IMG/VR virus record: IMGVR_UViG_3300025645_000075
Location: 1-61,965 of that record
Strand: one strand, 5' to 3'
From: a virus
DNA: 61,965 bases
The translations under genes were made by a program, and so were the position numbers. Under the pieces are notes generated by a model, which was not told the DNA's origin, searched no databases, and saw only the letters and a program-made list of their open reading frames with translations. This document shows, piece by piece, positions 1 through 61,965 of the stretch. Position 1 is the stretch's first letter; the number at the start of each line of letters is the position of its first letter.

Positions 1-1427
1 CCCTCTTTCGTGTACATCTTAACACGTTCACCCGAATGGTTTAAAGTAAAGTTACGGTGTCCTTTTACAGAGAAGTCGTCAGCGATATCAAATAACTTGG
101 TCACTGCTTCGTTGTCGGATTGTCTGAGTCCACGTCCGATTGACTGAAGAACCTTGACTTGAGACTTTGATGGAGTCCCAAAAACAATATTGTGCAGATT
201 CCTAATATTGATACCAGTACTAAAAGTCCCCAAACTAGCGACAATAATTGCATCATTTTCTTTCTCCACTATTCCCCTAATTTTCTCACGGTCAGTCGCA
301 TCAACTTCACCAGAAACATAGAACACTTTCCGGTTGGTATCAGATACCGCGTCTTTAATCATTTCGTATAAAACCTTACCGTGTTTTTCTACGAACTGAA
401 ACATGACCAAACTATTACCATCTAGGTCTTTTGTAAGTTTAGTGATGAACTTATTCCTTCGTTCATTTGTAACTATGTAGTCAATTTCTTCCTGATAGGT
501 CTTGTCCTTCATCCGTTGACAGATATCATTGTGATACCTCAGAAGAAGAATCGAGATCTCTAGATCAGCAAGTGTTTTCTCTTCTTGCAACTTTGCAGTA
601 GTAGTAACCTTATATACAGGGCCAAACAAACCCTCAAGTACAAGTTTGTTCGTCTCGGTACCATCTAGTGTACCGGTAGTACCAAATCTATACTTAGCAT
701 TAACACATTTATCCATCATAGTAGATAGAGACTTTGCCTTAAATAGATGCACTTCATCACCAAACACTGCATCGAATTGTTCGAACCACTCGGGGCCAAA
801 CTTATAGATCGACTGCCACGTAGAGATGATAACATCTTTATCTGTTACCTTCTCCTTACCAGAGTAGATCCTGTGACATTCATTCTCCACGTCATAACCA
901 TAGTCAATGAAGTCTTTATACATCTGTTCTACCAGACTTGTTGTAGGAACAATAACTAAAACTTTACCTACGTTTTCTTTATCCTTGACAAACCGCAATA
1001 AATTGTATATAATAAAACTCTTGCCGCTGCCGGTTGGAGATAGTAATAAACACCGCTTGTTTTCAATACCATGGGATATCGCTTCGTACTGGTAATCTCT
1101 CGTATCGAACGGACTACCGAGGTTTCCTAGGTACTTGACTAACTCGGGATGATTCACCTTGGTAGTTGAACTAGGAATACCATACTCTTCGTGTTCTAGT
1201 ATCTGTAAAGGATAGAATCTATCACCACAGAATTTACGCAGATGATGGTACAGTCCAACATTAAGACTTTTTGTCACTGTGTTATAAAGTTTCACACGAC
1301 CGTCCCAAACCTTACGTTTGTATGCGGGCATATATTTGTAGCCGGGAACAAAAAACGCAAAGAATTCCCGCAACTCCATTTCTTGGTGTGCGTTACTCTC
1401 TATCGCCAGATAAGAATGGTTTAACAT
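1..1427 (-). CDS. uvsW: UvsW-like RNA/DNA helicase, 3' end cut by window edge
   Basis: Superfamily 2 helicase like T4 UvsW, which unwinds branched DNA and R-loops during recombination-dependent replication. The minus-strand translation shows Walker A SPTGSGKS (bases about 1018-1040), a DExH box GDEVHLF (about 745-765) and motif VI QSIGRGLR (about 117-140). The N-terminus (ELREFF...GYKYMP...WDGRVKLYN) matches the UvsW N-terminal domain. I chose the ATG at 1427 because the conserved frame extends upstream of a second ATG at 1376 and aligns with T4 residues before the ELRDFF block. The start lies inside the preceding small ORF (35-nt overlap), implying translational coupling. About 475 codons are present against roughly 503 in T4, so only the last few residues are lost off the left edge. 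Confidence 0.93.
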   Translation of the reverse strand, partial: MLNHSYLAIESNAHQEMELREFFAFFVPGYKYMPAYKRKVWDGRVKLYNTVTKSLNVGLYHHLRKFCGDRFYPLQILEHEEYGIPSSTTKVNHPELVKYLGNLGSPFDTRDYQYEAISHGIENKRCLLLSPTGSGKSFIIYNLLRFVKDKENVGKVLVIVPTTSLVEQMYKDFIDYGYDVENECHRIYSGKEKVTDKDVIISTWQSIYKFGPEWFEQFDAVFGDEVHLFKAKSLSTMMDKCVNAKYRFGTTGTLDGTETNKLVLEGLFGPVYKVTTTAKLQEEKTLADLEISILLLRYHNDICQRMKDKTYQEEIDYIVTNERRNKFITKLTKDLDGNSLVMFQFVEKHGKVLYEMIKDAVSDTNRKVFYVSGEVDATDREKIRGIVEKENDAIIVASLGTFSTGINIRNLHNIVFGTPSKSQVKVLQSIGRGLRQSDNEAVTKLFDIADDFSVKGHRNFTLNHSGERVKMYTKE

Positions 1428-1557
1428 TCTTACCCGTATCGTGTTGTCTTTGTTCATACAGTCTCTTTGCCAAGTCAATCATATTAAGTTCTACACACAT
1501 TCCATGTTCGTGTAACCAGTTTGCTTTATCTACATCTTCATCATCATACTGTCGCAT
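1393..1557 (-). CDS. 54-aa ORF between uvsY and uvsW (uvsY.-2 position)
   Basis: Short acidic ORF starting MRQYDDEDVDKANWL and ending LSGDRE. Its ATG (1555-1557) overlaps the uvsY stop as TAATG, and its 3' end overlaps the uvsW start by 35 nt, so the three genes are tightly packed in one transcript. T4 carries small ORFs (uvsY.-1, uvsY.-2) in exactly this interval; this one fits by position and size, but I have not aligned it. The body (WLHEHGMCVELNMIDLAKRLYEQ) looks like a helical hairpin. Function is unknown in any phage. Confidence 0.7.
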   Translation of the reverse strand: MRQYDDEDVDKANWLHEHGMCVELNMIDLAKRLYEQRQHDTGKNVKPFLSGDRE

Positions 1558-2003
1558 TATGCACCCGCTTCAAATGCCCTATATCGAATCATATTACCAA
1601 TCGTTTGGTGGCGCCAATTAAGACTTTGAACGATTTCTTTCAATGTATCTATAATTGTATTATAGTATTGTATCTTCTCTTCGGACTTCTGAATCTCAGG
1701 ATCTGCATCATAATACAAATCCATGTCACCCTTGAGTACTTTGAGTCCATCGAATGGATCTAAATCCCATCCAGTAGCAAGTAACTCTTTTTGATCCATC
1801 TTACCATTATAGTACTTCCATTTTTGTAACAAGAGAGTCTTCTGAGAGTTCTCTGCACGTTTGAGTTGTAACTTTGTAAGAGATAGGTACTGCAAATATT
1901 TTGCATGTAGACTAGGCGTGTGTCGAGACACCTCGTCCAGTTGGTGTTGTGAAATTTGGGAATCCTCTTTCCACTCTGATAATATACTTTCAAGGTCTAA
2001 CAT
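1557..2003 (-). CDS. uvsY: UvsY recombination mediator
   Basis: Loads the UvsX recombinase onto gp32-coated single-stranded DNA in T4. The protein is about 148 aa (T4: 137), helical and charged, and ends in the family signature RAFEAGA (T4: RAFEAGK). The start is the ATG at 2003, preceded by a good GGAG Shine-Dalgarno; an in-frame TTG 12 nt upstream is part of that ribosome-binding site and is not used. A late promoter TATAAATA sits 24 nt upstream, inside the end of the neighbouring gene. Downstream, the stop overlaps the start of the small ORF before uvsW. Confidence 0.9.
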   Translation of the reverse strand: MLDLESILSEWKEDSQISQHQLDEVSRHTPSLHAKYLQYLSLTKLQLKRAENSQKTLLLQKWKYYNGKMDQKELLATGWDLDPFDGLKVLKGDMDLYYDADPEIQKSEEKIQYYNTIIDTLKEIVQSLNWRHQTIGNMIRYRAFEAGA

Positions 2004-2018
2004 AATAATCTCCAATAA

Positions 2019-2642
2019 TCAAACTGTATTTATATGATCAATAACGTCTTCCCAGAACTCTAGATTGAACCCGAGAGTATATGAGAGGGTAATTCTTTTA
2101 CTGTCTGTTGATGCGCAATGGTATATGATACGATCTGTCTCTTCAGAAGAACCAAAGTATCCAGCCTTACATGTCCACCCCTTCTTATCCTTCATGCGAA
2201 TATGATCTTTTGTTATGGGATCGACCCACTCAAAATAACCATCACCGGTCTCGCTCCATGTGAATATAAGATTGTATGAAGATGCGTTTTGATTTGTATG
2301 CCATCCAATATATCCACCGACCGGATATAACTGACTAAGCGCAGAATTGCGCACTCCTAGTTCAGTCTTTAATCTTTCATCCAATGTTATATAGGATTTT
2401 CGGTAGTCCAGATTAGATGAATCGTCATGATCGGGTTTGAGACAATAAGACCTTGCTGACTCGGGTGATCCATCATGACCTACTTGTATAGATTGTAAGT
2501 ATTCGTCACTAATCCAATGATCTCTATTCTCTCCATCAAGAAAGGTATTGGTCTTGGTAACATCGTATTTGTCAATAAACAACTCTCTAAAACCTTCTAG
2601 TATATCCAGAAGATTCTCATTCATAATATAGACGTGTCTCAT
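2019..2642 (-). CDS. 2OG-Fe(II) oxygenase-like protein, HxN variant (copy 1)
   Basis: 207 aa. The C-terminal half looks like the double-stranded beta-helix of 2-oxoglutarate/Fe(II) oxygenases: GGYIGWHTN (H115-T-N117), NLIFTWSETGDGYFEW, then YHCAS (H175) and an Arg (R183) eight residues on. The usual iron-binding HxD...H triad would be HxN...H here, so catalysis is uncertain. A paralog at 23149-23844 shares the same core and the same Asn. The start ATG follows directly on the TAA of the upstream tube-like gene. The product and any substrate are unknown; it might modify a virion protein or be a non-catalytic fold. Confidence 0.55.
   Translation of the reverse strand: MRHVYIMNENLLDILEGFRELFIDKYDVTKTNTFLDGENRDHWISDEYLQSIQVGHDGSPESARSYCLKPDHDDSSNLDYRKSYITLDERLKTELGVRNSALSQLYPVGGYIGWHTNQNASSYNLIFTWSETGDGYFEWVDPITKDHIRMKDKKGWTCKAGYFGSSEETDRIIYHCASTDSKRITLSYTLGFNLEFWEDVIDHINTV
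2027..2034 (-). promoter_or_regulatory. Late promoter TATAAATA before uvsY
   Basis: Exact late octamer on the minus strand inside the 3' end of the 2OG-like gene, 24 nt upstream of the uvsY ATG. Position is right, though a coding-sequence match cannot be excluded. Confidence 0.6.
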
Positions 2643-3143
2643 TTATAACAACTCGAAAGAACTGAACCTAAAGCTTACTGTGAATGTAGGGTATTGTATA
2701 TCACTAACATTAGATTGTAAAGTGATTGGACTAACATTTGTTGGCAAGGCATCAAAGTATTTGATCTGCACATTCTTGTTGTTGTGACTAGACATGATAA
2801 TCAATGTTATATCTGCGTAAGTACTGCGAATAGTACCCTCAGAACCCACTGCATTGTCCTGTGACTGGTTTACGATACGTTCCAACCAGTTCTGCATCTC
2901 CTTGTATGAAACAATATCTTCATCAAGAATGATCTCTACGGTGAGTTCCCCATAGGTAATTTTATCACCCGCAAGAGGAACCGAAGTAATACGTTGGGTA
3001 GGTAACTCTGTTGGATTAACTGAGGAGCCAGGATGTGTTACACTCTGCGCAAAATAACTCAGATTCTTATAACCATCACCGGATATAATAATCTTAAATC
3101 CTGTGGGTTGTAGATAATTTTTATTTGATGTTAACTCTGCCAT
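2643..3143 (-). CDS. Tail-tube-like structural protein
   Basis: 166 aa. The layout (TGFKIIISGDGYKNLSYFAQSVTHPGS near the start, then a Pro/Gly loop, GDKITYGELTVEIILDED, YKEMQNWLERI, and a beta-rich end PTFTVSFRF) is that of the gp19/gp54 tail-tube fold, in which a first strand names the axis and a late strand closes the ring. It is one of at least four tube-type proteins in this window. A late promoter lies 25 nt upstream. The T4 counterpart is unclear: candidates are a minor tube or tail-terminator protein. The upstream gene is gp23, separated by a terminator. Confidence 0.5.
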   Translation of the reverse strand: MAELTSNKNYLQPTGFKIIISGDGYKNLSYFAQSVTHPGSSVNPTELPTQRITSVPLAGDKITYGELTVEIILDEDIVSYKEMQNWLERIVNQSQDNAVGSEGTIRSTYADITLIIMSSHNNKNVQIKYFDALPTNVSPITLQSNVSDIQYPTFTVSFRFSSFELL

Positions 3144-3167
3144 TATAACTCTCGTTGATTTTACTTT

Positions 3168-3175
3168 TATTTATA
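3168..3175 (-). promoter_or_regulatory. Late promoter TATAAATA
   Basis: Exact match to the T4 late -10 octamer on the minus strand, 25 nt upstream of the tube-like gene (start 3143) and downstream of the gp23 terminator. It would restart late transcription for 2643-3143, the 2OG-like gene, uvsY and uvsW. Confidence 0.75.
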
Positions 3176-3235
3176 CACATTATAGTGATCTATTAATGGA
3201 CAATTATCTAAAATATAGACCACTATAATGGACAT

Positions 3236-3263
3236 AAAAAAAACCCCCATCCGAAGATGAGGG
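3236..3263 (-). terminator. Rho-independent terminator after gp23
   Basis: On the minus strand the RNA forms CCCTCATC-TTCG-GATGGGGG, an 8-bp stem (one G-U pair) with a UUCG tetraloop, followed by eight U. It sits 68 nt after the gp23 stop and is the strongest terminator in the window. Confidence 0.9.
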
Positions 3264-3330
3264 TCAAAAGGTGATTTAACGACCGGGCGCTCCCAATCCA
3301 ACCACTCTTATTATTTTATGTATACTACCA

Positions 3331-4683
3331 TTACGCGAGGATATTATCTACGCGGAAGATTCTGTAGTAAACATTGCTCTTAGCAGCGGCAAGACCGTTA
3401 CTTGGAGTAGAACCGACAAACGGGTTAGACGCCATACCATAACGAGTCTTGAACCCGATACGTGGTTGGAAGTCATTCTCGCCAACGGCTTTAACCATTT
3501 GCAGTGGAACGTATGGGCAGTAGAATACACCTGCGTCATATGCGTTAGTACCTTTGTAACCTACAGTGATGTAGTCAGCAGAGGCATATGGGTCAATATA
3601 GACCTTAGTGCGACCGTTCAAAGTACCAGCAAAAGTGTTACCAGTGTCATCAACCTGAAGGTTGGTAGACATTGCAGGAGTGTAGTCCAACATACCAGAA
3701 GCAGCAAGTGCAGTAGCAACGTCAGAAGAACAGATAACAACGTTACCTTTTCCACGGCGAGTTTCTTTTGCAATTACGTTTGCTTCGCGGTCGATCTGTA
3801 CAACCAGACCCTTGAACTTCTCAGCAGACCAACGACCGTCAGCATCAGTTGACAAGTCAAAGATACCTTTAGTAGCAACGTTAGACTGGAGAGCACCAGT
3901 TTTAGCTTGACTGTTGATAGTACGAACAACTTCACGGTTGATTTCCGCAAGGATCTCAGTAGAGAGGATGTTAGCAAGTTCAGTTTCTGCATCCAGACCG
4001 TGGATTGCTTTCAGGTCTTGTGCAAGTTCTAAACTGTACTCAGCTTTCAACGCACGAGATACGGCAGTTACAGTTGCCTTCTCGATGGTGAAACCCATTT
4101 CTGCGAAAGGTGCACCAACACCATCACCCAGTGCTTCAGCAGCAGCGGTAGTCATACCAGTTGCAGCAAGTGAAGTCAGACGAGAATCGTCTACACTTGA
4201 GTCAACAGTGCGAACACCAGTTTCAGAGTCATCAGAGATGCCGTTGAAACCAGAAGCGTTATCAGAATCGTGAGTACCGGTACGGTCACCAGAGAACTGA
4301 GTTTCTGCTTCTTGGAACAATGCTTCACGTGAAGAAGTTGAACCAGCACCATAACGTGCCTTCATCGCGAAGATGAGACCAGTTGGGCCAGACATTGGTT
4401 GAACGCCACATACGTCATATGCCATCAAGTTAGGCATTGCACGGCGAACGAGAGAGATCAATACTGGATCCCAGTTACCTACAGAAGTAGTGTTGTTGCC
4501 CGGAGCAGCTTCGTTCAAAGAACCGAAACCTGCGTGTTGAGCGCGCTCTTCCATCATTGCTTTCTCTTGGTTTTCCAAGATTGCAGCAGTAACAGCTCTA
4601 CGTTGGTGATCTTTGATCTCGCCAGCAGAACTTTCGTTCAGGACGGGAGCCCATTTTTCGATAAGAGTATCGTAAGAATTCAT
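3331..4683 (-). CDS. 23: gp23 major capsid protein
   Basis: 450 aa (T4 gp23: 521), forming the capsid hexamers. Clear family blocks: LVRRAMPNLMAYDVCGVQPMSGPTG (about residues 90-112), LAQDLKAIHGLDAETELANIL, TEILAEINREVVR, and the end YGMASNPFVG. A gp21 protease site of the (I/L)xE type is visible as LNE-AAPG after residue 58, matching the T4 maturation cut (LTE-AEIGG). It is shorter than T4 gp23, mainly in the mid-region insertion. A good AAGGAA ribosome-binding site precedes the ATG. No gp24 vertex gene follows it in this window. Confidence 0.97.
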   Translation of the reverse strand: MNSYDTLIEKWAPVLNESSAGEIKDHQRRAVTAAILENQEKAMMEERAQHAGFGSLNEAAPGNNTTSVGNWDPVLISLVRRAMPNLMAYDVCGVQPMSGPTGLIFAMKARYGAGSTSSREALFQEAETQFSGDRTGTHDSDNASGFNGISDDSETGVRTVDSSVDDSRLTSLAATGMTTAAAEALGDGVGAPFAEMGFTIEKATVTAVSRALKAEYSLELAQDLKAIHGLDAETELANILSTEILAEINREVVRTINSQAKTGALQSNVATKGIFDLSTDADGRWSAEKFKGLVVQIDREANVIAKETRRGKGNVVICSSDVATALAASGMLDYTPAMSTNLQVDDTGNTFAGTLNGRTKVYIDPYASADYITVGYKGTNAYDAGVFYCPYVPLQMVKAVGENDFQPRIGFKTRYGMASNPFVGSTPSNGLAAAKSNVYYRIFRVDNILA

Positions 4684-4694
4684 TTGGTTATTCC

Positions 4695-5729
4695 TTATTG
4701 AGTTCTAGAAGTTTTTCTAATTGCAGTGAGGTAAGAATCCATGCTTGAAGACACTTCAACAGTTGTTTCAGGTTCCTCATCTACGGCAACTTCTTCACTA
4801 ATTTTTTGAGAAAAGTAAGATTCGCGGATAGTAGCAACTTTAGATGCGAATACTTCCGCACTTTCAAAATCGATACTTTCAACGAGACCTTTCAGTTTCT
4901 CGACTTGGGTGTCTGCCAAACCACGAGCAGCTTCAGCAATGATAGAATCACGCTTCAACACTTCGAGTTCTTCTGACAGTTTAATGGACTCACCAGTTTG
5001 AGAATTTAACTTCTCTTCAAGTTCTTCAACTTGACCTGCGAGTTCATCAACTAGGTCTACCTTGGACTCAGGTACTTCGATGTGAGATTCTACGAATAGA
5101 TCCTTCATCTTGTCCATAAAGTTCTCTGCGATTTCAGTACGGAGACCGTTCTGAACAGCAACTTTATTATCTTCCATCCAAGTTTCAACTACGTAGTTTA
5201 AGTAAGAATCAACTTTCTCAACAAGATCACTCTTAATAGACGCGACTTCTTCAGATAGTTCTTCTTGGTATTGTTCCTCTAAACGAGAAACTTCTTCGGA
5301 CAGTTTAGATTTAACAGCAGCTTCAAAGATAACTGAAGTTTTCTCTTTGAACTCATCAGACAAAGTTGCCTCTGACTCTACGAGTGCATCAAGTTCACTT
5401 ACTGTATCAATTTTTTCTGCAACTACTTCAACATCAAACTCGACATCTTCGCCCATCATTTTACCGTATGCAGCCTGAAGATCCATTTTTTTCATGGAGT
5501 TCATCTTCTGGTACATAGAGTTAATCATGCCCGCTTTTGTCTTGGGTAATGTTGCTTTCTTAGTTGCATTGGCCGCCTTATCTACTGACGCTACAGACTC
5601 AGGTTCAGTTACACCATCAGTTGATGTTGCGCCAGCACCTTTAGGTTCTGCTTTTTCTTCGAGAGTTTCCTCCACGATTTCGTTAATATCATCGTGAAGT
5701 TCTACTTCGACATTAGTTTCATCAGTCAT
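4695..5729 (-). CDS. 22: gp22 prohead scaffold
   Basis: 344 aa, very acidic, Glu/Val-rich and almost wholly helical, with coiled-coil stretches (for example residues about 220-260, ELAGQVEELEEKLNSQ). This is the internal scaffold around which gp23 assembles and which gp21 later digests. The identification rests on composition plus position between gp21 and gp23, as in T4. Candidate xxE cleavage sites are abundant. Good AAGGAGT ribosome-binding site. Confidence 0.88.
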   Translation of the reverse strand: MTDETNVEVELHDDINEIVEETLEEKAEPKGAGATSTDGVTEPESVASVDKAANATKKATLPKTKAGMINSMYQKMNSMKKMDLQAAYGKMMGEDVEFDVEVVAEKIDTVSELDALVESEATLSDEFKEKTSVIFEAAVKSKLSEEVSRLEEQYQEELSEEVASIKSDLVEKVDSYLNYVVETWMEDNKVAVQNGLRTEIAENFMDKMKDLFVESHIEVPESKVDLVDELAGQVEELEEKLNSQTGESIKLSEELEVLKRDSIIAEAARGLADTQVEKLKGLVESIDFESAEVFASKVATIRESYFSQKISEEVAVDEEPETTVEVSSSMDSYLTAIRKTSRTQ

Positions 5730-5739
5730 TATAGACTCC

Positions 5740-6399
5740 TTACATATTAGATTTGATTAACGAGAGGAAATTTTTAAACTCACGAATTTGAACAGCAGAA
5801 CTGTACGCCTTCGGTGCATTTTTGATTTCTGTCTCCATATCTTCAATTATCTGTTGTTCCAAAATACCGTTATTCCAGATCCAATCCACACCTTCCATAA
5901 TACCATTAACAAAAGCATCAGGTGCGGAGGGGTCTTGTACTATGTCGATAGTTGCAAGGTGAAAATCTTCACCAACATATGCGACACCATTTCGGTTCAC
6001 TAGACTTCCCATACCACGAGTTGACACACCTAGTTGAACACCACCTTCTAGAAGACCTTGAACGATCTTACCCATCGGAGTATCCAATATTTGTGCCTTT
6101 CCGACCACATCATTTCCCTCAAATCTGAGGTCAGTGATGAGATGCGAAACTTTATCCAAGTTAACAGTTGGGCCTTCCGGATGATTTAACTCACCGACTG
6201 CTCTCTTCTTGCTAACTTGTTCGGTAACGTACTTATTTACAGCACGTTCCATAATTGCTTTGGGGTAAATTCGCCCATTACGATTCTTTTGATCTGCTTG
6301 AGCGAATACGCCCTCGATGACATATTTCTTGGCACCGTCTTCTTTCTTTTCTACGATACACTGAATGTCGTTTTCGTAGTATTCGCTAATCAGTTTCAT
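5740..6399 (-). CDS. 21: gp21 prohead maturation protease
   Basis: 219 aa (T4: 212). Serine protease of the herpesvirus-assemblin/HK97 type that cleaves scaffold and capsid proteins inside the prohead. Visible: NRNGRIYP near residue 39, the catalytic His in GELNHPEGP (H73) and the nucleophile in GVSTRGMGS (S126). The C-terminal tail is helical and probably self-cleaved. The start overlaps the end of gp68 by 4 nt (ATGA). Confidence 0.94.
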   Translation of the reverse strand: MKLISEYYENDIQCIVEKKEDGAKKYVIEGVFAQADQKNRNGRIYPKAIMERAVNKYVTEQVSKKRAVGELNHPEGPTVNLDKVSHLITDLRFEGNDVVGKAQILDTPMGKIVQGLLEGGVQLGVSTRGMGSLVNRNGVAYVGEDFHLATIDIVQDPSAPDAFVNGIMEGVDWIWNNGILEQQIIEDMETEIKNAPKAYSSAVQIREFKNFLSLIKSNM

Positions 6400-6599
6400 T
6401 TTAATTCCTTTACGACTGTCTTTGCAGTCTTCTCAGCTTCTTTTTGATCCTTGAAGGTGTCTAACATATCACCGTCAATATACAAAACGAAACCCTTCGA
6501 GTCTTTCACGATCTTAACAGGTACTTTATCGATCTTCTTATCGAAGACGACTTTACCTTTGGAAGCGATAGCTTCTCTTAATTGACCGAATGTTTTCAT
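6396..6599 (-). CDS. 68: gp68-like prohead core protein
   Basis: 67 aa, Lys-rich, with N-terminus MKTFGQLREAI and a small alpha/beta body ending KEAEKTAKTVVKELK. Position between gp67 and gp21 matches T4 gene 68, but it is half the T4 length (141 aa), as I recall for marine T4-like phages. A late promoter lies 25 nt upstream, so it heads the 68-21-22-23 transcript. Confidence 0.65.
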   Translation of the reverse strand: MKTFGQLREAIASKGKVVFDKKIDKVPVKIVKDSKGFVLYIDGDMLDTFKDQKEAEKTAKTVVKELK

Positions 6600-6623
6600 T
6601 TTAAGTTTTTCCGTTTATGGTAT

Positions 6624-6631
6624 TATTTATA
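6624..6631 (-). promoter_or_regulatory. Late promoter TATAAATA before gp68
   Basis: Exact late octamer on the minus strand in the 58-nt gap between gp67 and gp68. It would drive gp68, the protease, scaffold and capsid genes up to the terminator at 3236-3263. Confidence 0.8.
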
Positions 6632-6657
6632 CAAATTCCATCTTTAACAATAAACTT

Positions 6658-6933
6658 TTATTCGATATCGTCAGACTCGTATTCTGTCTCATCTTCGACT
6701 TCATCTTCTATTTCATCTTCGATGAGATCGTCATCTTCGAAGTCTATCTCCAGTTGATCTTCTTCTACACCGTTAAAGATAGTGTCTGCAACAGAAATCT
6801 TTTCAACTTCCAATGCGTCATGCATCTTATCAGCCAACACGGCATCTAAAGAACCCTGTGCTGAGTTAAAATCTTGTTGTTGGATCGCATCAATCAAATC
6901 ATGGATGGGATTAGTTTCTACTTCTTCAGTCAT
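6658..6933 (-). CDS. 67: gp67-like prohead core protein
   Basis: 91 aa. Short helical N-terminal half (IHDLIDAIQQQDFNSAQGSLDAVLADK) followed by an extremely acidic tail of Asp/Glu (from about residue 55 on). This composition and the position next to the portal gene are those of T4 gp67, a minor core protein needed for prohead shape. Confidence 0.8.
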   Translation of the reverse strand: MTEEVETNPIHDLIDAIQQQDFNSAQGSLDAVLADKMHDALEVEKISVADTIFNGVEEDQLEIDFEDDDLIEDEIEDEVEDETEYESDDIE

Positions 6934-6935
6934 AG

Positions 6936-8459
6936 TTATACTCCAAGGTCTTCTTCATTATCATCTCCGCCCTTTGCGTTCTCGGCTTCGACTTGTTTTT
7001 TCATTTCTTCGATATCTTCATCAGACATCATCATGACGTTCTTCATTACCCACTCACGTGAGAAGTATTCACCTACGTACTGTGATACTTGGTCAAGGGT
7101 ACTTAGTCTTTCTCTAAGTATCTCAGAATCCTTCAACTCGGTGAAATGATTATCACGAACAAAGTCTATCTGAATATCATTCTTCCAAATATCCCAATCC
7201 TGTTCTGTACAGATACCTTTGAGGATTAATTGTTTCTTCAGGATACCAGTGAATAGGCCAGAAAAACGTTTACGTAATCTATCGATAAACTTCTGGAATT
7301 TAACTTCATCCCTAGAAATCTCGGTAGAACGACCCAGACTAAACTGTGACTCTTGTTCTAAACGGTTGATAGGTACATTCAGAGAACGATACAATCTCTT
7401 CTGGAAGTATACAATATCGTCAATCTGGCCAAGGTTCTCACCGCCAGGTAGTGTACTAATCTCGGTACCACGACCACCTTCTCTACGAGGTAACCAGAAG
7501 TCCTCCAACATAGACATATGTTTACGGTCATCTTTAAGGTTACCGGTACTCGCATCGTATACTAACTTGTTACGATAACGATTCATGATATCTTTCATGT
7601 GTTGTTCTGCTTTGTTAGCAGGTAAGTTACCAACATCAATATAAAAGATTCTACGTTCCGGTGCACGTGCGAGACGATAAATTACCAGACTATCTTCCAT
7701 CATACGCAACTGGTTGATGGGTTTAATTGCTTTCTGTAAGTAGGATAAAATACGTTTCTTGGTGGGATCGGTAAGACCTGAAGTCACATATGATACTGCA
7801 TCCGGAGAAATCTTTACCGCACTCTGCGTAGAACTCTTCTCTTGGAACACGTAGAACTCTTCGGTTTTATCTACGACCTTTGCACCGGTTTGTGTATCTT
7901 TTCTATACTTTACTTCTTTTACTTTACGAATCTTGGGGGTGTCTATAGGACGGATCTCTTGGATACCGGCCTTCGCATTAGATTCGTTTACTACTAAGTG
8001 ATGGACAAGACGACCGTCAATATACCATGAACGGAATATGTCGTGTCCCATCTCGGAAAAGTTTAACATGGAACATATCCCATCAAACTCTTCTGTCATT
8101 AATTTTTTAATTTTATCTGAGGTTTCAATACCATCAAGATTCAATTCTACAGGAGAGGTTGTCTCCGAACCAGAAATACTTTCGTTTACAATATCTTCAA
8201 TCGCTGCGTCAACCTCTGGATGGTTGGCCACACCACGATACTTCATGATGAGTTCTGCATTGTCCTTTGCGTTATCACCATTAATGTCAATGTACTGACC
8301 ATAGTGAGAACCAGACGCAGTTACATAACCCGCACCATCGTCATCCGCTTTCGGAACGATAGAAGGTAATTTATCATTTTCTTTACCGGTTTCTTTTTTC
8401 GATGCTCTTTTGAGTTCGAAACCGAATAATTTCATAATACTGTTATTGTCGTCTGCCAT
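6936..8459 (-). CDS. 20: gp20 portal protein
   Basis: 507 aa (T4: 524), the dodecameric portal through which DNA is packaged and to which the neck binds. N-terminus MKLFGFELKR and blocks such as EIRPIDTPKIRK, LARAPERRIFYIDVGNLP, YDASTGNLKDDRKHMSMLEDFWLPRREGGRGTEI-type sequence and LPGGENLGQ are diagnostic. The acidic C-terminus is short. It is followed with 2 nt spacing by gp67 and preceded by a terminator hairpin. Confidence 0.97.
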   Translation of the reverse strand: MADDNNSIMKLFGFELKRASKKETGKENDKLPSIVPKADDDGAGYVTASGSHYGQYIDINGDNAKDNAELIMKYRGVANHPEVDAAIEDIVNESISGSETTSPVELNLDGIETSDKIKKLMTEEFDGICSMLNFSEMGHDIFRSWYIDGRLVHHLVVNESNAKAGIQEIRPIDTPKIRKVKEVKYRKDTQTGAKVVDKTEEFYVFQEKSSTQSAVKISPDAVSYVTSGLTDPTKKRILSYLQKAIKPINQLRMMEDSLVIYRLARAPERRIFYIDVGNLPANKAEQHMKDIMNRYRNKLVYDASTGNLKDDRKHMSMLEDFWLPRREGGRGTEISTLPGGENLGQIDDIVYFQKRLYRSLNVPINRLEQESQFSLGRSTEISRDEVKFQKFIDRLRKRFSGLFTGILKKQLILKGICTEQDWDIWKNDIQIDFVRDNHFTELKDSEILRERLSTLDQVSQYVGEYFSREWVMKNVMMMSDEDIEEMKKQVEAENAKGGDDNEEDLGV

Positions 8460-8474
8460 CTTTGCCTCAAAGTA

Positions 8475-8510
8475 AAAATAATACGCAGGGGGAAAATCCC
8501 CCTACGCATA
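8475..8510 (-). terminator. Terminator hairpin between gp19 and gp20
   Basis: On the minus-strand RNA a 12-bp stem forms (5' AUGCGUAGGGGG arm, AUUUU loop) including two G-U pairs, followed by U-rich AUUAUUUUU. The same positions give A-C mismatches in plus-strand RNA, so the hairpin is tuned to minus-strand transcription. Confidence 0.75.
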
Positions 8511-8524
8511 TATTTAGTCACAAC

Positions 8525-9052
8525 TTAACTAGTTGTGCCTGACTCCCAGTATTGAACTTGGAATGTTACCGTGAACTCTTCAATAGTGTCTGTGGTATCA
8601 TAGTTCAAGTCAATAGCAGAAACCACGGTCGGGAAACAAGAACGGAAGTTGTAAGTCTTAATTACAAGTCCATCTTTGTCCAACTGGTCAACTGACAAAT
8701 CAGTTTGATAATCCGCAGGATCATTGAAACCGGTGTTCGCATTGTGCGAATTAATACCGTTCATCCAACGTTCCATTGCATCACGCACTTCAAAACCAGT
8801 GTCGTTAATGACGGTTACTGTCCACTCTTCGAATGTACGGTCACCGGCAATCTTCAACTGACGACCACGGAAAGGTACCGTGATCGGAGTTACGTTAGAA
8901 GAAGGTAACTGTGCACCCTTCACCATGAAAGAAGTCAATTCCGCATCACCTAGGGCGAATGCAGGAAAGTTCAACTTACAGTTGAAGAGATTAGGACGAG
9001 CACCACCGCCTTTTAGTTTTGATTTAAAATCATCTACACCTAAAATAGCCAT
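8525..9052 (-). CDS. 19: gp19 tail tube protein
   Basis: 175 aa (T4: 163). Major tube subunit inside the sheath. N-terminal ARPNLFNCKLNFP, then GRQLKIAGDRTFEEWTVTVIND (T4: RKINVAGDRTFDDWTVTVMND) and the closing strand EEFTVTFQVQYWE (T4: QTFEVTLALDYWE). Four bases separate it from the sheath gene upstream. Confidence 0.96.
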   Translation of the reverse strand: MAILGVDDFKSKLKGGGARPNLFNCKLNFPAFALGDAELTSFMVKGAQLPSSNVTPITVPFRGRQLKIAGDRTFEEWTVTVINDTGFEVRDAMERWMNGINSHNANTGFNDPADYQTDLSVDQLDKDGLVIKTYNFRSCFPTVVSAIDLNYDTTDTIEEFTVTFQVQYWESGTTS

Positions 9053-9056
9053 TGTA

Positions 9057-10865
9057 TTATGCTCCTACCGTGCCGATAACTTCTTCAAAGTCCACACCAC
9101 TTCTAACAGCAACAAAGTTCAATTGAACGAAGTTGATAGAACGTGCGGGTTTAACGAAGATACTTGCAACAAATTGGTTATTGTCCACAACTTCTTGATT
9201 GTTGTTTGTTTCATCACATACAACACGGAAGTCAGTTATACCTCTACGACCCTTAACTCTACGGAGGAAAGGTTCAACGATATTTACGAACTCTGCACGA
9301 GTAAACTCGTCATTGAATTCGAACATCACGTTTTTCGCAGCTTCACCAATAGACTTCTCAATCGCAATGAATAAACGTCTCACGTTGATACGGTCAAAGG
9401 CAGAAGGTCGGCTTTCCAACGTCTTATCACCAAACAAGATCAGACCAGTGCCTGGAATGTTTGCGATAGGGTTGACACCTACTTTATACAGTGAGTCACG
9501 TTGAGTTTGGTTAGGGTTAGTTAAGATATCGGTAACACCACGATAATTACCACGTCTCTGTCCGGCAGGTGAGTACCAAGGATCTGCGATAATGTCAGTA
9601 GCAGCCATCAGACCCGCAGTGCTTGAAGCAGCAGGGATGTTGATGTACTTGTCGTTGTACTTATCAAAGATCTTGATGAAGTTGTTATCGACAATTAAGT
9701 AAGAGGATTTAGTTAATCCGCTAACGAAGGAAACCGCATTGGTTGTTGCTTGTGCATCAGTCTTACCCACAAGGTTGTTTCTGTCTACAGAAGTTACTAC
9801 AACACAATCTTTACGTGCAGTTGCAATTGACGTTAGGTCATTTGTAACAGTCGCGCCTTGTGCGGCAGTTGGGTGCATAGGAGCAATCAGGAAGTCAATC
9901 TCGGTAGTGAGTTTGTCTTCGAACAGATCGTAACCTTCTGAGATATCGCCAGTAGATAGAGTTGCAGACGCTTGTCCACCACCAAGATTTACTGTACGAA
10001 CACCATCTGTAAGTGCAGCACCAAGACCATAGTTGGTAGCGGTATCTACATCAGGAATAGTACCCCAGTATCCACCAAGATTCAAGAAATCTGAACCGAA
10101 AGCAGAGTCATCACCGAAGTAACCATTCCAGATATACTGAGAGTTTGCATTCAGTACGTCAGAGATATAGTTAGGTGAATTGTCAGGAGTTACTGCGCCT
10201 TTAGCAACAGAGAGATATTCAAACTTTTCAAGAACTGCACCAACAGTACCAGAGATTACACCGGTACGGTCGATAATAGCAACGTGAACTTCGTCATTAG
10301 ATGCACCATTGCTGGTTGCATAAGTAGAAGATCCAGGCGCGCCAGTGAACTGTGATGCGTATGACCAACCAGTAAAGTGATCAACACTTGCAGAGTCGCC
10401 AGCAGGACAGAAAGATACAGTCAAAGCGTTACCAATGTCGCCTGGATATTTTGCAACCCAAGTACCACTAGAAGTTTTAGATACACCTTCACCTACCGCG
10501 TCTTTGACAGTATTTTCCCAGTGAGAGCCATTGTTGACAATCATAGAGTTAAGGTCAGAGTCACCTGCAAGTTTGGTCACTGCACCGTGTGCGTTTTGTC
10601 CACCAAGGATCTCGCGAACAACTTGAAGAGTTTGTGAGTATTTTAAGAAATACGCAGCGGAATGAAAATCCACTGAGTTCGTGTCGTCAGGTGCGGCAAA
10701 TGCAGTAACTAAACCCGTCTCGTCAGAGATAAGAGTTCGTTCATGCACAGGGCCCCAACGGAAGTTTCCTACGAAACCAGCACCAGAAGCACCGACAGCA
10801 GGCACGATTGCCGTTTTGTCGATCTCACTGATATTGATCCGTGGAGATGCGGGTTTTACAGCCAT
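9057..10865 (-). CDS. 18: gp18 contractile tail sheath
   Basis: 602 aa (T4: 659). Signatures: N-terminus ASPRINISEIDKT...GFVGNFRWGPV, the DPWYSPAGQRRGNYRG block, and the conserved C-terminal sheath domain FNDEFTRAEFVNIVEPFLRR followed by FRVVCDETNN. The sheath contracts to drive the tube through the envelope. A late promoter sits in the gap upstream, so sheath and tube are expressed together up to the terminator at 8475. Confidence 0.96.
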   Translation of the reverse strand: MAVKPASPRINISEIDKTAIVPAVGASGAGFVGNFRWGPVHERTLISDETGLVTAFAAPDDTNSVDFHSAAYFLKYSQTLQVVREILGGQNAHGAVTKLAGDSDLNSMIVNNGSHWENTVKDAVGEGVSKTSSGTWVAKYPGDIGNALTVSFCPAGDSASVDHFTGWSYASQFTGAPGSSTYATSNGASNDEVHVAIIDRTGVISGTVGAVLEKFEYLSVAKGAVTPDNSPNYISDVLNANSQYIWNGYFGDDSAFGSDFLNLGGYWGTIPDVDTATNYGLGAALTDGVRTVNLGGGQASATLSTGDISEGYDLFEDKLTTEIDFLIAPMHPTAAQGATVTNDLTSIATARKDCVVVTSVDRNNLVGKTDAQATTNAVSFVSGLTKSSYLIVDNNFIKIFDKYNDKYINIPAASSTAGLMAATDIIADPWYSPAGQRRGNYRGVTDILTNPNQTQRDSLYKVGVNPIANIPGTGLILFGDKTLESRPSAFDRINVRRLFIAIEKSIGEAAKNVMFEFNDEFTRAEFVNIVEPFLRRVKGRRGITDFRVVCDETNNNQEVVDNNQFVASIFVKPARSINFVQLNFVAVRSGVDFEEVIGTVGA

Positions 10866-10931
10866 AGCATTTTCCTTTAGTTTCGTTAACGAATGATAAG
10901 TAAATCATAATACGGTTATTTTCAATACTAG

Positions 10932-10939
10932 TATTTATA
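10932..10939 (-). promoter_or_regulatory. Late promoter TATAAATA before gp18
   Basis: Exact octamer on the minus strand in the gp17-gp18 gap, 67 nt upstream of the sheath ATG. A 12-bp palindrome TTCGTTAACGAA (10882-10893) lies in the leader. Confidence 0.8.
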
Positions 10940-10952
10940 AGAATTCTATTCT

Positions 10953-12560
10953 CTACCAGTCTCGATCAACTACCGTATCAATCGAGTGCCATCCTTGGTA
11001 AGTGTTCTCTTCTTCTTCAATATAATCCGATCCATCATCAATGTAACCGAACGGTACTACATCATTTTCTATTGCCGTCATCTTGTCTCTGAACATCATA
11101 TCTTTTAGATTGATGTCTGTCATATCTGCGAAGAACTGAGTTGATACGAAATATCCGAACATCACTAAGTTCATCATAAGATCATCGTGGTTACCATTAG
11201 AAGCTTCGTAGGATTGGCCTTTACCTATGAATGTCGATATCTCTAGGATGGTGTTCTCATCCACGATGTTTATTTTGTTTGATTCTATTATATCTTTGAT
11301 TGAAGAACAGCCAAGTCTCTTGGTCTTTCTGTTCATTTCTATGCCGAGTGAGTTTGCCTTGACTGCACTAGTTGTGTGAAGGTTCTCATATTCTAAGTCA
11401 TGATACAATCCATTACAAACTACTGTACCTTGGTCATTCGACTCAACAACAACCCATGCTTGATTGTAGAGATTCGCATACTTATATATAATGTTAGGAA
11501 AGAGCAATGGAGACATAGTATTGCACCGATACACAGCGACTTGTTGAAATGGTCGTGAGGTAATATCGATTACGTTAAACGTAGAATAATCCTGTCCTCT
11601 TCCCTTCGATACATCAACAGTCATGATGTACTCATAGTCTCTAATAGGTTCTTGATATATGAGACAGTCACCCCCTTCAAGATAATTTGAAGGATTGAGT
11701 GCTCGGAGACCCATTAAGGTTTCCGCACCTATGAGTGTGTCTCCCGTACCGAAAAAAGTATTACCAAATTCTTGGTCAAACTGTAACTGAGAAGTGTTTG
11801 CAATAGTCTGCGCTTTCCATTTCTCGTCACGGCCAGGAACATCCCACCAGTCCACTCGGTATGGTACGTATGCGTTTACTTTCTGAACTGCACCAGTCCA
11901 AATCTTTTCGAATTGGTTACCAATACCGTTTGCGGTAGAGGTGATGATTACTTTGGTATCTTTACCTGAAGATACAACCGGATACGTTGACGTATAGAAT
12001 TCAGCTGCATTTTCAACGAAAGCAAACTCATCAAGAAACAACAGATTAACAGACATACCACGAATAGAAGACCCAGAAGTAGCAGCAGCAATGATTCTAG
12101 AATTATTACTAAACTCAATAGAACCTTTGTTAAGTGCCTTACAACCAGGCTGTAGAAAGAATGGAAGGTTTTCCAACATGAGTGTAACACGTGCGAGCAT
12201 CTCTCGTGCAGTTGCACCTTTGTTCGCAAGTATTGCAATAGTTTTCTCGGAATGGAAACAAGCATACCATAGAATGTATCCAACTGAACTGATTGACTTG
12301 CCAGATTGTCTACAAGCGAGTACAATAGAAAACCTATTCTCTTCGAAATGTTCGAACATTTTTTCTTGATATGGATATAGATCGAAATTAACCAGACCAC
12401 GGTCAAGATGCACCACCTTTACATATGTACGACAAAAGTATGCGGGATCTTCCATACACTTCTGGTACTCTTTTATTTTCTCTTCTGTCCAATTCTCGGC
12501 AACCCCATCACGTTTAATTTGGGGATTACCAAGATAAGATTCCTTAGTCTGAGTCGTCAT
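10953..12560 (-). CDS. 17: gp17 large terminase (packaging ATPase/nuclease)
   Basis: 535 aa (T4: 610). N-terminal ATPase: Q-motif region LYPYQEKMFEHF, Walker A ACRQSGKS (residues 82-89), Walker B LLFLDEFAF (about 173-181), and coupling motif ITSTANG. C-terminal RNaseH-fold nuclease with MTVDVSKGRGQDYS supplying the first acidic residue. It packs DNA through gp20 and cuts the concatemer. The start overlaps the end of gp16 by 17 nt. Confidence 0.97.
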   Translation of the reverse strand: MTTQTKESYLGNPQIKRDGVAENWTEEKIKEYQKCMEDPAYFCRTYVKVVHLDRGLVNFDLYPYQEKMFEHFEENRFSIVLACRQSGKSISSVGYILWYACFHSEKTIAILANKGATAREMLARVTLMLENLPFFLQPGCKALNKGSIEFSNNSRIIAAATSGSSIRGMSVNLLFLDEFAFVENAAEFYTSTYPVVSSGKDTKVIITSTANGIGNQFEKIWTGAVQKVNAYVPYRVDWWDVPGRDEKWKAQTIANTSQLQFDQEFGNTFFGTGDTLIGAETLMGLRALNPSNYLEGGDCLIYQEPIRDYEYIMTVDVSKGRGQDYSTFNVIDITSRPFQQVAVYRCNTMSPLLFPNIIYKYANLYNQAWVVVESNDQGTVVCNGLYHDLEYENLHTTSAVKANSLGIEMNRKTKRLGCSSIKDIIESNKINIVDENTILEISTFIGKGQSYEASNGNHDDLMMNLVMFGYFVSTQFFADMTDINLKDMMFRDKMTAIENDVVPFGYIDDGSDYIEEEENTYQGWHSIDTVVDRDW

Positions 12561-12903
12561 GCGGGATCACTTGTTTCTCATTCTGTAAAAATCGTTGGAG
12601 TTCAGTTGTTGAACCTAGAAACACATTGTTAGTGGTATTACCACCGTTGCCATCTACCAGAGCAGGTACATCAGATTTCTCAACATCTTTCTTCTTCTTA
12701 TTGAGATCCATTAACTTATCGTTAACATCAGCAATACCCTTTATCATACCAGACAATACTTCGAATGCGCGAGGGTGTTCACTCTCACGTGCAACTTCAA
12801 TCATGAGTTCCAGAGATTCACGTCCCTTTTCAATTAGGTCGTAGTAGGTCTCTCTAGAATAGTCATAATCACTTTTGATATTATCTTTATTGTCATCTGA
12901 CAT
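12544..12903 (-). CDS. 16: gp16 small terminase
   Basis: 119 aa (T4: 164). Recognises DNA and stimulates gp17. The central helical hairpin (LIEVARESEHPRAFEVL...MIKGIADVNDKLMDLNKKKKD) and the end NNVFLGSTTELQRFLQ (T4: NATVFMGSPTELMDEI) are family signatures. It is short at the N-terminus. Overlaps gp17 downstream and abuts gp15 upstream. Confidence 0.9.
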   Translation of the reverse strand: MSDDNKDNIKSDYDYSRETYYDLIEKGRESLELMIEVARESEHPRAFEVLSGMIKGIADVNDKLMDLNKKKKDVEKSDVPALVDGNGGNTTNNVFLGSTTELQRFLQNEKQVIPHDDSD

Positions 12904-13679
12904 TAAAATGCACTATCCAAATATAATTCTAAAAATCCATAGTCGCTATCTGCACTAATTCCAACCGGAGTTGGTGTAGTTTGGATGCGTGTGTGAAACA
13001 GATCTCCTTCTGCTCCTATAGTATATAGATTATTGTTAACTTCGCGTATGACCGGTGATTGTGAGGTTGGGCCGTAGAAGTTTATTTTCATACCGAATGA
13101 TAGTGTGTATATGATGGTTCTTCGATCACCAACAGAACCTTCAAAGTCGTCCGAGAAAGATATTGCCTGTAATGTAATAGGTACGTCTTCTTTTATCTCG
13201 GGGAACTCTGAACTGAAAGGTTTTACACCAACCGTATATGATGGGTTGAAGTATGGTATAATCTGTTCGACCATTTGCAATGCGTCATCTTGACTCTTTG
13301 CATATACGTTGACATCAAATGTCATATCATATGGTACGGACACATAGAAGTTATTACGTTTAGTCTCACTACCTTGAAGTGTAGTCGAGAACGTATTTGT
13401 CTTGGGTAGTTGTCTCTGAGGGTCATACGCCATAGAAGTAATCTCGAAAGACATCCGAGGCAACTTAATTGCAACTCTACGTTCCTGTTCTTCACCTTCT
13501 CTCATTTCCTGAAGACGTTGAATGAAACTTCTCTTGGGGGCATATGATAACGGAACTTTGACTTGAGAGATAGTCTCTCCTGCCGAGTTAGTTCTCAACA
13601 CATATATGTTATTAAATAAAGAACCGAATACGGATACCGCAGTTCTTACTCTCTTGTGATAAAAATGTGTTCCGAACAT
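12903..13679 (-). CDS. 15: gp15 tail completion/terminator protein
   Basis: 258 aa (T4: 272). Caps tube and sheath and joins tail to neck. N-terminus MFGTHFYHKRVR (T4: MFGYFYNSSFRR), PLSYAPKRSF, LPRMSFEI, and MVEQIIPYFNPSY (T4: IVEQILPYFQPHF). The start overlaps the gp14 stop by one base. Confidence 0.95.
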   Translation of the reverse strand: MFGTHFYHKRVRTAVSVFGSLFNNIYVLRTNSAGETISQVKVPLSYAPKRSFIQRLQEMREGEEQERRVAIKLPRMSFEITSMAYDPQRQLPKTNTFSTTLQGSETKRNNFYVSVPYDMTFDVNVYAKSQDDALQMVEQIIPYFNPSYTVGVKPFSSEFPEIKEDVPITLQAISFSDDFEGSVGDRRTIIYTLSFGMKINFYGPTSQSPVIREVNNNLYTIGAEGDLFHTRIQTTPTPVGISADSDYGFLELYLDSAF

Positions 13680-15430
13680 TATGCCATATCTCCAAACGGA
13701 TTTCCTTCAGAAAAATCTAAAAAATCACTTTCGAAATCATCAAAGTAATCTCCCTGAGAAAGACCTGCGGCCACCTCTTCTATTTGTTGTAACTCTTCTA
13801 CCAGATTCGGTGCATAGGTTGCACTAGGAGAAACTACCGCTCTTGTTGTATTGAATGTGTGATACTTACCGTCTGTCGCACCCACATGAGCCAGATACAA
13901 AGTATTGTCCGAGTCAGACCATTTTGCAACCTCGCCGGTCATGGAGTATCCACTACCAGACTGTGTTACTATCTCACCACGTTTGTAATCATTAACACTG
14001 TATGGAACAGAAATCGTTACGGTCGGTGGTTCGTTGTAATATATACCCGAGTTTGTCAAGATAAAGGAATCTATCACACCATCCGAATCGATTGTAGATG
14101 TAGCGGTTGCACTGATTGCATCGAAATGTAACAGTACGGCATCTTTATCATCTGCACTATATGCGGCTTCAGTAGTTACTATTACGGTATCATCACCAAC
14201 AACAGTGTATCTTGGTTCTAGAAGTTCTGCCTTCGTGCCAACTTGAACACGGAATTCATCGATGAATCCATTCAATCCACTCCAGTCAACACCATCGACT
14301 GTACGTGCCGCAGTTCCACCTACCGAGTAACCATTATCAGACACCCAGTCGAAAGTAACACCTGCAAGATTAGCATCAAACTTTTTCTCGAAATCAAAGT
14401 ATATAACTAGATTATTTGTATCAAATGCACCGATAAGTATGTGATGCCAAGTATCTTCTTGAAATAAGACGTTATTACCAGTAAGTACTGTGGCACCACC
14501 GCCAGAATTATCACCACGACTATATGTTAACTGTCCGAGACTATTTACACCCCAGAAATATTGGGCGGGAAGATCGTCATCACTTCCACCTGTCTCGAAA
14601 AAGATTGACTGGCCAGAAGAAGGCAAATCATCAATATATATCCAAGCTTCAATTACACCATGCAATCCAGTCTGTGTGTAATTAGATTCTGAACCACGAC
14701 CACGACCTACATCTAGAGACGCATTACCGAACTGTGAATTACTACCCAAGGCAGATTCTAGAGTTATTGTGGGTGCAGAAGTATATCCCTTACCTGAGAA
14801 ACCAGCTTGAAACTGTGTCACTTGTCCATCGAGATTGATCAGTGTAGTTGCAGTTGCTCTCGCAACCTCTGGTGAGTCCATGACCAATTTGTATTGGTAT
14901 GCACCCTCAACTTCAATATCATCAATACCCTCGATATCGGTATCAAAGTCTTCATCGTTATATTCGAACAATTCACACTGGAGTCTATAAGTCGGTAGTT
15001 GACTTAGTTGATAGAAAGGTGTTTCGGTTTCTACCTTAAATATCTCAAACATAGACTGAGAGAATGGGATGTATATAATATCACCTTCTCGTGGTCTGAA
15101 GTTATATGAATCTAATTTATCACCAATCAGTGACTTCCAACGTCTACGGGCAGTGATGAATGTTGCTTGGTCACGCAACTCTACTCCAAACTTGGAGAAT
15201 AGATCACCCTCTCCTCCAAATCCATCAACATTTTCTACATACATTTCTATCTTGTATGCGTCACTGAAATGCGAAGGAACGTCATCAAGGAAAACTTTAT
15301 CCACATTGACAAGTTCACGGGGTAAATAATATACATCTTGGCCATAGAACTTTAAGGACTCGATTACCAAGTCCTCGTACAAGTTCTGTTCACCACGTAC
15401 TGATTGTGAAACCCACGGATTCGTTGCCAT
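13679..15430 (-). CDS. 14: gp14 neck protein with LamG-like insertion
   Basis: 583 aa, more than twice T4 gp14 (256). Residues 1-160 match gp14 (LVIESLKFYGQDVYYLPREL, VFLDDVPSHF, EGDIIYIPFS) and the last 20 (DDFESDFLDF...) match the T4 end. Between them lie a GKGYTSAPTITL module (about 212-225), a LamG/concanavalin-like domain (about 235-398: IEAWIYIDDLPSSGQSIFF, TWHHILIGAF, LNGFIDEFRV), a second YxxPPTVTI module (about 463-475) and a small RGEIVTQSGSG...KWSDSDNTLYL module. The insertion suggests a neck-displayed sugar-binding decoration. Confidence 0.9.
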   Translation of the reverse strand: MATNPWVSQSVRGEQNLYEDLVIESLKFYGQDVYYLPRELVNVDKVFLDDVPSHFSDAYKIEMYVENVDGFGGEGDLFSKFGVELRDQATFITARRRWKSLIGDKLDSYNFRPREGDIIYIPFSQSMFEIFKVETETPFYQLSQLPTYRLQCELFEYNDEDFDTDIEGIDDIEVEGAYQYKLVMDSPEVARATATTLINLDGQVTQFQAGFSGKGYTSAPTITLESALGSNSQFGNASLDVGRGRGSESNYTQTGLHGVIEAWIYIDDLPSSGQSIFFETGGSDDDLPAQYFWGVNSLGQLTYSRGDNSGGGATVLTGNNVLFQEDTWHHILIGAFDTNNLVIYFDFEKKFDANLAGVTFDWVSDNGYSVGGTAARTVDGVDWSGLNGFIDEFRVQVGTKAELLEPRYTVVGDDTVIVTTEAAYSADDKDAVLLHFDAISATATSTIDSDGVIDSFILTNSGIYYNEPPTVTISVPYSVNDYKRGEIVTQSGSGYSMTGEVAKWSDSDNTLYLAHVGATDGKYHTFNTTRAVVSPSATYAPNLVEELQQIEEVAAGLSQGDYFDDFESDFLDFSEGNPFGDMA

Positions 15431-15433
15431 TTT

Positions 15434-16195
15434 TTATCCTACAAAGAACATTGGGCCAATGTCTTCTTCTTCTCTGAATTTAGTCATTATCTGTTCTATC
15501 TCGTTAACAGCATCATCATAGATCTGTCTTCCCGAAATAGTAACACCGCCAGGTAATTGCATACCTTCGAACTTAGACATATTCTGTCCCCACTGTTTCT
15601 TGAGTAGTGCGATAGAATATTGTTTCAAAAACTTATGGTTCCACAACGAATTCAAATCCGAGTTTGCTCCCGCATTAGGATCCACATCACCATAGACTTC
15701 GAATACCACGTAGTTACCTACTGTGAAATCTGACTTGTCATGATAGAAATATACTCTATCATTCTGTCGGTCAAATGTAATCTGTGGTTCCCCACTTAGT
15801 TTCATATCAAGTAATGATAGGTGTTGTTGCATTTGTTCATAGTATGCCATGTCACCACTATGTCTATTTAGATCACTGATATCATTCAATCTCATCTGAT
15901 ACTTAATATCAAAGAAGTTTGTTGATGCAGTCACACTATCCACGCGGAACATGCGTACAACAGTTAATAGATCTTCTTGTAGTTCGAAAAACCCTGCGTC
16001 AATTTCTGCCTGAACAAGTTGATGTGTAATGTAAAATCGTCTTTTACCATCAGGATGATATTCACGAAACCATTGTAAAGCTTCGTCAATACGATCTTCG
16101 ATCTGTTCGTCCGCCACATTAATTTCGAGTACAGGAGATCCTAATGCCCGTAGACAGTAGTCAATATGTTCGTCTCTTGTATTTGGATTGGCCAT
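15434..16195 (-). CDS. 13: gp13 neck protein
   Basis: 253 aa (T4: 309). Head-to-tail connector binding the portal. Blocks: CLRALGSPVLEINVADEQIEDRIDEAL, the QEDLLTVVRMF segment and the end LKKQWGQNMSKFEGMQLPGGV. Three bases upstream of gp14 and in the T4 order 13-14-15. It lies just downstream of the first fiber gene. Confidence 0.92.
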   Translation of the reverse strand: MANPNTRDEHIDYCLRALGSPVLEINVADEQIEDRIDEALQWFREYHPDGKRRFYITHQLVQAEIDAGFFELQEDLLTVVRMFRVDSVTASTNFFDIKYQMRLNDISDLNRHSGDMAYYEQMQQHLSLLDMKLSGEPQITFDRQNDRVYFYHDKSDFTVGNYVVFEVYGDVDPNAGANSDLNSLWNHKFLKQYSIALLKKQWGQNMSKFEGMQLPGGVTISGRQIYDDAVNEIEQIMTKFREEEDIGPMFFVG

Positions 16196-16206
16196 GTTAT
16201 TACCTA

Positions 16207-19200
16207 TTAGTTAAGTAGCGTTCCCGCAGAGTTATATACGTTGATTCGATAATACGAACCGTGTTGACCATCAAGAACATCAGCATCCAGACCTGAACCC
16301 GATCCATCTACAGTCTTGACCGCAGTCAACAGTTCATTTGCAGTAGAGTATGTTTCATCTACCGAGAACTGACCAGTCGCAGAGTCATATGCGATATCAC
16401 CAGTAACACTGAATTGATCACGAATGTTTTGTGTCGTGACCTTGTTATAGGTAATTGTACCAGTTCCAGAGTTATAACTTAGAGAACCAAATCCAGTGCC
16501 ATTATTATTGATACCGATTGCACCACGTGCAAGAGTATCAGTATACTGTGTAATGGTAGTTGAAATCGCCCCATCGGTGATTGAGATACCAGTACTTGCG
16601 GATATTGCAGAACGGACGTTTGCATTAGTTACCTTCGCAAAACTAAACTGTCCGTTTGAGTATGAGAGTGTACCATATCCGGTACCACTATTTGCAGCAG
16701 AGAACAATGCAAGAGTTGACGCAGAGTCTACGCCAGGATTTGCTAAACTAAACTGTCCGGTCGCACTATCATATCCAAGACCAGAATTGTCTACACTGAA
16801 TAAGTTACGTATAGTAGCGGTATGATTAGACAAACTCGATACAGTACCAGTAACATTACCTGTCAGTGCGGCAGTGATAGTACCCGCAGTAAAGTTACCA
16901 GAACCATCACGTGCAACAATCGTACTTGCAGTATTCGCAGAAGTTGCAGTTGTTGCAGAGTTCAGTACTTTACCTGCTGTAGATATATTCGCAAGTTTAG
17001 TATCAGCAATTGCCGCACTTGCATTGATATCTGCATTGACAATAGTATTCGCAGTAATACCAGCCGAAATAGTAATGTTACTAGAACCGTCAAATGATGT
17101 TGCAGTACCAGTCACATCTCCACTAATTGCAATAGTTCTTGAAGTAAGAAGAGAATTTGCGGTGGATGCATTACCCGTTACTGCACCAGTAACATTACCA
17201 TATAATCTGTTGACTTGCAAGTCAGCAAGTTCGAACGATGGATCAGAGGTATTGATGTTCCCGCCAACTTCAGGATCATACTTGTTGAAGAACTTCCAAC
17301 GAGAGTCTGTAGTATCACGGAAGACACCCGCATGGGTATATGGCGCATCAATAGTATTGTAGTTACCGACAATACCGAAATCTTGGTTGATTGGTTGTGC
17401 GTCACCTTTCCAGTAATTGTCTAATGTATGTCCGATAGGAGACGAGAAGGTTACCTTGACGTTATATCTTAATGGAACAAGAGTGTTATCTACACCTAAG
17501 TTCCAAGAAGTTGGGCCAGTACCACCATCCGAATCGAATGATAAAGGAGTAAACTCACCAATACCTTCCGCAGAGTCGAAACCCCATTGGATAGTATCAC
17601 CAGCACTATCGGTTCCGGTTACCTTGACAAAATATGTTCTGTCAGAATCACCTTCGTAATATTCTTTAAAGGTTGCGTCATTAAGTCCAGATAGACCCGC
17701 ACCGAATACTGTTTCGATGGTATCACCTGCACCAACATAGATGAACTGATCACCAACGTTTAGAGACTGTACAGTAGTTGTTGTTTCAGCACCAAGGATG
17801 TTTAAGTTACCTGCGATAGTAACATCACCATCTACACGTTGGTTACCTTGAACACGGAGGTTCTCTGCAATCTCTGGAGCAAGACTGATCTGAATACAAC
17901 CACCGACATTACCACCAGTTGCGGAATCCGAGACAAGTACCGTACCAACTTGATAGGGCCAGTTAGGATAATCCGGAGAAAATGCCACCATTTCACCCGC
18001 ACTATCAGGAGAAACGTGAAGGATATCACCCACATTAAAGGATGCAGTATTCAACCCACCGTATAGACCACGTACTGTTACATAACCATATGCACCATTC
18101 GCGATAGTACTTGATGTAAGTCCAGATGTTGTGTATGTTGTACTGAAGTTATCTGACTTTGCAAGTGAGATGGTCGGGAAGTCATTTGCAGCACCAGTTA
18201 CATATACAACTTTACCCTTGGGAATAGATGATCCCGAGTTGTTGAAAACTCGCATGATTTCATCTTGACCAAGTTTGACATTGATTGATGAGTTCGAGTA
18301 TACAAGTGCATCAGGGCCTTGCATATAAAACAAGTTACCTTCACGGAAAGCAGGAAGGTTATTGGGAACATCGATATCCGAGTAGGATGCTATGTCTACG
18401 TTAAGTAGTTTGAAGTCACCAGAGTCCGCAGTAATTTTACCGTCAACGATCATACGATCTTCGACTCGGATATACTCTGCGTGTTCCTTTTCAATATTTA
18501 CAAGTAGAGAACCCGAAGTAGAATCCACCGAGATTACACGACCTACGTGTGTAGGGTAACCTTGATCAATACTTACTTCGGTTGTTGACCACTTACCTGC
18601 ACTGTCAGCAGAAAGATATGCAAATCCACCTTCGACCATACCTGAAGTGTTCAGGTCATTTACTATACCGAACTGTGTGACATAACCATGGTTCCCGTTC
18701 GGGATGTCCATAGTTGCGACACCAGTAACATTCGCAGTACCAGAAGCATCTGCTTTTGCAAGAGATATTTGGGGGTGAATACCATGTGCGGTACCAGATA
18801 CGTATACGGCATCACCGTTATCGATCTGTGCACCAGTCAAGTTGTGAACATAGATTAGATGTTCTTGACCGAGGTTGATAGTTACATCTTGAACAAGTTC
18901 ATTCGTTGTTGGTTTGAACGATAAACCTTTTTGTGGGTCAGAGTCATAGTACAACAAACCCGCAAGACTATTAGGCGCAGTTTCTTGTTTATCTAGATGG
19001 AGACATCCAATTTGTGCAGAGTCAACAGTGACTTTACCGAATACAACATCATCAGTAGTTCCAACAGACTGTGCAATTGCAACAGATCCATCAGTAATTG
19101 TTACACCGGTACCACCAGTGAAGTGTGCACGAGTTTCTGTTGCACTTGGGCCAGTGTATGTGATAACACCAGTTCCATTATTATAAGATAGAGATCCATC

Positions 19201-20436
19201 ACCACCTGTATCTGTTACCGATACAAGACCACGTACTTGTGCGTCTGTTCTTTGTGTGAAAGAGTATCTACCAGTCGCAGAGTCATATGATAAATCACCA
19301 CCGGCAGATAAATGCGCACGGACTTCACTCGCATTTGGGCCAGTGTATGTAAAGATACCTGTGGATGAATCATATGAAAGAGACCCATCACCCCCAACAT
19401 CGTTTACTGATACTGTGCCACGTGCGTCTGCATCTGTATATTGTGTAATACTTGTCGAGATTTGACCATTGGTGATACCGATACCTGTACCTGCACTAAA
19501 ATGTGCACGGACTTCGGCCGCAGAAGGGCCAGTAAAGGAGAACGTACCTGTAGAACTATCATACGAGAATGAACCATCTCCGCCATTGTCAGTCGCAGAT
19601 ACCGCAGCACGTGCTCTGGCATTGTTGAAATAGAGATTGGTAGAACCACCTTCACTTAAATCATTGGTAGTTTTTAACGCAAAGTCAGAATCGAATCCTG
19701 CATATGATACTTCGGTATAACCTAGTGTACCAGTTGCAGCGTTATATGTCAACGGTAAACCACTAACACTAATTGCATTTCTTGCGGTAGTTGTGGTAGT
19801 TGCGGAATCGTAATAGAGGTTAGTCGAACCTTGAGTTAGGTCGTCTGTTGTTTTGGTTGCAAGATCTGTATTGAATAAAGATGTTGCATAATATTTGTTT
19901 GTGCTACCTTGGGTAAGATCGTCTGTTGTTTTAAGAGCAAGACGATCATCGAATGCGGAGTCTGCACGTGCAGTTGTGTAGTAAAGGTTAGTCCCTTCAC
20001 TTAAATCCGAAGTCGAGAAATGTTGCAGACCAATTCGTGCATTGAATGAACCACCATCTGCGGTGGCTAGTGTAAGAGTTGCATTAGAGGAATCGAAGGA
20101 CAACCCCGAAACACCTGCAACAGTAACAGTTCCCGCACTATCAATTTGACCTTGCTCATTGATAGTCAATACTGGAATGGTTGTGGTAGAACCATAGGTA
20201 CCCGCACCGACACCAGTATTGGTGATACTCAACTCACCGTTGGTTTCGGTAATGCCGGTTCCACCAGATATTTGTCTGAGTGTTACGATAGAACTAGAGG
20301 ATGCAGAATCCGTTGTCTTGAAGAAAAGACGACCATCATTTGTGTTGATCGCTAATTCGCCAAGTTCTATATTTGATGTAGTCGGGCTCTTGCCCTTAAC
20401 TGCACTTCTCTTTAATCTAAAAAGTGTATTCGACAT
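16207..20436 (-). CDS. Tail fiber / virion adhesin, 1409 aa
   Basis: Large repetitive fiber. N-terminus LFRLKRSAVKGKSPTTSNIELGELAIN-type module (shared with the next gene) probably attaches it to the virion. Then repeats of the type DDLTQGSTNLYY and GGDGSLSYDSSTGxFTYTGP...EVRAHFSAGTGI (bases about 19100-19950), a middle part with beta-rich modules (two NxSGxxI-GxxVYVxGxA blocks), TVQSLNVGDQFIYVGAG, and a C-terminal GSGLDADVLDGQHGSYYR block common at fiber ends. The last residues, YNSAGTLLN, recur at the end of the 1013-aa fiber. Follows a terminator hairpin. Confidence 0.85.
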   Translation of the reverse strand: MSNTLFRLKRSAVKGKSPTTSNIELGELAINTNDGRLFFKTTDSASSSSIVTLRQISGGTGITETNGELSITNTGVGAGTYGSTTTIPVLTINEQGQIDSAGTVTVAGVSGLSFDSSNATLTLATADGGSFNARIGLQHFSTSDLSEGTNLYYTTARADSAFDDRLALKTTDDLTQGSTNKYYATSLFNTDLATKTTDDLTQGSTNLYYDSATTTTTARNAISVSGLPLTYNAATGTLGYTEVSYAGFDSDFALKTTNDLSEGGSTNLYFNNARARAAVSATDNGGDGSFSYDSSTGTFSFTGPSAAEVRAHFSAGTGIGITNGQISTSITQYTDADARGTVSVNDVGGDGSLSYDSSTGIFTYTGPNASEVRAHLSAGGDLSYDSATGRYSFTQRTDAQVRGLVSVTDTGGDGSLSYNNGTGVITYTGPSATETRAHFTGGTGVTITDGSVAIAQSVGTTDDVVFGKVTVDSAQIGCLHLDKQETAPNSLAGLLYYDSDPQKGLSFKPTTNELVQDVTINLGQEHLIYVHNLTGAQIDNGDAVYVSGTAHGIHPQISLAKADASGTANVTGVATMDIPNGNHGYVTQFGIVNDLNTSGMVEGGFAYLSADSAGKWSTTEVSIDQGYPTHVGRVISVDSTSGSLLVNIEKEHAEYIRVEDRMIVDGKITADSGDFKLLNVDIASYSDIDVPNNLPAFREGNLFYMQGPDALVYSNSSINVKLGQDEIMRVFNNSGSSIPKGKVVYVTGAANDFPTISLAKSDNFSTTYTTSGLTSSTIANGAYGYVTVRGLYGGLNTASFNVGDILHVSPDSAGEMVAFSPDYPNWPYQVGTVLVSDSATGGNVGGCIQISLAPEIAENLRVQGNQRVDGDVTIAGNLNILGAETTTTVQSLNVGDQFIYVGAGDTIETVFGAGLSGLNDATFKEYYEGDSDRTYFVKVTGTDSAGDTIQWGFDSAEGIGEFTPLSFDSDGGTGPTSWNLGVDNTLVPLRYNVKVTFSSPIGHTLDNYWKGDAQPINQDFGIVGNYNTIDAPYTHAGVFRDTTDSRWKFFNKYDPEVGGNINTSDPSFELADLQVNRLYGNVTGAVTGNASTANSLLTSRTIAISGDVTGTATSFDGSSNITISAGITANTIVNADINASAAIADTKLANISTAGKVLNSATTATSANTASTIVARDGSGNFTAGTITAALTGNVTGTVSSLSNHTATIRNLFSVDNSGLGYDSATGQFSLANPGVDSASTLALFSAANSGTGYGTLSYSNGQFSFAKVTNANVRSAISASTGISITDGAISTTITQYTDTLARGAIGINNNGTGFGSLSYNSGTGTITYNKVTTQNIRDQFSVTGDIAYDSATGQFSVDETYSTANELLTAVKTVDGSGSGLDADVLDGQHGSYYRINVYNSAGTLLN

Positions 20437-20460
20437 TTGTCAACCTTTTCCAATATTGGA

Positions 20461-20483
20461 TAAACCCCCTTATAGAAGGGGGT
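20461..20483 (-). terminator. Hairpin terminator between the two KRS-type fibers
   Basis: Perfect 8-bp stem ACCCCCTT/AAGGGGGT with a 4-nt loop in the 60-nt gap; the following minus-strand run is only UUUAUCC, so termination may be partial. Confidence 0.6.
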
Positions 20484-20496
20484 GATATTCTATTAT

Positions 20497-22488
20497 TTAG
20501 TATGTTCCACCATCTAGTGTTGCGATAGTCGCAAAACCAGACGTTAATGTAAATTGGTCTGAGTCAAAAGACGCAACACCTTTGTTTGTGTAACTCGCAA
20601 TCTCTGCGGCAAACAGTATAGTATTGTCACTATCCTGTGCAGAACCATAGGTAATGTCCATACCTTCGCCAGCGGCAAAGAAGTTGTTACCCAGATGATC
20701 TTCGATATATTCACGAAGAACAACACCATTACGGTAGATCTCACCACCAACATCTAGATCTTTGTTGGTGTTCCACTTGTCCCCTGCGACAGAGTAAGTG
20801 ATTGTTGCGCCAGCACCATTGACCGTAATACCTGCACCGTTCGCAGCGGTCGCATCTGCGGCACTATCTGCAAGTACAAGGTTAAGGTCATTGACCGAAA
20901 CTGTGGTCGAGTTGATGATTGTCTGAGTACCTTGAACAACAAGATCACCCAGTACAAGAACTTGACCACCGTTAGAGTCTCCACCTTTAGGGTCAAGTAC
21001 AAGAACATCGGTAGAACTGTTAGTAGAGATCTTGTTTCCATCGATACGAATTGTATCGGTAGTAATACCAGTTAAACCGGTGAGATCTGTAATAGTCGCA
21101 CCAAGTGCAACCGCAGTATCACCTATTGTAATTTCACTATTGGCAAGATCCGCATTTGCAACAGATCCAGCCTTGAGTGACACATGACCATTCGATATAT
21201 CAAAATCAGTATCTTCAAAAGATGCAATACCTTTATTGGCACCATTCGCATCTTCACCTTCGATAGAGATGTTAGTTCCAGCGTGTCCTACATTGATACC
21301 TTCTCCACCAAGGATAGATACCATGTGACCAGTGATTGGTACAACACCATCATCAGTACTAATCTGTTTTACTACCGAAGAATCTAGACTTACGTCACCG
21401 CTATTGAGGGTGAAGTCATTAGACTCAAACTTAGCAACACCCAGTTGTGAATACGATGCGGTTCTTGGTGTAATAGTTACCGTTGCACCTGCACCGGTTA
21501 CATCTAGACCCTGTACGCCATTACCGAGGATATTGAAATCATGTCCGGTAGGAGTTACAGATCCAGAGTCGGTAATGATGAGTTTTACTACATCATCAAC
21601 CAAAGATACAGAACCAGAAGTTACATCAAAATCATCAGAGAGGAACTGAGCAACACCCTTCGAAGAAGTAGTCGCATCATCAATTGCATAGTCTACTGTA
21701 TTAGAAGTAGAAGTGTAAGTGAGAGTGAGTCCATTACCTGTTGCAGTAAAAGTTAAATCCGAATCCAGAAGACTTATCGCGTCTCCGTTGAGTGTAAGAT
21801 TAGTTGCAACGTTTGCAGTACCAGCCGCAGTTAAACGACCTTGTTCATCTACTGTGAAAGTAGGAATCTGTGTAGTTGAACCGTATGAACCTGCGGTAAC
21901 AGAAGTGCTGTCTAGGTCAAAAGTAATTGCGTCATCAGTAACAGTAGATGTCAGTCCAGTACCACCACCGAATGTCAATATACCGGTAGAAGTATTGAAT
22001 GTGTCATTGGTACCGTTATCTGCACCAATAGTAAATGTATTGGTAGCAATTTGATCATCTACATATGATTTGTTTGCAGCATCAGAATCGAGAGTAGGAG
22101 TCGCAACACCTTTTATCTCAACACCACCAAAGTTGACCGCATTACCTTGAGTATCAAAAGTGACTGTACCGGTAGAAATAATACTACTACCATCTAGTGT
22201 AAGGTCATCGACTTTTAAAATATCAAGTTTGCTATCCGCATCAACAATGAGTGCACTATTCGGGGTAACTGTGCCTTTGTCATGGTCGAGCATTTGAGTG
22301 AAGAATTTACCACCAATAACTTCGTGGTTGACTGCATTACCTGCGATTTCAGTACCAGTACCGATATATAAACGGTCACCACCATTGGAACCATTATCGG
22401 GCAAGTATGAATATGCTAATTCACCTTGGCCAAGTGTGGACGGATCTCCCGAAGTCCCCGACCGTTTTATTCTTAATAATGATGCCAT
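20497..22488 (-). CDS. Tail fiber protein, 663 aa
   Basis: Fiber with an attachment-type N-terminus LLRIKRSGTSGDPSTLGQGELAYSYL that parallels the 1409-aa fiber, a PTLDSDAANKSYVDDQI motif typical of phage fibers, repeated GxxFxSxDFxxxSGxVSL modules (about residues 270-440) and a C-terminal beta-rich part. The start overlaps the stop of the upstream 74-aa gene by one base, indicating coupling. Confidence 0.8.
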   Translation of the reverse strand: MASLLRIKRSGTSGDPSTLGQGELAYSYLPDNGSNGGDRLYIGTGTEIAGNAVNHEVIGGKFFTQMLDHDKGTVTPNSALIVDADSKLDILKVDDLTLDGSSIISTGTVTFDTQGNAVNFGGVEIKGVATPTLDSDAANKSYVDDQIATNTFTIGADNGTNDTFNTSTGILTFGGGTGLTSTVTDDAITFDLDSTSVTAGSYGSTTQIPTFTVDEQGRLTAAGTANVATNLTLNGDAISLLDSDLTFTATGNGLTLTYTSTSNTVDYAIDDATTSSKGVAQFLSDDFDVTSGSVSLVDDVVKLIITDSGSVTPTGHDFNILGNGVQGLDVTGAGATVTITPRTASYSQLGVAKFESNDFTLNSGDVSLDSSVVKQISTDDGVVPITGHMVSILGGEGINVGHAGTNISIEGEDANGANKGIASFEDTDFDISNGHVSLKAGSVANADLANSEITIGDTAVALGATITDLTGLTGITTDTIRIDGNKISTNSSTDVLVLDPKGGDSNGGQVLVLGDLVVQGTQTIINSTTVSVNDLNLVLADSAADATAANGAGITVNGAGATITYSVAGDKWNTNKDLDVGGEIYRNGVVLREYIEDHLGNNFFAAGEGMDITYGSAQDSDNTILFAAEIASYTNKGVASFDSDQFTLTSGFATIATLDGGTY

Positions 22489-22712
22489 TAGTATTGGCCT
22501 CCGTTAACTTCTTGATTGTTTAATTCAGCTGTTGCCTCAAAATTACCCGTGGATTCACTGAATACTAGAACTGCACCATCCGTAACATTACTGGTATCTA
22601 CACCACCGATATTATTGATATTGCCTGTAGTTGATGTGATACGTCTGATTGGTTTCCCAACAACGACCCTTTTAACTTTAGTTTTTCCTCTAAGGGATAC
22701 CGTGACAGCCAT
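22488..22712 (-). CDS. Small fiber-linked protein, 74 aa
   Basis: MAVTVSLRGKTKVKRVVV then a TTGNINNIGGVDTSNVTDG block and VLVFSESTGNFEATAELNN. The second half looks like a short fiber module (GVDTSNVTDGAVLVFSESTGNF) of the kind that repeats in marine phage fibers. Translationally coupled to the fiber downstream and 4 nt after the gene upstream. Probably a virion or fiber-assembly component; no firm function. Confidence 0.65.
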   Translation of the reverse strand: MAVTVSLRGKTKVKRVVVGKPIRRITSTTGNINNIGGVDTSNVTDGAVLVFSESTGNFEATAELNNQEVNGGQY

Positions 22713-22716
22713 ATAT

Positions 22717-23076
22717 TTACCTTGTTACCGAAGGTGAGACTTTGATCTTACCCTCTAAAATTCGTTCAATGAGAATATTACCGTCACTATCATTGACCGC
22801 TAATTCAACGTCATAGACGTAACGTGTTCTGGTATTGAGGGTGTCAGTTTGAGTATTTGTGAGGGATAAAACTGCAATACCATCTGTTGCGGGTTCGCTA
22901 ACGATAGTGGTGAAATCTAAAATCTCATCACTATCTACAGAAGTATAACTACGTTTCATTTTTGCGTTAACGGTATGTCCAGTCAAGTTTTTCTTGGAAC
23001 CGTCAGTTTCCTGAAGGTGCAACTCGATTGCAACGTCTGCGCCTTGATCAATTGTAAAGTCTTCGTAATCTGCCAT
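22717..23076 (-). CDS. Beta-rich structural protein, about 119 aa (BppU-N-like)
   Basis: Starts MADYEDFTIDQGADVAIELHL; beta-strand pattern with AKMKRSYTSVDSDEILDF, AVLSLTNTQTDTL and YVYDVELAVNDSDGNILIERILEGKIKVSPSVTR. The motif order resembles baseplate-upper-protein N-terminal domains that present fibers. I chose the ATG at 23076, preceded by a GGGAACTGG ribosome-binding region, over a TTG and ATG upstream. A late promoter is 38 nt upstream. Heads the transcript into the fiber genes. Confidence 0.6.
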   Translation of the reverse strand: MADYEDFTIDQGADVAIELHLQETDGSKKNLTGHTVNAKMKRSYTSVDSDEILDFTTIVSEPATDGIAVLSLTNTQTDTLNTRTRYVYDVELAVNDSDGNILIERILEGKIKVSPSVTR

Positions 23077-23113
23077 TCCAGTTCCCATCAAACCAAAGTT
23101 GTGTCTATGGTTT

Positions 23114-23121
23114 TATTTATA
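23114..23121 (-). promoter_or_regulatory. Late promoter TATAAATA before the fiber genes
   Basis: Exact octamer on the minus strand in the 57-120 nt gap upstream of the BppU-like gene. Confidence 0.78.
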
Positions 23122-23148
23122 TGTTTTGGAAACTGGAAAATGAGATAT

Positions 23149-23844
23149 TTATTCGCCTGAACTAATTTCTTCGAGTAAATCTTCGCGAAGTTCAGCGGAT
23201 AGTTGGGAAGTATCGAAAGTGAAAGATACTGTACATCTCCAACAGTCAGACTTTGCGGCATGATAGAATAATCTTTCGGGTTCACCGTAATGACCAAAGT
23301 ATGCAGCCTTACACTGCCACCCTGGCTTGTCTTCCATCACCACAACTTCTTTTGATATAGGATCTACATATTCGAATTGACCTTCTCCAGTTTCCGACCA
23401 CGTGAAGATCAAATTATACGCTGCTGCATTTGCATTATTGTGCCAAGAGATGAAACCACCGGGCGGATACCATGCGGTTAGTGCATTATTTTTCACACCC
23501 AACCAATTCATAAGTTCTTGATTCATGTGCGCGAGTTCTGCGGTTCTATCTTTTCTTACCGAGGGATGAACCCCGTTATTGAAAAATTCATGTCCCTTGC
23601 GACCAACACTCATTTCATAACCATACATCTGATCTGGAAATCCTTCGTGTCGTGTTCCCTGATCCAATATTTCTTCCAGATGATCTTTACCCGCCCAGAA
23701 ATGTCTATTCCGTGATTCGTGAGAACAACTCTTATGAAATGTTTCCTCGAAGTCAGGGATATCTCTGGTCAAGAAATCTCGATAGGCATTTAATTTCACC
23801 AATAAGTCTTGGTTCATCACCGGAATGTCTTGCATATAACTCAT
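23149..23844 (-). CDS. 2OG-Fe(II) oxygenase-like protein, HxN variant (copy 2)
   Basis: 231 aa, paralog of the protein at 2019-2642: GGFISWHNN (H135-N-N137), YNLIFTWSETGEGQFEYVDP, GWQCKAAYFG, FYHAA (H195) with Arg R203. As in copy 1, Asn replaces the Asp of the HxD iron ligand. The start overlaps the glycosyltransferase gene by 4 nt, and fibers lie on both sides, so a role in fiber modification is possible but unproven. The N-terminal half (His-rich, CSHESRNRHFWAGKDH) has no parallel I recognise. Confidence 0.55.
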   Translation of the reverse strand: MSYMQDIPVMNQDLLVKLNAYRDFLTRDIPDFEETFHKSCSHESRNRHFWAGKDHLEEILDQGTRHEGFPDQMYGYEMSVGRKGHEFFNNGVHPSVRKDRTAELAHMNQELMNWLGVKNNALTAWYPPGGFISWHNNANAAAYNLIFTWSETGEGQFEYVDPISKEVVVMEDKPGWQCKAAYFGHYGEPERLFYHAAKSDCWRCTVSFTFDTSQLSAELREDLLEEISSGE

Positions 23845-24575
23845 ATAATATATCCGTCCTTATCTAATCCACAGGAATAATGTCTGACAATAACTTCACC
23901 TTCTGGTCTAGTCCTTGCCCAGTTGAATGCGTTATAATAGTTCCAACGCAAATCATCTTCCAAGATACCATACTTTAGGTCTTTGTATTTAGGTTCTTTC
24001 TCGGTCAACCACCAAAGACTGAACTGATCCCATGACCGAAGACTTTCTATATATCCTTCAGGCCACCAGTCACGATCCATTTGTCTGCGTGTGAGATCCC
24101 ACCAATCATCCATGAACTCACGTACAATAGGTTTGGTCATATCGTAAAGTGCGACACCACCACATAGAGTGAACTTGGCTGGGCCATCGGGTGTATCAAA
24201 ACTTCTTTCGGCATAGACATATTCACGATCATCGGTCAATTCAGAGAATAAGATGTCTTCGTCACGTCTTTCCAATTCATCAAAACAAATGCGGATATCT
24301 TCGTGTTCCACTTCCATATCAACATCGAGGTACATGGTTAGGTCATATGGAGAACGAGCCATACCATCTAGTTTTGCACGGTAGTGGGATGAACACCATT
24401 CGACATTATCAAATAAATCTCGGTGTATTTCTTCGAACATCCACTCTTCGCAGAATAGTGTAATCTTCGCATCTTCGTAATAATCTAGAATAGATTCTGC
24501 TAGATTGATCGCATACCGATAGAAGTTAATCTTATTCGATGCAACCAACACATAACCTTTAGACTTCTCAGACAT
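23841..24575 (-). CDS. Glycosyltransferase (GT-A fold, DxD)
   Basis: About 244 aa. N-terminal beta strand GYVLVASNKINFYRYAINLAESI, nucleotide-sugar DxD motif in LTMYLDVDMEVEHE, CGGVALYD, and a C-terminal HYSCGLDKDG. This is the architecture of GT-A glycosyltransferases of the GT8 kind, transferring a sugar from a nucleotide sugar with a metal held by DxD. The start is the ATG at 24575 with GAGGAAG upstream; an in-frame TTG 15 nt earlier is not needed. Coupled to the 2OG-like gene downstream and overlapping the coiled-coil gene upstream by 8 nt. Confidence 0.75.
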   Translation of the reverse strand: MSEKSKGYVLVASNKINFYRYAINLAESILDYYEDAKITLFCEEWMFEEIHRDLFDNVEWCSSHYRAKLDGMARSPYDLTMYLDVDMEVEHEDIRICFDELERRDEDILFSELTDDREYVYAERSFDTPDGPAKFTLCGGVALYDMTKPIVREFMDDWWDLTRRQMDRDWWPEGYIESLRSWDQFSLWWLTEKEPKYKDLKYGILEDDLRWNYYNAFNWARTRPEGEVIVRHYSCGLDKDGYII

Positions 24576-25023
24576 CTTCCTCAACTCCAAGTTCTTCTTT
24601 TAAAAGCAACATAGCAAAAAGATTCGCTTCTACCTTGGACTTTGCTCGTCTAAGTTTAGACTTGAGTTTTCTGTTCTTAGAGTTTTTAATTTCTTCGGTT
24701 TCGAAGATTTCTAATTTATAGTTAAAGAGATCTTCTAACTTACGTGCACGTGCGTGTTCCACATCACGTTGTTTATCTTCTTCTTTTTCGGCAGTTTTAC
24801 GAATCTTACGGTCTTCGGTATTTCTATCTACAGACTCTTCACCTAAAGCATCAATGACTTCATTGAACAATTCATTTTCACTACCATCCTTATTCTTGCG
24901 ACTCAACATCATTACTTGTCGGGTCTCGCGATCCAGATCATCTTTCATTTCTAGGATACAGTTGAGTTTTTCTTTCTCCTCTGTTTCCCAGAACGCATTA
25001 TCCATCCATCTTTTATAACTCAT
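24568..25023 (-). CDS. Charged coiled-coil protein, 151 aa, unknown
   Basis: Almost all helical and highly charged (TEEKEKLNCILEMKDDLDRETRQVM, RKIRKTAEKEEDKQRDVEHARARKLEDL, SKLRRAKSKVEANLFAMLLLKEELG). No family recognised. It heads a gene run with the glycosyltransferase and 2OG-like genes, and follows the giant YTR-repeat fiber, so it might assist fiber folding, trimerisation or modification; that is inference from position only. GGAG ribosome-binding site. Confidence 0.7.
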   Translation of the reverse strand: MSYKRWMDNAFWETEEKEKLNCILEMKDDLDRETRQVMMLSRKNKDGSENELFNEVIDALGEESVDRNTEDRKIRKTAEKEEDKQRDVEHARARKLEDLFNYKLEIFETEEIKNSKNRKLKSKLRRAKSKVEANLFAMLLLKEELGVEEDV

Positions 25024-25044
25024 TTCAGTTCTCCAATTGTATAT

Positions 25045-25052
25045 TATTTACA
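25045..25052 (-). promoter_or_regulatory. Possible late promoter TGTAAATA
   Basis: Seven of eight matches to TATAAATA on the minus strand, 22 nt upstream of the coiled-coil gene. Confidence 0.4.
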
Positions 25053-25072
25053 TTATACTATATATCAAAAGA

Positions 25073-28000
25073 TTAAGCAACCCTTACGTACAAGGTATAT
25101 GTCTCAATCACTCCTGTTCCGGAATCAACAGTTGTTCCGGTATAATTACCAGTAAAGTTTCTGGCATAATTTCCTGCGAATGTTCTACTATAGTTACCCA
25201 CAAAACCTCTACTATAATTACCGGTAAAGTCACCTAAGTATGACGAGGTTCTAGTTCTAGTAGAATCTATGGTATATGCTGAATTTCGACTTCTACTAAA
25301 AGTGGATACTCTAGTTCGTGCAGAGGTTCTGACCGAAGTTCTTGAGTAGTCCCCAACAAAAGTTCTACTGTAGTTACCAGTAAAGTCTCCGACATAATTA
25401 GAAGATCTCGTTCTTGCATATTCGCCAACAAAGGTTCTATTGTAGTTACCCACAAAGTTACCCGCAAAGGGTGAAGTAGAATCCCGAGTATATTCTCCTA
25501 CAAAGTTTCTGTTGTAGTTACCAACAAAATCTCCTACGAAAGTCCGGCCATAATTACCACCAAATATTCTTGAGAAGTTACCAGTGTATTCTCCTACAAA
25601 ATCAGTCGCACGAGTTCTTGCATATTGTCCCGAAAAGTTTCTGTTGTAGTTGCCGATATAGTTACCCGCAAAACCTCTTGCATAGTTACCAACAAATCCT
25701 CTACTATAGTTACCTACAAAATTACCTGCGAATGTACTGATACTATTTCTTGTGTATTCACCAACAAAAGTTCTATTGAAATTGCCGGTATAATTACCCC
25801 CAAATCCACGATTGTAATTACCTGCGAATGCACGAGCATAGTTGCCAACAAAGTTTCCAATAGAGTCGGTTACCCGAGTCCTAGAATAGTTACCTGCGAA
25901 TGCACGAGCATAGTTACCTTCAAATGCACGAGTCGAAGTGCGGAGAGATATACGGGTATAGTTACCAACAAATCCTCTATTATAGTTACCTACAAAATTA
26001 CCTGCGAATGTACTGATACTATTTCTGGTATAGTCTCCGGTAAAGGTTCTACCATAGTTACCAACAAAGTTTCCAACTGAATCGGTTATACGAGTTCTTG
26101 CGTAGGCAGATACACGATTACGAATATAAGAAGATGCACGAGTACGTATATATGCGGATATTCTACTACGGGTCGATATACGAGTATATTCACCGGTATA
26201 GTTTCCGGTGTAGTTTCCTGCGAATCCCCGTGTATAGTCACCAGTGAAGTTACCCGCGAATGTACGAGTATAGTTCGATGATTGTGTGATCATATCAGCA
26301 ACAGTTGGAGCAAGTGAATGAGTCATATCATCTACACGAGGTTCCCACCATTGTTGATTGGTTGCAGGAATTGTAGAGTAGTACAAGAATGAACGATGTC
26401 TTGACCCAACCGTACCGGACTGCCATACAAAGTCTTTTTCGATAGTGTCTATCTTTTCGCCACCAATATTATAGATACCGGACTCTGCCTTGGCAGAACC
26501 AGTGCCAGAACCTGCTGGCCAAATGTGTGCAACTACCAAGAACCAATCGTCTACGTTACCACCCGTTGACCATTCACCCCAATCGGCATTAACCTCAAAG
26601 TATGGGTTAGTAGTTACGGAACCGTTGTCTCTTCGTAGAACACCAATCTGGGTACCGGCACTGTTCCAGCCATGTGTTCCCATATAGAAGTGACCATTAC
26701 CAACAACCTTACGTCTAACCCAAGTAGAGAATCTGTATAGTTTAGTATCATCAATTGCAAATTGACTTGAGTTCCAACCACCATCAGCATTAGATGTTGT
26801 ATCGTTATTTACTGTCTGCCAGACAACATCTTGACCTTTCGGAGACGCATCTACAATACGTGAGTTACCGTCACCGTTCTGACCATAGTTTGTCGCAGAA
26901 CCTGTGCCTACTGTCCATTCAGGAAAGTTAGTTGCAAGTAAGTTAGATTGATCTGAGTAACGTGCACCACCACCAGATGTATATGACACAATACTATCAC
27001 GAGTTGATGTACGAGTATACGTAGAACTTCTGTTTTGGATACGAGTTCTTGTGTAATTACTAGGTCTGCTGCGTGTAGATATACGAGTATATGCAGAAAT
27101 TCTACTACGGGTCGATATACGAGTATATGTGGAGATGCGCTCTCTCATCGAGTCTCTTGTCGATATACGAATATATACAGAAATTCTATTACGTGTAGAT
27201 ATTCTAGTATATGAAGAGATGCGAGTTCGCGAATAGTCTCCGACAAAAGTTCTACCATAGTCGCCAGTAAAATCACCGGTATAATATCCAATGCGAGTGT
27301 AGTCGCCTATGTAGTCACCTGCATAATATCCAATGCGAGTGTAGTCGCCCGTAAAGTCACCTGCATAATATCCAATGCGAGTAAAGTATAATGGAGTTAT
27401 TCTATTACGAATAGATATGCGAGTATAGTCGCCTGTATAATACAATGTACGAGTATAGTTACCAGTGTAATATAGAGTTCGAGTATAGTCACCAGTATAA
27501 TATAAGGTACGCTGATAGTTACCAGTGTAATATAGAGTTCGGGTATAGTTACCTGTATAGTTACCTATATAATATCCAGTTCGGGAATAGTTATCGAATC
27601 GAGACGAATCACGGAGACTTGTTCTAATGTACGTACCGGTCGCAGTTCTAGTACGTATAGATGTTCTGATATAATTTCCGGTCGCAGTTCTAGTACGTGT
27701 AGATGTTCTGATATAATATCCGGTCGCAGTTCTGGTTCTTGCAGAATATCTCAGGAACGCAGCTGTATTTAAATAATCACCGGTATAATACACTGTCTGT
27801 TTAACTATTCGACTATAGTCACCTACATAGTTAACTATTCTAGTGTAGTTACCTGCGAAATTACCAACATAATACAATGTACGAGTGTAGTTACCAGTGA
27901 AATTACCAGCATAATACAATGTACGAGTGTAGTCACCTGTGAAATTACCAACATAATACAATGTACGAGTGTAGTTACCTGTGAAATTACCTGCAAAATA

Positions 28001-30553
28001 GTTTGTACGTCCGTAGTACAGTGTGTCTTGTCTGTCTCTTATTGATGTACGAATATATGTTCCGGTCGCAATTCGGGTACGAATGTATGTTCCGATCGCA
28101 ATTCTGGTTCTGATATATGTTCCGGTCGCAATTCTGGTTCTGATATAGTCACCAGTTGCAATTCTTACACGTTCATAGTTGCCCGTGTAGTTACCCGCAT
28201 AGGTCGAATCACGAGTATATGTTAAAATTCGAGTGCTAGTCCGGAGACTCGTTCGGATATAGTTGAGTGTGCGAACCGAAGTTCGGAGACTTGTTCTGAT
28301 ATAGTTGAGTATACGAGTCGAAATACGTGTGCTGTTTCTGGTATAGTTAGAGGGACGAGTACGGCCATATTCTCCTACGAACCCTCTATTATAATTACCA
28401 GTATAATTGCCAGCAAACGCACGGTTATAATTTCCGGTATAGTTGCCGATATAATTACCGACAAATCCACGATTGTAATTACCAGTATAATCGCCAGCAA
28501 ACGCACGGTTATAATTTCCGGTAAAGTTACCAGCAAATGATCTACCATAGTCGCCGACATAATTACCGACAAATGTTCTTGCGTAATTACCACCAAAGTT
28601 ACCGACATATCCTTGGAATCTGTCGCGAGTATATGTTACCAATGAATTCCGTGAAGAAATACGAGTGTAGTTGGAACCTCTTGTTCTTGCACTAATACGT
28701 GTTGATATACGAGAATAGTTGCCGGTATAGTCACCCGCAAACCCACGTGAATAGTTACCTATAAATGTTCTATTATAGTTACCAACATATGTTCTATTAT
28801 AGTTACCAACATAGTCACCGGTAAAAGTTACAAGTCTATCCCGAATATAATTGGAAACTCGGCCACGAGTGTAGTTACCAATATAGTCACCGGTAAAGTC
28901 TGTTACTCGATCACGTGTATATGCGGATATTCTCGTGCGTGTATAATTACCTGTATAATTACCTGCATAATTAGAAACACGAATTCTTGCGTATGCAGAG
29001 ATACGAGTACGGCCGTAGTTACCAACATAGTTACCGGTAAAAGTCGTTAGTTGATCTCTGGTGTATGTGGAGTTTCTAGTTCGGGTATATGCGGAGATAC
29101 GAGTACGCGTACTTATTCTAGAGTATGATGATACTCTGTTACGTGCATAGTTACCAGTAAAGTCGCCAATAAATGATGTTACTCGATCACGAATATATGC
29201 ACTGGTACGGGTTCGCGAATATGTTGATATGCGATTACGTGAGTATGTTCCTGCGTATGCGGATACTCTAGTACGGGAATAATCCCCAACAAAATTACCA
29301 ATATAGTTTCCCGAAAATACGGTTGCGTATGTAGATGTTCTGTTACGAGTATATGTACTCAACCTGTTGCGAATACTATTTCTACTGTATGCAGATACTC
29401 TTGTTCTAGAATAATTGCCTACAAAGTTACCGGTGAAAGTATTGATACTATCTCTGGTATATGATGATACTCTATTGCGGGCATAGTTACCCAAGAAGTC
29501 ACGAGAGAAAGTATCAGTACTGTTTCTAGTGAAAGTTGAAGCACGGTTTCTTGTGTACTCACCTACGTAATTACCGACATACTCACCCACATAATCTCTG
29601 GTATATTGTCCCGAAAAGTTTCGAGTGTAGTTGCCAATATAATTTCCACCAAAACCTCGGGTGAACGTATTTGTGCTATTACGAGTGTATAGTGAAGTTC
29701 TTGTTCTTGCGTATGCGGATGAACGATCACGAGTATAAGAAGATGCACGAGTACGAACATATGCAAGTTCTGAAGTTGTTCTTTTAGTATTGGTCGCAGT
29801 ACCTTTTGCGGCCCAAGTTCCCGCACTTACCGGAGTTCCCTGAGTCGCAGATCTTAATTGGTAAGAACCAATATTACCCACCTTTCCCCTAAGAGTTTTA
29901 CAGTGTTGTCCATAAGTGTAAGTAATCTGGTTAACAGATTGTTCTTGTAATCCACCAAAACTGGCGGCAGAACCTGACCCAATCATACCAATCGGAGACG
30001 TGGCTGTCGGTGCAGTCATTGCATCACGTTGGTAGATATTGTATACTGTAGAAGTTCCGTTACCTAATGTATCTGTGTATACAGCGGGGATAAATGTACC
30101 ATAGTCCGCACTAGGTGCAGAAGAACCGAGGTAAAAGGTGCCTGGATAATCAGATATTGCAATACGTGCATTCAGACGAGTACATAAGGTATCCATATCT
30201 ACATCAGTAAATTCATGAATACCTACATCACCCGAAGTGTTCCAACCAACCGGTCTGTTATAAAAACTACCAGTATAGTTCGCATCATTAGATAGTTGTC
30301 TTAGATTAGTCGTAGTTGTGCCGGAAGTGATAGATGATGCGGGATGGGTACCATCAGGTTCATTGTAGAAAGTATCAACGAAAGAACCAATGATAGTGCC
30401 ACTAGAGAGATGCAAGTCTCCCGCAGAAGAACCCGAAGAATTCTTTAGTTGAATACCTGCACGATAGGCGAGATAGTTCTCTTCCGTAGGAGTCATCTCC
30501 TTCAGATCACCATTCGTACCTTCTAACTTTAGTGGGATATCAGATGCGGCCAC
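25073..30553 (-). CDS. Giant tetrapeptide-repeat (YTR) fiber, 1826 aa
   Basis: Residues 1-263 are a globular N-terminal domain (LKLEGTNGDLKEMTPTEENYLAYRAG, SDYPGTFYLGSSAPSADYG) shared with the next gene. From about 264 to 1190 and 1424 to 1805 runs an array of four-residue units, alternating GNYT/GNYN, RAFA/RGFV and RTRI/SAYT types. Between the arrays (about 1193-1423) sits a non-repetitive beta domain (LYRFSTWVRRK, WEPRVDD) like carbohydrate-binding jelly rolls. The C-terminus ETYTLYVRVA matches the paralog. Rich in Arg, Tyr, Thr, Asn, Gly; almost no Lys in the arrays. Probably a trimeric receptor-binding fiber; fold unknown. Confidence 0.85.
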   Translation of the reverse strand: MAASDIPLKLEGTNGDLKEMTPTEENYLAYRAGIQLKNSSGSSAGDLHLSSGTIIGSFVDTFYNEPDGTHPASSITSGTTTTNLRQLSNDANYTGSFYNRPVGWNTSGDVGIHEFTDVDMDTLCTRLNARIAISDYPGTFYLGSSAPSADYGTFIPAVYTDTLGNGTSTVYNIYQRDAMTAPTATSPIGMIGSGSAASFGGLQEQSVNQITYTYGQHCKTLRGKVGNIGSYQLRSATQGTPVSAGTWAAKGTATNTKRTTSELAYVRTRASSYTRDRSSAYARTRTSLYTRNSTNTFTRGFGGNYIGNYTRNFSGQYTRDYVGEYVGNYVGEYTRNRASTFTRNSTDTFSRDFLGNYARNRVSSYTRDSINTFTGNFVGNYSRTRVSAYSRNSIRNRLSTYTRNRTSTYATVFSGNYIGNFVGDYSRTRVSAYAGTYSRNRISTYSRTRTSAYIRDRVTSFIGDFTGNYARNRVSSYSRISTRTRISAYTRTRNSTYTRDQLTTFTGNYVGNYGRTRISAYARIRVSNYAGNYTGNYTRTRISAYTRDRVTDFTGDYIGNYTRGRVSNYIRDRLVTFTGDYVGNYNRTYVGNYNRTFIGNYSRGFAGDYTGNYSRISTRISARTRGSNYTRISSRNSLVTYTRDRFQGYVGNFGGNYARTFVGNYVGDYGRSFAGNFTGNYNRAFAGDYTGNYNRGFVGNYIGNYTGNYNRAFAGNYTGNYNRGFVGEYGRTRPSNYTRNSTRISTRILNYIRTSLRTSVRTLNYIRTSLRTSTRILTYTRDSTYAGNYTGNYERVRIATGDYIRTRIATGTYIRTRIAIGTYIRTRIATGTYIRTSIRDRQDTLYYGRTNYFAGNFTGNYTRTLYYVGNFTGDYTRTLYYAGNFTGNYTRTLYYVGNFAGNYTRIVNYVGDYSRIVKQTVYYTGDYLNTAAFLRYSARTRTATGYYIRTSTRTRTATGNYIRTSIRTRTATGTYIRTSLRDSSRFDNYSRTGYYIGNYTGNYTRTLYYTGNYQRTLYYTGDYTRTLYYTGNYTRTLYYTGDYTRISIRNRITPLYFTRIGYYAGDFTGDYTRIGYYAGDYIGDYTRIGYYTGDFTGDYGRTFVGDYSRTRISSYTRISTRNRISVYIRISTRDSMRERISTYTRISTRSRISAYTRISTRSRPSNYTRTRIQNRSSTYTRTSTRDSIVSYTSGGGARYSDQSNLLATNFPEWTVGTGSATNYGQNGDGNSRIVDASPKGQDVVWQTVNNDTTSNADGGWNSSQFAIDDTKLYRFSTWVRRKVVGNGHFYMGTHGWNSAGTQIGVLRRDNGSVTTNPYFEVNADWGEWSTGGNVDDWFLVVAHIWPAGSGTGSAKAESGIYNIGGEKIDTIEKDFVWQSGTVGSRHRSFLYYSTIPATNQQWWEPRVDDMTHSLAPTVADMITQSSNYTRTFAGNFTGDYTRGFAGNYTGNYTGEYTRISTRSRISAYIRTRASSYIRNRVSAYARTRITDSVGNFVGNYGRTFTGDYTRNSISTFAGNFVGNYNRGFVGNYTRISLRTSTRAFEGNYARAFAGNYSRTRVTDSIGNFVGNYARAFAGNYNRGFGGNYTGNFNRTFVGEYTRNSISTFAGNFVGNYSRGFVGNYARGFAGNYIGNYNRNFSGQYARTRATDFVGEYTGNFSRIFGGNYGRTFVGDFVGNYNRNFVGEYTRDSTSPFAGNFVGNYNRTFVGEYARTRSSNYVGDFTGNYSRTFVGDYSRTSVRTSARTRVSTFSRSRNSAYTIDSTRTRTSSYLGDFTGNYSRGFVGNYSRTFAGNYARNFTGNYTGTTVDSGTGVIETYTLYVRVA
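25140..26275 (-). repeat. YTR tetrapeptide array, C-terminal block
   Basis: Twelve-base coding repeats giving units such as GNYT, RGFV, GNYI, GEYT, RNSI. Degenerate at DNA level but tightly phased in protein. Confidence 0.85.
26985..29764 (-). repeat. YTR tetrapeptide array, main block
   Basis: About 925 residues of four-residue units. Includes two stretches with longer units: 42-nt units (RTLYYVGNFTGNYT type, about 27850-28010) and 30-nt units (ATGTYIRTRI type, about 28041-28165; TGNYTRTLYY type, about 27425-27560). Confidence 0.85.
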
Positions 30554-30586
30554 AAATTCACTTCTCTAATTTATTAAACTTATTTC

Positions 30587-30594
30587 TATTTATA
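30587..30594 (-). promoter_or_regulatory. Late promoter TATAAATA before the 1826-aa fiber
   Basis: Exact octamer on the minus strand in the 48-nt gap, 34 nt upstream of the ATG at 30553. Confidence 0.8.
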
Positions 30595-30601
30595 AGTTTA
30601 T

Positions 30602-33600
30602 TTATGCGGTTCTTACATACAGAGTATATGTTTCAACTGAGAATGTAGTATCCCTAATAGTCTGACCCACGTAGTCTCCTACAAAGTCTCTGGAATAATT
30701 ACCGGCAAAGTTTCTACTATAATTACCAATATAGTTGCCGCCAAAATCTACAGTTCTTGTTCGAGTAGACTCTCTAGTATATGAAGATCCTCTAGTTCTG
30801 GTGTATGTGGAATCACGATTTCTTATATAATTACTGTTTCTTTCTCGGGTATAGTTGGAGTTTCTATCTCTGGTAAACTCACCAGTATAATCACCGACAT
30901 AATCCGCAGCATAAACTCCAGCGTATGAAGATCCTCTAAAAGTTGTGTATGACGAAACCCGAGCTCTACTGAAAGAATCGAACCTTGTTCTGGTTGATAT
31001 TCGTAGGAAACCTCCGGTATAGTTGCCGCCAAAATCTCTTGTATAATCCCCAGCAAACGCTTTAAGGTAAGACGATACCCGAGTTCTGATATATGTCGAA
31101 TCACGATCATTTAATCTAACTCTGGTAAATAGACCTGCATAATCACCGGTATAGTTACCGGTATAGTCTCTCGTATATTCACCGGTATAGTTACCAGTAT
31201 AGAGTGAAACCCTAGTCCGTATATAATTACTGTTTCTTTCTCGGGTAAAGTCTCTTGCATACTGTCCCGAGAAAGTAGAAGACCTAGTCCGTATATAATT
31301 ACTGTTTCTTTCTCGGGTAAAGTCTCTTGCATATTCTCCCGCAAAAGTAGAAGATCTAACTCTTATGTAACTAGAATCTCTATTTCTGGTAAAGTCCCTC
31401 GCATATTCTCCCGCAAAAATAGAAGATCTAACTCTTATGTAACTAGAATCTCTATTTCTGGTAAAGTCTCTTGCATATTCCCCAGCAAACGATCTGTTGT
31501 AATTCGAATTTCTAGTTCTTTCATAGTTTCTTGAGTATTCGCCAACAAACAATCTATTATAACTTGATACTCTGGCTCTTTCGAAGTTTCTTGAGTATTC
31601 CCCAGCAAACTCTCTAGAATAAGTAGATACCCGAGTCCTAGTAAATTCGCGAACGGATCCCTTCAAATATGAACTGACTCTTGTGAAATCACCAATGTAT
31701 GAAGGAACCGTCCTAGTAGCTATAAAGTCACCGGTATACGTAGCGGGGCCAGCAAAGTAAAGACCACCACCCGATTTGTCATATCTAACAGAATTCACAA
31801 ATCCTGCAAAAGTAGATGTACGGTTACGAGTATATTCTCCCGGCAATCCCAAATAACCAGCACCCACAAACTCTCTTATGTAATCACCAGTAAAGTAAAA
31901 AGTATTTTTTAGGTATTCTACACGATCTCGTGTATAATTACTTACTCTAACAGCACCATATGTGGATGTCGAAGTGCGTGTAAAGTTTAATATTCGAGTG
32001 AAGTCGCCAATATATGTTGAGAAACGAGTTCTGCTGAAGTTTCTATTATATGTAGAAATTCTATTTCTTGTATAGTCACGTGCATATTCACCAACAAAGG
32101 ATCTAAGATATGCTGAACTTCTATCTCTTGTGAAGTCACGTGCATAGTTACCAATGAAGCTTCTGGAGTATGAAGAAATTCTAATTCTAGTGAAGTCACG
32201 TGCATAGTTACCAATATATGTGGCAGTATAATCGCCAGTGTAAGTTGATTCCCTATCTCTTGTGAAGTCACCTGCATATTCACCAATATATGTGGCAGTA
32301 TAATCGCCAGTGTAAGTTGATCCCCTAATTCTAGTAAAGTCACGTGCATATTGTCCAGAGAAATCTCTGGTATAATCGCCAGTGTAAGTTGATGCCCTAA
32401 TTCTGGTGTAGTCACGTGCATATTGTCCAGAGAAAAGTCTGGTATAATCGCCAGTGTAACTGGAATTTCTACTTACTATTCTTGTTCTGGTATAGGTAGA
32501 TGGTCTCTCACGTGTCGAGATGCGTGTATATTCACCTACATAGTTACCAGCATAGTTGCCAAGAAACGATCTAGTATATTCGCCTGCAAAGTCTCTGGAA
32601 TAACTAGATGTACGGATTCTACCATAAGCCGATTCCCGAGTCCGTGTGAAGTCTCTGGTATAATTGCCAGCATAGTTACCGGCATATGAACTGATACGTG
32701 TCGCTATGAAATCTCTAAAAAAGGTACGTGAAAAGTGGCGAAGGTAGTCACCTGTGTAATTTCCACTATAGTTACCCGCAAAGTCTCTAGAATAGTTACC
32801 CGCAAAGTCTCTAGAATAGTCGCCAGTAAAATCACCGGTATAATTGCCCGTAAATTCTCTGGTATAGTCTCCTATAAATTCTCTGGTGTAATTGCCTGTG
32901 AATTCACCGGCATATGAAACTGTCCCTGTGCGAGTGTAATCATCAGCGTAAGCCGAAGGTCTAGTTCTCGTGTATAAAGATGCTCGTGTGCGAGTATAGT
33001 TCTGTTCACTGACAACACGAATGGTGTTTGCAGCACTACCTACATTCTTCCAAGTGCCACCGACAGGTATACCCTGCGAAGAAGTTCTAAGTTCATATGA
33101 TCCGACCGCGCCATCAATTGCACGTCTAGTCTTTGCACGTTGACCAATAGTCACTTGAACTTGACGATCAGTTAACTTTTGAAGTCCTTGATAATCACCA
33201 CTGTCGCCACTACTTCTCTTCAGTCCCGCGAGAGTGACCGAAGTTGGAGCAGTCATTGCAGTTCTACGCCATATACTATAGTCATTTACAGTATATGGGT
33301 TCCCCGAAGAGTCAGCACGTTGATCATGCAAAACACTAGGGACTAGAATGTCATAGTCTGCACTAGGTCTGGTCGAAGACAACTTGAGAGAGCCTGGATA
33401 GTCAGATAGTGCGATACGACCATTGATATCATCGATGAAAGTGTTCAGATCATTATCCGACATTTCATACACATTACTTTCATAATGTCCGACTGGTTTT
33501 CTCCAATCACTATCATTCTCTAGTGCGGTACCATTGATCTGATGTAAATTTGTTGTGGTGGTAATAACCGATTGGGCATTATATGGATGAGTTCCAACGG

Positions 33601-33805
33601 GTTCTGGATAATAGGTATCCGTCAGAGATCCAAGAGACCTATTTCCACTTGCACTGAGCGTAAGAAGCCCTACATCGCTACTGTCCGCAATTGCGTTCTG
33701 TAGTCCTGCGAGGTAGGCAACATAATTTTTCTCGGTTGCATTTATCTGTTGGAGATTACCATTAATGTCTTTTAATTTTAACGGTAATGTCTTATTATCT
33801 GACAT
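30602..33805 (-). CDS. Tetrapeptide-repeat (YTR) fiber, 1067 aa
   Basis: Paralog of the 1826-aa fiber: the same N-terminal domain (LKLKDINGNLQQINATEKNYVAY, SDYPGSLKLSSTRPSADYD; residues 1-265), then about 780 residues of four-residue units (YTRT, RASL, YAGE, FTGN, YARD, FTRI) and the same end ETYTLYVRTA. It lacks the internal carbohydrate-binding-like domain; instead the array breaks near residues 650-720 (EFVGAGYLGLPGEYT, YDKSGGGLYFAGPATY). Its units favour YARD/FTRx over GNYx. Probably a second fiber or the proximal part of the same fiber. Confidence 0.82.
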   Translation of the reverse strand: MSDNKTLPLKLKDINGNLQQINATEKNYVAYLAGLQNAIADSSDVGLLTLSASGNRSLGSLTDTYYPEPVGTHPYNAQSVITTTTNLHQINGTALENDSDWRKPVGHYESNVYEMSDNDLNTFIDDINGRIALSDYPGSLKLSSTRPSADYDILVPSVLHDQRADSSGNPYTVNDYSIWRRTAMTAPTSVTLAGLKRSSGDSGDYQGLQKLTDRQVQVTIGQRAKTRRAIDGAVGSYELRTSSQGIPVGGTWKNVGSAANTIRVVSEQNYTRTRASLYTRTRPSAYADDYTRTGTVSYAGEFTGNYTREFIGDYTREFTGNYTGDFTGDYSRDFAGNYSRDFAGNYSGNYTGDYLRHFSRTFFRDFIATRISSYAGNYAGNYTRDFTRTRESAYGRIRTSSYSRDFAGEYTRSFLGNYAGNYVGEYTRISTRERPSTYTRTRIVSRNSSYTGDYTRLFSGQYARDYTRIRASTYTGDYTRDFSGQYARDFTRIRGSTYTGDYTATYIGEYAGDFTRDRESTYTGDYTATYIGNYARDFTRIRISSYSRSFIGNYARDFTRDRSSAYLRSFVGEYARDYTRNRISTYNRNFSRTRFSTYIGDFTRILNFTRTSTSTYGAVRVSNYTRDRVEYLKNTFYFTGDYIREFVGAGYLGLPGEYTRNRTSTFAGFVNSVRYDKSGGGLYFAGPATYTGDFIATRTVPSYIGDFTRVSSYLKGSVREFTRTRVSTYSREFAGEYSRNFERARVSSYNRLFVGEYSRNYERTRNSNYNRSFAGEYARDFTRNRDSSYIRVRSSIFAGEYARDFTRNRDSSYIRVRSSTFAGEYARDFTRERNSNYIRTRSSTFSGQYARDFTRERNSNYIRTRVSLYTGNYTGEYTRDYTGNYTGDYAGLFTRVRLNDRDSTYIRTRVSSYLKAFAGDYTRDFGGNYTGGFLRISTRTRFDSFSRARVSSYTTFRGSSYAGVYAADYVGDYTGEFTRDRNSNYTRERNSNYIRNRDSTYTRTRGSSYTRESTRTRTVDFGGNYIGNYSRNFAGNYSRDFVGDYVGQTIRDTTFSVETYTLYVRTA
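30665..33001 (-). repeat. YTR tetrapeptide array of the 1067-aa fiber
   Basis: About 195 tetrads with aromatic or Arg at the first position, one interruption near 31650-31900. Includes near-identical 93-nt stretches (31230-31480). Confidence 0.82.
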
Positions 33806-33819
33806 TCTCTTTCCTACTA

Positions 33820-36800
33820 TTAGTTTAGAAGAGTACCGTTTTCGTCATAGATTAAGACAGTTCTAGATGCCAGTTCATTTAACGCTTTAACAATACTATC
33901 ATTATTTATACCTTCGAAGAAGTTGCCTGGCGCAGAACTATCAAGTTGATTCAACTGTCCCACTCGATTACTCAAGTTAAGAATGTCAGTATCGTTACTT
34001 GTAACTCTACCCTTTACAACTTCAATCTCACCAACCGCACTATCCAGTTGGGTGTGGATCTCATTGATAGCCGGAACAATAAACTTACTTGTTGTATCCA
34101 GTGTGGAGATACCTGTTCCTGACATGTTCGCAGTTGTACCACCGGACTGTATAATGTCCAGATGCGCACGGGTTATAAGTTTCTCGGACTCTATCTCGGT
34201 AACTGCACTATCTAGTTGCAAATGAAGTTCATTGATACCACCCGCGACATCTTGTGCGGTAGTGTCTAGATCTTCGTCAGTGTAGAATGCACGACCATGT
34301 ATCTCTACCTTATCTGAATCCATTTCGATTGCAAGACCAGTACCAGAATAAATGTCCAGATAATTGCCAGAGTTTCGGAATTCACCAAACTGAACGGTTG
34401 CATCTTTAAGGAATACATTACCACCGTCTGCATCAAGTATAATATCACCGGAGACATCATACGTCAGATTTCCTACAACATCAACTTCTTGGTTTGTACC
34501 AAGGTTATAGGTGAACTTAGTGACACCGCCATCCTTGAAGAAGATGTCCGCGCCATTCGCGTCAAGTGTAATATCACCTTCTGCATCAAGAAGAATATTT
34601 GTTCCTGCATTGATGGTTGCAGTTGTTCCTGCGGTAGTAGATGTAGATCCACCGGCAGTCTGTACAATACTACCTGTAGTAGTCAGACCATACGAGTCCG
34701 CACTATCATTTAATGCACCGATGATAGCATTTACTAATGTGCCACCAACAGTAGTAGTTTTGTTTACGGTAATATTCTCTTTTACCGAACCACCAATAGT
34801 TAGACTATAACCATTTGTAGTAGACAAAGATGCAGAATCACTTACCGATATATTATAATCTCCGGTAACAGTGATGTTGTTTGTTGCACCTAATTGATGA
34901 CGGATGCGTGTGGATGCACCGTCTTTGAAGTAAATGTCGTTTCCATCTGCGTCAAGTGTAATATCACCAGAAGCATCGATCAAGTAATTACCGTCTGCTG
35001 TATGGGTTTGTCCCAATGATGTTGTGGTCAATGTACCCAAAGTAGTATGAGACATTGCACCACTAGAAGTAACTGAGTAAGTACCACCAGCACTATCAGA
35101 TTGGTTACCTGATACAGTTTGTGTAAGATTACCGTTAACATCTAAAGTGTTTGACGCACCCATTCCATATGAGAAACGAGAAGTACCTGCATCTTTGAAG
35201 TCGATGTCTCCACCGTCTGCATCCAGTACTATATCACCTGCCACATCGACAGTTAAGTTGCCGGTGGGTACGTCAATCTCTTGATTCGCACCCATAACGA
35301 AGTCGAATCTGATCGCCCCATTATCTTTAAGTGTAACATTACCGCCATTTGCATCAAGGTTAATATCACCCTCAACATCTGCGGTTAGGTTACCACCAGC
35401 GGTAAGACCCATGTTTGATTCAGTAACAAGATTGAACGCACCACCCGCAGTATTCGTCATCGGGCCACGAGTGTCGATATTAATACCGTTAGTCGAAGAG
35501 ATGTCACGAGTACCAGAAGCACTGTCAGAGTGATCTCCTGCCACTGTAAGGGTGTTGTTACCCGAAGTAGTAGTAGTGAGTGTACCTGTAACATCTAAAG
35601 TATTTGCTGAACCCAGTCCGTAAGCAAAACGAGTCGTTCCAGCTTGTTTGAGGTCAATGTCACCACCACCGGCATCCAATACAATATCATCGGCAACATC
35701 AAAGATCAAAGAACCGACAACATCAATCTCTTGATTCGTACCGAAATTATATGTTACCTTATTGGCACCACCATCTGTTAGATATAGTTGTCCACCATCA
35801 GCATCGAGAGTAATATCTCCAGATGCATCAACAGTGAAGTTTCCCGCCACATTATGGGTTTGTCCCAATGATGTTGTGGTGAGAGTACCAAGAGTGGTAT
35901 GAGACATCGCACCAGTTGAGGTGATGTCACGAGTACCATTTGCACTGTCTGAGAAGTTGCCTGAGACGGTTTGAGTTAGATTACCTGTAATGTCTAAGGT
36001 ATTAGATGCACCAAGTCCGTATTCAAATCTAGATACTCCACCGTCTTTTAGGTCGATGTTTGCGCCATCTGCGTCTAATATAATATTACCAGACACATCA
36101 AGAGTATAATTGCCAGTTACGGCTTCGGTGTTAGTGGTACCCATCGTATATGCAATACGAGTAACACCACCATCTTTGTATGTAATGTTTGCCCCATCTG
36201 CATCGAAGATTATATCACCCGAGATGTCAAATGTCAAGTTTCCGGTACGAGAAACTGTACCGTCAGTAGCAAAGTCGTACTCTGTGACACCAGCATCTTT
36301 GAATGTGACATTACCACCATCAGCATCAAGGATAATATCTCCGGACGCATCGACAGTGTATGTGGTCGTTTCTATTCTAGTTGCACCGGTAGAGGTAAGA
36401 GTTGTATCACCAGATACATCGATATCTAAGTTAGAAGAAATATCAAGATCAAGGATACCAGTCACACCAACTGTGTTAGTGGTACCTAATGTGAATGCAA
36501 TACGACTGACCGAATCATCAAGGAAGTTGATGTTAGATCCACCGGCATCTAAATTAATATCACCTACCGCATCAACGTTGAAGTTTGCACCGACATTGAA
36601 TTGTACATCAGTACCACTTGCTTGATTAGTACTGATTAGTAAACGAGTTTGAGTTTCCCCTTGGAGGGCATTTCCCGTAGGATAAATGATTTCACCGGAA
36701 GATGCGTCAAACACCCTTTCGATTTCGTTGATGGCCATGACCACATCACTATCACCGTGAGTGAGAAGATCCACCGGATCGCCAACATTATAAGAGACAG

Positions 36801-36861
36801 TGTTCTGGTTGTCTCGCATTGTCTTGAACGAGTCACTTAGTTTCGTAAATGGTCTTGACAT
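33820..36861 (-). CDS. Repetitive tail fiber, 1013 aa
   Basis: N-terminus SRPFTKLSDSFKTMRDNQNTVSYNVGDPVDLLTHGDSDVVMAINEIERVFD-type module, then eleven copies of a roughly 45-50 residue unit built on VSGDIILDADGGNVTFKDGG...YxxGxTNTxDVTGN. Similar N-linked (AINEIHTQLDSAVGEIE) modules return near the C-terminus, and the last residues IYDENGTLLN echo the 1409-aa fiber. Probably a long-tail-fiber shaft (gp34-like role); no sequence identity to T4 gp34 is visible. A late promoter lies upstream in the 77-aa gene. Confidence 0.8.
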   Translation of the reverse strand: MSRPFTKLSDSFKTMRDNQNTVSYNVGDPVDLLTHGDSDVVMAINEIERVFDASSGEIIYPTGNALQGETQTRLLISTNQASGTDVQFNVGANFNVDAVGDINLDAGGSNINFLDDSVSRIAFTLGTTNTVGVTGILDLDISSNLDIDVSGDTTLTSTGATRIETTTYTVDASGDIILDADGGNVTFKDAGVTEYDFATDGTVSRTGNLTFDISGDIIFDADGANITYKDGGVTRIAYTMGTTNTEAVTGNYTLDVSGNIILDADGANIDLKDGGVSRFEYGLGASNTLDITGNLTQTVSGNFSDSANGTRDITSTGAMSHTTLGTLTTTSLGQTHNVAGNFTVDASGDITLDADGGQLYLTDGGANKVTYNFGTNQEIDVVGSLIFDVADDIVLDAGGGDIDLKQAGTTRFAYGLGSANTLDVTGTLTTTTSGNNTLTVAGDHSDSASGTRDISSTNGINIDTRGPMTNTAGGAFNLVTESNMGLTAGGNLTADVEGDINLDANGGNVTLKDNGAIRFDFVMGANQEIDVPTGNLTVDVAGDIVLDADGGDIDFKDAGTSRFSYGMGASNTLDVNGNLTQTVSGNQSDSAGGTYSVTSSGAMSHTTLGTLTTTSLGQTHTADGNYLIDASGDITLDADGNDIYFKDGASTRIRHQLGATNNITVTGDYNISVSDSASLSTTNGYSLTIGGSVKENITVNKTTTVGGTLVNAIIGALNDSADSYGLTTTGSIVQTAGGSTSTTAGTTATINAGTNILLDAEGDITLDANGADIFFKDGGVTKFTYNLGTNQEVDVVGNLTYDVSGDIILDADGGNVFLKDATVQFGEFRNSGNYLDIYSGTGLAIEMDSDKVEIHGRAFYTDEDLDTTAQDVAGGINELHLQLDSAVTEIESEKLITRAHLDIIQSGGTTANMSGTGISTLDTTSKFIVPAINEIHTQLDSAVGEIEVVKGRVTSNDTDILNLSNRVGQLNQLDSSAPGNFFEGINNDSIVKALNELASRTVLIYDENGTLLN
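34400..36650 (-). repeat. Eleven LDAxG repeats in the 1013-aa fiber
   Basis: The segment [I/V]xLDA(D/G/N)G recurs eleven times at about 140-150 nt spacing, each followed by a KDGGVTR-type loop and a GATNTxDVTG turn. Confidence 0.8.
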
Positions 36862-37095
36862 CTATAGTTTCTCTACTAGTTGTGAAAGTAAGGATTTGAT
36901 ATCATGGATATCTGACTCTAGTCTATCAACCTTTACTTTAAGATTCTTTTCATCTTGCATCTTTTGTTTACGGAGTTTCTTCTGTTCCCGTGCAAGTTGT
37001 ATTTCACTTCTATTTATATTAATAATGGCACCCGACTCTGCATCTCTTGCAAAATCGGGTTCATCTTTTACGTGTACCAATTGTCTCTTTTTCAT
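36862..37095 (-). CDS. Small coiled-coil protein, 77 aa
   Basis: LVHVKDEPDFARDAESGAIININRSEI followed by a Lys/Glu-rich coiled coil ending VKVDRLESDIHDIKSLLSQLVEKL. Proteins with the same two-part plan (xxFxRDxxSGAIxN plus coiled coil) accompany fibers and baseplate wedge genes in marine T4-like phages, as I recall. The stop abuts the next gene. Function unknown. Confidence 0.7.
   Translation of the reverse strand: MKKRQLVHVKDEPDFARDAESGAIININRSEIQLAREQKKLRKQKMQDEKNLKVKVDRLESDIHDIKSLLSQLVEKL
37011..37018 (-). promoter_or_regulatory. Late promoter TATAAATA before the 1013-aa fiber
   Basis: Exact octamer on the minus strand inside the 77-aa gene, 150 nt upstream of the fiber ATG. Within coding sequence, so moderate confidence. 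Confidence 0.55.
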
Positions 37096-37096
37096 A

Positions 37097-40000
37097 TTAT
37101 ACTGCCAGTGATATAATTCTCAAGTCACGGAATGTAGGTACTTTCGCACTGTTGGTCGATCTCATAACAATCTTAACTTGGAACTGTGTGAATGGTGACA
37201 TAGTACCACCATCACCACCTACAAGATAACGGTATTCACGGAACACGTTCTTGTTAGTATCAACTGGTAGAACGGTTTCGGAATTAACCAGAGTCCATGC
37301 GGATCTCTTAATGTCATCACCCGCACTTGCGACTTTCCAATAAACTTGGAAGTCTGACTCAGGAGGTCTATTCGCAGCAAGTAAGATCTTCAGTCCAACA
37401 GCCTGTTCGGTAAGAGTTGTTATTTTAGTAACATGTTTTGCAGACTCAGTACCATATAGAGGGTTAGTCTCACCGACATAAGATAATGGTACATTGAAAC
37501 CATCCGTAGACGAAGAATCTTGTCTAGAGATCATGTTGTGAATAGTGTTCAACTTACAACGTTGTAAATCAATGACTGGAGACAAGTATGGATTGGTTGT
37601 CTTCAATGTTAACTGTACAGTAGTAGATCTCTCGCCATTGAGTTTACCTGCGGTTGACAGATTCTCGGTGCGTCTGTTAAATAGTGCACGAGGATTTGTG
37701 AACTCATTATTCTTCTTGTTCTCAATGATGTTATATGAACCATCTTTAACAAATCGAACTTGACTTCCTGCCAATGCGGACTGACTAGTAGTCTTAATCG
37801 ACATAGTGTAGTTAGTCTCGCCTGGTTGTTTGATATCAATCTCGGGTCTCAATACTTCGAAGTTCATGTTTCTCTGAGAAGTTACAGAAGAACCACCGAA
37901 CCACTTACGAGAGGTCGCAGATGAAGTTGCAGCATAGGTGTAACCAGAGTTATCAAAATCGATAACAGTACGTACCCCATTAACATCTGCACCGGTCAAA
38001 CCGTTACCAAAGTCAGTTGCAGAGTCGATACCTCGAATCCAAGTCTTATCACCATCTCTAAGGCCGTGACCTTTGAACATAACACGTACTGCGTTAGATC
38101 CAGAATCCACTACCAAAGGATCTTTAGACAAAGATACTGGAGGTATGTTTGCATTCTCAAGGATAGCATTACCAGAGGTTTCAAACTTAGCAACATTGAT
38201 TCTGTATGAAAGATCTTGACCACTAGAAGGTTCCCACAATTTAGCATTCTGAGATTTAAAGAATCCACCCAGAGTTGTTTGTTGTGAGATGAACGCTTCG
38301 TTAGAGTTCAATTGGTGTTCACCGACAGTTGCAACATATACGTTATAGTCCGGATCATTGTTGCCCGGTCTTAGTACGAGTGCATACTCTCCACCCGCAA
38401 CAAATACCGGATGATCAAATGTAAACGTAGTAGCATTCTGCAACATTTGTTTGTTGGTAGATCCTTCTGGAACAAGAGATACTTGACTTGCAGATAATTT
38501 CTTAGTTGCAATAATCTTACTTGAAGACGGAACGCCATTCACAGTAGGTCTCAACTCACAGAATACAGGAGCAGAAGAAGACTTACTTGCAAAGTAAACA
38601 TCAACAGATGTAATGAATACACCGGCAATTTGTTTAACCAAGAAGGTCTGCGCGATTGGATCGTTATATTCTAGTCTATTATTGGTATGTCTGTAAAGGG
38701 CACCAGCTTTACCCCGTCGAGTAGTTCTTTCTACTGGAGTTAGGTCGGCATCAGTCACCGCACCGCCCGGAGGAACTGTAGTGTCTGTTACATGATCTAC
38801 CGGAGTGATTTGGTTGAGATAATTTACCTCAGAAGTTTCACCAACATGTTCTGTAGATGATGTGGTATCACCGACCAGAGTAGAATATGTTTCGGTAGAT
38901 ACTACATCTGTAGCAATTTCTGTCGAGATAACAGATTCAGTCCATACAGTTGAACTTGAAGCAATTGTTCTATCAACATCACTGGTACTGTTACCTACGA
39001 TTTTAAGTACGCGAGTTACTTCGACTTCATCTTCATACTCTTCGAGAACACCTCTAGAGTGGAACATTGCTCTACCATAAGACATTGCAGCACTGAAGTC
39101 ATTGACATTTACGTCAAGTAATGCAAACTCACGAGGCCCTGTGTAGAAACGCATTGCTTGGTTGTTAGGTACTTCGAACGAACCAATAATACTACCTTCT
39201 GCGTCAGATATAAGGTTGGTCTTACCAGAACTATGTTCTTGGGTAGTACGTTGAACACCTTCACCATCTTCAGTACTTTTAGATGCAAGGTAATTGCGTT
39301 GAGCCCAAGTACTGAACTTATTCTGTTCCCTACAGAAAGAAGATACGTTAGAACCATCAAAGAATGGGAAGTACTGTGTATTAGGACGCAGACCTTCAGC
39401 TTTGAATTGAATATCAATCGAACGCATGAAAGGAATGACCGATACATCGATAACCTTTTTACCAACTACGTCACGGATAGTTGATTCACTCGCAATACGG
39501 TTTACTGTATTGGAAGTTGTTGTTGTTGTTGTGGTATCCGTAGTAGACTCATACGCATTTTCAGTTTCGATTGTGCGTGTGGTTTCATAAGTAGATGTGT
39601 TAACAGTCTTAACTTTATCTCTAGTTTCGGTAGTAACAACATCCCACATATCAGTGGTAATTTGTTCGGCAGTCCAAGGGTTGTAATAACCATATGAATA
39701 AGAACCTGTTCCACCTAAGCCAAAGTAAGAACCAGACCAGTTACCAGTCCAACCACCCCAATAATTATTGTTCCACCAAGAATCTATTACTGTACGTGAG
39801 ATTTCTTCTTCACGTTCACGTGATACTTCTACAGTTTCGGTATAAAGAGTTTCCACATCGGTCACATGACCGACTTCAACCCACTCACCGAGAGTTTCGG
39901 TTGTCTCGGTACCAATAAGAACAGGATCCGAACTATTGTGTGTTATCGAAGTTGATGTACCACTTACAAATGAAGTTGCAGCATCACCAGCTTCTAGGTC

Positions 40001-42979
40001 AGAAGGATCTACACCAAACCATTCGTTCTCGGAGTTGTTCCAGTTCAATGCGTGTTTGAGGTCAAATTCACTTGAACGACCCACAACAGTTTCACCAATC
40101 TTCTGAGTCTCTTTCCAAGAATCAGTTTCCGGAGAAAGTTCTACACTACCGACAATGGTAGGAACATAGAAAGGTGCGAGGTTTTCTGTACCAGAAGCGA
40201 GTTCTTGCGCTTCATATGCAATTTCGGTATGGTTCAACATAACGAAGTCACCGAATACACCGGTACGTAGTTGACCGACATGATCACTGTCATAGAAAAG
40301 ATCTGCACAGTCTTCTACAAAAGTAGGACGTAACAGTTTACCTCTCTTGTCAATCGCAGCACGATATTCAGGAGACTTAGTTTGAGAATGAGAATGTGAC
40401 TTGAAGTTGTCCACAAAGAATCCAGACTTAGCACGATCATTACCCGCAGAATCCAAAACATTCATCATTTTAGTATTCAATTCGAGAAGTGACAATGTAG
40501 TCATTTCTTCAAGACGATCAACTTTTTCTTCTAGTTTGTTGATGTCCTGCATCGTATAACCCTTACGTGGAATAAGAGTTGTTCTCAAATCCTGAGTGTG
40601 CATGGTATTAGCATTCAGTTTCAGTTTATAAAGATCAATACAATCCACAGGAACATCAGGGTATTTCGGACTCAACGAAGAAGAACCGGTGATATAACGA
40701 AGTTCACCTTGTTTAGATATTACCAGACGGTCTGCACGAGGTAAGTAGTATTCGGCATCTGTAGTGATAGTATCGGTAGGTACCGGAAGAGGACAAATTG
40801 AACCAGCAGAAAATGAACCAGAGCCATCAGTTGAAGGACGGAAGTCGATTGCATCACGTAGTGACAGAAGACCACCATCAGGCAATTTCTGGCCAGGAAC
40901 TTTAAGATAATCCAATTGACCATCATAAGAGTTCACAGCATAGAACTGCCCACTTACCGAAGGTTCGAAATATTTATATCGTACAAATACGGATTGACCT
41001 GCACTATCAAAACCACCACCAGAATAGATTAATCTACTGTCATCTTGGTGAGTAGTACGGTTACCCGCATCGAATAAGAAACTGGTGAATACATCTTCAC
41101 CATCAGAATCATTAAGAGATACACGTTGAATACTATAGACATCAGATTTACCGAGAGGAAGGAAATATACACCTGCGCCATCAGAGTCTAATGAAGCAGT
41201 TACCACGGTTTCGGTCAGTGTCTTTGTTTTAACACTTGCGTTAGTTTTTCTTATGAATACAATTGCTTCATATGCAACACCATTCGACAACCCACTGAAC
41301 AAAATGTCTGTGTTTCCGGATTGGATATTTGATGCAACACTTGAAGGTGCAAACTCAGTTGCAGAAGCAACAAGGATATCACTTTCATTAACAAAACGTT
41401 CACCAGCATCGGTCAGTGTGATTGTGTGACTAGTACCAGAAGCCGTAAAGTTGTACTTCTTCATAAATGTCATAGTGACATCAGTGAAAGACTTGGGTCG
41501 TCTTAATGGAGTATCAAACAGTAAAGCATTTTTCTTAGGTTCATGTACAATACTTCCGCCATTACCTGTTACTTGAACAAGGTTTATGTAGTGAGTATTG
41601 GTCGAAGATTTAATAGATTTGACATCACGTAAACTATAATTATAGTTATCTCGTTGGATGTCGAATAAATGTGCCTTGTATAAAGGTGGTCTCACATAGG
41701 TGTATCCACCAGTACGAAGTCCTGTGGAACCTTCGGTCAATGCACGAATGTGTGCAGTACCGATTGCACTATCTGCACCATCAAAACCCGCATATAATGT
41801 CACCTCTTCGCAAGTATCAATATCCAACATACCAACACCACTATCGAAATAGTAGTAGTTCCCGTAGTCGATACCAATCTGTTCTTCTTCTCTTGCAATA
41901 GTGTCTCTTGCTTTAGGAATCGGTATATTGCGAGTAGCAGTAGTTGCAGCTCTATATCCATCGATATATGCTGTGCCTGGATCTACCTTCAACATCAATG
42001 TAGATGATGCGTTTGTACCATTAGGTTCTACGCGAAGTTTCCAATACTTCTGGATGAAGTCTCCATTAATCTCTCGGACACGTGTAGCAACGTGATTCCG
42101 GACTCTATTGAAACCTTCATCATCAGATTGTTGATCGACTAATCTACCACCTTCGATACGACCGAAATACACGAAGGTATCTCCGGTCACCATCTGGTCT
42201 CGTCTAGTAAGAACAAGTCGGATACGATAACGGTCTGCGCCAGGCGAAGCACGGTTAGGAGTTACATTTTGATTGTCATACAGTGCATCAGTATCGGATA
42301 CTGTTATAATGTCTTGAATAACTTTAAAACCAATATCTGCTGTCTGGAAATTCTTATACTTATCAAGGAATAGACTCTGTTTAGGACAGAATACAAAGTG
42401 TCCTTGAACATAAAATTCTGATTGTCCAACTTCAACCTGAGAACCATATCCGACTGCCGGATTGGTAGATGTGTTGATTGTTTGAACTGTTAAGTTAATG
42501 TTAGACCCGTTGGAGAGTACTTCGCCAGGCGTAACAAAGGTACTAGTAGTAAGTGGTAGACTAGGACTCTGTGTATTTGGATTGTCCAAGTACTGGACAA
42601 AAAGAGTATCAGGGTCACTGTTCACAGAAGCAACTGCTTCATAGATCTTGACTTTGATACTCGAATCCGCACCAGTTAACACGACACCCTTCAATGCACT
42701 TACAGTATCAAAAGAGTTATTTTGATCGTTCTCTATTTTGATGAACGCATAATGGTTGTTAGGTGCAACACCACCAGCTTTAGTAGGAACACCATCCTTT
42801 TGGAATATGTTATCAGCAAACCTTTTAATTTCTTTTTGGATGATGGTCTGCATCTGTGTAAGTTCACGTGCTTGCAATGCACGACCGGCATTGAACAAGA
42901 TACGTGAGTAATTATCACTATCCGCGTGATCATCCTTGTAGGTTGATCTGAATGTTTGTTCTGTAAATGTGTTTGGCAT
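37097..42979 (-). CDS. Giant baseplate-associated structural protein, 1960 aa (DUF4815-like)
   Basis: N-terminus FNAGRALQARELTQMQTIIQKEIKRFADNIFQKDGVPTKAG is the DUF4815-type signature. Further blocks: YRIRLVLTRRDQ, FRPSTDGSGSF, ENLAPFYVPTIVGSVELSPETDSW, IPFMRSIDIQFKAEGLRPNTQYFPFFDG, DPIAQTFLV..GVFITSVDVYFASK. In the middle (about residues 1040-1160) is a low-complexity stretch: a Trp/Gly/Tyr-rich segment flanked by Thr/Glu/Val-rich sequence and a run of Thr. Likely takes the T4 gp10-type wedge/fiber-anchor role in marine relatives; I cannot prove its location. Confidence 0.8.
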   Translation of the reverse strand: MPNTFTEQTFRSTYKDDHADSDNYSRILFNAGRALQARELTQMQTIIQKEIKRFADNIFQKDGVPTKAGGVAPNNHYAFIKIENDQNNSFDTVSALKGVVLTGADSSIKVKIYEAVASVNSDPDTLFVQYLDNPNTQSPSLPLTTSTFVTPGEVLSNGSNINLTVQTINTSTNPAVGYGSQVEVGQSEFYVQGHFVFCPKQSLFLDKYKNFQTADIGFKVIQDIITVSDTDALYDNQNVTPNRASPGADRYRIRLVLTRRDQMVTGDTFVYFGRIEGGRLVDQQSDDEGFNRVRNHVATRVREINGDFIQKYWKLRVEPNGTNASSTLMLKVDPGTAYIDGYRAATTATRNIPIPKARDTIAREEEQIGIDYGNYYYFDSGVGMLDIDTCEEVTLYAGFDGADSAIGTAHIRALTEGSTGLRTGGYTYVRPPLYKAHLFDIQRDNYNYSLRDVKSIKSSTNTHYINLVQVTGNGGSIVHEPKKNALLFDTPLRRPKSFTDVTMTFMKKYNFTASGTSHTITLTDAGERFVNESDILVASATEFAPSSVASNIQSGNTDILFSGLSNGVAYEAIVFIRKTNASVKTKTLTETVVTASLDSDGAGVYFLPLGKSDVYSIQRVSLNDSDGEDVFTSFLFDAGNRTTHQDDSRLIYSGGGFDSAGQSVFVRYKYFEPSVSGQFYAVNSYDGQLDYLKVPGQKLPDGGLLSLRDAIDFRPSTDGSGSFSAGSICPLPVPTDTITTDAEYYLPRADRLVISKQGELRYITGSSSLSPKYPDVPVDCIDLYKLKLNANTMHTQDLRTTLIPRKGYTMQDINKLEEKVDRLEEMTTLSLLELNTKMMNVLDSAGNDRAKSGFFVDNFKSHSHSQTKSPEYRAAIDKRGKLLRPTFVEDCADLFYDSDHVGQLRTGVFGDFVMLNHTEIAYEAQELASGTENLAPFYVPTIVGSVELSPETDSWKETQKIGETVVGRSSEFDLKHALNWNNSENEWFGVDPSDLEAGDAATSFVSGTSTSITHNSSDPVLIGTETTETLGEWVEVGHVTDVETLYTETVEVSREREEEISRTVIDSWWNNNYWGGWTGNWSGSYFGLGGTGSYSYGYYNPWTAEQITTDMWDVVTTETRDKVKTVNTSTYETTRTIETENAYESTTDTTTTTTTSNTVNRIASESTIRDVVGKKVIDVSVIPFMRSIDIQFKAEGLRPNTQYFPFFDGSNVSSFCREQNKFSTWAQRNYLASKSTEDGEGVQRTTQEHSSGKTNLISDAEGSIIGSFEVPNNQAMRFYTGPREFALLDVNVNDFSAAMSYGRAMFHSRGVLEEYEDEVEVTRVLKIVGNSTSDVDRTIASSSTVWTESVISTEIATDVVSTETYSTLVGDTTSSTEHVGETSEVNYLNQITPVDHVTDTTVPPGGAVTDADLTPVERTTRRGKAGALYRHTNNRLEYNDPIAQTFLVKQIAGVFITSVDVYFASKSSSAPVFCELRPTVNGVPSSSKIIATKKLSASQVSLVPEGSTNKQMLQNATTFTFDHPVFVAGGEYALVLRPGNNDPDYNVYVATVGEHQLNSNEAFISQQTTLGGFFKSQNAKLWEPSSGQDLSYRINVAKFETSGNAILENANIPPVSLSKDPLVVDSGSNAVRVMFKGHGLRDGDKTWIRGIDSATDFGNGLTGADVNGVRTVIDFDNSGYTYAATSSATSRKWFGGSSVTSQRNMNFEVLRPEIDIKQPGETNYTMSIKTTSQSALAGSQVRFVKDGSYNIIENKKNNEFTNPRALFNRRTENLSTAGKLNGERSTTVQLTLKTTNPYLSPVIDLQRCKLNTIHNMISRQDSSSTDGFNVPLSYVGETNPLYGTESAKHVTKITTLTEQAVGLKILLAANRPPESDFQVYWKVASAGDDIKRSAWTLVNSETVLPVDTNKNVFREYRYLVGGDGGTMSPFTQFQVKIVMRSTNSAKVPTFRDLRIISLAV

Positions 42980-42988
42980 TTCTTAATC

Positions 42989-44359
42989 CTAGATAGTAAT
43001 TACGATTTTCAGGTCTTCGGTTTGATCGGTGGATCGCGTTACAGCTGAACGGTTATCAATATATAGTAGATCCCCAGTGTACGGATTAAACTCACCGTCT
43101 ACTTTACTGGTTATCGAACCGTTAATATTTGTGTTACCTACCACCTGAATTTCTTCTGCAACTTGGAAGGAAGTGAATCCAGTTGTTTCGTTTTGATGAT
43201 ACCAGATTGTATCCGAATCATTAGTGTTGTCGATGATTGCAACTGCGCCAGAAGTAACACCTTGAATCTGAGATTTTTGCACAATAGACTTGACAAATCC
43301 TGATCCATCGTGTATAATACTATTAAGTGCCAGGGCGGAAGTAGATGTAAGTAAAACACCTTCTGCACTATCAACTCTTGGATTGCGTACCAATAATACT
43401 TGACGGAATATCTCGTCACCAGTAATAAAGTCACCGTTTTCAATACCATCTGGTTTGGAGTTAAACATAACACCATTTGCCTTCAGGTCAATAACAGGAT
43501 TAGATCCAACACCAGATGCTTGTCCCAATACAGGACGAACAATACAAGAGTCACCACCACCACCAGAAATTAATACGTTTGCATAGTCGTAACCACTACC
43601 AAAGTAAGAGTTGCCCGAGTTACCCGCAGAGTCGGCCTTGACCTTGATGTCTACGATAGTCTCACCCGCACGTACCGCATAAGCAATCGCACCAGTACCA
43701 TTACCCACGATACTTACCGAAGGTGGAGATGTATAACCAGATCCACCATTAGTTACTTTATAACCAACGATTTGTCCTTTTACCGCAGCGTTCTGGACTA
43801 GTTGTTGTTGTAGATCTTCGGCAGGAGAATCCGAGTCGGTTGAACCAACAAATCTTACAGGCATATATGCAGATGACAAAAACTTATCTGCACGTAATGC
43901 ACCGATAGAGTAAAGGAACTTCCACGTGTAACCATCCGCAGTACGGAATGGTGTACCGGTAGTGTTACCAGTAGGTTGGTTGGTAGATAACTGCGAAGAA
44001 CCATCCTGTTTCTTACCCTGTTCCAAACAGATGTAAATCTCGTTATTCGAGTTGATTACATAGAAAGGATTCTCGGGGAAACCTACATCGTTATCATCAT
44101 ATGCAGAGTAGATAAGGTTAGCAACCCATATTCTACGTGGAATTACATATGAGGCATCTTCGATGAGTTTTGCAGATTGCAAAGAACTTCTTGCCTGTCT
44201 GACAGAACGTGAATCATTAGTAGGAACAGTCGCAAGATCAGAAGCATTCCAATCTTCGGATCTACCAATGGCCGCATAGTATCTTACAGAAGAAGAGTCT
44301 AAGTCCGTAAGAAGATCATCTAAGACCTGTTTTTTAAATTGATCGGTAATTACTGGCAT
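42989..44359 (-). CDS. 8: gp8 baseplate wedge
   Basis: 456 aa (T4: 334). Blocks: VRYYAAIGRSEDW (T4: IFITFGRSEPW), VIPRRIWVANLIYS (T4: AVIPRRDW), DGYTWKFLYSI (T4: DGYVWEYLFEI), and the end DLLYIDNRSAVTRSTDQTEDLKIVITI (T4: EMIYMENRPPIIMAMDQTEEINILFTF). The extra length is a NGGSGYTSPPSVSIVGNGTGA module (about residues 203-230) and a QGVTSGAVAIIDNTNDSDTI module. Possible late promoter GATAAATA at 44399-44406. Confidence 0.9.
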   Translation of the reverse strand: MPVITDQFKKQVLDDLLTDLDSSSVRYYAAIGRSEDWNASDLATVPTNDSRSVRQARSSLQSAKLIEDASYVIPRRIWVANLIYSAYDDNDVGFPENPFYVINSNNEIYICLEQGKKQDGSSQLSTNQPTGNTTGTPFRTADGYTWKFLYSIGALRADKFLSSAYMPVRFVGSTDSDSPAEDLQQQLVQNAAVKGQIVGYKVTNGGSGYTSPPSVSIVGNGTGAIAYAVRAGETIVDIKVKADSAGNSGNSYFGSGYDYANVLISGGGGDSCIVRPVLGQASGVGSNPVIDLKANGVMFNSKPDGIENGDFITGDEIFRQVLLVRNPRVDSAEGVLLTSTSALALNSIIHDGSGFVKSIVQKSQIQGVTSGAVAIIDNTNDSDTIWYHQNETTGFTSFQVAEEIQVVGNTNINGSITSKVDGEFNPYTGDLLYIDNRSAVTRSTDQTEDLKIVITI

Positions 44360-44372
44360 TTTTTATATATTC

Positions 44373-45374
44373 CTACGAAGTTGTTACGTTATCAGTTTTA
44401 TTTATCACAATCCACTGAGTCCCAAACCACATCAAAGTAACAGATTCGTTCTGTGGTAGTATAAGACTTGCATACGCAGCAAGATTACTTGAAGTTTCGT
44501 TAATAGTTTGCGTACCCGCACCTTTATTAACAAGATATTTAACTTCACCATTTAGTCCAGATGTACCACTTGCTAAACTGTGTGCACCGGTAGTACCATT
44601 GGTGAATAATGTTATTGGTGAATTTGCACTTACAGTACCACCACCTGTCGAAATACCCTGTGTTTTTAATACAAATTTAGAGTCAACTTTAACTCCACCA
44701 TTACCCGAACCCTTGAGTGATAGTGCGGAGTTTGCTTCACCCGCAGCTTGCACTATTGCAGGTACGTTAGTGGGGGAGTTACCAATTCGAATAAAGTTTG
44801 TTGCAGAACCGGAGTCTTGGAATTGTATTAATTCGTTACCCGCACTATCAAGAATCTCTTTACCGATAACCGGAGAGTTAAGAGTAGGATTCTGAAGTGT
44901 CTTGTTCTTTAATATTGCGGTGTGGTTATTAAATACAAAAGTATCTGCCGCACCCAACAGTGGTAATGTAATTGTTCTATTCGCAGCCAACTCATTCACT
45001 GCAACCACATATCTGTGATTCGATGAAGTGTCATTAATCTGTGGGGTAGTCAAAATAGGACTTAGTAAAGTCTTGTTAGACAATGTTTGTGTTGCAGAGT
45101 CCATAACCAATGCACCAGAATAGTTCGGTATTGTAACCGTGTTATCTGCTGTTGGGTTAGCGACTTGCAAACGAGTCTCAAAATTGTTCTCGACAGATCC
45201 TTCGAATATAATACCCGAAGAGTCAAAGTCGATCAACGCCATCAGAGATGCACCATCTCCAAGTTTGCTGTAGATCTCTTGGAAGTTTTGTTCAATCTTC
45301 AACGATGCAGTACGAAGTGTATCACCCGTACCATCGTTCGCGATTGTGCCTCTGTTTAATACTTGTCTAGTCAT
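44373..45374 (-). CDS. gp9/gp10-like baseplate protein
   Basis: 333 aa. The N-terminal 45 residues QVLNRGTIANDGTGDTLRTASLKIEQNFQEIYSKLGDGAS match the short N-terminal module that T4 gp9 and gp10 share (gp10: NIGNVVDDGTGDYLRKGGIKINENFDELYYELGDGD). The remainder is beta-rich with TLSNKTLLSPILTTPQI fiber-like repeats and a C-terminal QTINETSSNLAAYASLILPQNESVTLMWFGTQWIVI module. Likely a wedge periphery or fiber socket. A late promoter is 29 nt upstream. Confidence 0.65.
   Translation of the reverse strand: MTRQVLNRGTIANDGTGDTLRTASLKIEQNFQEIYSKLGDGASLMALIDFDSSGIIFEGSVENNFETRLQVANPTADNTVTIPNYSGALVMDSATQTLSNKTLLSPILTTPQINDTSSNHRYVVAVNELAANRTITLPLLGAADTFVFNNHTAILKNKTLQNPTLNSPVIGKEILDSAGNELIQFQDSGSATNFIRIGNSPTNVPAIVQAAGEANSALSLKGSGNGGVKVDSKFVLKTQGISTGGGTVSANSPITLFTNGTTGAHSLASGTSGLNGEVKYLVNKGAGTQTINETSSNLAAYASLILPQNESVTLMWFGTQWIVINKTDNVTTS
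44399..44406 (-). promoter_or_regulatory. Possible late promoter GATAAATA before gp8
   Basis: Seven of eight matches on the minus strand, 40 nt upstream of the gp8 ATG, within the 3' end of the gp10-like gene. Confidence 0.35.
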
Positions 45375-45402
45375 TCTCTTTTTACCTAAAGATTATATGT
45401 TC

Positions 45403-45410
45403 TATTTATA
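45403..45410 (-). promoter_or_regulatory. Late promoter TATAAATA before the gp9/gp10-like gene
   Basis: Exact octamer on the minus strand in the 46-nt gap after gp7. Confidence 0.8.
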
Positions 45411-45420
45411 CTAATAATTG

Positions 45421-46530
45421 TTATCTATTACTTTCTATTACTTCACGGAGAGAAATTTCTCCATCAGAATCTCCGACCGGAGTCTGGAATAGATTATTAT
45501 CAGAATCTATACGAGAAACCTGTGGGTTCCACGTGAAGGTTTCTTGATCTATACTTTCTGTAGATGATAAATCGAATCCAGAGTAAGTAGTTGAACCGTC
45601 ACTATCATCATCCAACGTTGGGGAATCAGGCGTGAGGTATTCACCAAGACTTGAATACAGTCTATCGAGGTTATCGATTGTAAGATCTTGCACGTCATTC
45701 AGGTCATTACCCATAGGTATACCCAGATACAATTCACTTGAGTCTCTGGCCAGACCTGCACTACTACCCATATTTGTTCGGAACTTCAAAGTTCCTCCTT
45801 CATCGGTCGCACCAAAGTCGAATAGTGCGGTATGTTGTTGGAAACCAAGTGGTGATAATCCACCAATACCTTCCAATACAATCGGTGGTTTGATTGCTTC
45901 GCCCGGATCATACTGTAACTGATCTATTGATGCAGTACCTACGATTTGAGTGAGACCACCAAGGTACATACCGGCAGGATGCACCATGAGTTTATATGCA
46001 TCACGCCATTGCGCAAGAGAAAGTTCTGATCTAATCTGTATTGCGTAGGTTTGATATAGTTTATTGTCAGTAAGGTACCTTGCACTCTCTGCACCAACCT
46101 TAGACTCATTCAACTTGAATATGTATTGTTTTGTGTAAACAACATCTGGTTCAATGTCAAAGAAAGTTTTAAAGAATTGTCGAATACTGTATCTAGTACC
46201 TTTGGCACGATACAGATAACTTGAGTATTTTACTGCGGTTCTTTTATCAACAAACCCTTGAAAGTAATTCTGACCTAACAGATACTCATCTTCAAAATAA
46301 GTAAGAAGATCCAAATCTGTTTGTGACACATCTCGCGTCTCGAACATGTTGTTCAAAAAACGAGTCAACGAATCTTCTTGATTCTCAAAGTCAAAGTAGG
46401 CCTTGATGAAACTTACAAACTTAGGATACTCTGCAAGGATATGCGAAGGTAAGACGGACTCGATCTGATCCGCTCTCAGATTGATGTCACGTCTTGTAGT
46501 ATCTTTATGTGTTTTATCGAATATTGACAT
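45421..46530 (-). CDS. 7: gp7-like baseplate wedge, short form
   Basis: 369 aa against about 1032 in T4. It resembles only the gp7 C-terminal region: YFDFENQEDSLTRFLNN, DLLTYFEDEYLLGQNYFQGFVDKRTAVKYSSYLYRAKGTRYSIRQFFKTFFDIEP (T4: HAWEYLWSEIYKRN...KRDAVARFFESRSYDFYSTKGIEASYKFLFKVLYNEE), and WRDAYKLMVHPAGM. Order 8-7-6 agrees with T4. The C-terminal acidic tail (LTPDSPTLDDDSDGST) is phage-specific. Confidence 0.78.
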   Translation of the reverse strand: MSIFDKTHKDTTRRDINLRADQIESVLPSHILAEYPKFVSFIKAYFDFENQEDSLTRFLNNMFETRDVSQTDLDLLTYFEDEYLLGQNYFQGFVDKRTAVKYSSYLYRAKGTRYSIRQFFKTFFDIEPDVVYTKQYIFKLNESKVGAESARYLTDNKLYQTYAIQIRSELSLAQWRDAYKLMVHPAGMYLGGLTQIVGTASIDQLQYDPGEAIKPPIVLEGIGGLSPLGFQQHTALFDFGATDEGGTLKFRTNMGSSAGLARDSSELYLGIPMGNDLNDVQDLTIDNLDRLYSSLGEYLTPDSPTLDDDSDGSTTYSGFDLSSTESIDQETFTWNPQVSRIDSDNNLFQTPVGDSDGEISLREVIESNR

Positions 46531-48377
46531 TAGTTACTCGCTGTGGTACGTAAACCTTTCGCACTTAATCTCGTATTATCATAATCTAGAATGTATTCTC
46601 TCTGTGGTACTATAGCACTTGCGTTAGCAGGAGTACATGAAAGTTTGATCAACTTCGATTCGTCCGACTTAAATCCTACAAGATTGATGATACCAGAACC
46701 GGATTCGTAGAAACCGATGTTGTCGGACTTCACGTCACCTGTACCAACATCAATGATCTGGAGTTTGTTTGTGGTCAGAAGATTTCTAATCTTACAGTTT
46801 AATGATTGTCCACCAAAGGTACGTTTGAACGTAGAAGATTCTATAATGAAGTTCACATCATCCGGATTGGCGATAGAAGAAGGAAAACTAAATTTGAAAT
46901 CCTGTTCTACACCAGCCGAAGGCGTGAAACGTTGTTGCATCTTCACATCTGCGCGAGATGATAGAATAGCAGGACTCACGTCATCTATCAAAGTCAATAA
47001 GTTAGACCTACGGAATGCCTGTCCAAACTTACCGGTATTGGTCGAGAAGTAATCTAGCATTACACCTTTAACTTGTTCTTGAAGTGCATTGATCGACAAG
47101 TTAGTATAGTCCGGATTGTATTGGAAGAAGACATTGGTTTCGACAAAAGTCTCTACCGGATCAGTAAATTGTAATCCAAACGAAGCAATAGAGAGTTGAT
47201 CGACCAACACTCTGATATCGTCTTTAGTGATATCTTCTAAGGATTGTGTAACGTCCCCTTTGAATTTTATTGATAAGAAAGTCTGACCATACTCGGGTTG
47301 AAGATTATCTTCTCCACCCCAAGCAATGATGTCGTCAATCAATGAACCATATGAACGTAACACCAAGTTAGCATAATCAACGTGTGTTACCATTCTGTTC
47401 TGTGTTGCATATCGGAATGGCGCATTTCGTCTAATAGAATCCAATGTTTCTTTATTAGTACCACCGACCGATCTATTGACTGTCGATACTACAGGTAATC
47501 TTTGTAGACCACTACCACTAGTCGGTTCGGTCACTTCTACCGTATTAAGGGGTTCGAATAATCGTCCACCATTTGCATTCGCACCATCTACCGAGAGATA
47601 CTCAACTGTGATCTTTGCACCAGCTTTAGGTACCGCACCAAGTGTGGAACCATTACCAAAGGTTAACTCATAGTAACCATTTGGTGCTTCCTTTAGAATG
47701 TATGCAGGAGTGGTTGCAGTTATATTAGTTGCAGTTTCTAGATTAACATAAGTAGTAAAGTCATCAGAAGTTGAACTCTCATATATTCTAACTATCGCAG
47801 TTGCACGGTCAAGGTTAAGATCGGGAATGATGTACATAGTTTCTTCTGCATCTTCCCCTGCAAAGAAAGTTTTAGTCTTTGCAATACCTTCGTAAATAGG
47901 GATACTGGTAGAACCCGACAGTGTTGTGAACTGGAAGAAGTTGTTACCGTCATTAGTAGCCTGAATCAATTCCTTAGTCTGGAATGTGTAGGATGCATCA
48001 TCAATAGATGCATTAAACTTATATCCAGATGCAATCTGTAAAGTCTCAGGTACATCTGCTTGGTCGATACCGATGTTGAAGGACATATTGATAGTAGCTT
48101 GTGATGCAGTTTTTGACTGAGGTACATAACCCAATGTCTCTGCGTGTGATACGACCGAAGATCTCAACTGTGCAGTATTCAAGAAAGACTCGTTCAACGC
48201 CATGTTTGCAGTTAAACCATTGATGTGCGTATTGTAAGCCAATACATCCAATAGATTAGATATACCAGACGCTTCGAAGTCATAGTCCGAAAACTCCGAC
48301 TGTTGTTTTAGATATGTCTTTAGATTGTTTTTGATCGCATCAAAATCTAAAGATGAGGAATTAATAGTCGTTGCCAT
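46530..48377 (-). CDS. 6: gp6 baseplate wedge
   Basis: 615 aa (T4: 660). N-terminus FDAIKNNLKTYLKQQSEFSDYDFEASGISNLLDVLAYNTHINGLTANMALNESFLNTA is the family hallmark. gp6 dimers form the inner wedge ring and also resemble phage P2 gpJ in fold. It overlaps gp25 and gp7 by one base at each end, showing tight coupling. Confidence 0.95.
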   Translation of the reverse strand: MATTINSSSLDFDAIKNNLKTYLKQQSEFSDYDFEASGISNLLDVLAYNTHINGLTANMALNESFLNTAQLRSSVVSHAETLGYVPQSKTASQATINMSFNIGIDQADVPETLQIASGYKFNASIDDASYTFQTKELIQATNDGNNFFQFTTLSGSTSIPIYEGIAKTKTFFAGEDAEETMYIIPDLNLDRATAIVRIYESSTSDDFTTYVNLETATNITATTPAYILKEAPNGYYELTFGNGSTLGAVPKAGAKITVEYLSVDGANANGGRLFEPLNTVEVTEPTSGSGLQRLPVVSTVNRSVGGTNKETLDSIRRNAPFRYATQNRMVTHVDYANLVLRSYGSLIDDIIAWGGEDNLQPEYGQTFLSIKFKGDVTQSLEDITKDDIRVLVDQLSIASFGLQFTDPVETFVETNVFFQYNPDYTNLSINALQEQVKGVMLDYFSTNTGKFGQAFRRSNLLTLIDDVSPAILSSRADVKMQQRFTPSAGVEQDFKFSFPSSIANPDDVNFIIESSTFKRTFGGQSLNCKIRNLLTTNKLQIIDVGTGDVKSDNIGFYESGSGIINLVGFKSDESKLIKLSCTPANASAIVPQREYILDYDNTRLSAKGLRTTASN

Positions 48378-48826
48378 TATCGTAACCTATTCAGTCTGGT
48401 TGTAAATTCTACGGATTGATTAGAATTTACGATGTTAAAAATTATCGTAAGTGTAACACTGTTTCCGTTCTCATCTACTTCGGGAATTACTTGTAGAGTT
48501 TCGGAATTTATTCTTGGTTCGAAAGCACGAATGTTCTGTATAATCGCATTTTCCATCTGATTCATTGTACCTTGATCCATCAACTCAAAGAGGTAACTCT
48601 GGAGGTTTGCACCAAAGTATGGAGCAAAGGGTTTCTCGGTTCGGTTTGTCATCAATAAGTTTTTTAAAGATTGCATGACAGATGATACCGCAGTTTTCTT
48701 ATACACGTCACCGGCACCCTTCGCTGCAAACGAAAGGTCAATATCGATATACTCACTGTTCGATGTCGCTTTGATAGTGGAGAATTGTTGTAATCCACCG
48801 TCTTCTATAGAAAATGCTCTAGCCAT
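48377..48826 (-). CDS. 25: gp25 baseplate wedge (lysozyme-fold)
   Basis: 149 aa (T4: 132). Wedge core subunit, P2 gpW-like. Blocks: DIDLSFAAKGAGDVYKKTAVSSVMQSLKNLLMTNRTEKPFAPYFGANL, LFELMDQGTMNQMENAI, NSNQSVEFTTRLNRLR. Translationally coupled to gp6. A late promoter is 27 nt upstream. Confidence 0.95.
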   Translation of the reverse strand: MARAFSIEDGGLQQFSTIKATSNSEYIDIDLSFAAKGAGDVYKKTAVSSVMQSLKNLLMTNRTEKPFAPYFGANLQSYLFELMDQGTMNQMENAIIQNIRAFEPRINSETLQVIPEVDENGNSVTLTIIFNIVNSNQSVEFTTRLNRLR

Positions 48827-48852
48827 TTGTCTTTCCTAAAATATTATAATTC

Positions 48853-48860
48853 TATTTATA
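48853..48860 (-). promoter_or_regulatory. Late promoter TATAAATA before gp25
   Basis: Exact octamer on the minus strand, just inside the 3' end of the 205-aa gene, 27 nt from the gp25 start. Confidence 0.75.
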
Positions 48861-49473
48861 CGTCTTCGAGAACTTCTACTAACTCATTCTTTGCAAAAAG
48901 TGTCCCGTTGTATCTTGTTTCTAATTGTTTTTTATAATACACTCTCCAAGTAATACCATCGACTTTCGGCATTACAACGGTCACTTGCGCATTGAGTTTT
49001 CCTGTTGGATCCCACTTATCATACTCTAGAATAAGTTTCTCGTAACCAACATAGTCCTTGATATACTCAGCAAGATCAAATGTTCTTTCGTAATCTATCT
49101 GACCCTGTTCATCCACAACTTTGTAACTTACCATTTGTCCGTCTTGTTTTAGAAGATTTTCTCCTGCAACTGTTTCAAGAGGGCCACCACGGTAAACCCC
49201 CTCCGAGACAATAAGACGTACATCTTTGAACATGTCAATGTTACCATTGATTCTACGGAACAACTCTGCGTGTAAATAAAGATTGAACGCGAGTTGTTGT
49301 CTTTCATACGGACTATTTTGGTATTTGTCTATGGTCGATAAACTACACGGGTTTCCTTTACTACCAAGAAACTTCGAGAGTGATACTCCAGGCGAGAGTT
49401 TAGTAAAAGAGGTAATGTCCTTCGCGTCAACCAAAGCTGGATTGTATTTTTGATCCGGTACAATTGTTATCAT
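48856..49473 (-). CDS. Baseplate-cluster protein, 205 aa, peptidase-M15-like outline
   Basis: Core PGVSLSKFLGSKGNPCSLSTIDKYQNSPYERQQLAFNLYLHAELFRRING, followed by VSEGVYRGGP, then a beta-rich C-terminus with WDPTGKLNAQVTVVMPK. The spacing (SxxEF-like start, helix, S-G-Y-R-like loop) recalls M15 D-Ala-D-Ala peptidases, but I do not see a complete HxD/His zinc set, so it is probably structural or the resemblance is fortuitous. Overlaps the gp5 needle gene by 4 nt and precedes gp25. Confidence 0.6.
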   Translation of the reverse strand: MITIVPDQKYNPALVDAKDITSFTKLSPGVSLSKFLGSKGNPCSLSTIDKYQNSPYERQQLAFNLYLHAELFRRINGNIDMFKDVRLIVSEGVYRGGPLETVAGENLLKQDGQMVSYKVVDEQGQIDYERTFDLAEYIKDYVGYEKLILEYDKWDPTGKLNAQVTVVMPKVDGITWRVYYKKQLETRYNGTLFAKNELVEVLEDV

Positions 49474-50906
49474 TTGAATCTCTTACCTCTATTTTTCACT
49501 GAGTTACCAAGTGGAGTATAACCAAATCTTGGAGATGTCTGTTTTTTGGCAATACGTCCCACCTTCGGAGGCAAAGGATTTGTCCAGTCAGAGGCAATCA
49601 TACCATTCTTTATCAGTGCGTCAGGGAATGATATACCCTTCTCGTTGAGGATGGTTCGGTTGGCTTCGTCTCGCATTGTAGATCGGATTTCATTTATAGT
49701 GGGTTCCTTTTCAAATAGACCCGCATAGTCATCACGTAACAATACATGATTTCGTATAGCATCCTTACTATCAATTGATATTGCACGTATAGACAAGTGT
49801 CCATCGGACAAAAGACCTGCAACGGCATCTGTCTTAGGTATTGGTTTCAGTGGAGATAATGATTCCATATTAGTAGGAACATCAGGCGCACCACCACTTG
49901 GTTGTCCACCCTTTTCCTTGGATGCTAGTTGCGCAGTCTTAGCGTTCTCTGCTTTATGTGCAAACTTAGACTTTATCGCTTCGAGCGCCTGGCCATGGAA
50001 AGAACCATAGAATGATGCTCCCGAAGTAAATGGTACCGCACCTTGAGGCCCCATATAAACTGGGCCAGTAAACTCGACTTGTTCACCCCCAATCGCACCT
50101 TTCATACCAAGTACCGAGATTTCAGTTGCAGAAATATTACCCTGTAATGCTGTCATTACAAATTCTTCTTCGGCAGACACATGGAAACGATTACCGGTGA
50201 ACATTTCAATCTCGGCACCTACGTTGTTCTTCCAGTGACCTTTGATTGTACCATAACAGTTACCCAAAACAATATCAGATTTGTGTTCGATTGTTTTGTT
50301 TACCGCAGTACCTTTGGTTGTGTAGTCGGTGTTCAGTCCTACCGTTGTGGTATTGTTCTTACGTATTTCGGTATTAGTATTACCATCAACGTTGACATTG
50401 TAATCGCCACCAACACTGACATTATAGTCACCCGTCACTTCTAAGTTTAGGTTACCATTATACACCAACTTACCGTTACCTTCAACAATAACAGTATGGT
50501 CACCACCAGTAACCTCAACCTTGTTATTGACCGCAGAGATGACTACAGACCCGTCTGCACGTACTTCTACACCTGCACCCTTACGATGTTTGATAAGAAT
50601 ACGTTCTCCGCCAGGCGTGTCATCATAGGAGATGATATGTCCCGATGCAGTTTCCTTTACTTGGTTGAAGGGGAATCGAGAAGGTTCTTGGTCTTCGAGA
50701 TCCAAGTCAGTTCCTTCGGTACCACCCCCAAGATAAAGATTCTCTACCTTGAGACCACGTGCAGATCTGTTTAATGACGACCCGTAATGATATTCCCTCT
50801 TGGGGAATTCTCCTGTAGGATCTTGGAAACCATCAATTGGAACACCTTCGGTATTTTCAATTGCAGGATTATCACCTATCGTTTTTTTATTCGTTATAGT
50901 TGTCAT
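49470..50906 (-). CDS. 5: gp5 C-terminal needle (beta-helix) as separate protein
   Basis: 478 aa. Begins with a linker (GFQDPTGEFPKREYHYGSS, cf. T4 gp5 GFSDPTGQYPRR) and the T4-like TASGHIISYDDTPGGERILIKHRKGAGVEV block, then gp5-type repeats VTGGDHTVIVEGNG...LNLEVTGDYNVSVGGDYNVNVDGN, which form the trimeric triangular beta-helix that pierces the outer membrane. The C-terminal part (residues 250-478) is a separate, charged extension (AQLASKEKGGQPSGG). No OB or lysozyme domain is present. Start overlaps the amidase gene by 4 nt. Confidence 0.85.
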   Translation of the reverse strand: MTTITNKKTIGDNPAIENTEGVPIDGFQDPTGEFPKREYHYGSSLNRSARGLKVENLYLGGGTEGTDLDLEDQEPSRFPFNQVKETASGHIISYDDTPGGERILIKHRKGAGVEVRADGSVVISAVNNKVEVTGGDHTVIVEGNGKLVYNGNLNLEVTGDYNVSVGGDYNVNVDGNTNTEIRKNNTTTVGLNTDYTTKGTAVNKTIEHKSDIVLGNCYGTIKGHWKNNVGAEIEMFTGNRFHVSAEEEFVMTALQGNISATEISVLGMKGAIGGEQVEFTGPVYMGPQGAVPFTSGASFYGSFHGQALEAIKSKFAHKAENAKTAQLASKEKGGQPSGGAPDVPTNMESLSPLKPIPKTDAVAGLLSDGHLSIRAISIDSKDAIRNHVLLRDDYAGLFEKEPTINEIRSTMRDEANRTILNEKGISFPDALIKNGMIASDWTNPLPPKVGRIAKKQTSPRFGYTPLGNSVKNRGKRFK

Positions 50907-52864
50907 ACGGCCTTCTTCAGTTTCAGACCATTTCGGTCTAATGATGTTTCTGTCAACGGATCTGAGTATACTGTCTTCTTACCAAACTTATTCTCAACAA
51001 AAGATATAACATCGAAGTATGGATCTTGAGATGAGATATCAATATCATTGTGACCCAGTACTTGACCGCCCGGAACGGTTTGGTAAAACAGTTCAAGGAG
51101 TGTTTCTAATGTCTTCATCTGAGATATAGTGAACGAACTCGCAGATAGATTCAGTAGTGGGTTGTCAGCTTCAGAGGGAACGTTCACACCACCGACCAGA
51201 CATACGTCAATACAGTTGAACTTGTGTCTGTTAATGTCGCTTGCTTGTGCAACATTATCTACAGGTAACCCGCGTTGCATAGTACCATCACGTCTAATTA
51301 CAAAGTGATACTGGATACCAAGATGACCCGCATCATTATGTCTTAGTTGAATTTCTTCTGCACCAATGTTCGCATTAGTATAAGTTTCACTTGCGTGAAT
51401 AATAACTTCAGATACCTCTCTGGTCATTCTAACAAATTCTAGACCAAGTTCTTCTTTAGAATCTACATAACTAAATTCTCTAATGTATCCGGCAGAGTAT
51501 CGTTTAGAAAGTTCTAGTAGATCCAGATCTTCTGTGTAGAATTCACCTGCTTCAGATACAACACTTCCTGCTATTGTGGTGTCCACTAGACTAAGTGCAT
51601 TCTCAATCTTAGTGGTCTGATTGTTAAAGTTTTGTAATTCAGACTCGGATATTCCCGCAGCTCTTGCTTTACTGTTTATCGTTTGATTGAATTCTTCGAC
51701 ACTACCAGCTTCAGTTTCCTGAATGACCTTCCGCATCTCTGGCGACAAAGACTTATCCTTCAAGGTAAGTGCTTTCATTGCTTTACTTAAATTGATGTCT
51801 CCCCCAGACATAACATCGTTCATTATACCCGAGAGAAAATCTTTATCGAGAGATTCTCCCGCACCGAACAATCCAGTAAGAGCACTACCAACCGAACCGG
51901 TCAAATCTTCGAACAGGTCTTGTGCAGTACCAAATCCTAAATTTATATCCGAAGAAACTCCGCTAACAAGATCCGTTACCGCACTTCCTATACTACTCGT
52001 AATAGAACCGAATCCATCCGAGATTATACTCTTTGCTTCATCGAGTCCAGTCGTTAATGCAGAAGTAAGTGTTCCGGTAACAGATGCGGCCGCAGAGGCA
52101 ATAGAATTACCCACACCCTCGACTGCGGATACTGCACTTGCAACTTCAGTCAGTAAACTACCACTCTTTGCCTTATCGGCAACTTCATCTAATTTACTCT
52201 GTACATTTCCTATACCTTCGGTTATAGAATCACCTAGTGCATCACCACCGGCTTTAGATGCGGATGCGGTTGCCTTGATAGAACTTAATAACGTACCTTT
52301 TCTTTCGGATGCATCTTCGATTGCACCGGCAAGTTCATCGAGTGCGGAACCTCCTAATGAAACAATAGTAATACTTTCGACGGGTGGTACAATACCTGTC
52401 AAAGATTTTGTAATCTCAGGAATTGTACTCGGTAAATTTTCTCCGGTCTGTACTACAGTAGGTACTAATGCGCCATCGACTAGTTGGGTAATAGGGTTAC
52501 CCGAGGAGTCTTCGGTGGGTAATCCCGATCCGTCTAAAACAAATTCTGTTATTTGTGTTGCTACATTTGTCACTGCGACACTAGGAACACCAACATCAGT
52601 TATCATCTTGGATGGATCTGTTTTGGGGTATACTCCCGCAGTAGGAAGTATTTGCGACAGTGAACTTGTTGTATCACCCTTAGAGTTGTTGTCTAAACTC
52701 TTGAATCCGTTCACATCAACTTCCACATTCTTACCGAGTACAGTAGAAGAATTTAGTATGTTAGCGTCCTGAGACTTTACGACTTGCGCATTGAGGACAT
52801 CCAAGTTTGCAGTTGATACGACCTTTGCCTTGAGACCATCATTAAGTTTTTGGAGATTAGACAT
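50903..52864 (-). CDS. Baseplate amidase (AmpD-type N-acetylmuramoyl-L-alanine amidase)
   Basis: 653 aa. Residues 1-440 are low-complexity, Ser/Ala/Thr-rich helical sequence. The C-terminal domain (about 485-630) is an amidase_2/PGRP fold: VIIHASET (H490), GIQYHFVIRRDGTM (Tyr-His, residues 519-520), CIDVCLVGG, GHNDIDISSQDPYFD (H605 and D614). H490, H605 and D614 fit the AmpD zinc set H-H-D. It would cut the amide between MurNAc and the peptide in the host wall. It sits between the two gp5-derived genes, replacing the gp5 lysozyme in function. Confidence 0.85.
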   Translation of the reverse strand: MSNLQKLNDGLKAKVVSTANLDVLNAQVVKSQDANILNSSTVLGKNVEVDVNGFKSLDNNSKGDTTSSLSQILPTAGVYPKTDPSKMITDVGVPSVAVTNVATQITEFVLDGSGLPTEDSSGNPITQLVDGALVPTVVQTGENLPSTIPEITKSLTGIVPPVESITIVSLGGSALDELAGAIEDASERKGTLLSSIKATASASKAGGDALGDSITEGIGNVQSKLDEVADKAKSGSLLTEVASAVSAVEGVGNSIASAAASVTGTLTSALTTGLDEAKSIISDGFGSITSSIGSAVTDLVSGVSSDINLGFGTAQDLFEDLTGSVGSALTGLFGAGESLDKDFLSGIMNDVMSGGDINLSKAMKALTLKDKSLSPEMRKVIQETEAGSVEEFNQTINSKARAAGISESELQNFNNQTTKIENALSLVDTTIAGSVVSEAGEFYTEDLDLLELSKRYSAGYIREFSYVDSKEELGLEFVRMTREVSEVIIHASETYTNANIGAEEIQLRHNDAGHLGIQYHFVIRRDGTMQRGLPVDNVAQASDINRHKFNCIDVCLVGGVNVPSEADNPLLNLSASSFTISQMKTLETLLELFYQTVPGGQVLGHNDIDISSQDPYFDVISFVENKFGKKTVYSDPLTETSLDRNGLKLKKAV

Positions 52865-52866
52865 TT

Positions 52867-53736
52867 CTATACCTTCTTATTCGCATATATTTCATATACT
52901 CTTTTTACTTCACTGTTGTAATCATCTTGAATAGGAGCATAATGACGACCTATAATTTTACCCAGAGATCTTGGTTTTGACTTGTCAATAATATCTGAAT
53001 TCAAAATGCGAATGTTTGCATCTACGTGAGTAGTATTTAGTTCATATGATATGAATGCTAATTGTGTACTGAAATGCCACCATTCATTACTGAAGGCCTT
53101 CAGACGAGTAAACCTAACGTCACTCCAACCCATCAGACCGGTACCACCCACATTTGTGTATGTGGTATCAAAACTACTGTTAGTACGTGAGATTGCACCT
53201 ACTATCGCACAAGCTTGTTTGATACTGTATCCGGTAGAAAGGAAGAACTTAACAGCAACATCTCTGCGCAACTTCGAAGTGAACTCGTCGATAGGGAAGT
53301 TTCTGACTTCATTCTTCAATGCTTTCGAGGACTCATCGATAGAACCTGTTGATTGGTTATAGAACTCTTGGTCTGGACTTATTCTCTCAAGTAAACTATC
53401 GAATGCAACTTGTTTTTGAATCGAAGTTGGATATTCTGTACGGGGTAATGATCCTATCACGATAGGAACCTGAGACTCAGTACCATCCATAAACATACCA
53501 AAAACAAAAGAACCTGCCTCAAGTCTTGGAGTAGAACCCAATCCAGACACACCACCCTCGGTGGTAGGTAATACTACCTGCGCCCACGGGAGATCATTCT
53601 GTCTCACTTCACGAGTAGATGGGTTATGGATACCATGGATACGCAGACGTACACGACCCTCCAAACCATAAGGAGGGGATGTGTCGATTACGTCAGCAAC
53701 AAACCAACGAACCTTATCACCGTAATAATTAATCAA
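52867..53736 (-). CDS. 5: gp5 N-terminal OB domain plus degenerate phage-lysozyme domain
   Basis: 289 aa. Residues about 8-98 match the gp5 OB domain (WFVADVIDTSPP..GRVRLRIHGIHNPS, LPWAQVVLPTTEGGVSGLGSTPRLEAGSFVFGMFMDG). Residues about 155-275 match the Phage_lysozyme2/tail-lysozyme outline (STGYSIKQACAIVGAISRTNSSF, GGTGLMGWSDVRFTRLKAF). Where this family usually has the catalytic Glu in an NLxxES motif, this protein has Thr (T185, ISRTNSS). So wall cutting by this domain is doubtful. Overlaps the gp27 gene by 8 nt. Confidence 0.82.
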   Translation of the reverse strand: MINYYGDKVRWFVADVIDTSPPYGLEGRVRLRIHGIHNPSTREVRQNDLPWAQVVLPTTEGGVSGLGSTPRLEAGSFVFGMFMDGTESQVPIVIGSLPRTEYPTSIQKQVAFDSLLERISPDQEFYNQSTGSIDESSKALKNEVRNFPIDEFTSKLRRDVAVKFFLSTGYSIKQACAIVGAISRTNSSFDTTYTNVGGTGLMGWSDVRFTRLKAFSNEWWHFSTQLAFISYELNTTHVDANIRILNSDIIDKSKPRSLGKIIGRHYAPIQDDYNSEVKRVYEIYANKKV

Positions 53737-55087
53737 TGTTTGGCCCCTTCTCTAGTTTGAATACTGTCATTGCAACATCATGTCGAGTATCTCTAAAGGT
53801 ATGTCTTGTATTGTAAATAAGAAAGTCACCACTCTTTAATGCATCGAGTTGATCCGGACTCTCGGGATTATTATCATCGTTCAAAACATTAATGCGGATC
53901 TTGTCACCTACCGAACCACCCGAAGCAATGAAACCTGGCCCCGGCACCGTAACATCCATCATGTTTTTGAATATGGCGTTTCGGAATGCAAGGTTCTCAA
54001 TCTTCTTGAGGAACATAGAAGGACTCACTTCGTCATGAATACTTTTCTTGTCATGGTAAACACCCCGAGATACTACACTATGGAATATCTTTGCATTGGT
54101 ATTATGTAGGTGATCCCCTTCGATGTTCACATTAACGAAATCCGGTGTTTTATACGATGCATCATAAACATTTTGTTTTGCATAGTTTATAAACCCTTGT
54201 TCACTAGACTTCAATAATAGTGATTCTAGACTAAAGTGTTGTGCGGTTGTACGACCATTACTAATATCGGTCACAGTATATAATGAACCTATACCACCAG
54301 ACATAAGTTGATTGAGTGTGTTTTGTAACTTACTAGTCTTCATCGACTGGACTTGAAAATATTGATGACTTATACTTCCGATCTCTTCTTGTGCCTGTGT
54401 GTTAGCAGGAGAGAAGATGAAAGGAATCTGTTTATTCCATGCGGGTTCTGACAACATACGATCCAGACTTGCGAGTCTTAGATCTTGATCATGGATAGAC
54501 GCATATAGAAAGAATGGCATACCCAAAGATGTGGTTGCCTTGTTAGTCAACCAAGTTGCAGCCTCAAGGGGGTGCATATATGGAATGATACCTTTGAAGT
54601 TACTCTGAACAGATTCTCCTGCATAAGAAATATCCACATTCTTACCACATTCGTTCTGACACAGTTTTATTATTTCAGTGCTCAAGTCATCTCGTATTGC
54701 ACGTGAAATGTTTTTGGTCTTACTCACGAATGCGTGTTCGTCCATAAAACTAAATACGTATAGAGAAGAATTGCCTGAGTTAGAGGACTTGACGATGTTG
54801 TCGATACCGGTCAATAAGAAAGAACGATCCATAACAACTTCTTCGGATTCGGTCTTACTCATTTCACTTAACATTTTAATATGCAGTCTGTCGGTTCCAC
54901 TGAATCCTAAACTGTCAAATATTCCTTGGTCATCAGATATTATGACTTGACCACTGATATATGGTTTGTCTAGATTCTCAAAGAACACCAATTCTACGAT
55001 CAGAGAACGAACATCGACAATGAAATCCGGTAACCTGTCCGAAGTTATCTCGGCGACTTTATATTTAAACTGTGATTGTCTTTCCAT
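53729..55087 (-). CDS. 27: gp27-like baseplate hub
   Basis: 452 aa. Hub trimer on which the gp5 spike sits. N-terminal strand-rich domain (VDVRSLIVELVFFENLDKPYISGQVIISDD, RLHIKMLSEM) and a second tube-like domain with IIPYMHPLEAATWLTNKATTSLGMPFFLYAS, and a late KSGDFLIYNTRHTF block. In T4, gp27 and gp5 are not neighbours; here they are adjacent and overlap by 8 nt, which fits joint assembly of the central spike. Confidence 0.8.
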   Translation of the reverse strand: MERQSQFKYKVAEITSDRLPDFIVDVRSLIVELVFFENLDKPYISGQVIISDDQGIFDSLGFSGTDRLHIKMLSEMSKTESEEVVMDRSFLLTGIDNIVKSSNSGNSSLYVFSFMDEHAFVSKTKNISRAIRDDLSTEIIKLCQNECGKNVDISYAGESVQSNFKGIIPYMHPLEAATWLTNKATTSLGMPFFLYASIHDQDLRLASLDRMLSEPAWNKQIPFIFSPANTQAQEEIGSISHQYFQVQSMKTSKLQNTLNQLMSGGIGSLYTVTDISNGRTTAQHFSLESLLLKSSEQGFINYAKQNVYDASYKTPDFVNVNIEGDHLHNTNAKIFHSVVSRGVYHDKKSIHDEVSPSMFLKKIENLAFRNAIFKNMMDVTVPGPGFIASGGSVGDKIRINVLNDDNNPESPDQLDALKSGDFLIYNTRHTFRDTRHDVAMTVFKLEKGPNID

Positions 55088-56151
55088 TATTGACCCATCA
55101 GTGCAGAGAACTCATTCACAATACCCTTTATAGAATTGGGTTTAATGAGTTTGATTTGACGGAGACTCTCGTTCACATTCGACAGATAGTCTTTCATGGT
55201 CACTTCGACAGCACCCACCGGTTTGACTTGGGTCAGTGGATTAATATCTATCCAGTTACCATCAACATCTTCGTAGTGATGCGTCCCCAAATACTGAGGT
55301 TGTTCACCATATACCAACATTGATGTCACAGTGCCCGCAGGATTGGTATATGACAACTCTTCTCCGGTTTGAAAAGATCCGTCAGTCAAGTTCTTGGTAT
55401 TAATATAATACGTCAACTTATATTCTGAAGTAGGATCGAATGCGACATTGGTGATGGTTGCTTTTCTCTCGAAAGGATCTAATGTTGTTTCATACGAAGA
55501 TACTTGTAAACCATCTTTCAATAACACCCATGTAAGGGGTTGAGTAAAGGTTTCTGCCCCTAATGCATCTGTCCTCTCTAGGTTTATAATACCATTAGAG
55601 TCCGGAGTCACAACCTCTTCACTTACTTCCGAAGTCAATACAACATTGATAGTATCGATAATAAACGTTCCGAGTGATAGATCTCTTTTGATGATCCGTC
55701 CTCTGGTACCGGATACGTTACCCGTTACGATAGCACCAACTTCAAATTGATCAGGTGCGGTACCTATAATTTTAGTACGATAGATTGGTTGGTTGTCATC
55801 ATCATAGTAATCAATAACATCTTCTTGTTGCAACTGTACCGTTACCATTCGGTGTGGGTATCTTTTCTGTGCAGCACTATGAACCTCTAACAAGGTCAGT
55901 GGCCAACCACCCTCTCGGATATGATCGTTCATGAGAAAGAATGTCCAATAATAATCCGTAGTTCCGTAAAAACGAAATGATGTTTGGTCAGGTCTTTCGT
56001 TGGCAGGTATAGTATAGTCGGTAACAAGTAAATCACGTGACTTTATCTGGTCAATAGCATCGACATATTGTGTTAGATTGGTCGCGACAGAAAGAGAAGT
56101 CTCGTCACCAAACCGATAAAGTGTTGGTCTGAAGTTATAGAAATATGACAT
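55087..56151 (-). CDS. 53: gp53 baseplate wedge with internal expansion
   Basis: 354 aa (T4: 196). The N-terminal part YGTTDYYWTFFLMNDHIREGGWPLT and the C-terminal end SLRQIKLIKPNSIKGIVNEF (T4: KLRQIKIIAKSDINSF) are conserved. The middle (about 130-270) has NVSGTRGRIIKRDLSLGTFIIDT and ETTLDPFERKATITN modules absent from T4. gp53 completes the wedge and allows hub-wedge docking. Overlaps neighbours by one base at each end. Confidence 0.85.
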   Translation of the reverse strand: MSYFYNFRPTLYRFGDETSLSVATNLTQYVDAIDQIKSRDLLVTDYTIPANERPDQTSFRFYGTTDYYWTFFLMNDHIREGGWPLTLLEVHSAAQKRYPHRMVTVQLQQEDVIDYYDDDNQPIYRTKIIGTAPDQFEVGAIVTGNVSGTRGRIIKRDLSLGTFIIDTINVVLTSEVSEEVVTPDSNGIINLERTDALGAETFTQPLTWVLLKDGLQVSSYETTLDPFERKATITNVAFDPTSEYKLTYYINTKNLTDGSFQTGEELSYTNPAGTVTSMLVYGEQPQYLGTHHYEDVDGNWIDINPLTQVKPVGAVEVTMKDYLSNVNESLRQIKLIKPNSIKGIVNEFSALMGQ

Positions 56152-57266
56152 TAGAAACCTCCTTCAGATACGTCTTTGCGTACTAGTGCTTTCGTCTCTT
56201 GGAAACTCAAGGTCATGTCAACTTCCATGAAGTTACCATCCTCGTGCATTGCCATTTGAGATGCGTTAAATGTTGTAGATACATCACGAAGATAACACGG
56301 TTTGATCTTGGCAAGGCCAGGAATCTTATCACCGTCATATTCGAATGCTATGTTAAATTTGTTAGGGAACTTATAACCTAATGATATTGAAGCATCACCA
56401 ACATTCGCAGTAATCTCATCCGGATACAATTCGGTTCGCAACAGTTTGATGATTTCATTAATCTCTCTTGCTTCTTTTTTAGACTTTGCAATCATCTTAA
56501 ATGCGAATGTAAACTCACGAATGTTCGGTTGTTTGAACAATATGCGTGAATTGGGGTTCAGTGTAACACCACCGGCAAGTTTCGAAGCTGCTTGTGCCTC
56601 TGCACCATACGACCCAAACTGAGATGCAAGTTGAACACCTGCGAGTTTTGCAAGATCTCCATTATCTCCACTAGTAAGTTGACTTACAAATGAACCCAAT
56701 CCTTTGACCATAGATTCTGCGAAACCTAATCCAGCTTCCATAGATGCACCTGCGGCACCCAGATCAAAGTTCTCATATGTCACATTATCACGGAAGGCAA
56801 GACCCAAAGGGAGGTATAAACTAATTGAACTAGTAGTTATGGGAATACTTTGTCTGGTAGAATTTGACTGTTTCTCAAGTCCTTCATATGATCTTATTTG
56901 TTCGGTGAGTTTTTTTGATTCATCGATAATTTTCTCAAGTTCTTCTTCATCACCTTCGGCTGCAATCTCGTTAGCTCTTTTCTTCAGAACTTCCAAATCA
57001 CCTTTCAACTTTTTGGTCTGCGAGGCGAAGACGTTGTTACTATTTGCGCCGGTGGGTTTATCTTCATTTAAACTGAAAATTACCCGTGCCTTGTAATCAG
57101 TATCTTCTAGTGGGTACTTGAGTTGTCTAATAGAACTCTCACCGCCCACAGGTACTCCGACAGGTACTGCCCGTGGTTTTTGTTTTCCACCTCGTGCAAC
57201 TGCTAGTTGAATCTGTTCCGGAGTGAGTTTATCTCCGACCTTTACGTCATATATATTATCAGGCAT
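56151..57266 (-). CDS. 48: gp48-like tail tube initiator
   Basis: 371 aa (T4 gp48: 364). Tube-fold protein capping the hub and starting the tube. The C-terminal part FTFAFKMIAKSKKEAREINEIIKLLRTELYP, IAFEYDGDKIPGLAKIKPCYLRDVSTTFNAS and VDMTLSFQETK has the tube-initiator pattern. It has a helical, acidic middle (EVLKKRANEIAAEGDEEELEKIIDES). gp54 rather than gp48 cannot be excluded, but a better gp54 candidate follows on the plus strand. A late promoter precedes it. Confidence 0.72.
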   Translation of the reverse strand: MPDNIYDVKVGDKLTPEQIQLAVARGGKQKPRAVPVGVPVGGESSIRQLKYPLEDTDYKARVIFSLNEDKPTGANSNNVFASQTKKLKGDLEVLKKRANEIAAEGDEEELEKIIDESKKLTEQIRSYEGLEKQSNSTRQSIPITTSSISLYLPLGLAFRDNVTYENFDLGAAGASMEAGLGFAESMVKGLGSFVSQLTSGDNGDLAKLAGVQLASQFGSYGAEAQAASKLAGGVTLNPNSRILFKQPNIREFTFAFKMIAKSKKEAREINEIIKLLRTELYPDEITANVGDASISLGYKFPNKFNIAFEYDGDKIPGLAKIKPCYLRDVSTTFNASQMAMHEDGNFMEVDMTLSFQETKALVRKDVSEGGF

Positions 57267-57276
57267 TTATCCGATC

Positions 57277-57284
57277 CATAAATA
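57277..57284 (+). promoter_or_regulatory. Possible late promoter CATAAATA before gp4
   Basis: Seven of eight matches to the late octamer on the plus strand, 34 nt upstream of gp4. With the exact minus-strand match it would form a divergent pair. Confidence 0.5.
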
Positions 57285-57310
57285 GGTTAAAATCTTTAAA
57301 ACTTTAAAAC

Positions 57311-57318
57311 TATTTATA
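57311..57318 (-). promoter_or_regulatory. Late promoter TATAAATA before gp48
   Basis: Exact octamer on the minus strand, 45 nt upstream of the gp48 ATG, sharing its last base with the gp4 start codon. Confidence 0.75.
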
Positions 57319-57824
57319 TGAAAACTTACAAAGGAAAATACAAAATCCGGAATGAATCCAAGTATCTTGGTGATCCCAAGAATGTGGTGTATCGTTCGGG
57401 ATGGGAAAAGGCTGTCATGATATGGTGTGACGACAATCCCAATGTGGTTGGTTGGGTAAGTGAAGAAGTTATTATACCATATATTTGCGAGACTGACAAG
57501 CGTCCCCATCGTTATTTCATGGACTTTATGGTCAAGTACAAGGATGGACGCACTGTACTGATCGAAGTCAAACCGCATAAAGAGACAATCAAACCCAAGA
57601 CCGGACAAGGAAGACCTCGAAGACAAGTACTTAGTGAAACATTGACATATATTAAAAACATAAGTAAGTGGACAGCGACCGAGAAGTATGTTGCTGATAG
57701 AGGATGGCACTTTGAAATATGGGATGAACACAAACTAAGGGCTATGGGGATACTACCCAAACCATTAGGAAAGAAACCAATTAAACCATTGAAGAAAATG
57801 AAACCGTATAAGAGAAAGAAGTGA
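57318..57824 (+). CDS. 4: gp4 head completion protein (PD-(D/E)XK nuclease fold)
   Basis: 168 aa (T4: 150). Head completion factor. SKYLGDPKNVVYRSGWEKAVMIWCDDNP (T4: SKYRGDPKKITYRSNWEKFFFEWLDKNP) and the nuclease-like RYFMDFMV..VLIEVKP with D69, E83 and K85 intact. A basic tail follows. The start matches T4, but no Shine-Dalgarno precedes this ATG (tttatATG context). First gene of the plus-strand group. Confidence 0.92.
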   Translation: MKTYKGKYKIRNESKYLGDPKNVVYRSGWEKAVMIWCDDNPNVVGWVSEEVIIPYICETDKRPHRYFMDFMVKYKDGRTVLIEVKPHKETIKPKTGQGRPRRQVLSETLTYIKNISKWTATEKYVADRGWHFEIWDEHKLRAMGILPKPLGKKPIKPLKKMKPYKRKK

Positions 57825-58423
57825 TTGACAAGAAAGTATATTTTATAGGAATGAACAAGATTGCAACCACGTCATTCCACGAGTTATTTAAAGCATCAGG
57901 ATACCGGTCATGGCATTATTCCTGCATGGACGAAGTTACTATGGAACCGTTGGTACTCGCACAACAGATGGGACAGAATGTTGATGAAAATAAATATGTG
58001 ATGAAAAGTATTGATCATGCACAGGTCTATAGTGATTTGTTTTTCCATCGTGATTATGCGTGGGTAGATGGCGTCAAGTGGTTCGACAAACTCTACAATA
58101 ATAATCCAAATGCTTATTTTATATTACAGACTCGTGATATGGAAGACTGGTTGGACAGTAAACGTAGACACAAGGACGGTGATTATATGAGACGTTGTTG
58201 TGAATATCATGACCTAGAGCCAGATGAGATGTTGGAGTGGTTTCGCAATGATCGAGAAGAACATGAAGATAATGTTCGTTCTTTTTTTACAAACAAGAAG
58301 TATGCAAATTTCCTTGAATGGAACCTCAGTACCGACCACATATCGAAGTTGATCAATTTCGTCAAACCAGACTTTATACTCAAAGAAAAAGATTGGGGGC
58401 GTCATGGCAAACTATATAAATAA
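57821..58423 (+). CDS. Sulfotransferase-like protein
   Basis: 200 aa. N-terminal VYFIGMNKIATTSFHELF fits the 5'-phosphosulfate-binding loop of sulfotransferases (xxGxxKxGTTSL), and YFILQTRDMEDWLDSKRRH fits the 3'-phosphate-binding R...S motif. It would use PAPS to sulfate a substrate, perhaps a phage or host surface sugar. GTG start overlapping the gp4 stop; the strand before the loop requires this start, not the internal ATG. No other PAPS gene is in the window. Confidence 0.65.
   Translation: MIDKKVYFIGMNKIATTSFHELFKASGYRSWHYSCMDEVTMEPLVLAQQMGQNVDENKYVMKSIDHAQVYSDLFFHRDYAWVDGVKWFDKLYNNNPNAYFILQTRDMEDWLDSKRRHKDGDYMRRCCEYHDLEPDEMLEWFRNDREEHEDNVRSFFTNKKYANFLEWNLSTDHISKLINFVKPDFILKEKDWGRHGKLYK
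58415..58422 (+). promoter_or_regulatory. Late promoter TATAAATA, plus strand
   Basis: Exact octamer in the 3' end of the sulfotransferase-like gene, 28 nt upstream of the gp2-like ATG at 58450; the only exact plus-strand late promoter I found. Confidence 0.75.
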
Positions 58424-58449
58424 AGACATGGATTTTAACAGGAAGACAC

Positions 58450-59034
58450 ATGTCTGACATATTCAATAGATTAGAACGACAGGCATTCCGTGCGGGTATT
58501 ACACCTCGGACGAAGGAAAGTCGTGCGTGGTTTCTGAAGAAAGCACAGAATATGCGGGGTATCAATCGAGAGTCTTTGATGAAGGAAGAACCCATCAAGG
58601 CAAGATCTAAACAGATCATTGGTGGTATGTTCATGTTTACCTATGATCCTAAACATAAAGACAAACTACCATACTATGATGCATTTCCATTGGTGATTGT
58701 TCTTGGGCCTGCGAAGGGTGGATTCTTAGGATTGAATCTACACTATCTGCCACCCAAGTTGAGGATGCAGTTCTTTGCGAACATCATGGATATCCAAGGT
58801 AGTAAGTTGAGTGAAGATGATAAGTTTTCTTTGACATATAGAATGTTAAAGAAATCTTCGAATCTGAGATACTTCAAACCATGTGTTAAACATTATTTGA
58901 ATTCTCAGGTTACCAGTCGTTTTGCGGAAGTACCTGCACCAGAATGGGAGATTGCAATCTTTCTGCCAACCGCACAGTTCCGCAAACGAAACAGTTATAA
59001 GGTTCATTACGATAGTAGGCAGATGATACGATGA
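58450..59034 (+). CDS. gp2-like DNA end protector candidate
   Basis: 194 aa. Blocks GGMFMFTYDPKHKDKLPYYDAFPLVIVLGPAKGGFLGLNLHYLPPKLRMQFF, YFKPCVKHYL and EVPAPEWEIAIFLPTAQFRK. I recall this pattern in T4-like phages annotated as DNA end protector (gp2), and gp2 is a neighbour of gp4 in T4; another virion-assembly role is possible. Good AGGAAG ribosome-binding site. The end overlaps the gp54 ATG by 4 nt. Confidence 0.55.
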   Translation: MSDIFNRLERQAFRAGITPRTKESRAWFLKKAQNMRGINRESLMKEEPIKARSKQIIGGMFMFTYDPKHKDKLPYYDAFPLVIVLGPAKGGFLGLNLHYLPPKLRMQFFANIMDIQGSKLSEDDKFSLTYRMLKKSSNLRYFKPCVKHYLNSQVTSRFAEVPAPEWEIAIFLPTAQFRKRNSYKVHYDSRQMIR

Positions 59035-59759
59035 GTTCAGGATTTTCAATCGAAGACCTAAAGGGTCAAATAGGTGGTTCAGGTGGACTTGCCAAGGGTA
59101 ATCAGTTCATGGTCACCCTACCCCAAATAGAAAGTTTCAAAATGGACGCACGAGAGTTGAATCTATTTTGTACTGTTGCAACGTTGCCGGGTAGACAGAT
59201 AATGTCTATAGATCATGCGATTGGTACGACCAACCGAAAGTTCGCAAATGGATATGCTACCACAGATATGACAATGACGTTTTTGGTTGCAAACAATCAT
59301 CTGGTTCGTCAGTACTTCGAGAACTGGCAGAACGAAGCGCATAATCAATTGAATCGTACAGTAGGGTACTTCGATGATTATACATATCCTGTAACAATAA
59401 CTACTATGGAAAGAGGTCTGAGACTTTCTATAATCAAGAAACAGTTAGGGTTTACGGATAAGATCCCATCCTTCCTGAAAAACAGATTACCGAAAGTAGG
59501 GCCTATAGATCTCGCACAAGGAGAACTTGATGCAGGTGCTTCTTTTCAAATGAAGAAAACATATCAATGTACTTTGTTGGAGTGTTATCCAACATCGTTG
59601 ACTGATCAACAATTAGGTAATGGTGAAGAAGGTGTATTGGAATTGAGTGTACAACTATCATTTACTGATTGGGAAAGTGAAGTCGGAGACTACACAAAAG
59701 ACGGAGAGAACATCGCTCGTGGAGCGATCGGTGGAATCTTCTCAAAATTATTTGGTTAA
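59031..59759 (+). CDS. 54: gp54-like tail tube initiator
   Basis: 242 aa (T4: 320). GNQFMVTLPQIESF, NLFCTVATLPGRQI, TTDMTMTFLVANNHLVRQYFENWQNEA, a YPVTIT loop, and the end LECYPTSLTDQQLGNGEEGVLELSVQLSFTDWE, the tube-fold layout seen in gp19 and gp48. Overlaps the gp2-like stop. A Lys/Arg loop (SIIKKQLGFTDKIPSFLKNRL) expands the fold. Confidence 0.75.
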   Translation: MSSGFSIEDLKGQIGGSGGLAKGNQFMVTLPQIESFKMDARELNLFCTVATLPGRQIMSIDHAIGTTNRKFANGYATTDMTMTFLVANNHLVRQYFENWQNEAHNQLNRTVGYFDDYTYPVTITTMERGLRLSIIKKQLGFTDKIPSFLKNRLPKVGPIDLAQGELDAGASFQMKKTYQCTLLECYPTSLTDQQLGNGEEGVLELSVQLSFTDWESEVGDYTKDGENIARGAIGGIFSKLFG

Positions 59760-59788
59760 ATAAATTATTAAAAACACTGGAGAATATA

Positions 59789-60493
59789 ATGGCATTACCT
59801 AAGTTAAATACATCACCGCAGTATTCATGTAAGATTCCTTCTACTAAAGAAGTTGTTTCTTATAGACCTTACTTGGTCAAAGAAGAAAAGGTATTGATGA
59901 TCGCATTTGAAACTGGCGATCAAAAAGAAGCACTGAATGCAATTGTCAACACATTAGACGCTTGTATTCAAAATGAAATCGATGTTAATGCATTGACAAC
60001 ATTCGATATTGAATATCTGTTTACTCAGATACGATCGAAGTCTGTGGGCGAATCCGCGACAGTGTTGTTGAAATGTTCTAGTTGTGATCATAAGAACGAA
60101 AGATCTATCGATATTGGTTCAATTGATGTGTCTACTAGTGAACTCAGTAACGTCATAGAATTGACAGACAGTGTTAGTGTTGAAATGAAATATCCATCGT
60201 ATGTTGATATCCAGTCAAGTGATTTGACCGGAGATGAACTTACAGTAGGTTTTAACTTGGTTGCCACATGTATCAATGCAATCTTGACCGAAGAAGAAAG
60301 AGTCTCTTCCAGTGACACATCGAAGGAAGAACTAATGGATTTCATCGAGTCTATGACCCAAGGACAATTCAGGAAGTTAGGTGAATTTCTTGAAGCAATG
60401 CCCGCAATGATACACACCGAGACATTTGCGTGTGAAGGTTGTGGGGAACAGAACAGTGTGACTTTGAAAGGTATGCAGGATTTTTTATCCTAA
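59789..60493 (+). CDS. 26: gp26-like baseplate hub / tail assembly protein
   Basis: 234 aa (T4: 208), of the T4_baseplate (PF12322-type) family as I recall. N-terminus LPKLNTSPQYSCKIPSTKEVVSYRPYLVKEEKVLMIAFE. Two CxxC pairs (C96/C99, C215/C218) suggest a zinc site. The last codons GAT TTT TTA TCC TAA contain the -1 slippery heptamer T TTT TTA (60481-60487) just before the stop, and the -1 frame continues to 60678 (next entry). SD GGAG. Immediately upstream of the tape-measure gene. Confidence 0.82.
   Translation: MALPKLNTSPQYSCKIPSTKEVVSYRPYLVKEEKVLMIAFETGDQKEALNAIVNTLDACIQNEIDVNALTTFDIEYLFTQIRSKSVGESATVLLKCSSCDHKNERSIDIGSIDVSTSELSNVIELTDSVSVEMKYPSYVDIQSSDLTGDELTVGFNLVATCINAILTEEERVSSSDTSKEELMDFIESMTQGQFRKLGEFLEAMPAMIHTETFACEGCGEQNSVTLKGMQDFLS
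60481..60487 (+). promoter_or_regulatory. Candidate -1 frameshift heptamer T TTT TTA
   Basis: Zero-frame codons read GA[T TTT TTA]. A 6-bp stem AGTGAA/TTCACT (60513-60518 with 60537-60542) lies 25 nt downstream, a weak stimulator candidate. Confidence 0.7.
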
Positions 60494-60678
60494 ACCTTTC
60501 TCATGATAGTCTAGTGAATTATTATAAAACTAATTTTTCACTGATACAACATCATAGTTATAGTTTGACTGAAATTGAAATGATGTTGCCGTGGGAGAGG
60601 GAGATCTACGTTGCTATGTTAGTTGAATATGTTAAAGAAGAAAACGATCGTATTAAACAAGAACAGATGAGAAACTAA
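60487..60678 (+). CDS. C-terminal extension of gp26 by -1 frameshift
   Basis: 63 codons read in the -1 frame after the slippery site: ILNLSHDSLVNYYKTNFSLIQHHSYSLTEIEMMLPWEREIYVAMLVEYVKEENDRIKQEQMRN. No ATG with a Shine-Dalgarno opens this frame before the conserved-looking block SLTEIEMMLPWEREIYVAML, so frameshifting best explains its expression; a fusion of 296 aa results. Position corresponds to T4 gene 51 / the lambda T extension. GTG at 60514 is an alternative restart without Shine-Dalgarno. Confidence 0.65.
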   Translation: MLNLSHDSLVNYYKTNFSLIQHHSYSLTEIEMMLPWEREIYVAMLVEYVKEENDRIKQEQMRN

Positions 60679-60679
60679 A

Positions 60680-61965
60680 ATGGCAGATGCTTTACTACAA
60701 ACCTCGATTCAACTTCTAAGAGAAGAGAATGCGAAACAATCTGATCAGGTCATCAAGAACACTGCAACAACAAGTGAAGGTGTTGATGACCTAAAGAAAA
60801 CTATGAAGGATCTTCTGGGCGAGTTCAGAGGTCAGGCTGGTGACAGAGAAGAGGCCCGTCGAGATTCTGGTAGAACATCTCCTACAGGTGGAGGAACCGG
60901 GCCCGAACGTCCAGATCTCGATAAGAAGACTGGCGGTATCTTAGATTTACTCATCGGTATTCCTACCATGGTTCTTGGTTTTGCTAAAGGTCTTGCGATA
61001 GGATGGATGAAGGCTATTACAGACACCGCAAAACTTATAAAGAATGTTATATCAGGAACCTTCAAGACTATTCTGTCGGGTGTCAAGTTTCTATTACGTC
61101 CTATTACAAACTTCTTCGCTCCATTAGGAAAAAAAATTTCCGATCTTGTTAAACTTGCAAGTGGTAATATCGTGAAGAAATTGAAGGATGTTTTCAAACC
61201 GGTTACCGACTTTGCTTCTAGTGTGGTCAAGGTCTTTAAAGACTTGGGTACTGGCATCAAATCACTTGTCACTGATATTAAGATAGGGGTGAAGTTATAT
61301 GTTGATGGTTTTAAGAATTTTGTAAAACCTATCACTAACGCCTTCAGTAATATATCTAATGCATTCAAAGCAGGTATGAATGGTGTCAAGGGACTATCAC
61401 AATCTGTAACCGGTACTTTCCGTTCTCTGAATATGTTCGAAAAGACATTCAGAGGTATGGGTAAAATCTTTACCGATTCTGTAAAGTTCGTCAAGAGTGT
61501 CGGTACATCTATCACAACTGGATTCCAGACAGTTATTGGAGCATTCAGATCAGCAGGTCAATCATTTGCTAGTGTGGGTAAATTCGCAGGAGGTATCAAA
61601 GATTCCTTTAGTAAGATAGTAAAACCAATGAAGGATGTCGTCGCGTACATGCGAGGAATTGCGCCTAATATCTTCAAAGTGTTTGGTGCACTAGGTAGAT
61701 TCTTTGGTTGGCCACTCACAATCGCTATTGGTTTGTACGAAGGTATTAAAGCATCTCTGAGTAAATTCAAGTCAGGTGATATCATCGGTGGCGTATACGC
61801 ATTCATGACCGGTGCGATCAATGGTGCAGTATTGAGTTTAGTAGATCTCCTAAAAGACGGTATCTCTTGGATATCAGGTATGTTGGGTTTCGAAAACTTC
61901 TCTACTTTCTTGGACAGTTTCTCGTTCTCAGAGATGTTCAGTGAAGTTATGATGAATATGGAGTC
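60680..61965 (+). CDS. 29: Tape measure / gp29-like tail length protein, 5' part
   Basis: At least 428 aa, cut by the right edge. Coiled-coil N-terminus (LLQTSIQLLREENAKQSDQVIKN, VDDLKKTMKDLL), a Pro/Gly linker, then repeated hydrophobic-amphipathic segments (GGILDLLIGIPTMVLGFAKGLAIGW, FKTILSGVKFLLRPITNFF). This composition fits gp29, the hub-bound tail-length determinant. ATG follows the extension stop by one base (TAAAATG). T4 order 26-51-27-28-29 supports the placement. Confidence 0.75.
   Translation, partial: MADALLQTSIQLLREENAKQSDQVIKNTATTSEGVDDLKKTMKDLLGEFRGQAGDREEARRDSGRTSPTGGGTGPERPDLDKKTGGILDLLIGIPTMVLGFAKGLAIGWMKAITDTAKLIKNVISGTFKTILSGVKFLLRPITNFFAPLGKKISDLVKLASGNIVKKLKDVFKPVTDFASSVVKVFKDLGTGIKSLVTDIKIGVKLYVDGFKNFVKPITNAFSNISNAFKAGMNGVKGLSQSVTGTFRSLNMFEKTFRGMGKIFTDSVKFVKSVGTSITTGFQTVIGAFRSAGQSFASVGKFAGGIKDSFSKIVKPMKDVVAYMRGIAPNIFKVFGALGRFFGWPLTIAIGLYEGIKASLSKFKSGDIIGGVYAFMTGAINGAVLSLVDLLKDGISWISGMLGFENFSTFLDSFSFSEMFSEVMMNME

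Follow-up and report, generated by a model that had tools for sequence, protein, structure and literature searches.

A conserved -1 frame and slippery heptamer at the end of gp26 point to short and long tail-assembly chaperones in a T4-like phage

In phage lambda, a gene located just upstream of the tape measure gene gives rise to two products, gpG and gpGT, by a -1 frameshift on the slippery site G GGA AAG, and the extension found in the longer product has no start of its own. For T4-like phages, the abstract of the work of Vladimirov and co-workers reportedly describes frameshifting as conserved in several groups, and is said to name T4 genes 26 and 51. Poly-T signals for a -1 shift in the TAC-N genes of T4-like phages are ascribed to Vladimirov, Gautam and Davidson (2022) in a citing passage (PMC12846349), whereas some T4-like phages have, in place of the frameshift, one gene for the short chaperone and another, fused, for the long one (Vladimirov et al., 2022, as cited in PMC10885494); the original article (Virology 566:9-15) is represented here by its title and by such citing passages. 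In T4, gp26 and gp51 are listed as hub assembly chaperones, gp51 being essential but of unknown function (PMC3004832). A related arrangement is reported for other phage families, the Vandenendeviridae and Andersonviridae, in which the TAC locus, as described for Pseudomonas phage Adele in a passage of PMC12846349, shows a conserved -1 frame and a poly-T sequence, GTTTTT, at the end of TAC-N; it is by these junction features that it can be likened to the locus described here. In the first-pass annotation of our locus, such a frameshift was not known to have been described for gp26 of T4-like phages. As far as the citing passages go, it had been (Vladimirov et al., 2022), and the present locus is a further example of an already published frameshifted chaperone.

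The window, i.e., the whole stretch of 61,965 nucleotides that was analysed (IMG/VR record IMGVR_UViG_3300025645_000075), has the following features around the junction:

59789..60493, + strand: gp26, predicted short form (TAC-N), 234 aa; matches PF12322 and phrog_150
60481..60487, + strand: slippery heptamer T TTT TTA, present in the sequence and conserved among loci as in-frame TTTTTTN
60487..60678, + strand: -1 frame extension, gp51 homologue, 63 codons and stop, predicted C-terminal part of TAC-NC; matches phrog_634, shows substitutions biased to third positions and aligns with the C-terminus of T4 gp51
60491..60493, + strand: gp26 stop codon, TAA, one codon past the heptamer
60512..60532, + strand: possible downstream stem, weak and picked by eye, with arms at 60512-60515 and 60529-60532
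60680..61963, + strand: tape measure protein, 5' part, continuing beyond the end of the window; assigned by the position of its ATG and by matches to PHROG tape-measure families

The 3' end of gp26 reads GAT TTT TTA TCC TAA, with the TTT (60482-60484) and TTA (60485-60487) codons of the heptamer in the gp26 frame and followed by TCC and the stop. In the -1 frame, the ATC at 60487 is the first of 63 sense codons (60487-60675), which end at a TAA (60676-60678); from stop to stop, this ORF spans 60436-60678. The ATG of the tape measure gene lies one base beyond the extension stop, with the two overlapping ORFs directly upstream of it. A slip on the heptamer would join 233 residues of gp26 to the 63 encoded by the extension, for a predicted product of 296 aa. 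The canonical heptamer, the 63-codon open frame reaching to one base before the tape measure ATG and the length of the fusion had all been proposed in the first-pass annotation, and each agrees with the sequence of the window. As for gpG/gpGT, a -1 frameshift pair would thus precede the tape measure, but with T TTT TTA in place of the lambda G GGA AAG.

gp26 matches the Pfam family PF12322 (T4_baseplate) with an E value of 1.5e-56 and a score of 192 bits (cut-off 24.5), over positions 2-218 of a profile of 219, and the PHROG family phrog_150 (1.3e-59, 203 bits) over positions 5-232 of 282. The extension matches phrog_634, annotated as a baseplate hub assembly catalyst (1.3e-26, 94.2 bits), and also phrog_150 (5.9e-06), at positions 235-278, the stretch directly after that matched by gp26. 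Neither gp26 nor the extension found a match in NCBIfam at E values up to 1, no lambda-type TAC family was listed for either in Pfam, again at E values up to 1, and a PDB sequence search with a gp26 profile returned two matches, both unrelated (best E value, 0.21). The best match of the downstream gene to PHROG tape-measure families has an E value of 1.6e-11. Upstream of gp26, one gene encodes a tail tube protein (phrog_45, 1.3e-30) and another (58450-59034) encodes a DNA end protector (phrog_429, 4.2e-52). Further upstream, a sulfotransferase-like gene (57821-58423, + strand; PF17784, 3.1e-08), with no PHROG match at E values up to 0.01, is flanked by a head-closure gene (57318-57824; phrog_218, 2.9e-55) and by the DNA end protector gene.

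The open -1 frame is more than a chance occurrence, as argued by the match to phrog_634, by the rarity of such frames in shuffled sequence (an open frame of 62 codons arose in 0.275% of 20,000 base shuffles of the region 60491-60690) and by the pattern of substitutions. In comparisons with eight chosen relatives, third positions in the -1 frame accounted for over half of the substitutions (for example, 7, 4 and 22 at the three positions for L005). This bias also speaks against the idea that the extension is a decayed, untranslated remnant of gp51, as does the fact that no -1-frame stop separates the heptamer from the gp51 domain in any of the 328 loci having both; we regard decay as having next to no probability.

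The first-pass annotation had called for a comparison of homologous gp26 genes. The loci gathered first, 161 in number, were the window and 160 from IMG/VR; many were near-identical or came from one contig retrieved twice. All of them carry gp51 in the -1 frame, and the junctions printed for this set have TTTTTT shortly before the gp26 stop. The full set comprised 358 loci (342 from IMG/VR, 15 from named phages and the window), with six added IMG/VR searches that began from the gp26 of other phages, and with T4 and a duplicate of the window locus excluded; the peptides used in the database searches lay entirely inside gp26 or the extension, and none spanned the heptamer. Four loci without a gp26 stop (L300, L321, L322 and L337) were set aside, leaving 354. 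Of these, 345 have gp51 in the -1 frame and not one has it in the 0 or +1 frame; in the other nine it was undetected. An in-frame TTTTTTN was present within the last 20 codons of gp26 in 333 of the 354 loci, representing 181 distinct junctions of 105 nt, and lay 0 or 1 codon ahead of the stop in 320 of them. Diverse gp26 genes have thus kept both the -1 frame and the heptamer.

Because the junction is a homopolymer, loss or gain of a T in the run during sequencing or assembly could in principle have split a gp26-gp51 gene that is really in one frame, and the run of L344 is indeed shorter by one T than that of L343 or L171. The same frame relation is however found in the 345 loci, from many assemblies and isolates, and the heptamers end in C (179), A (81), T (62) or G (11) and precede any of three stop codons. 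On account of this breadth, we rejected the error explanation, to which we give almost no weight.

Clustering at 80% protein identity reduced the set to 94 representatives, 89 of which carry the heptamer. Given the residues encoded by its three codons, the codon usage of each gene would lead to the heptamer in 28.4 of these 89 representatives, versus the 89 observed, a comparison for which the representatives had been selected as carrying the heptamer (it is absent from just 5 of the 94) and in which, owing to shared ancestry, they are not independent. Of 20,869 other codon positions in the same genes, 10 have the six-T pattern in frame.

A more serious alternative makes the extension a small gene in its own right, gp51, initiated separately and translationally coupled at the gp26 stop. 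Small coding sequences are indeed annotated here in P-SSM2, ValKK3, phiN3, RL2RES, Yut2 and K476, and those of ValKK3, RL2RES, Yut2 and K476 overlap the gp26 stop by one base. In the window, however, the only start codons of the -1 frame between its upstream stop and the 14th codon past the slip are a TTG at 60439 and a GTG at 60514, both lacking an SD-like 4-mer, and the first ATG lies inside the conserved domain (EIEMM); the extension is therefore, as the first-pass annotation held, without a plausible start of its own. We searched the 89 representatives for ATG, GTG or TTG over the same range. No start codon was found in 39 of them, whereas 50 had at least one, of which 23 had an ATG. Close to the slip, at most six codons away, ATG was present in 18 representatives and GTG or TTG in seven others. 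An SD-like 4-mer preceded a start in four of the 89 (L107, L171, L279 and L306). A conserved initiation codon with its SD sequence, which the first-pass annotation had set against a frameshift, is accordingly missing from the window and from these 39 representatives, even if start codons close to the slip do occur in a part of the family. Among 21 loci near the window that were picked by hand, 12 shared a TTG at codon 9, four, including the window with its TTG, had a start at codon -14, and seven had no start in the tested range; one had a start with an SD-like 4-mer.

The annotated starts also disagree with each other and cut into the domain (34 aa in C48C1, 44 aa in Mosig), and no gene is annotated at the extension in Sf-CH1b and AsFcp_2. 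Four of the 18 representatives with an ATG close to the slip, ValKK3, phiN3, RL2RES and Yut2, have an annotated gp51 or hypothetical protein that starts at or near this ATG; they retain the heptamer all the same, and it is possible that these and similar loci produce free gp51 alongside the fusion. For the window and the loci near it, separate initiation is unlikely, and as an account of the extension a separate, coupled gene appears highly improbable. The shortened gp51 annotations beside a slippery junction lie at L163:1579-1683 (34 aa) and L164:1555-1689 (44 aa), and the loci with the annotation missing are L170 and L173.

A -1 frameshift yielding a short and a long chaperone can be compared with the situation in T4. 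T4 gp26, of 208 aa, matches PF12322 at 8.8e-64, and T4 gp51, of 249 aa, does so at 3.9e-52. In the same frame as its PF12322 match, gp51 matches phrog_634 (1.2e-23, 84.6 bits); its residues 3-248 span positions 13-280 of phrog_150, and the extension of the window can be aligned to its C-terminal end (YSL..I..MIP.ER). From these matches and this alignment, T4 gp51 corresponds to a long form encoded in one frame and T4 gp26 to the short form, both products having homologues in the window. The suggestion that the extension occupies the position of gp51 is supported insofar as the extension is a gp51 homologue by its match to phrog_634, but T4 gp51 is more than its equivalent, since it also contains a gp26-like domain. 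In contrast to the window, with the gp26 and gp51 parts in two frames, T4 has separate and divergently oriented genes 26 and 51; the end of T4 gp26 lacks TTTTTTN and its -1 frame enters gene 25. This fits the published view, as far as it is given by the citing passages, that T4 has two genes instead of a frameshift. In addition, T4 gp26 (L161:3803-4429) has a weak match (9.4e-4) to phrog_1140, to which T4 gp28 belongs, and gp28 may be a third relative.

Homologues without the slippery site do exist (21 of 354), but they belong to distant groups, save for one locus with a shortened T run. They consist of 17 loci of the BSP101 type (L174, L175 and L345-L359; BSP101 belongs to the Ackermannviridae), of Vibrio phages D510 and K476 (L167 and L172), of Campylobacter phage WX1 (L177) and of L344; L167, L172, L174, L175 and L177 are the five representatives without the heptamer. 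L344, which resembles L343 and L171 around the junction, may reflect a sequencing error or a real variant. The loci of the BSP101 type all lack TTTTTTN, but in each of the 17 a weak gp51-like match persists in the -1 frame, and the canonical heptamer is therefore not universal. Unless translation starts inside the domain, these loci may use an unusual -1 shift near the conserved ATTTTCATTTAATTTTTGAAATTGATTTA stretch, and the gene family may form a series from the canonical slip, as in the window, through a non-canonical slip to two separate genes, as in T4. We consider these two proposals, taken together, as speculative and rather doubtful; in all 17 loci the first ATG, GTG or TTG of the -1 frame belongs to a GTG-ATG pair that lies 11-12 codons downstream of the stop of gp26, and this shared pair makes a non-canonical slip less likely.

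Signals that could stimulate the slip were looked for on both sides of the heptamer. Right after it, the predicted folding energy dips, with a mean z of -1.71 against mononucleotide shuffles (40 of 89 representatives below -2, compared with five of 89 at one upstream control site) and of -1.17 against dinucleotide shuffles (27% of the 89 below -2), the mean z at 19 other offsets ranging from -0.94 to +0.15 in the latter case. For the clade of the window (36 sequences), RNAalifold predicted no consensus structure downstream. A stem of six pairs picked by eye, four of which form in the window, had a covariation score of 0.216 in the same sequences that had served for choosing it, whereas sliding gave values of up to 0.095 and shuffling of up to 0.103; one pair shows compensatory changes in 16 of the 36 sequences, and the two doubly changed pairs are not above shuffles (mean 2.3). 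This stem is suggestive only. For a P-SSM2-like set (47 sequences), RNAalifold gave ten pairs, with a double change confined to one pair in a single sequence; this hairpin of the P-SSM2-like phages (set A2; L165:1504-1534) begins 5 nt past the heptamer and is well kept, with almost no compensatory change. Upstream, the energy of a duplex with the anti-SD sequence was -6.1, compared with -4.9 in synonymous shuffles, and was the lower of the two in 65 of the 89 representatives; the corresponding values at control sites were -1.9 and -2.4. The longest match, however, was almost the same as in shuffles (4.19 and 4.08; higher in 40 of 89). An SD-like upstream stimulator is likewise suggestive only. 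Given one covarying pair, the lack of a consensus structure in the window clade and the mixed SD-like statistics, a stimulator is not established.

An AlphaFold2 model of gp26, built from 40 aligned gp26 proteins, reached a pLDDT of 88.2 and a pTM of 0.81. Foldseek found no match to it in the PDB at an E value of 0.001; the HK97 tail assembly chaperone, 2ob9, was at rank 8 (E value 1.0, probability 0.69). VIA re-alignment of the model, with matches over its N-terminal 90 or so residues, placed 3fgx first (Z 8.0, 85 aligned residues, rmsd 3.8) and 2ob9 second, with a Z of 7.4, below 8 (85 aligned, rmsd 3.8, model residues 1-86), followed by third and fourth rows at 5.4 and 3.1. The predicted likeness of gp26 to the HK97 chaperone is thus middling, and the guidance that comes with VIA does not take such a match as proof. 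In BFVD, the named top matches of the model are mostly baseplate hub proteins from other phages.

The anatomy of the junction, the homology of the extension to gp51, the conservation of the frame and heptamer and the existence in T4 of a long form encoded in one frame lead us to conclude that a -1 frameshift very probably yields a short (TAC-N) and a long (TAC-NC) tail-assembly chaperone at this locus. The last three also support the analogy with lambda gpG/gpGT drawn in the first-pass annotation. We infer the slippage itself, its rate and the mode of action of the chaperones as follows. Most ribosomes on gp26 would terminate at the TAA at 60491, producing the short form; a minority would slip one base back on T TTT TTA, two tRNAs re-pairing on TTT TTT, and would continue through 60675 to make the 296-aa long form with its C-terminal gp51 domain. 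By analogy with gpG/gpGT, the role of the gp26 part would be to coat the tape measure protein, and that of the gp51 domain to recruit components of the tail tube or hub.

A joined gp26-gp51 product is not annotated in any of the 15 named non-T4 phage regions that were inspected. What is listed as a small separate gp51 gene, or is unlisted, in several records of cyanophages and pelagiphages is probably the end of a frameshifted protein. To the published examples we add counts across uncultured phages and the exception formed by the loci of the BSP101 type. The finding is thus of relevance both to the annotation of T4-like phages and to the understanding of their tail assembly.
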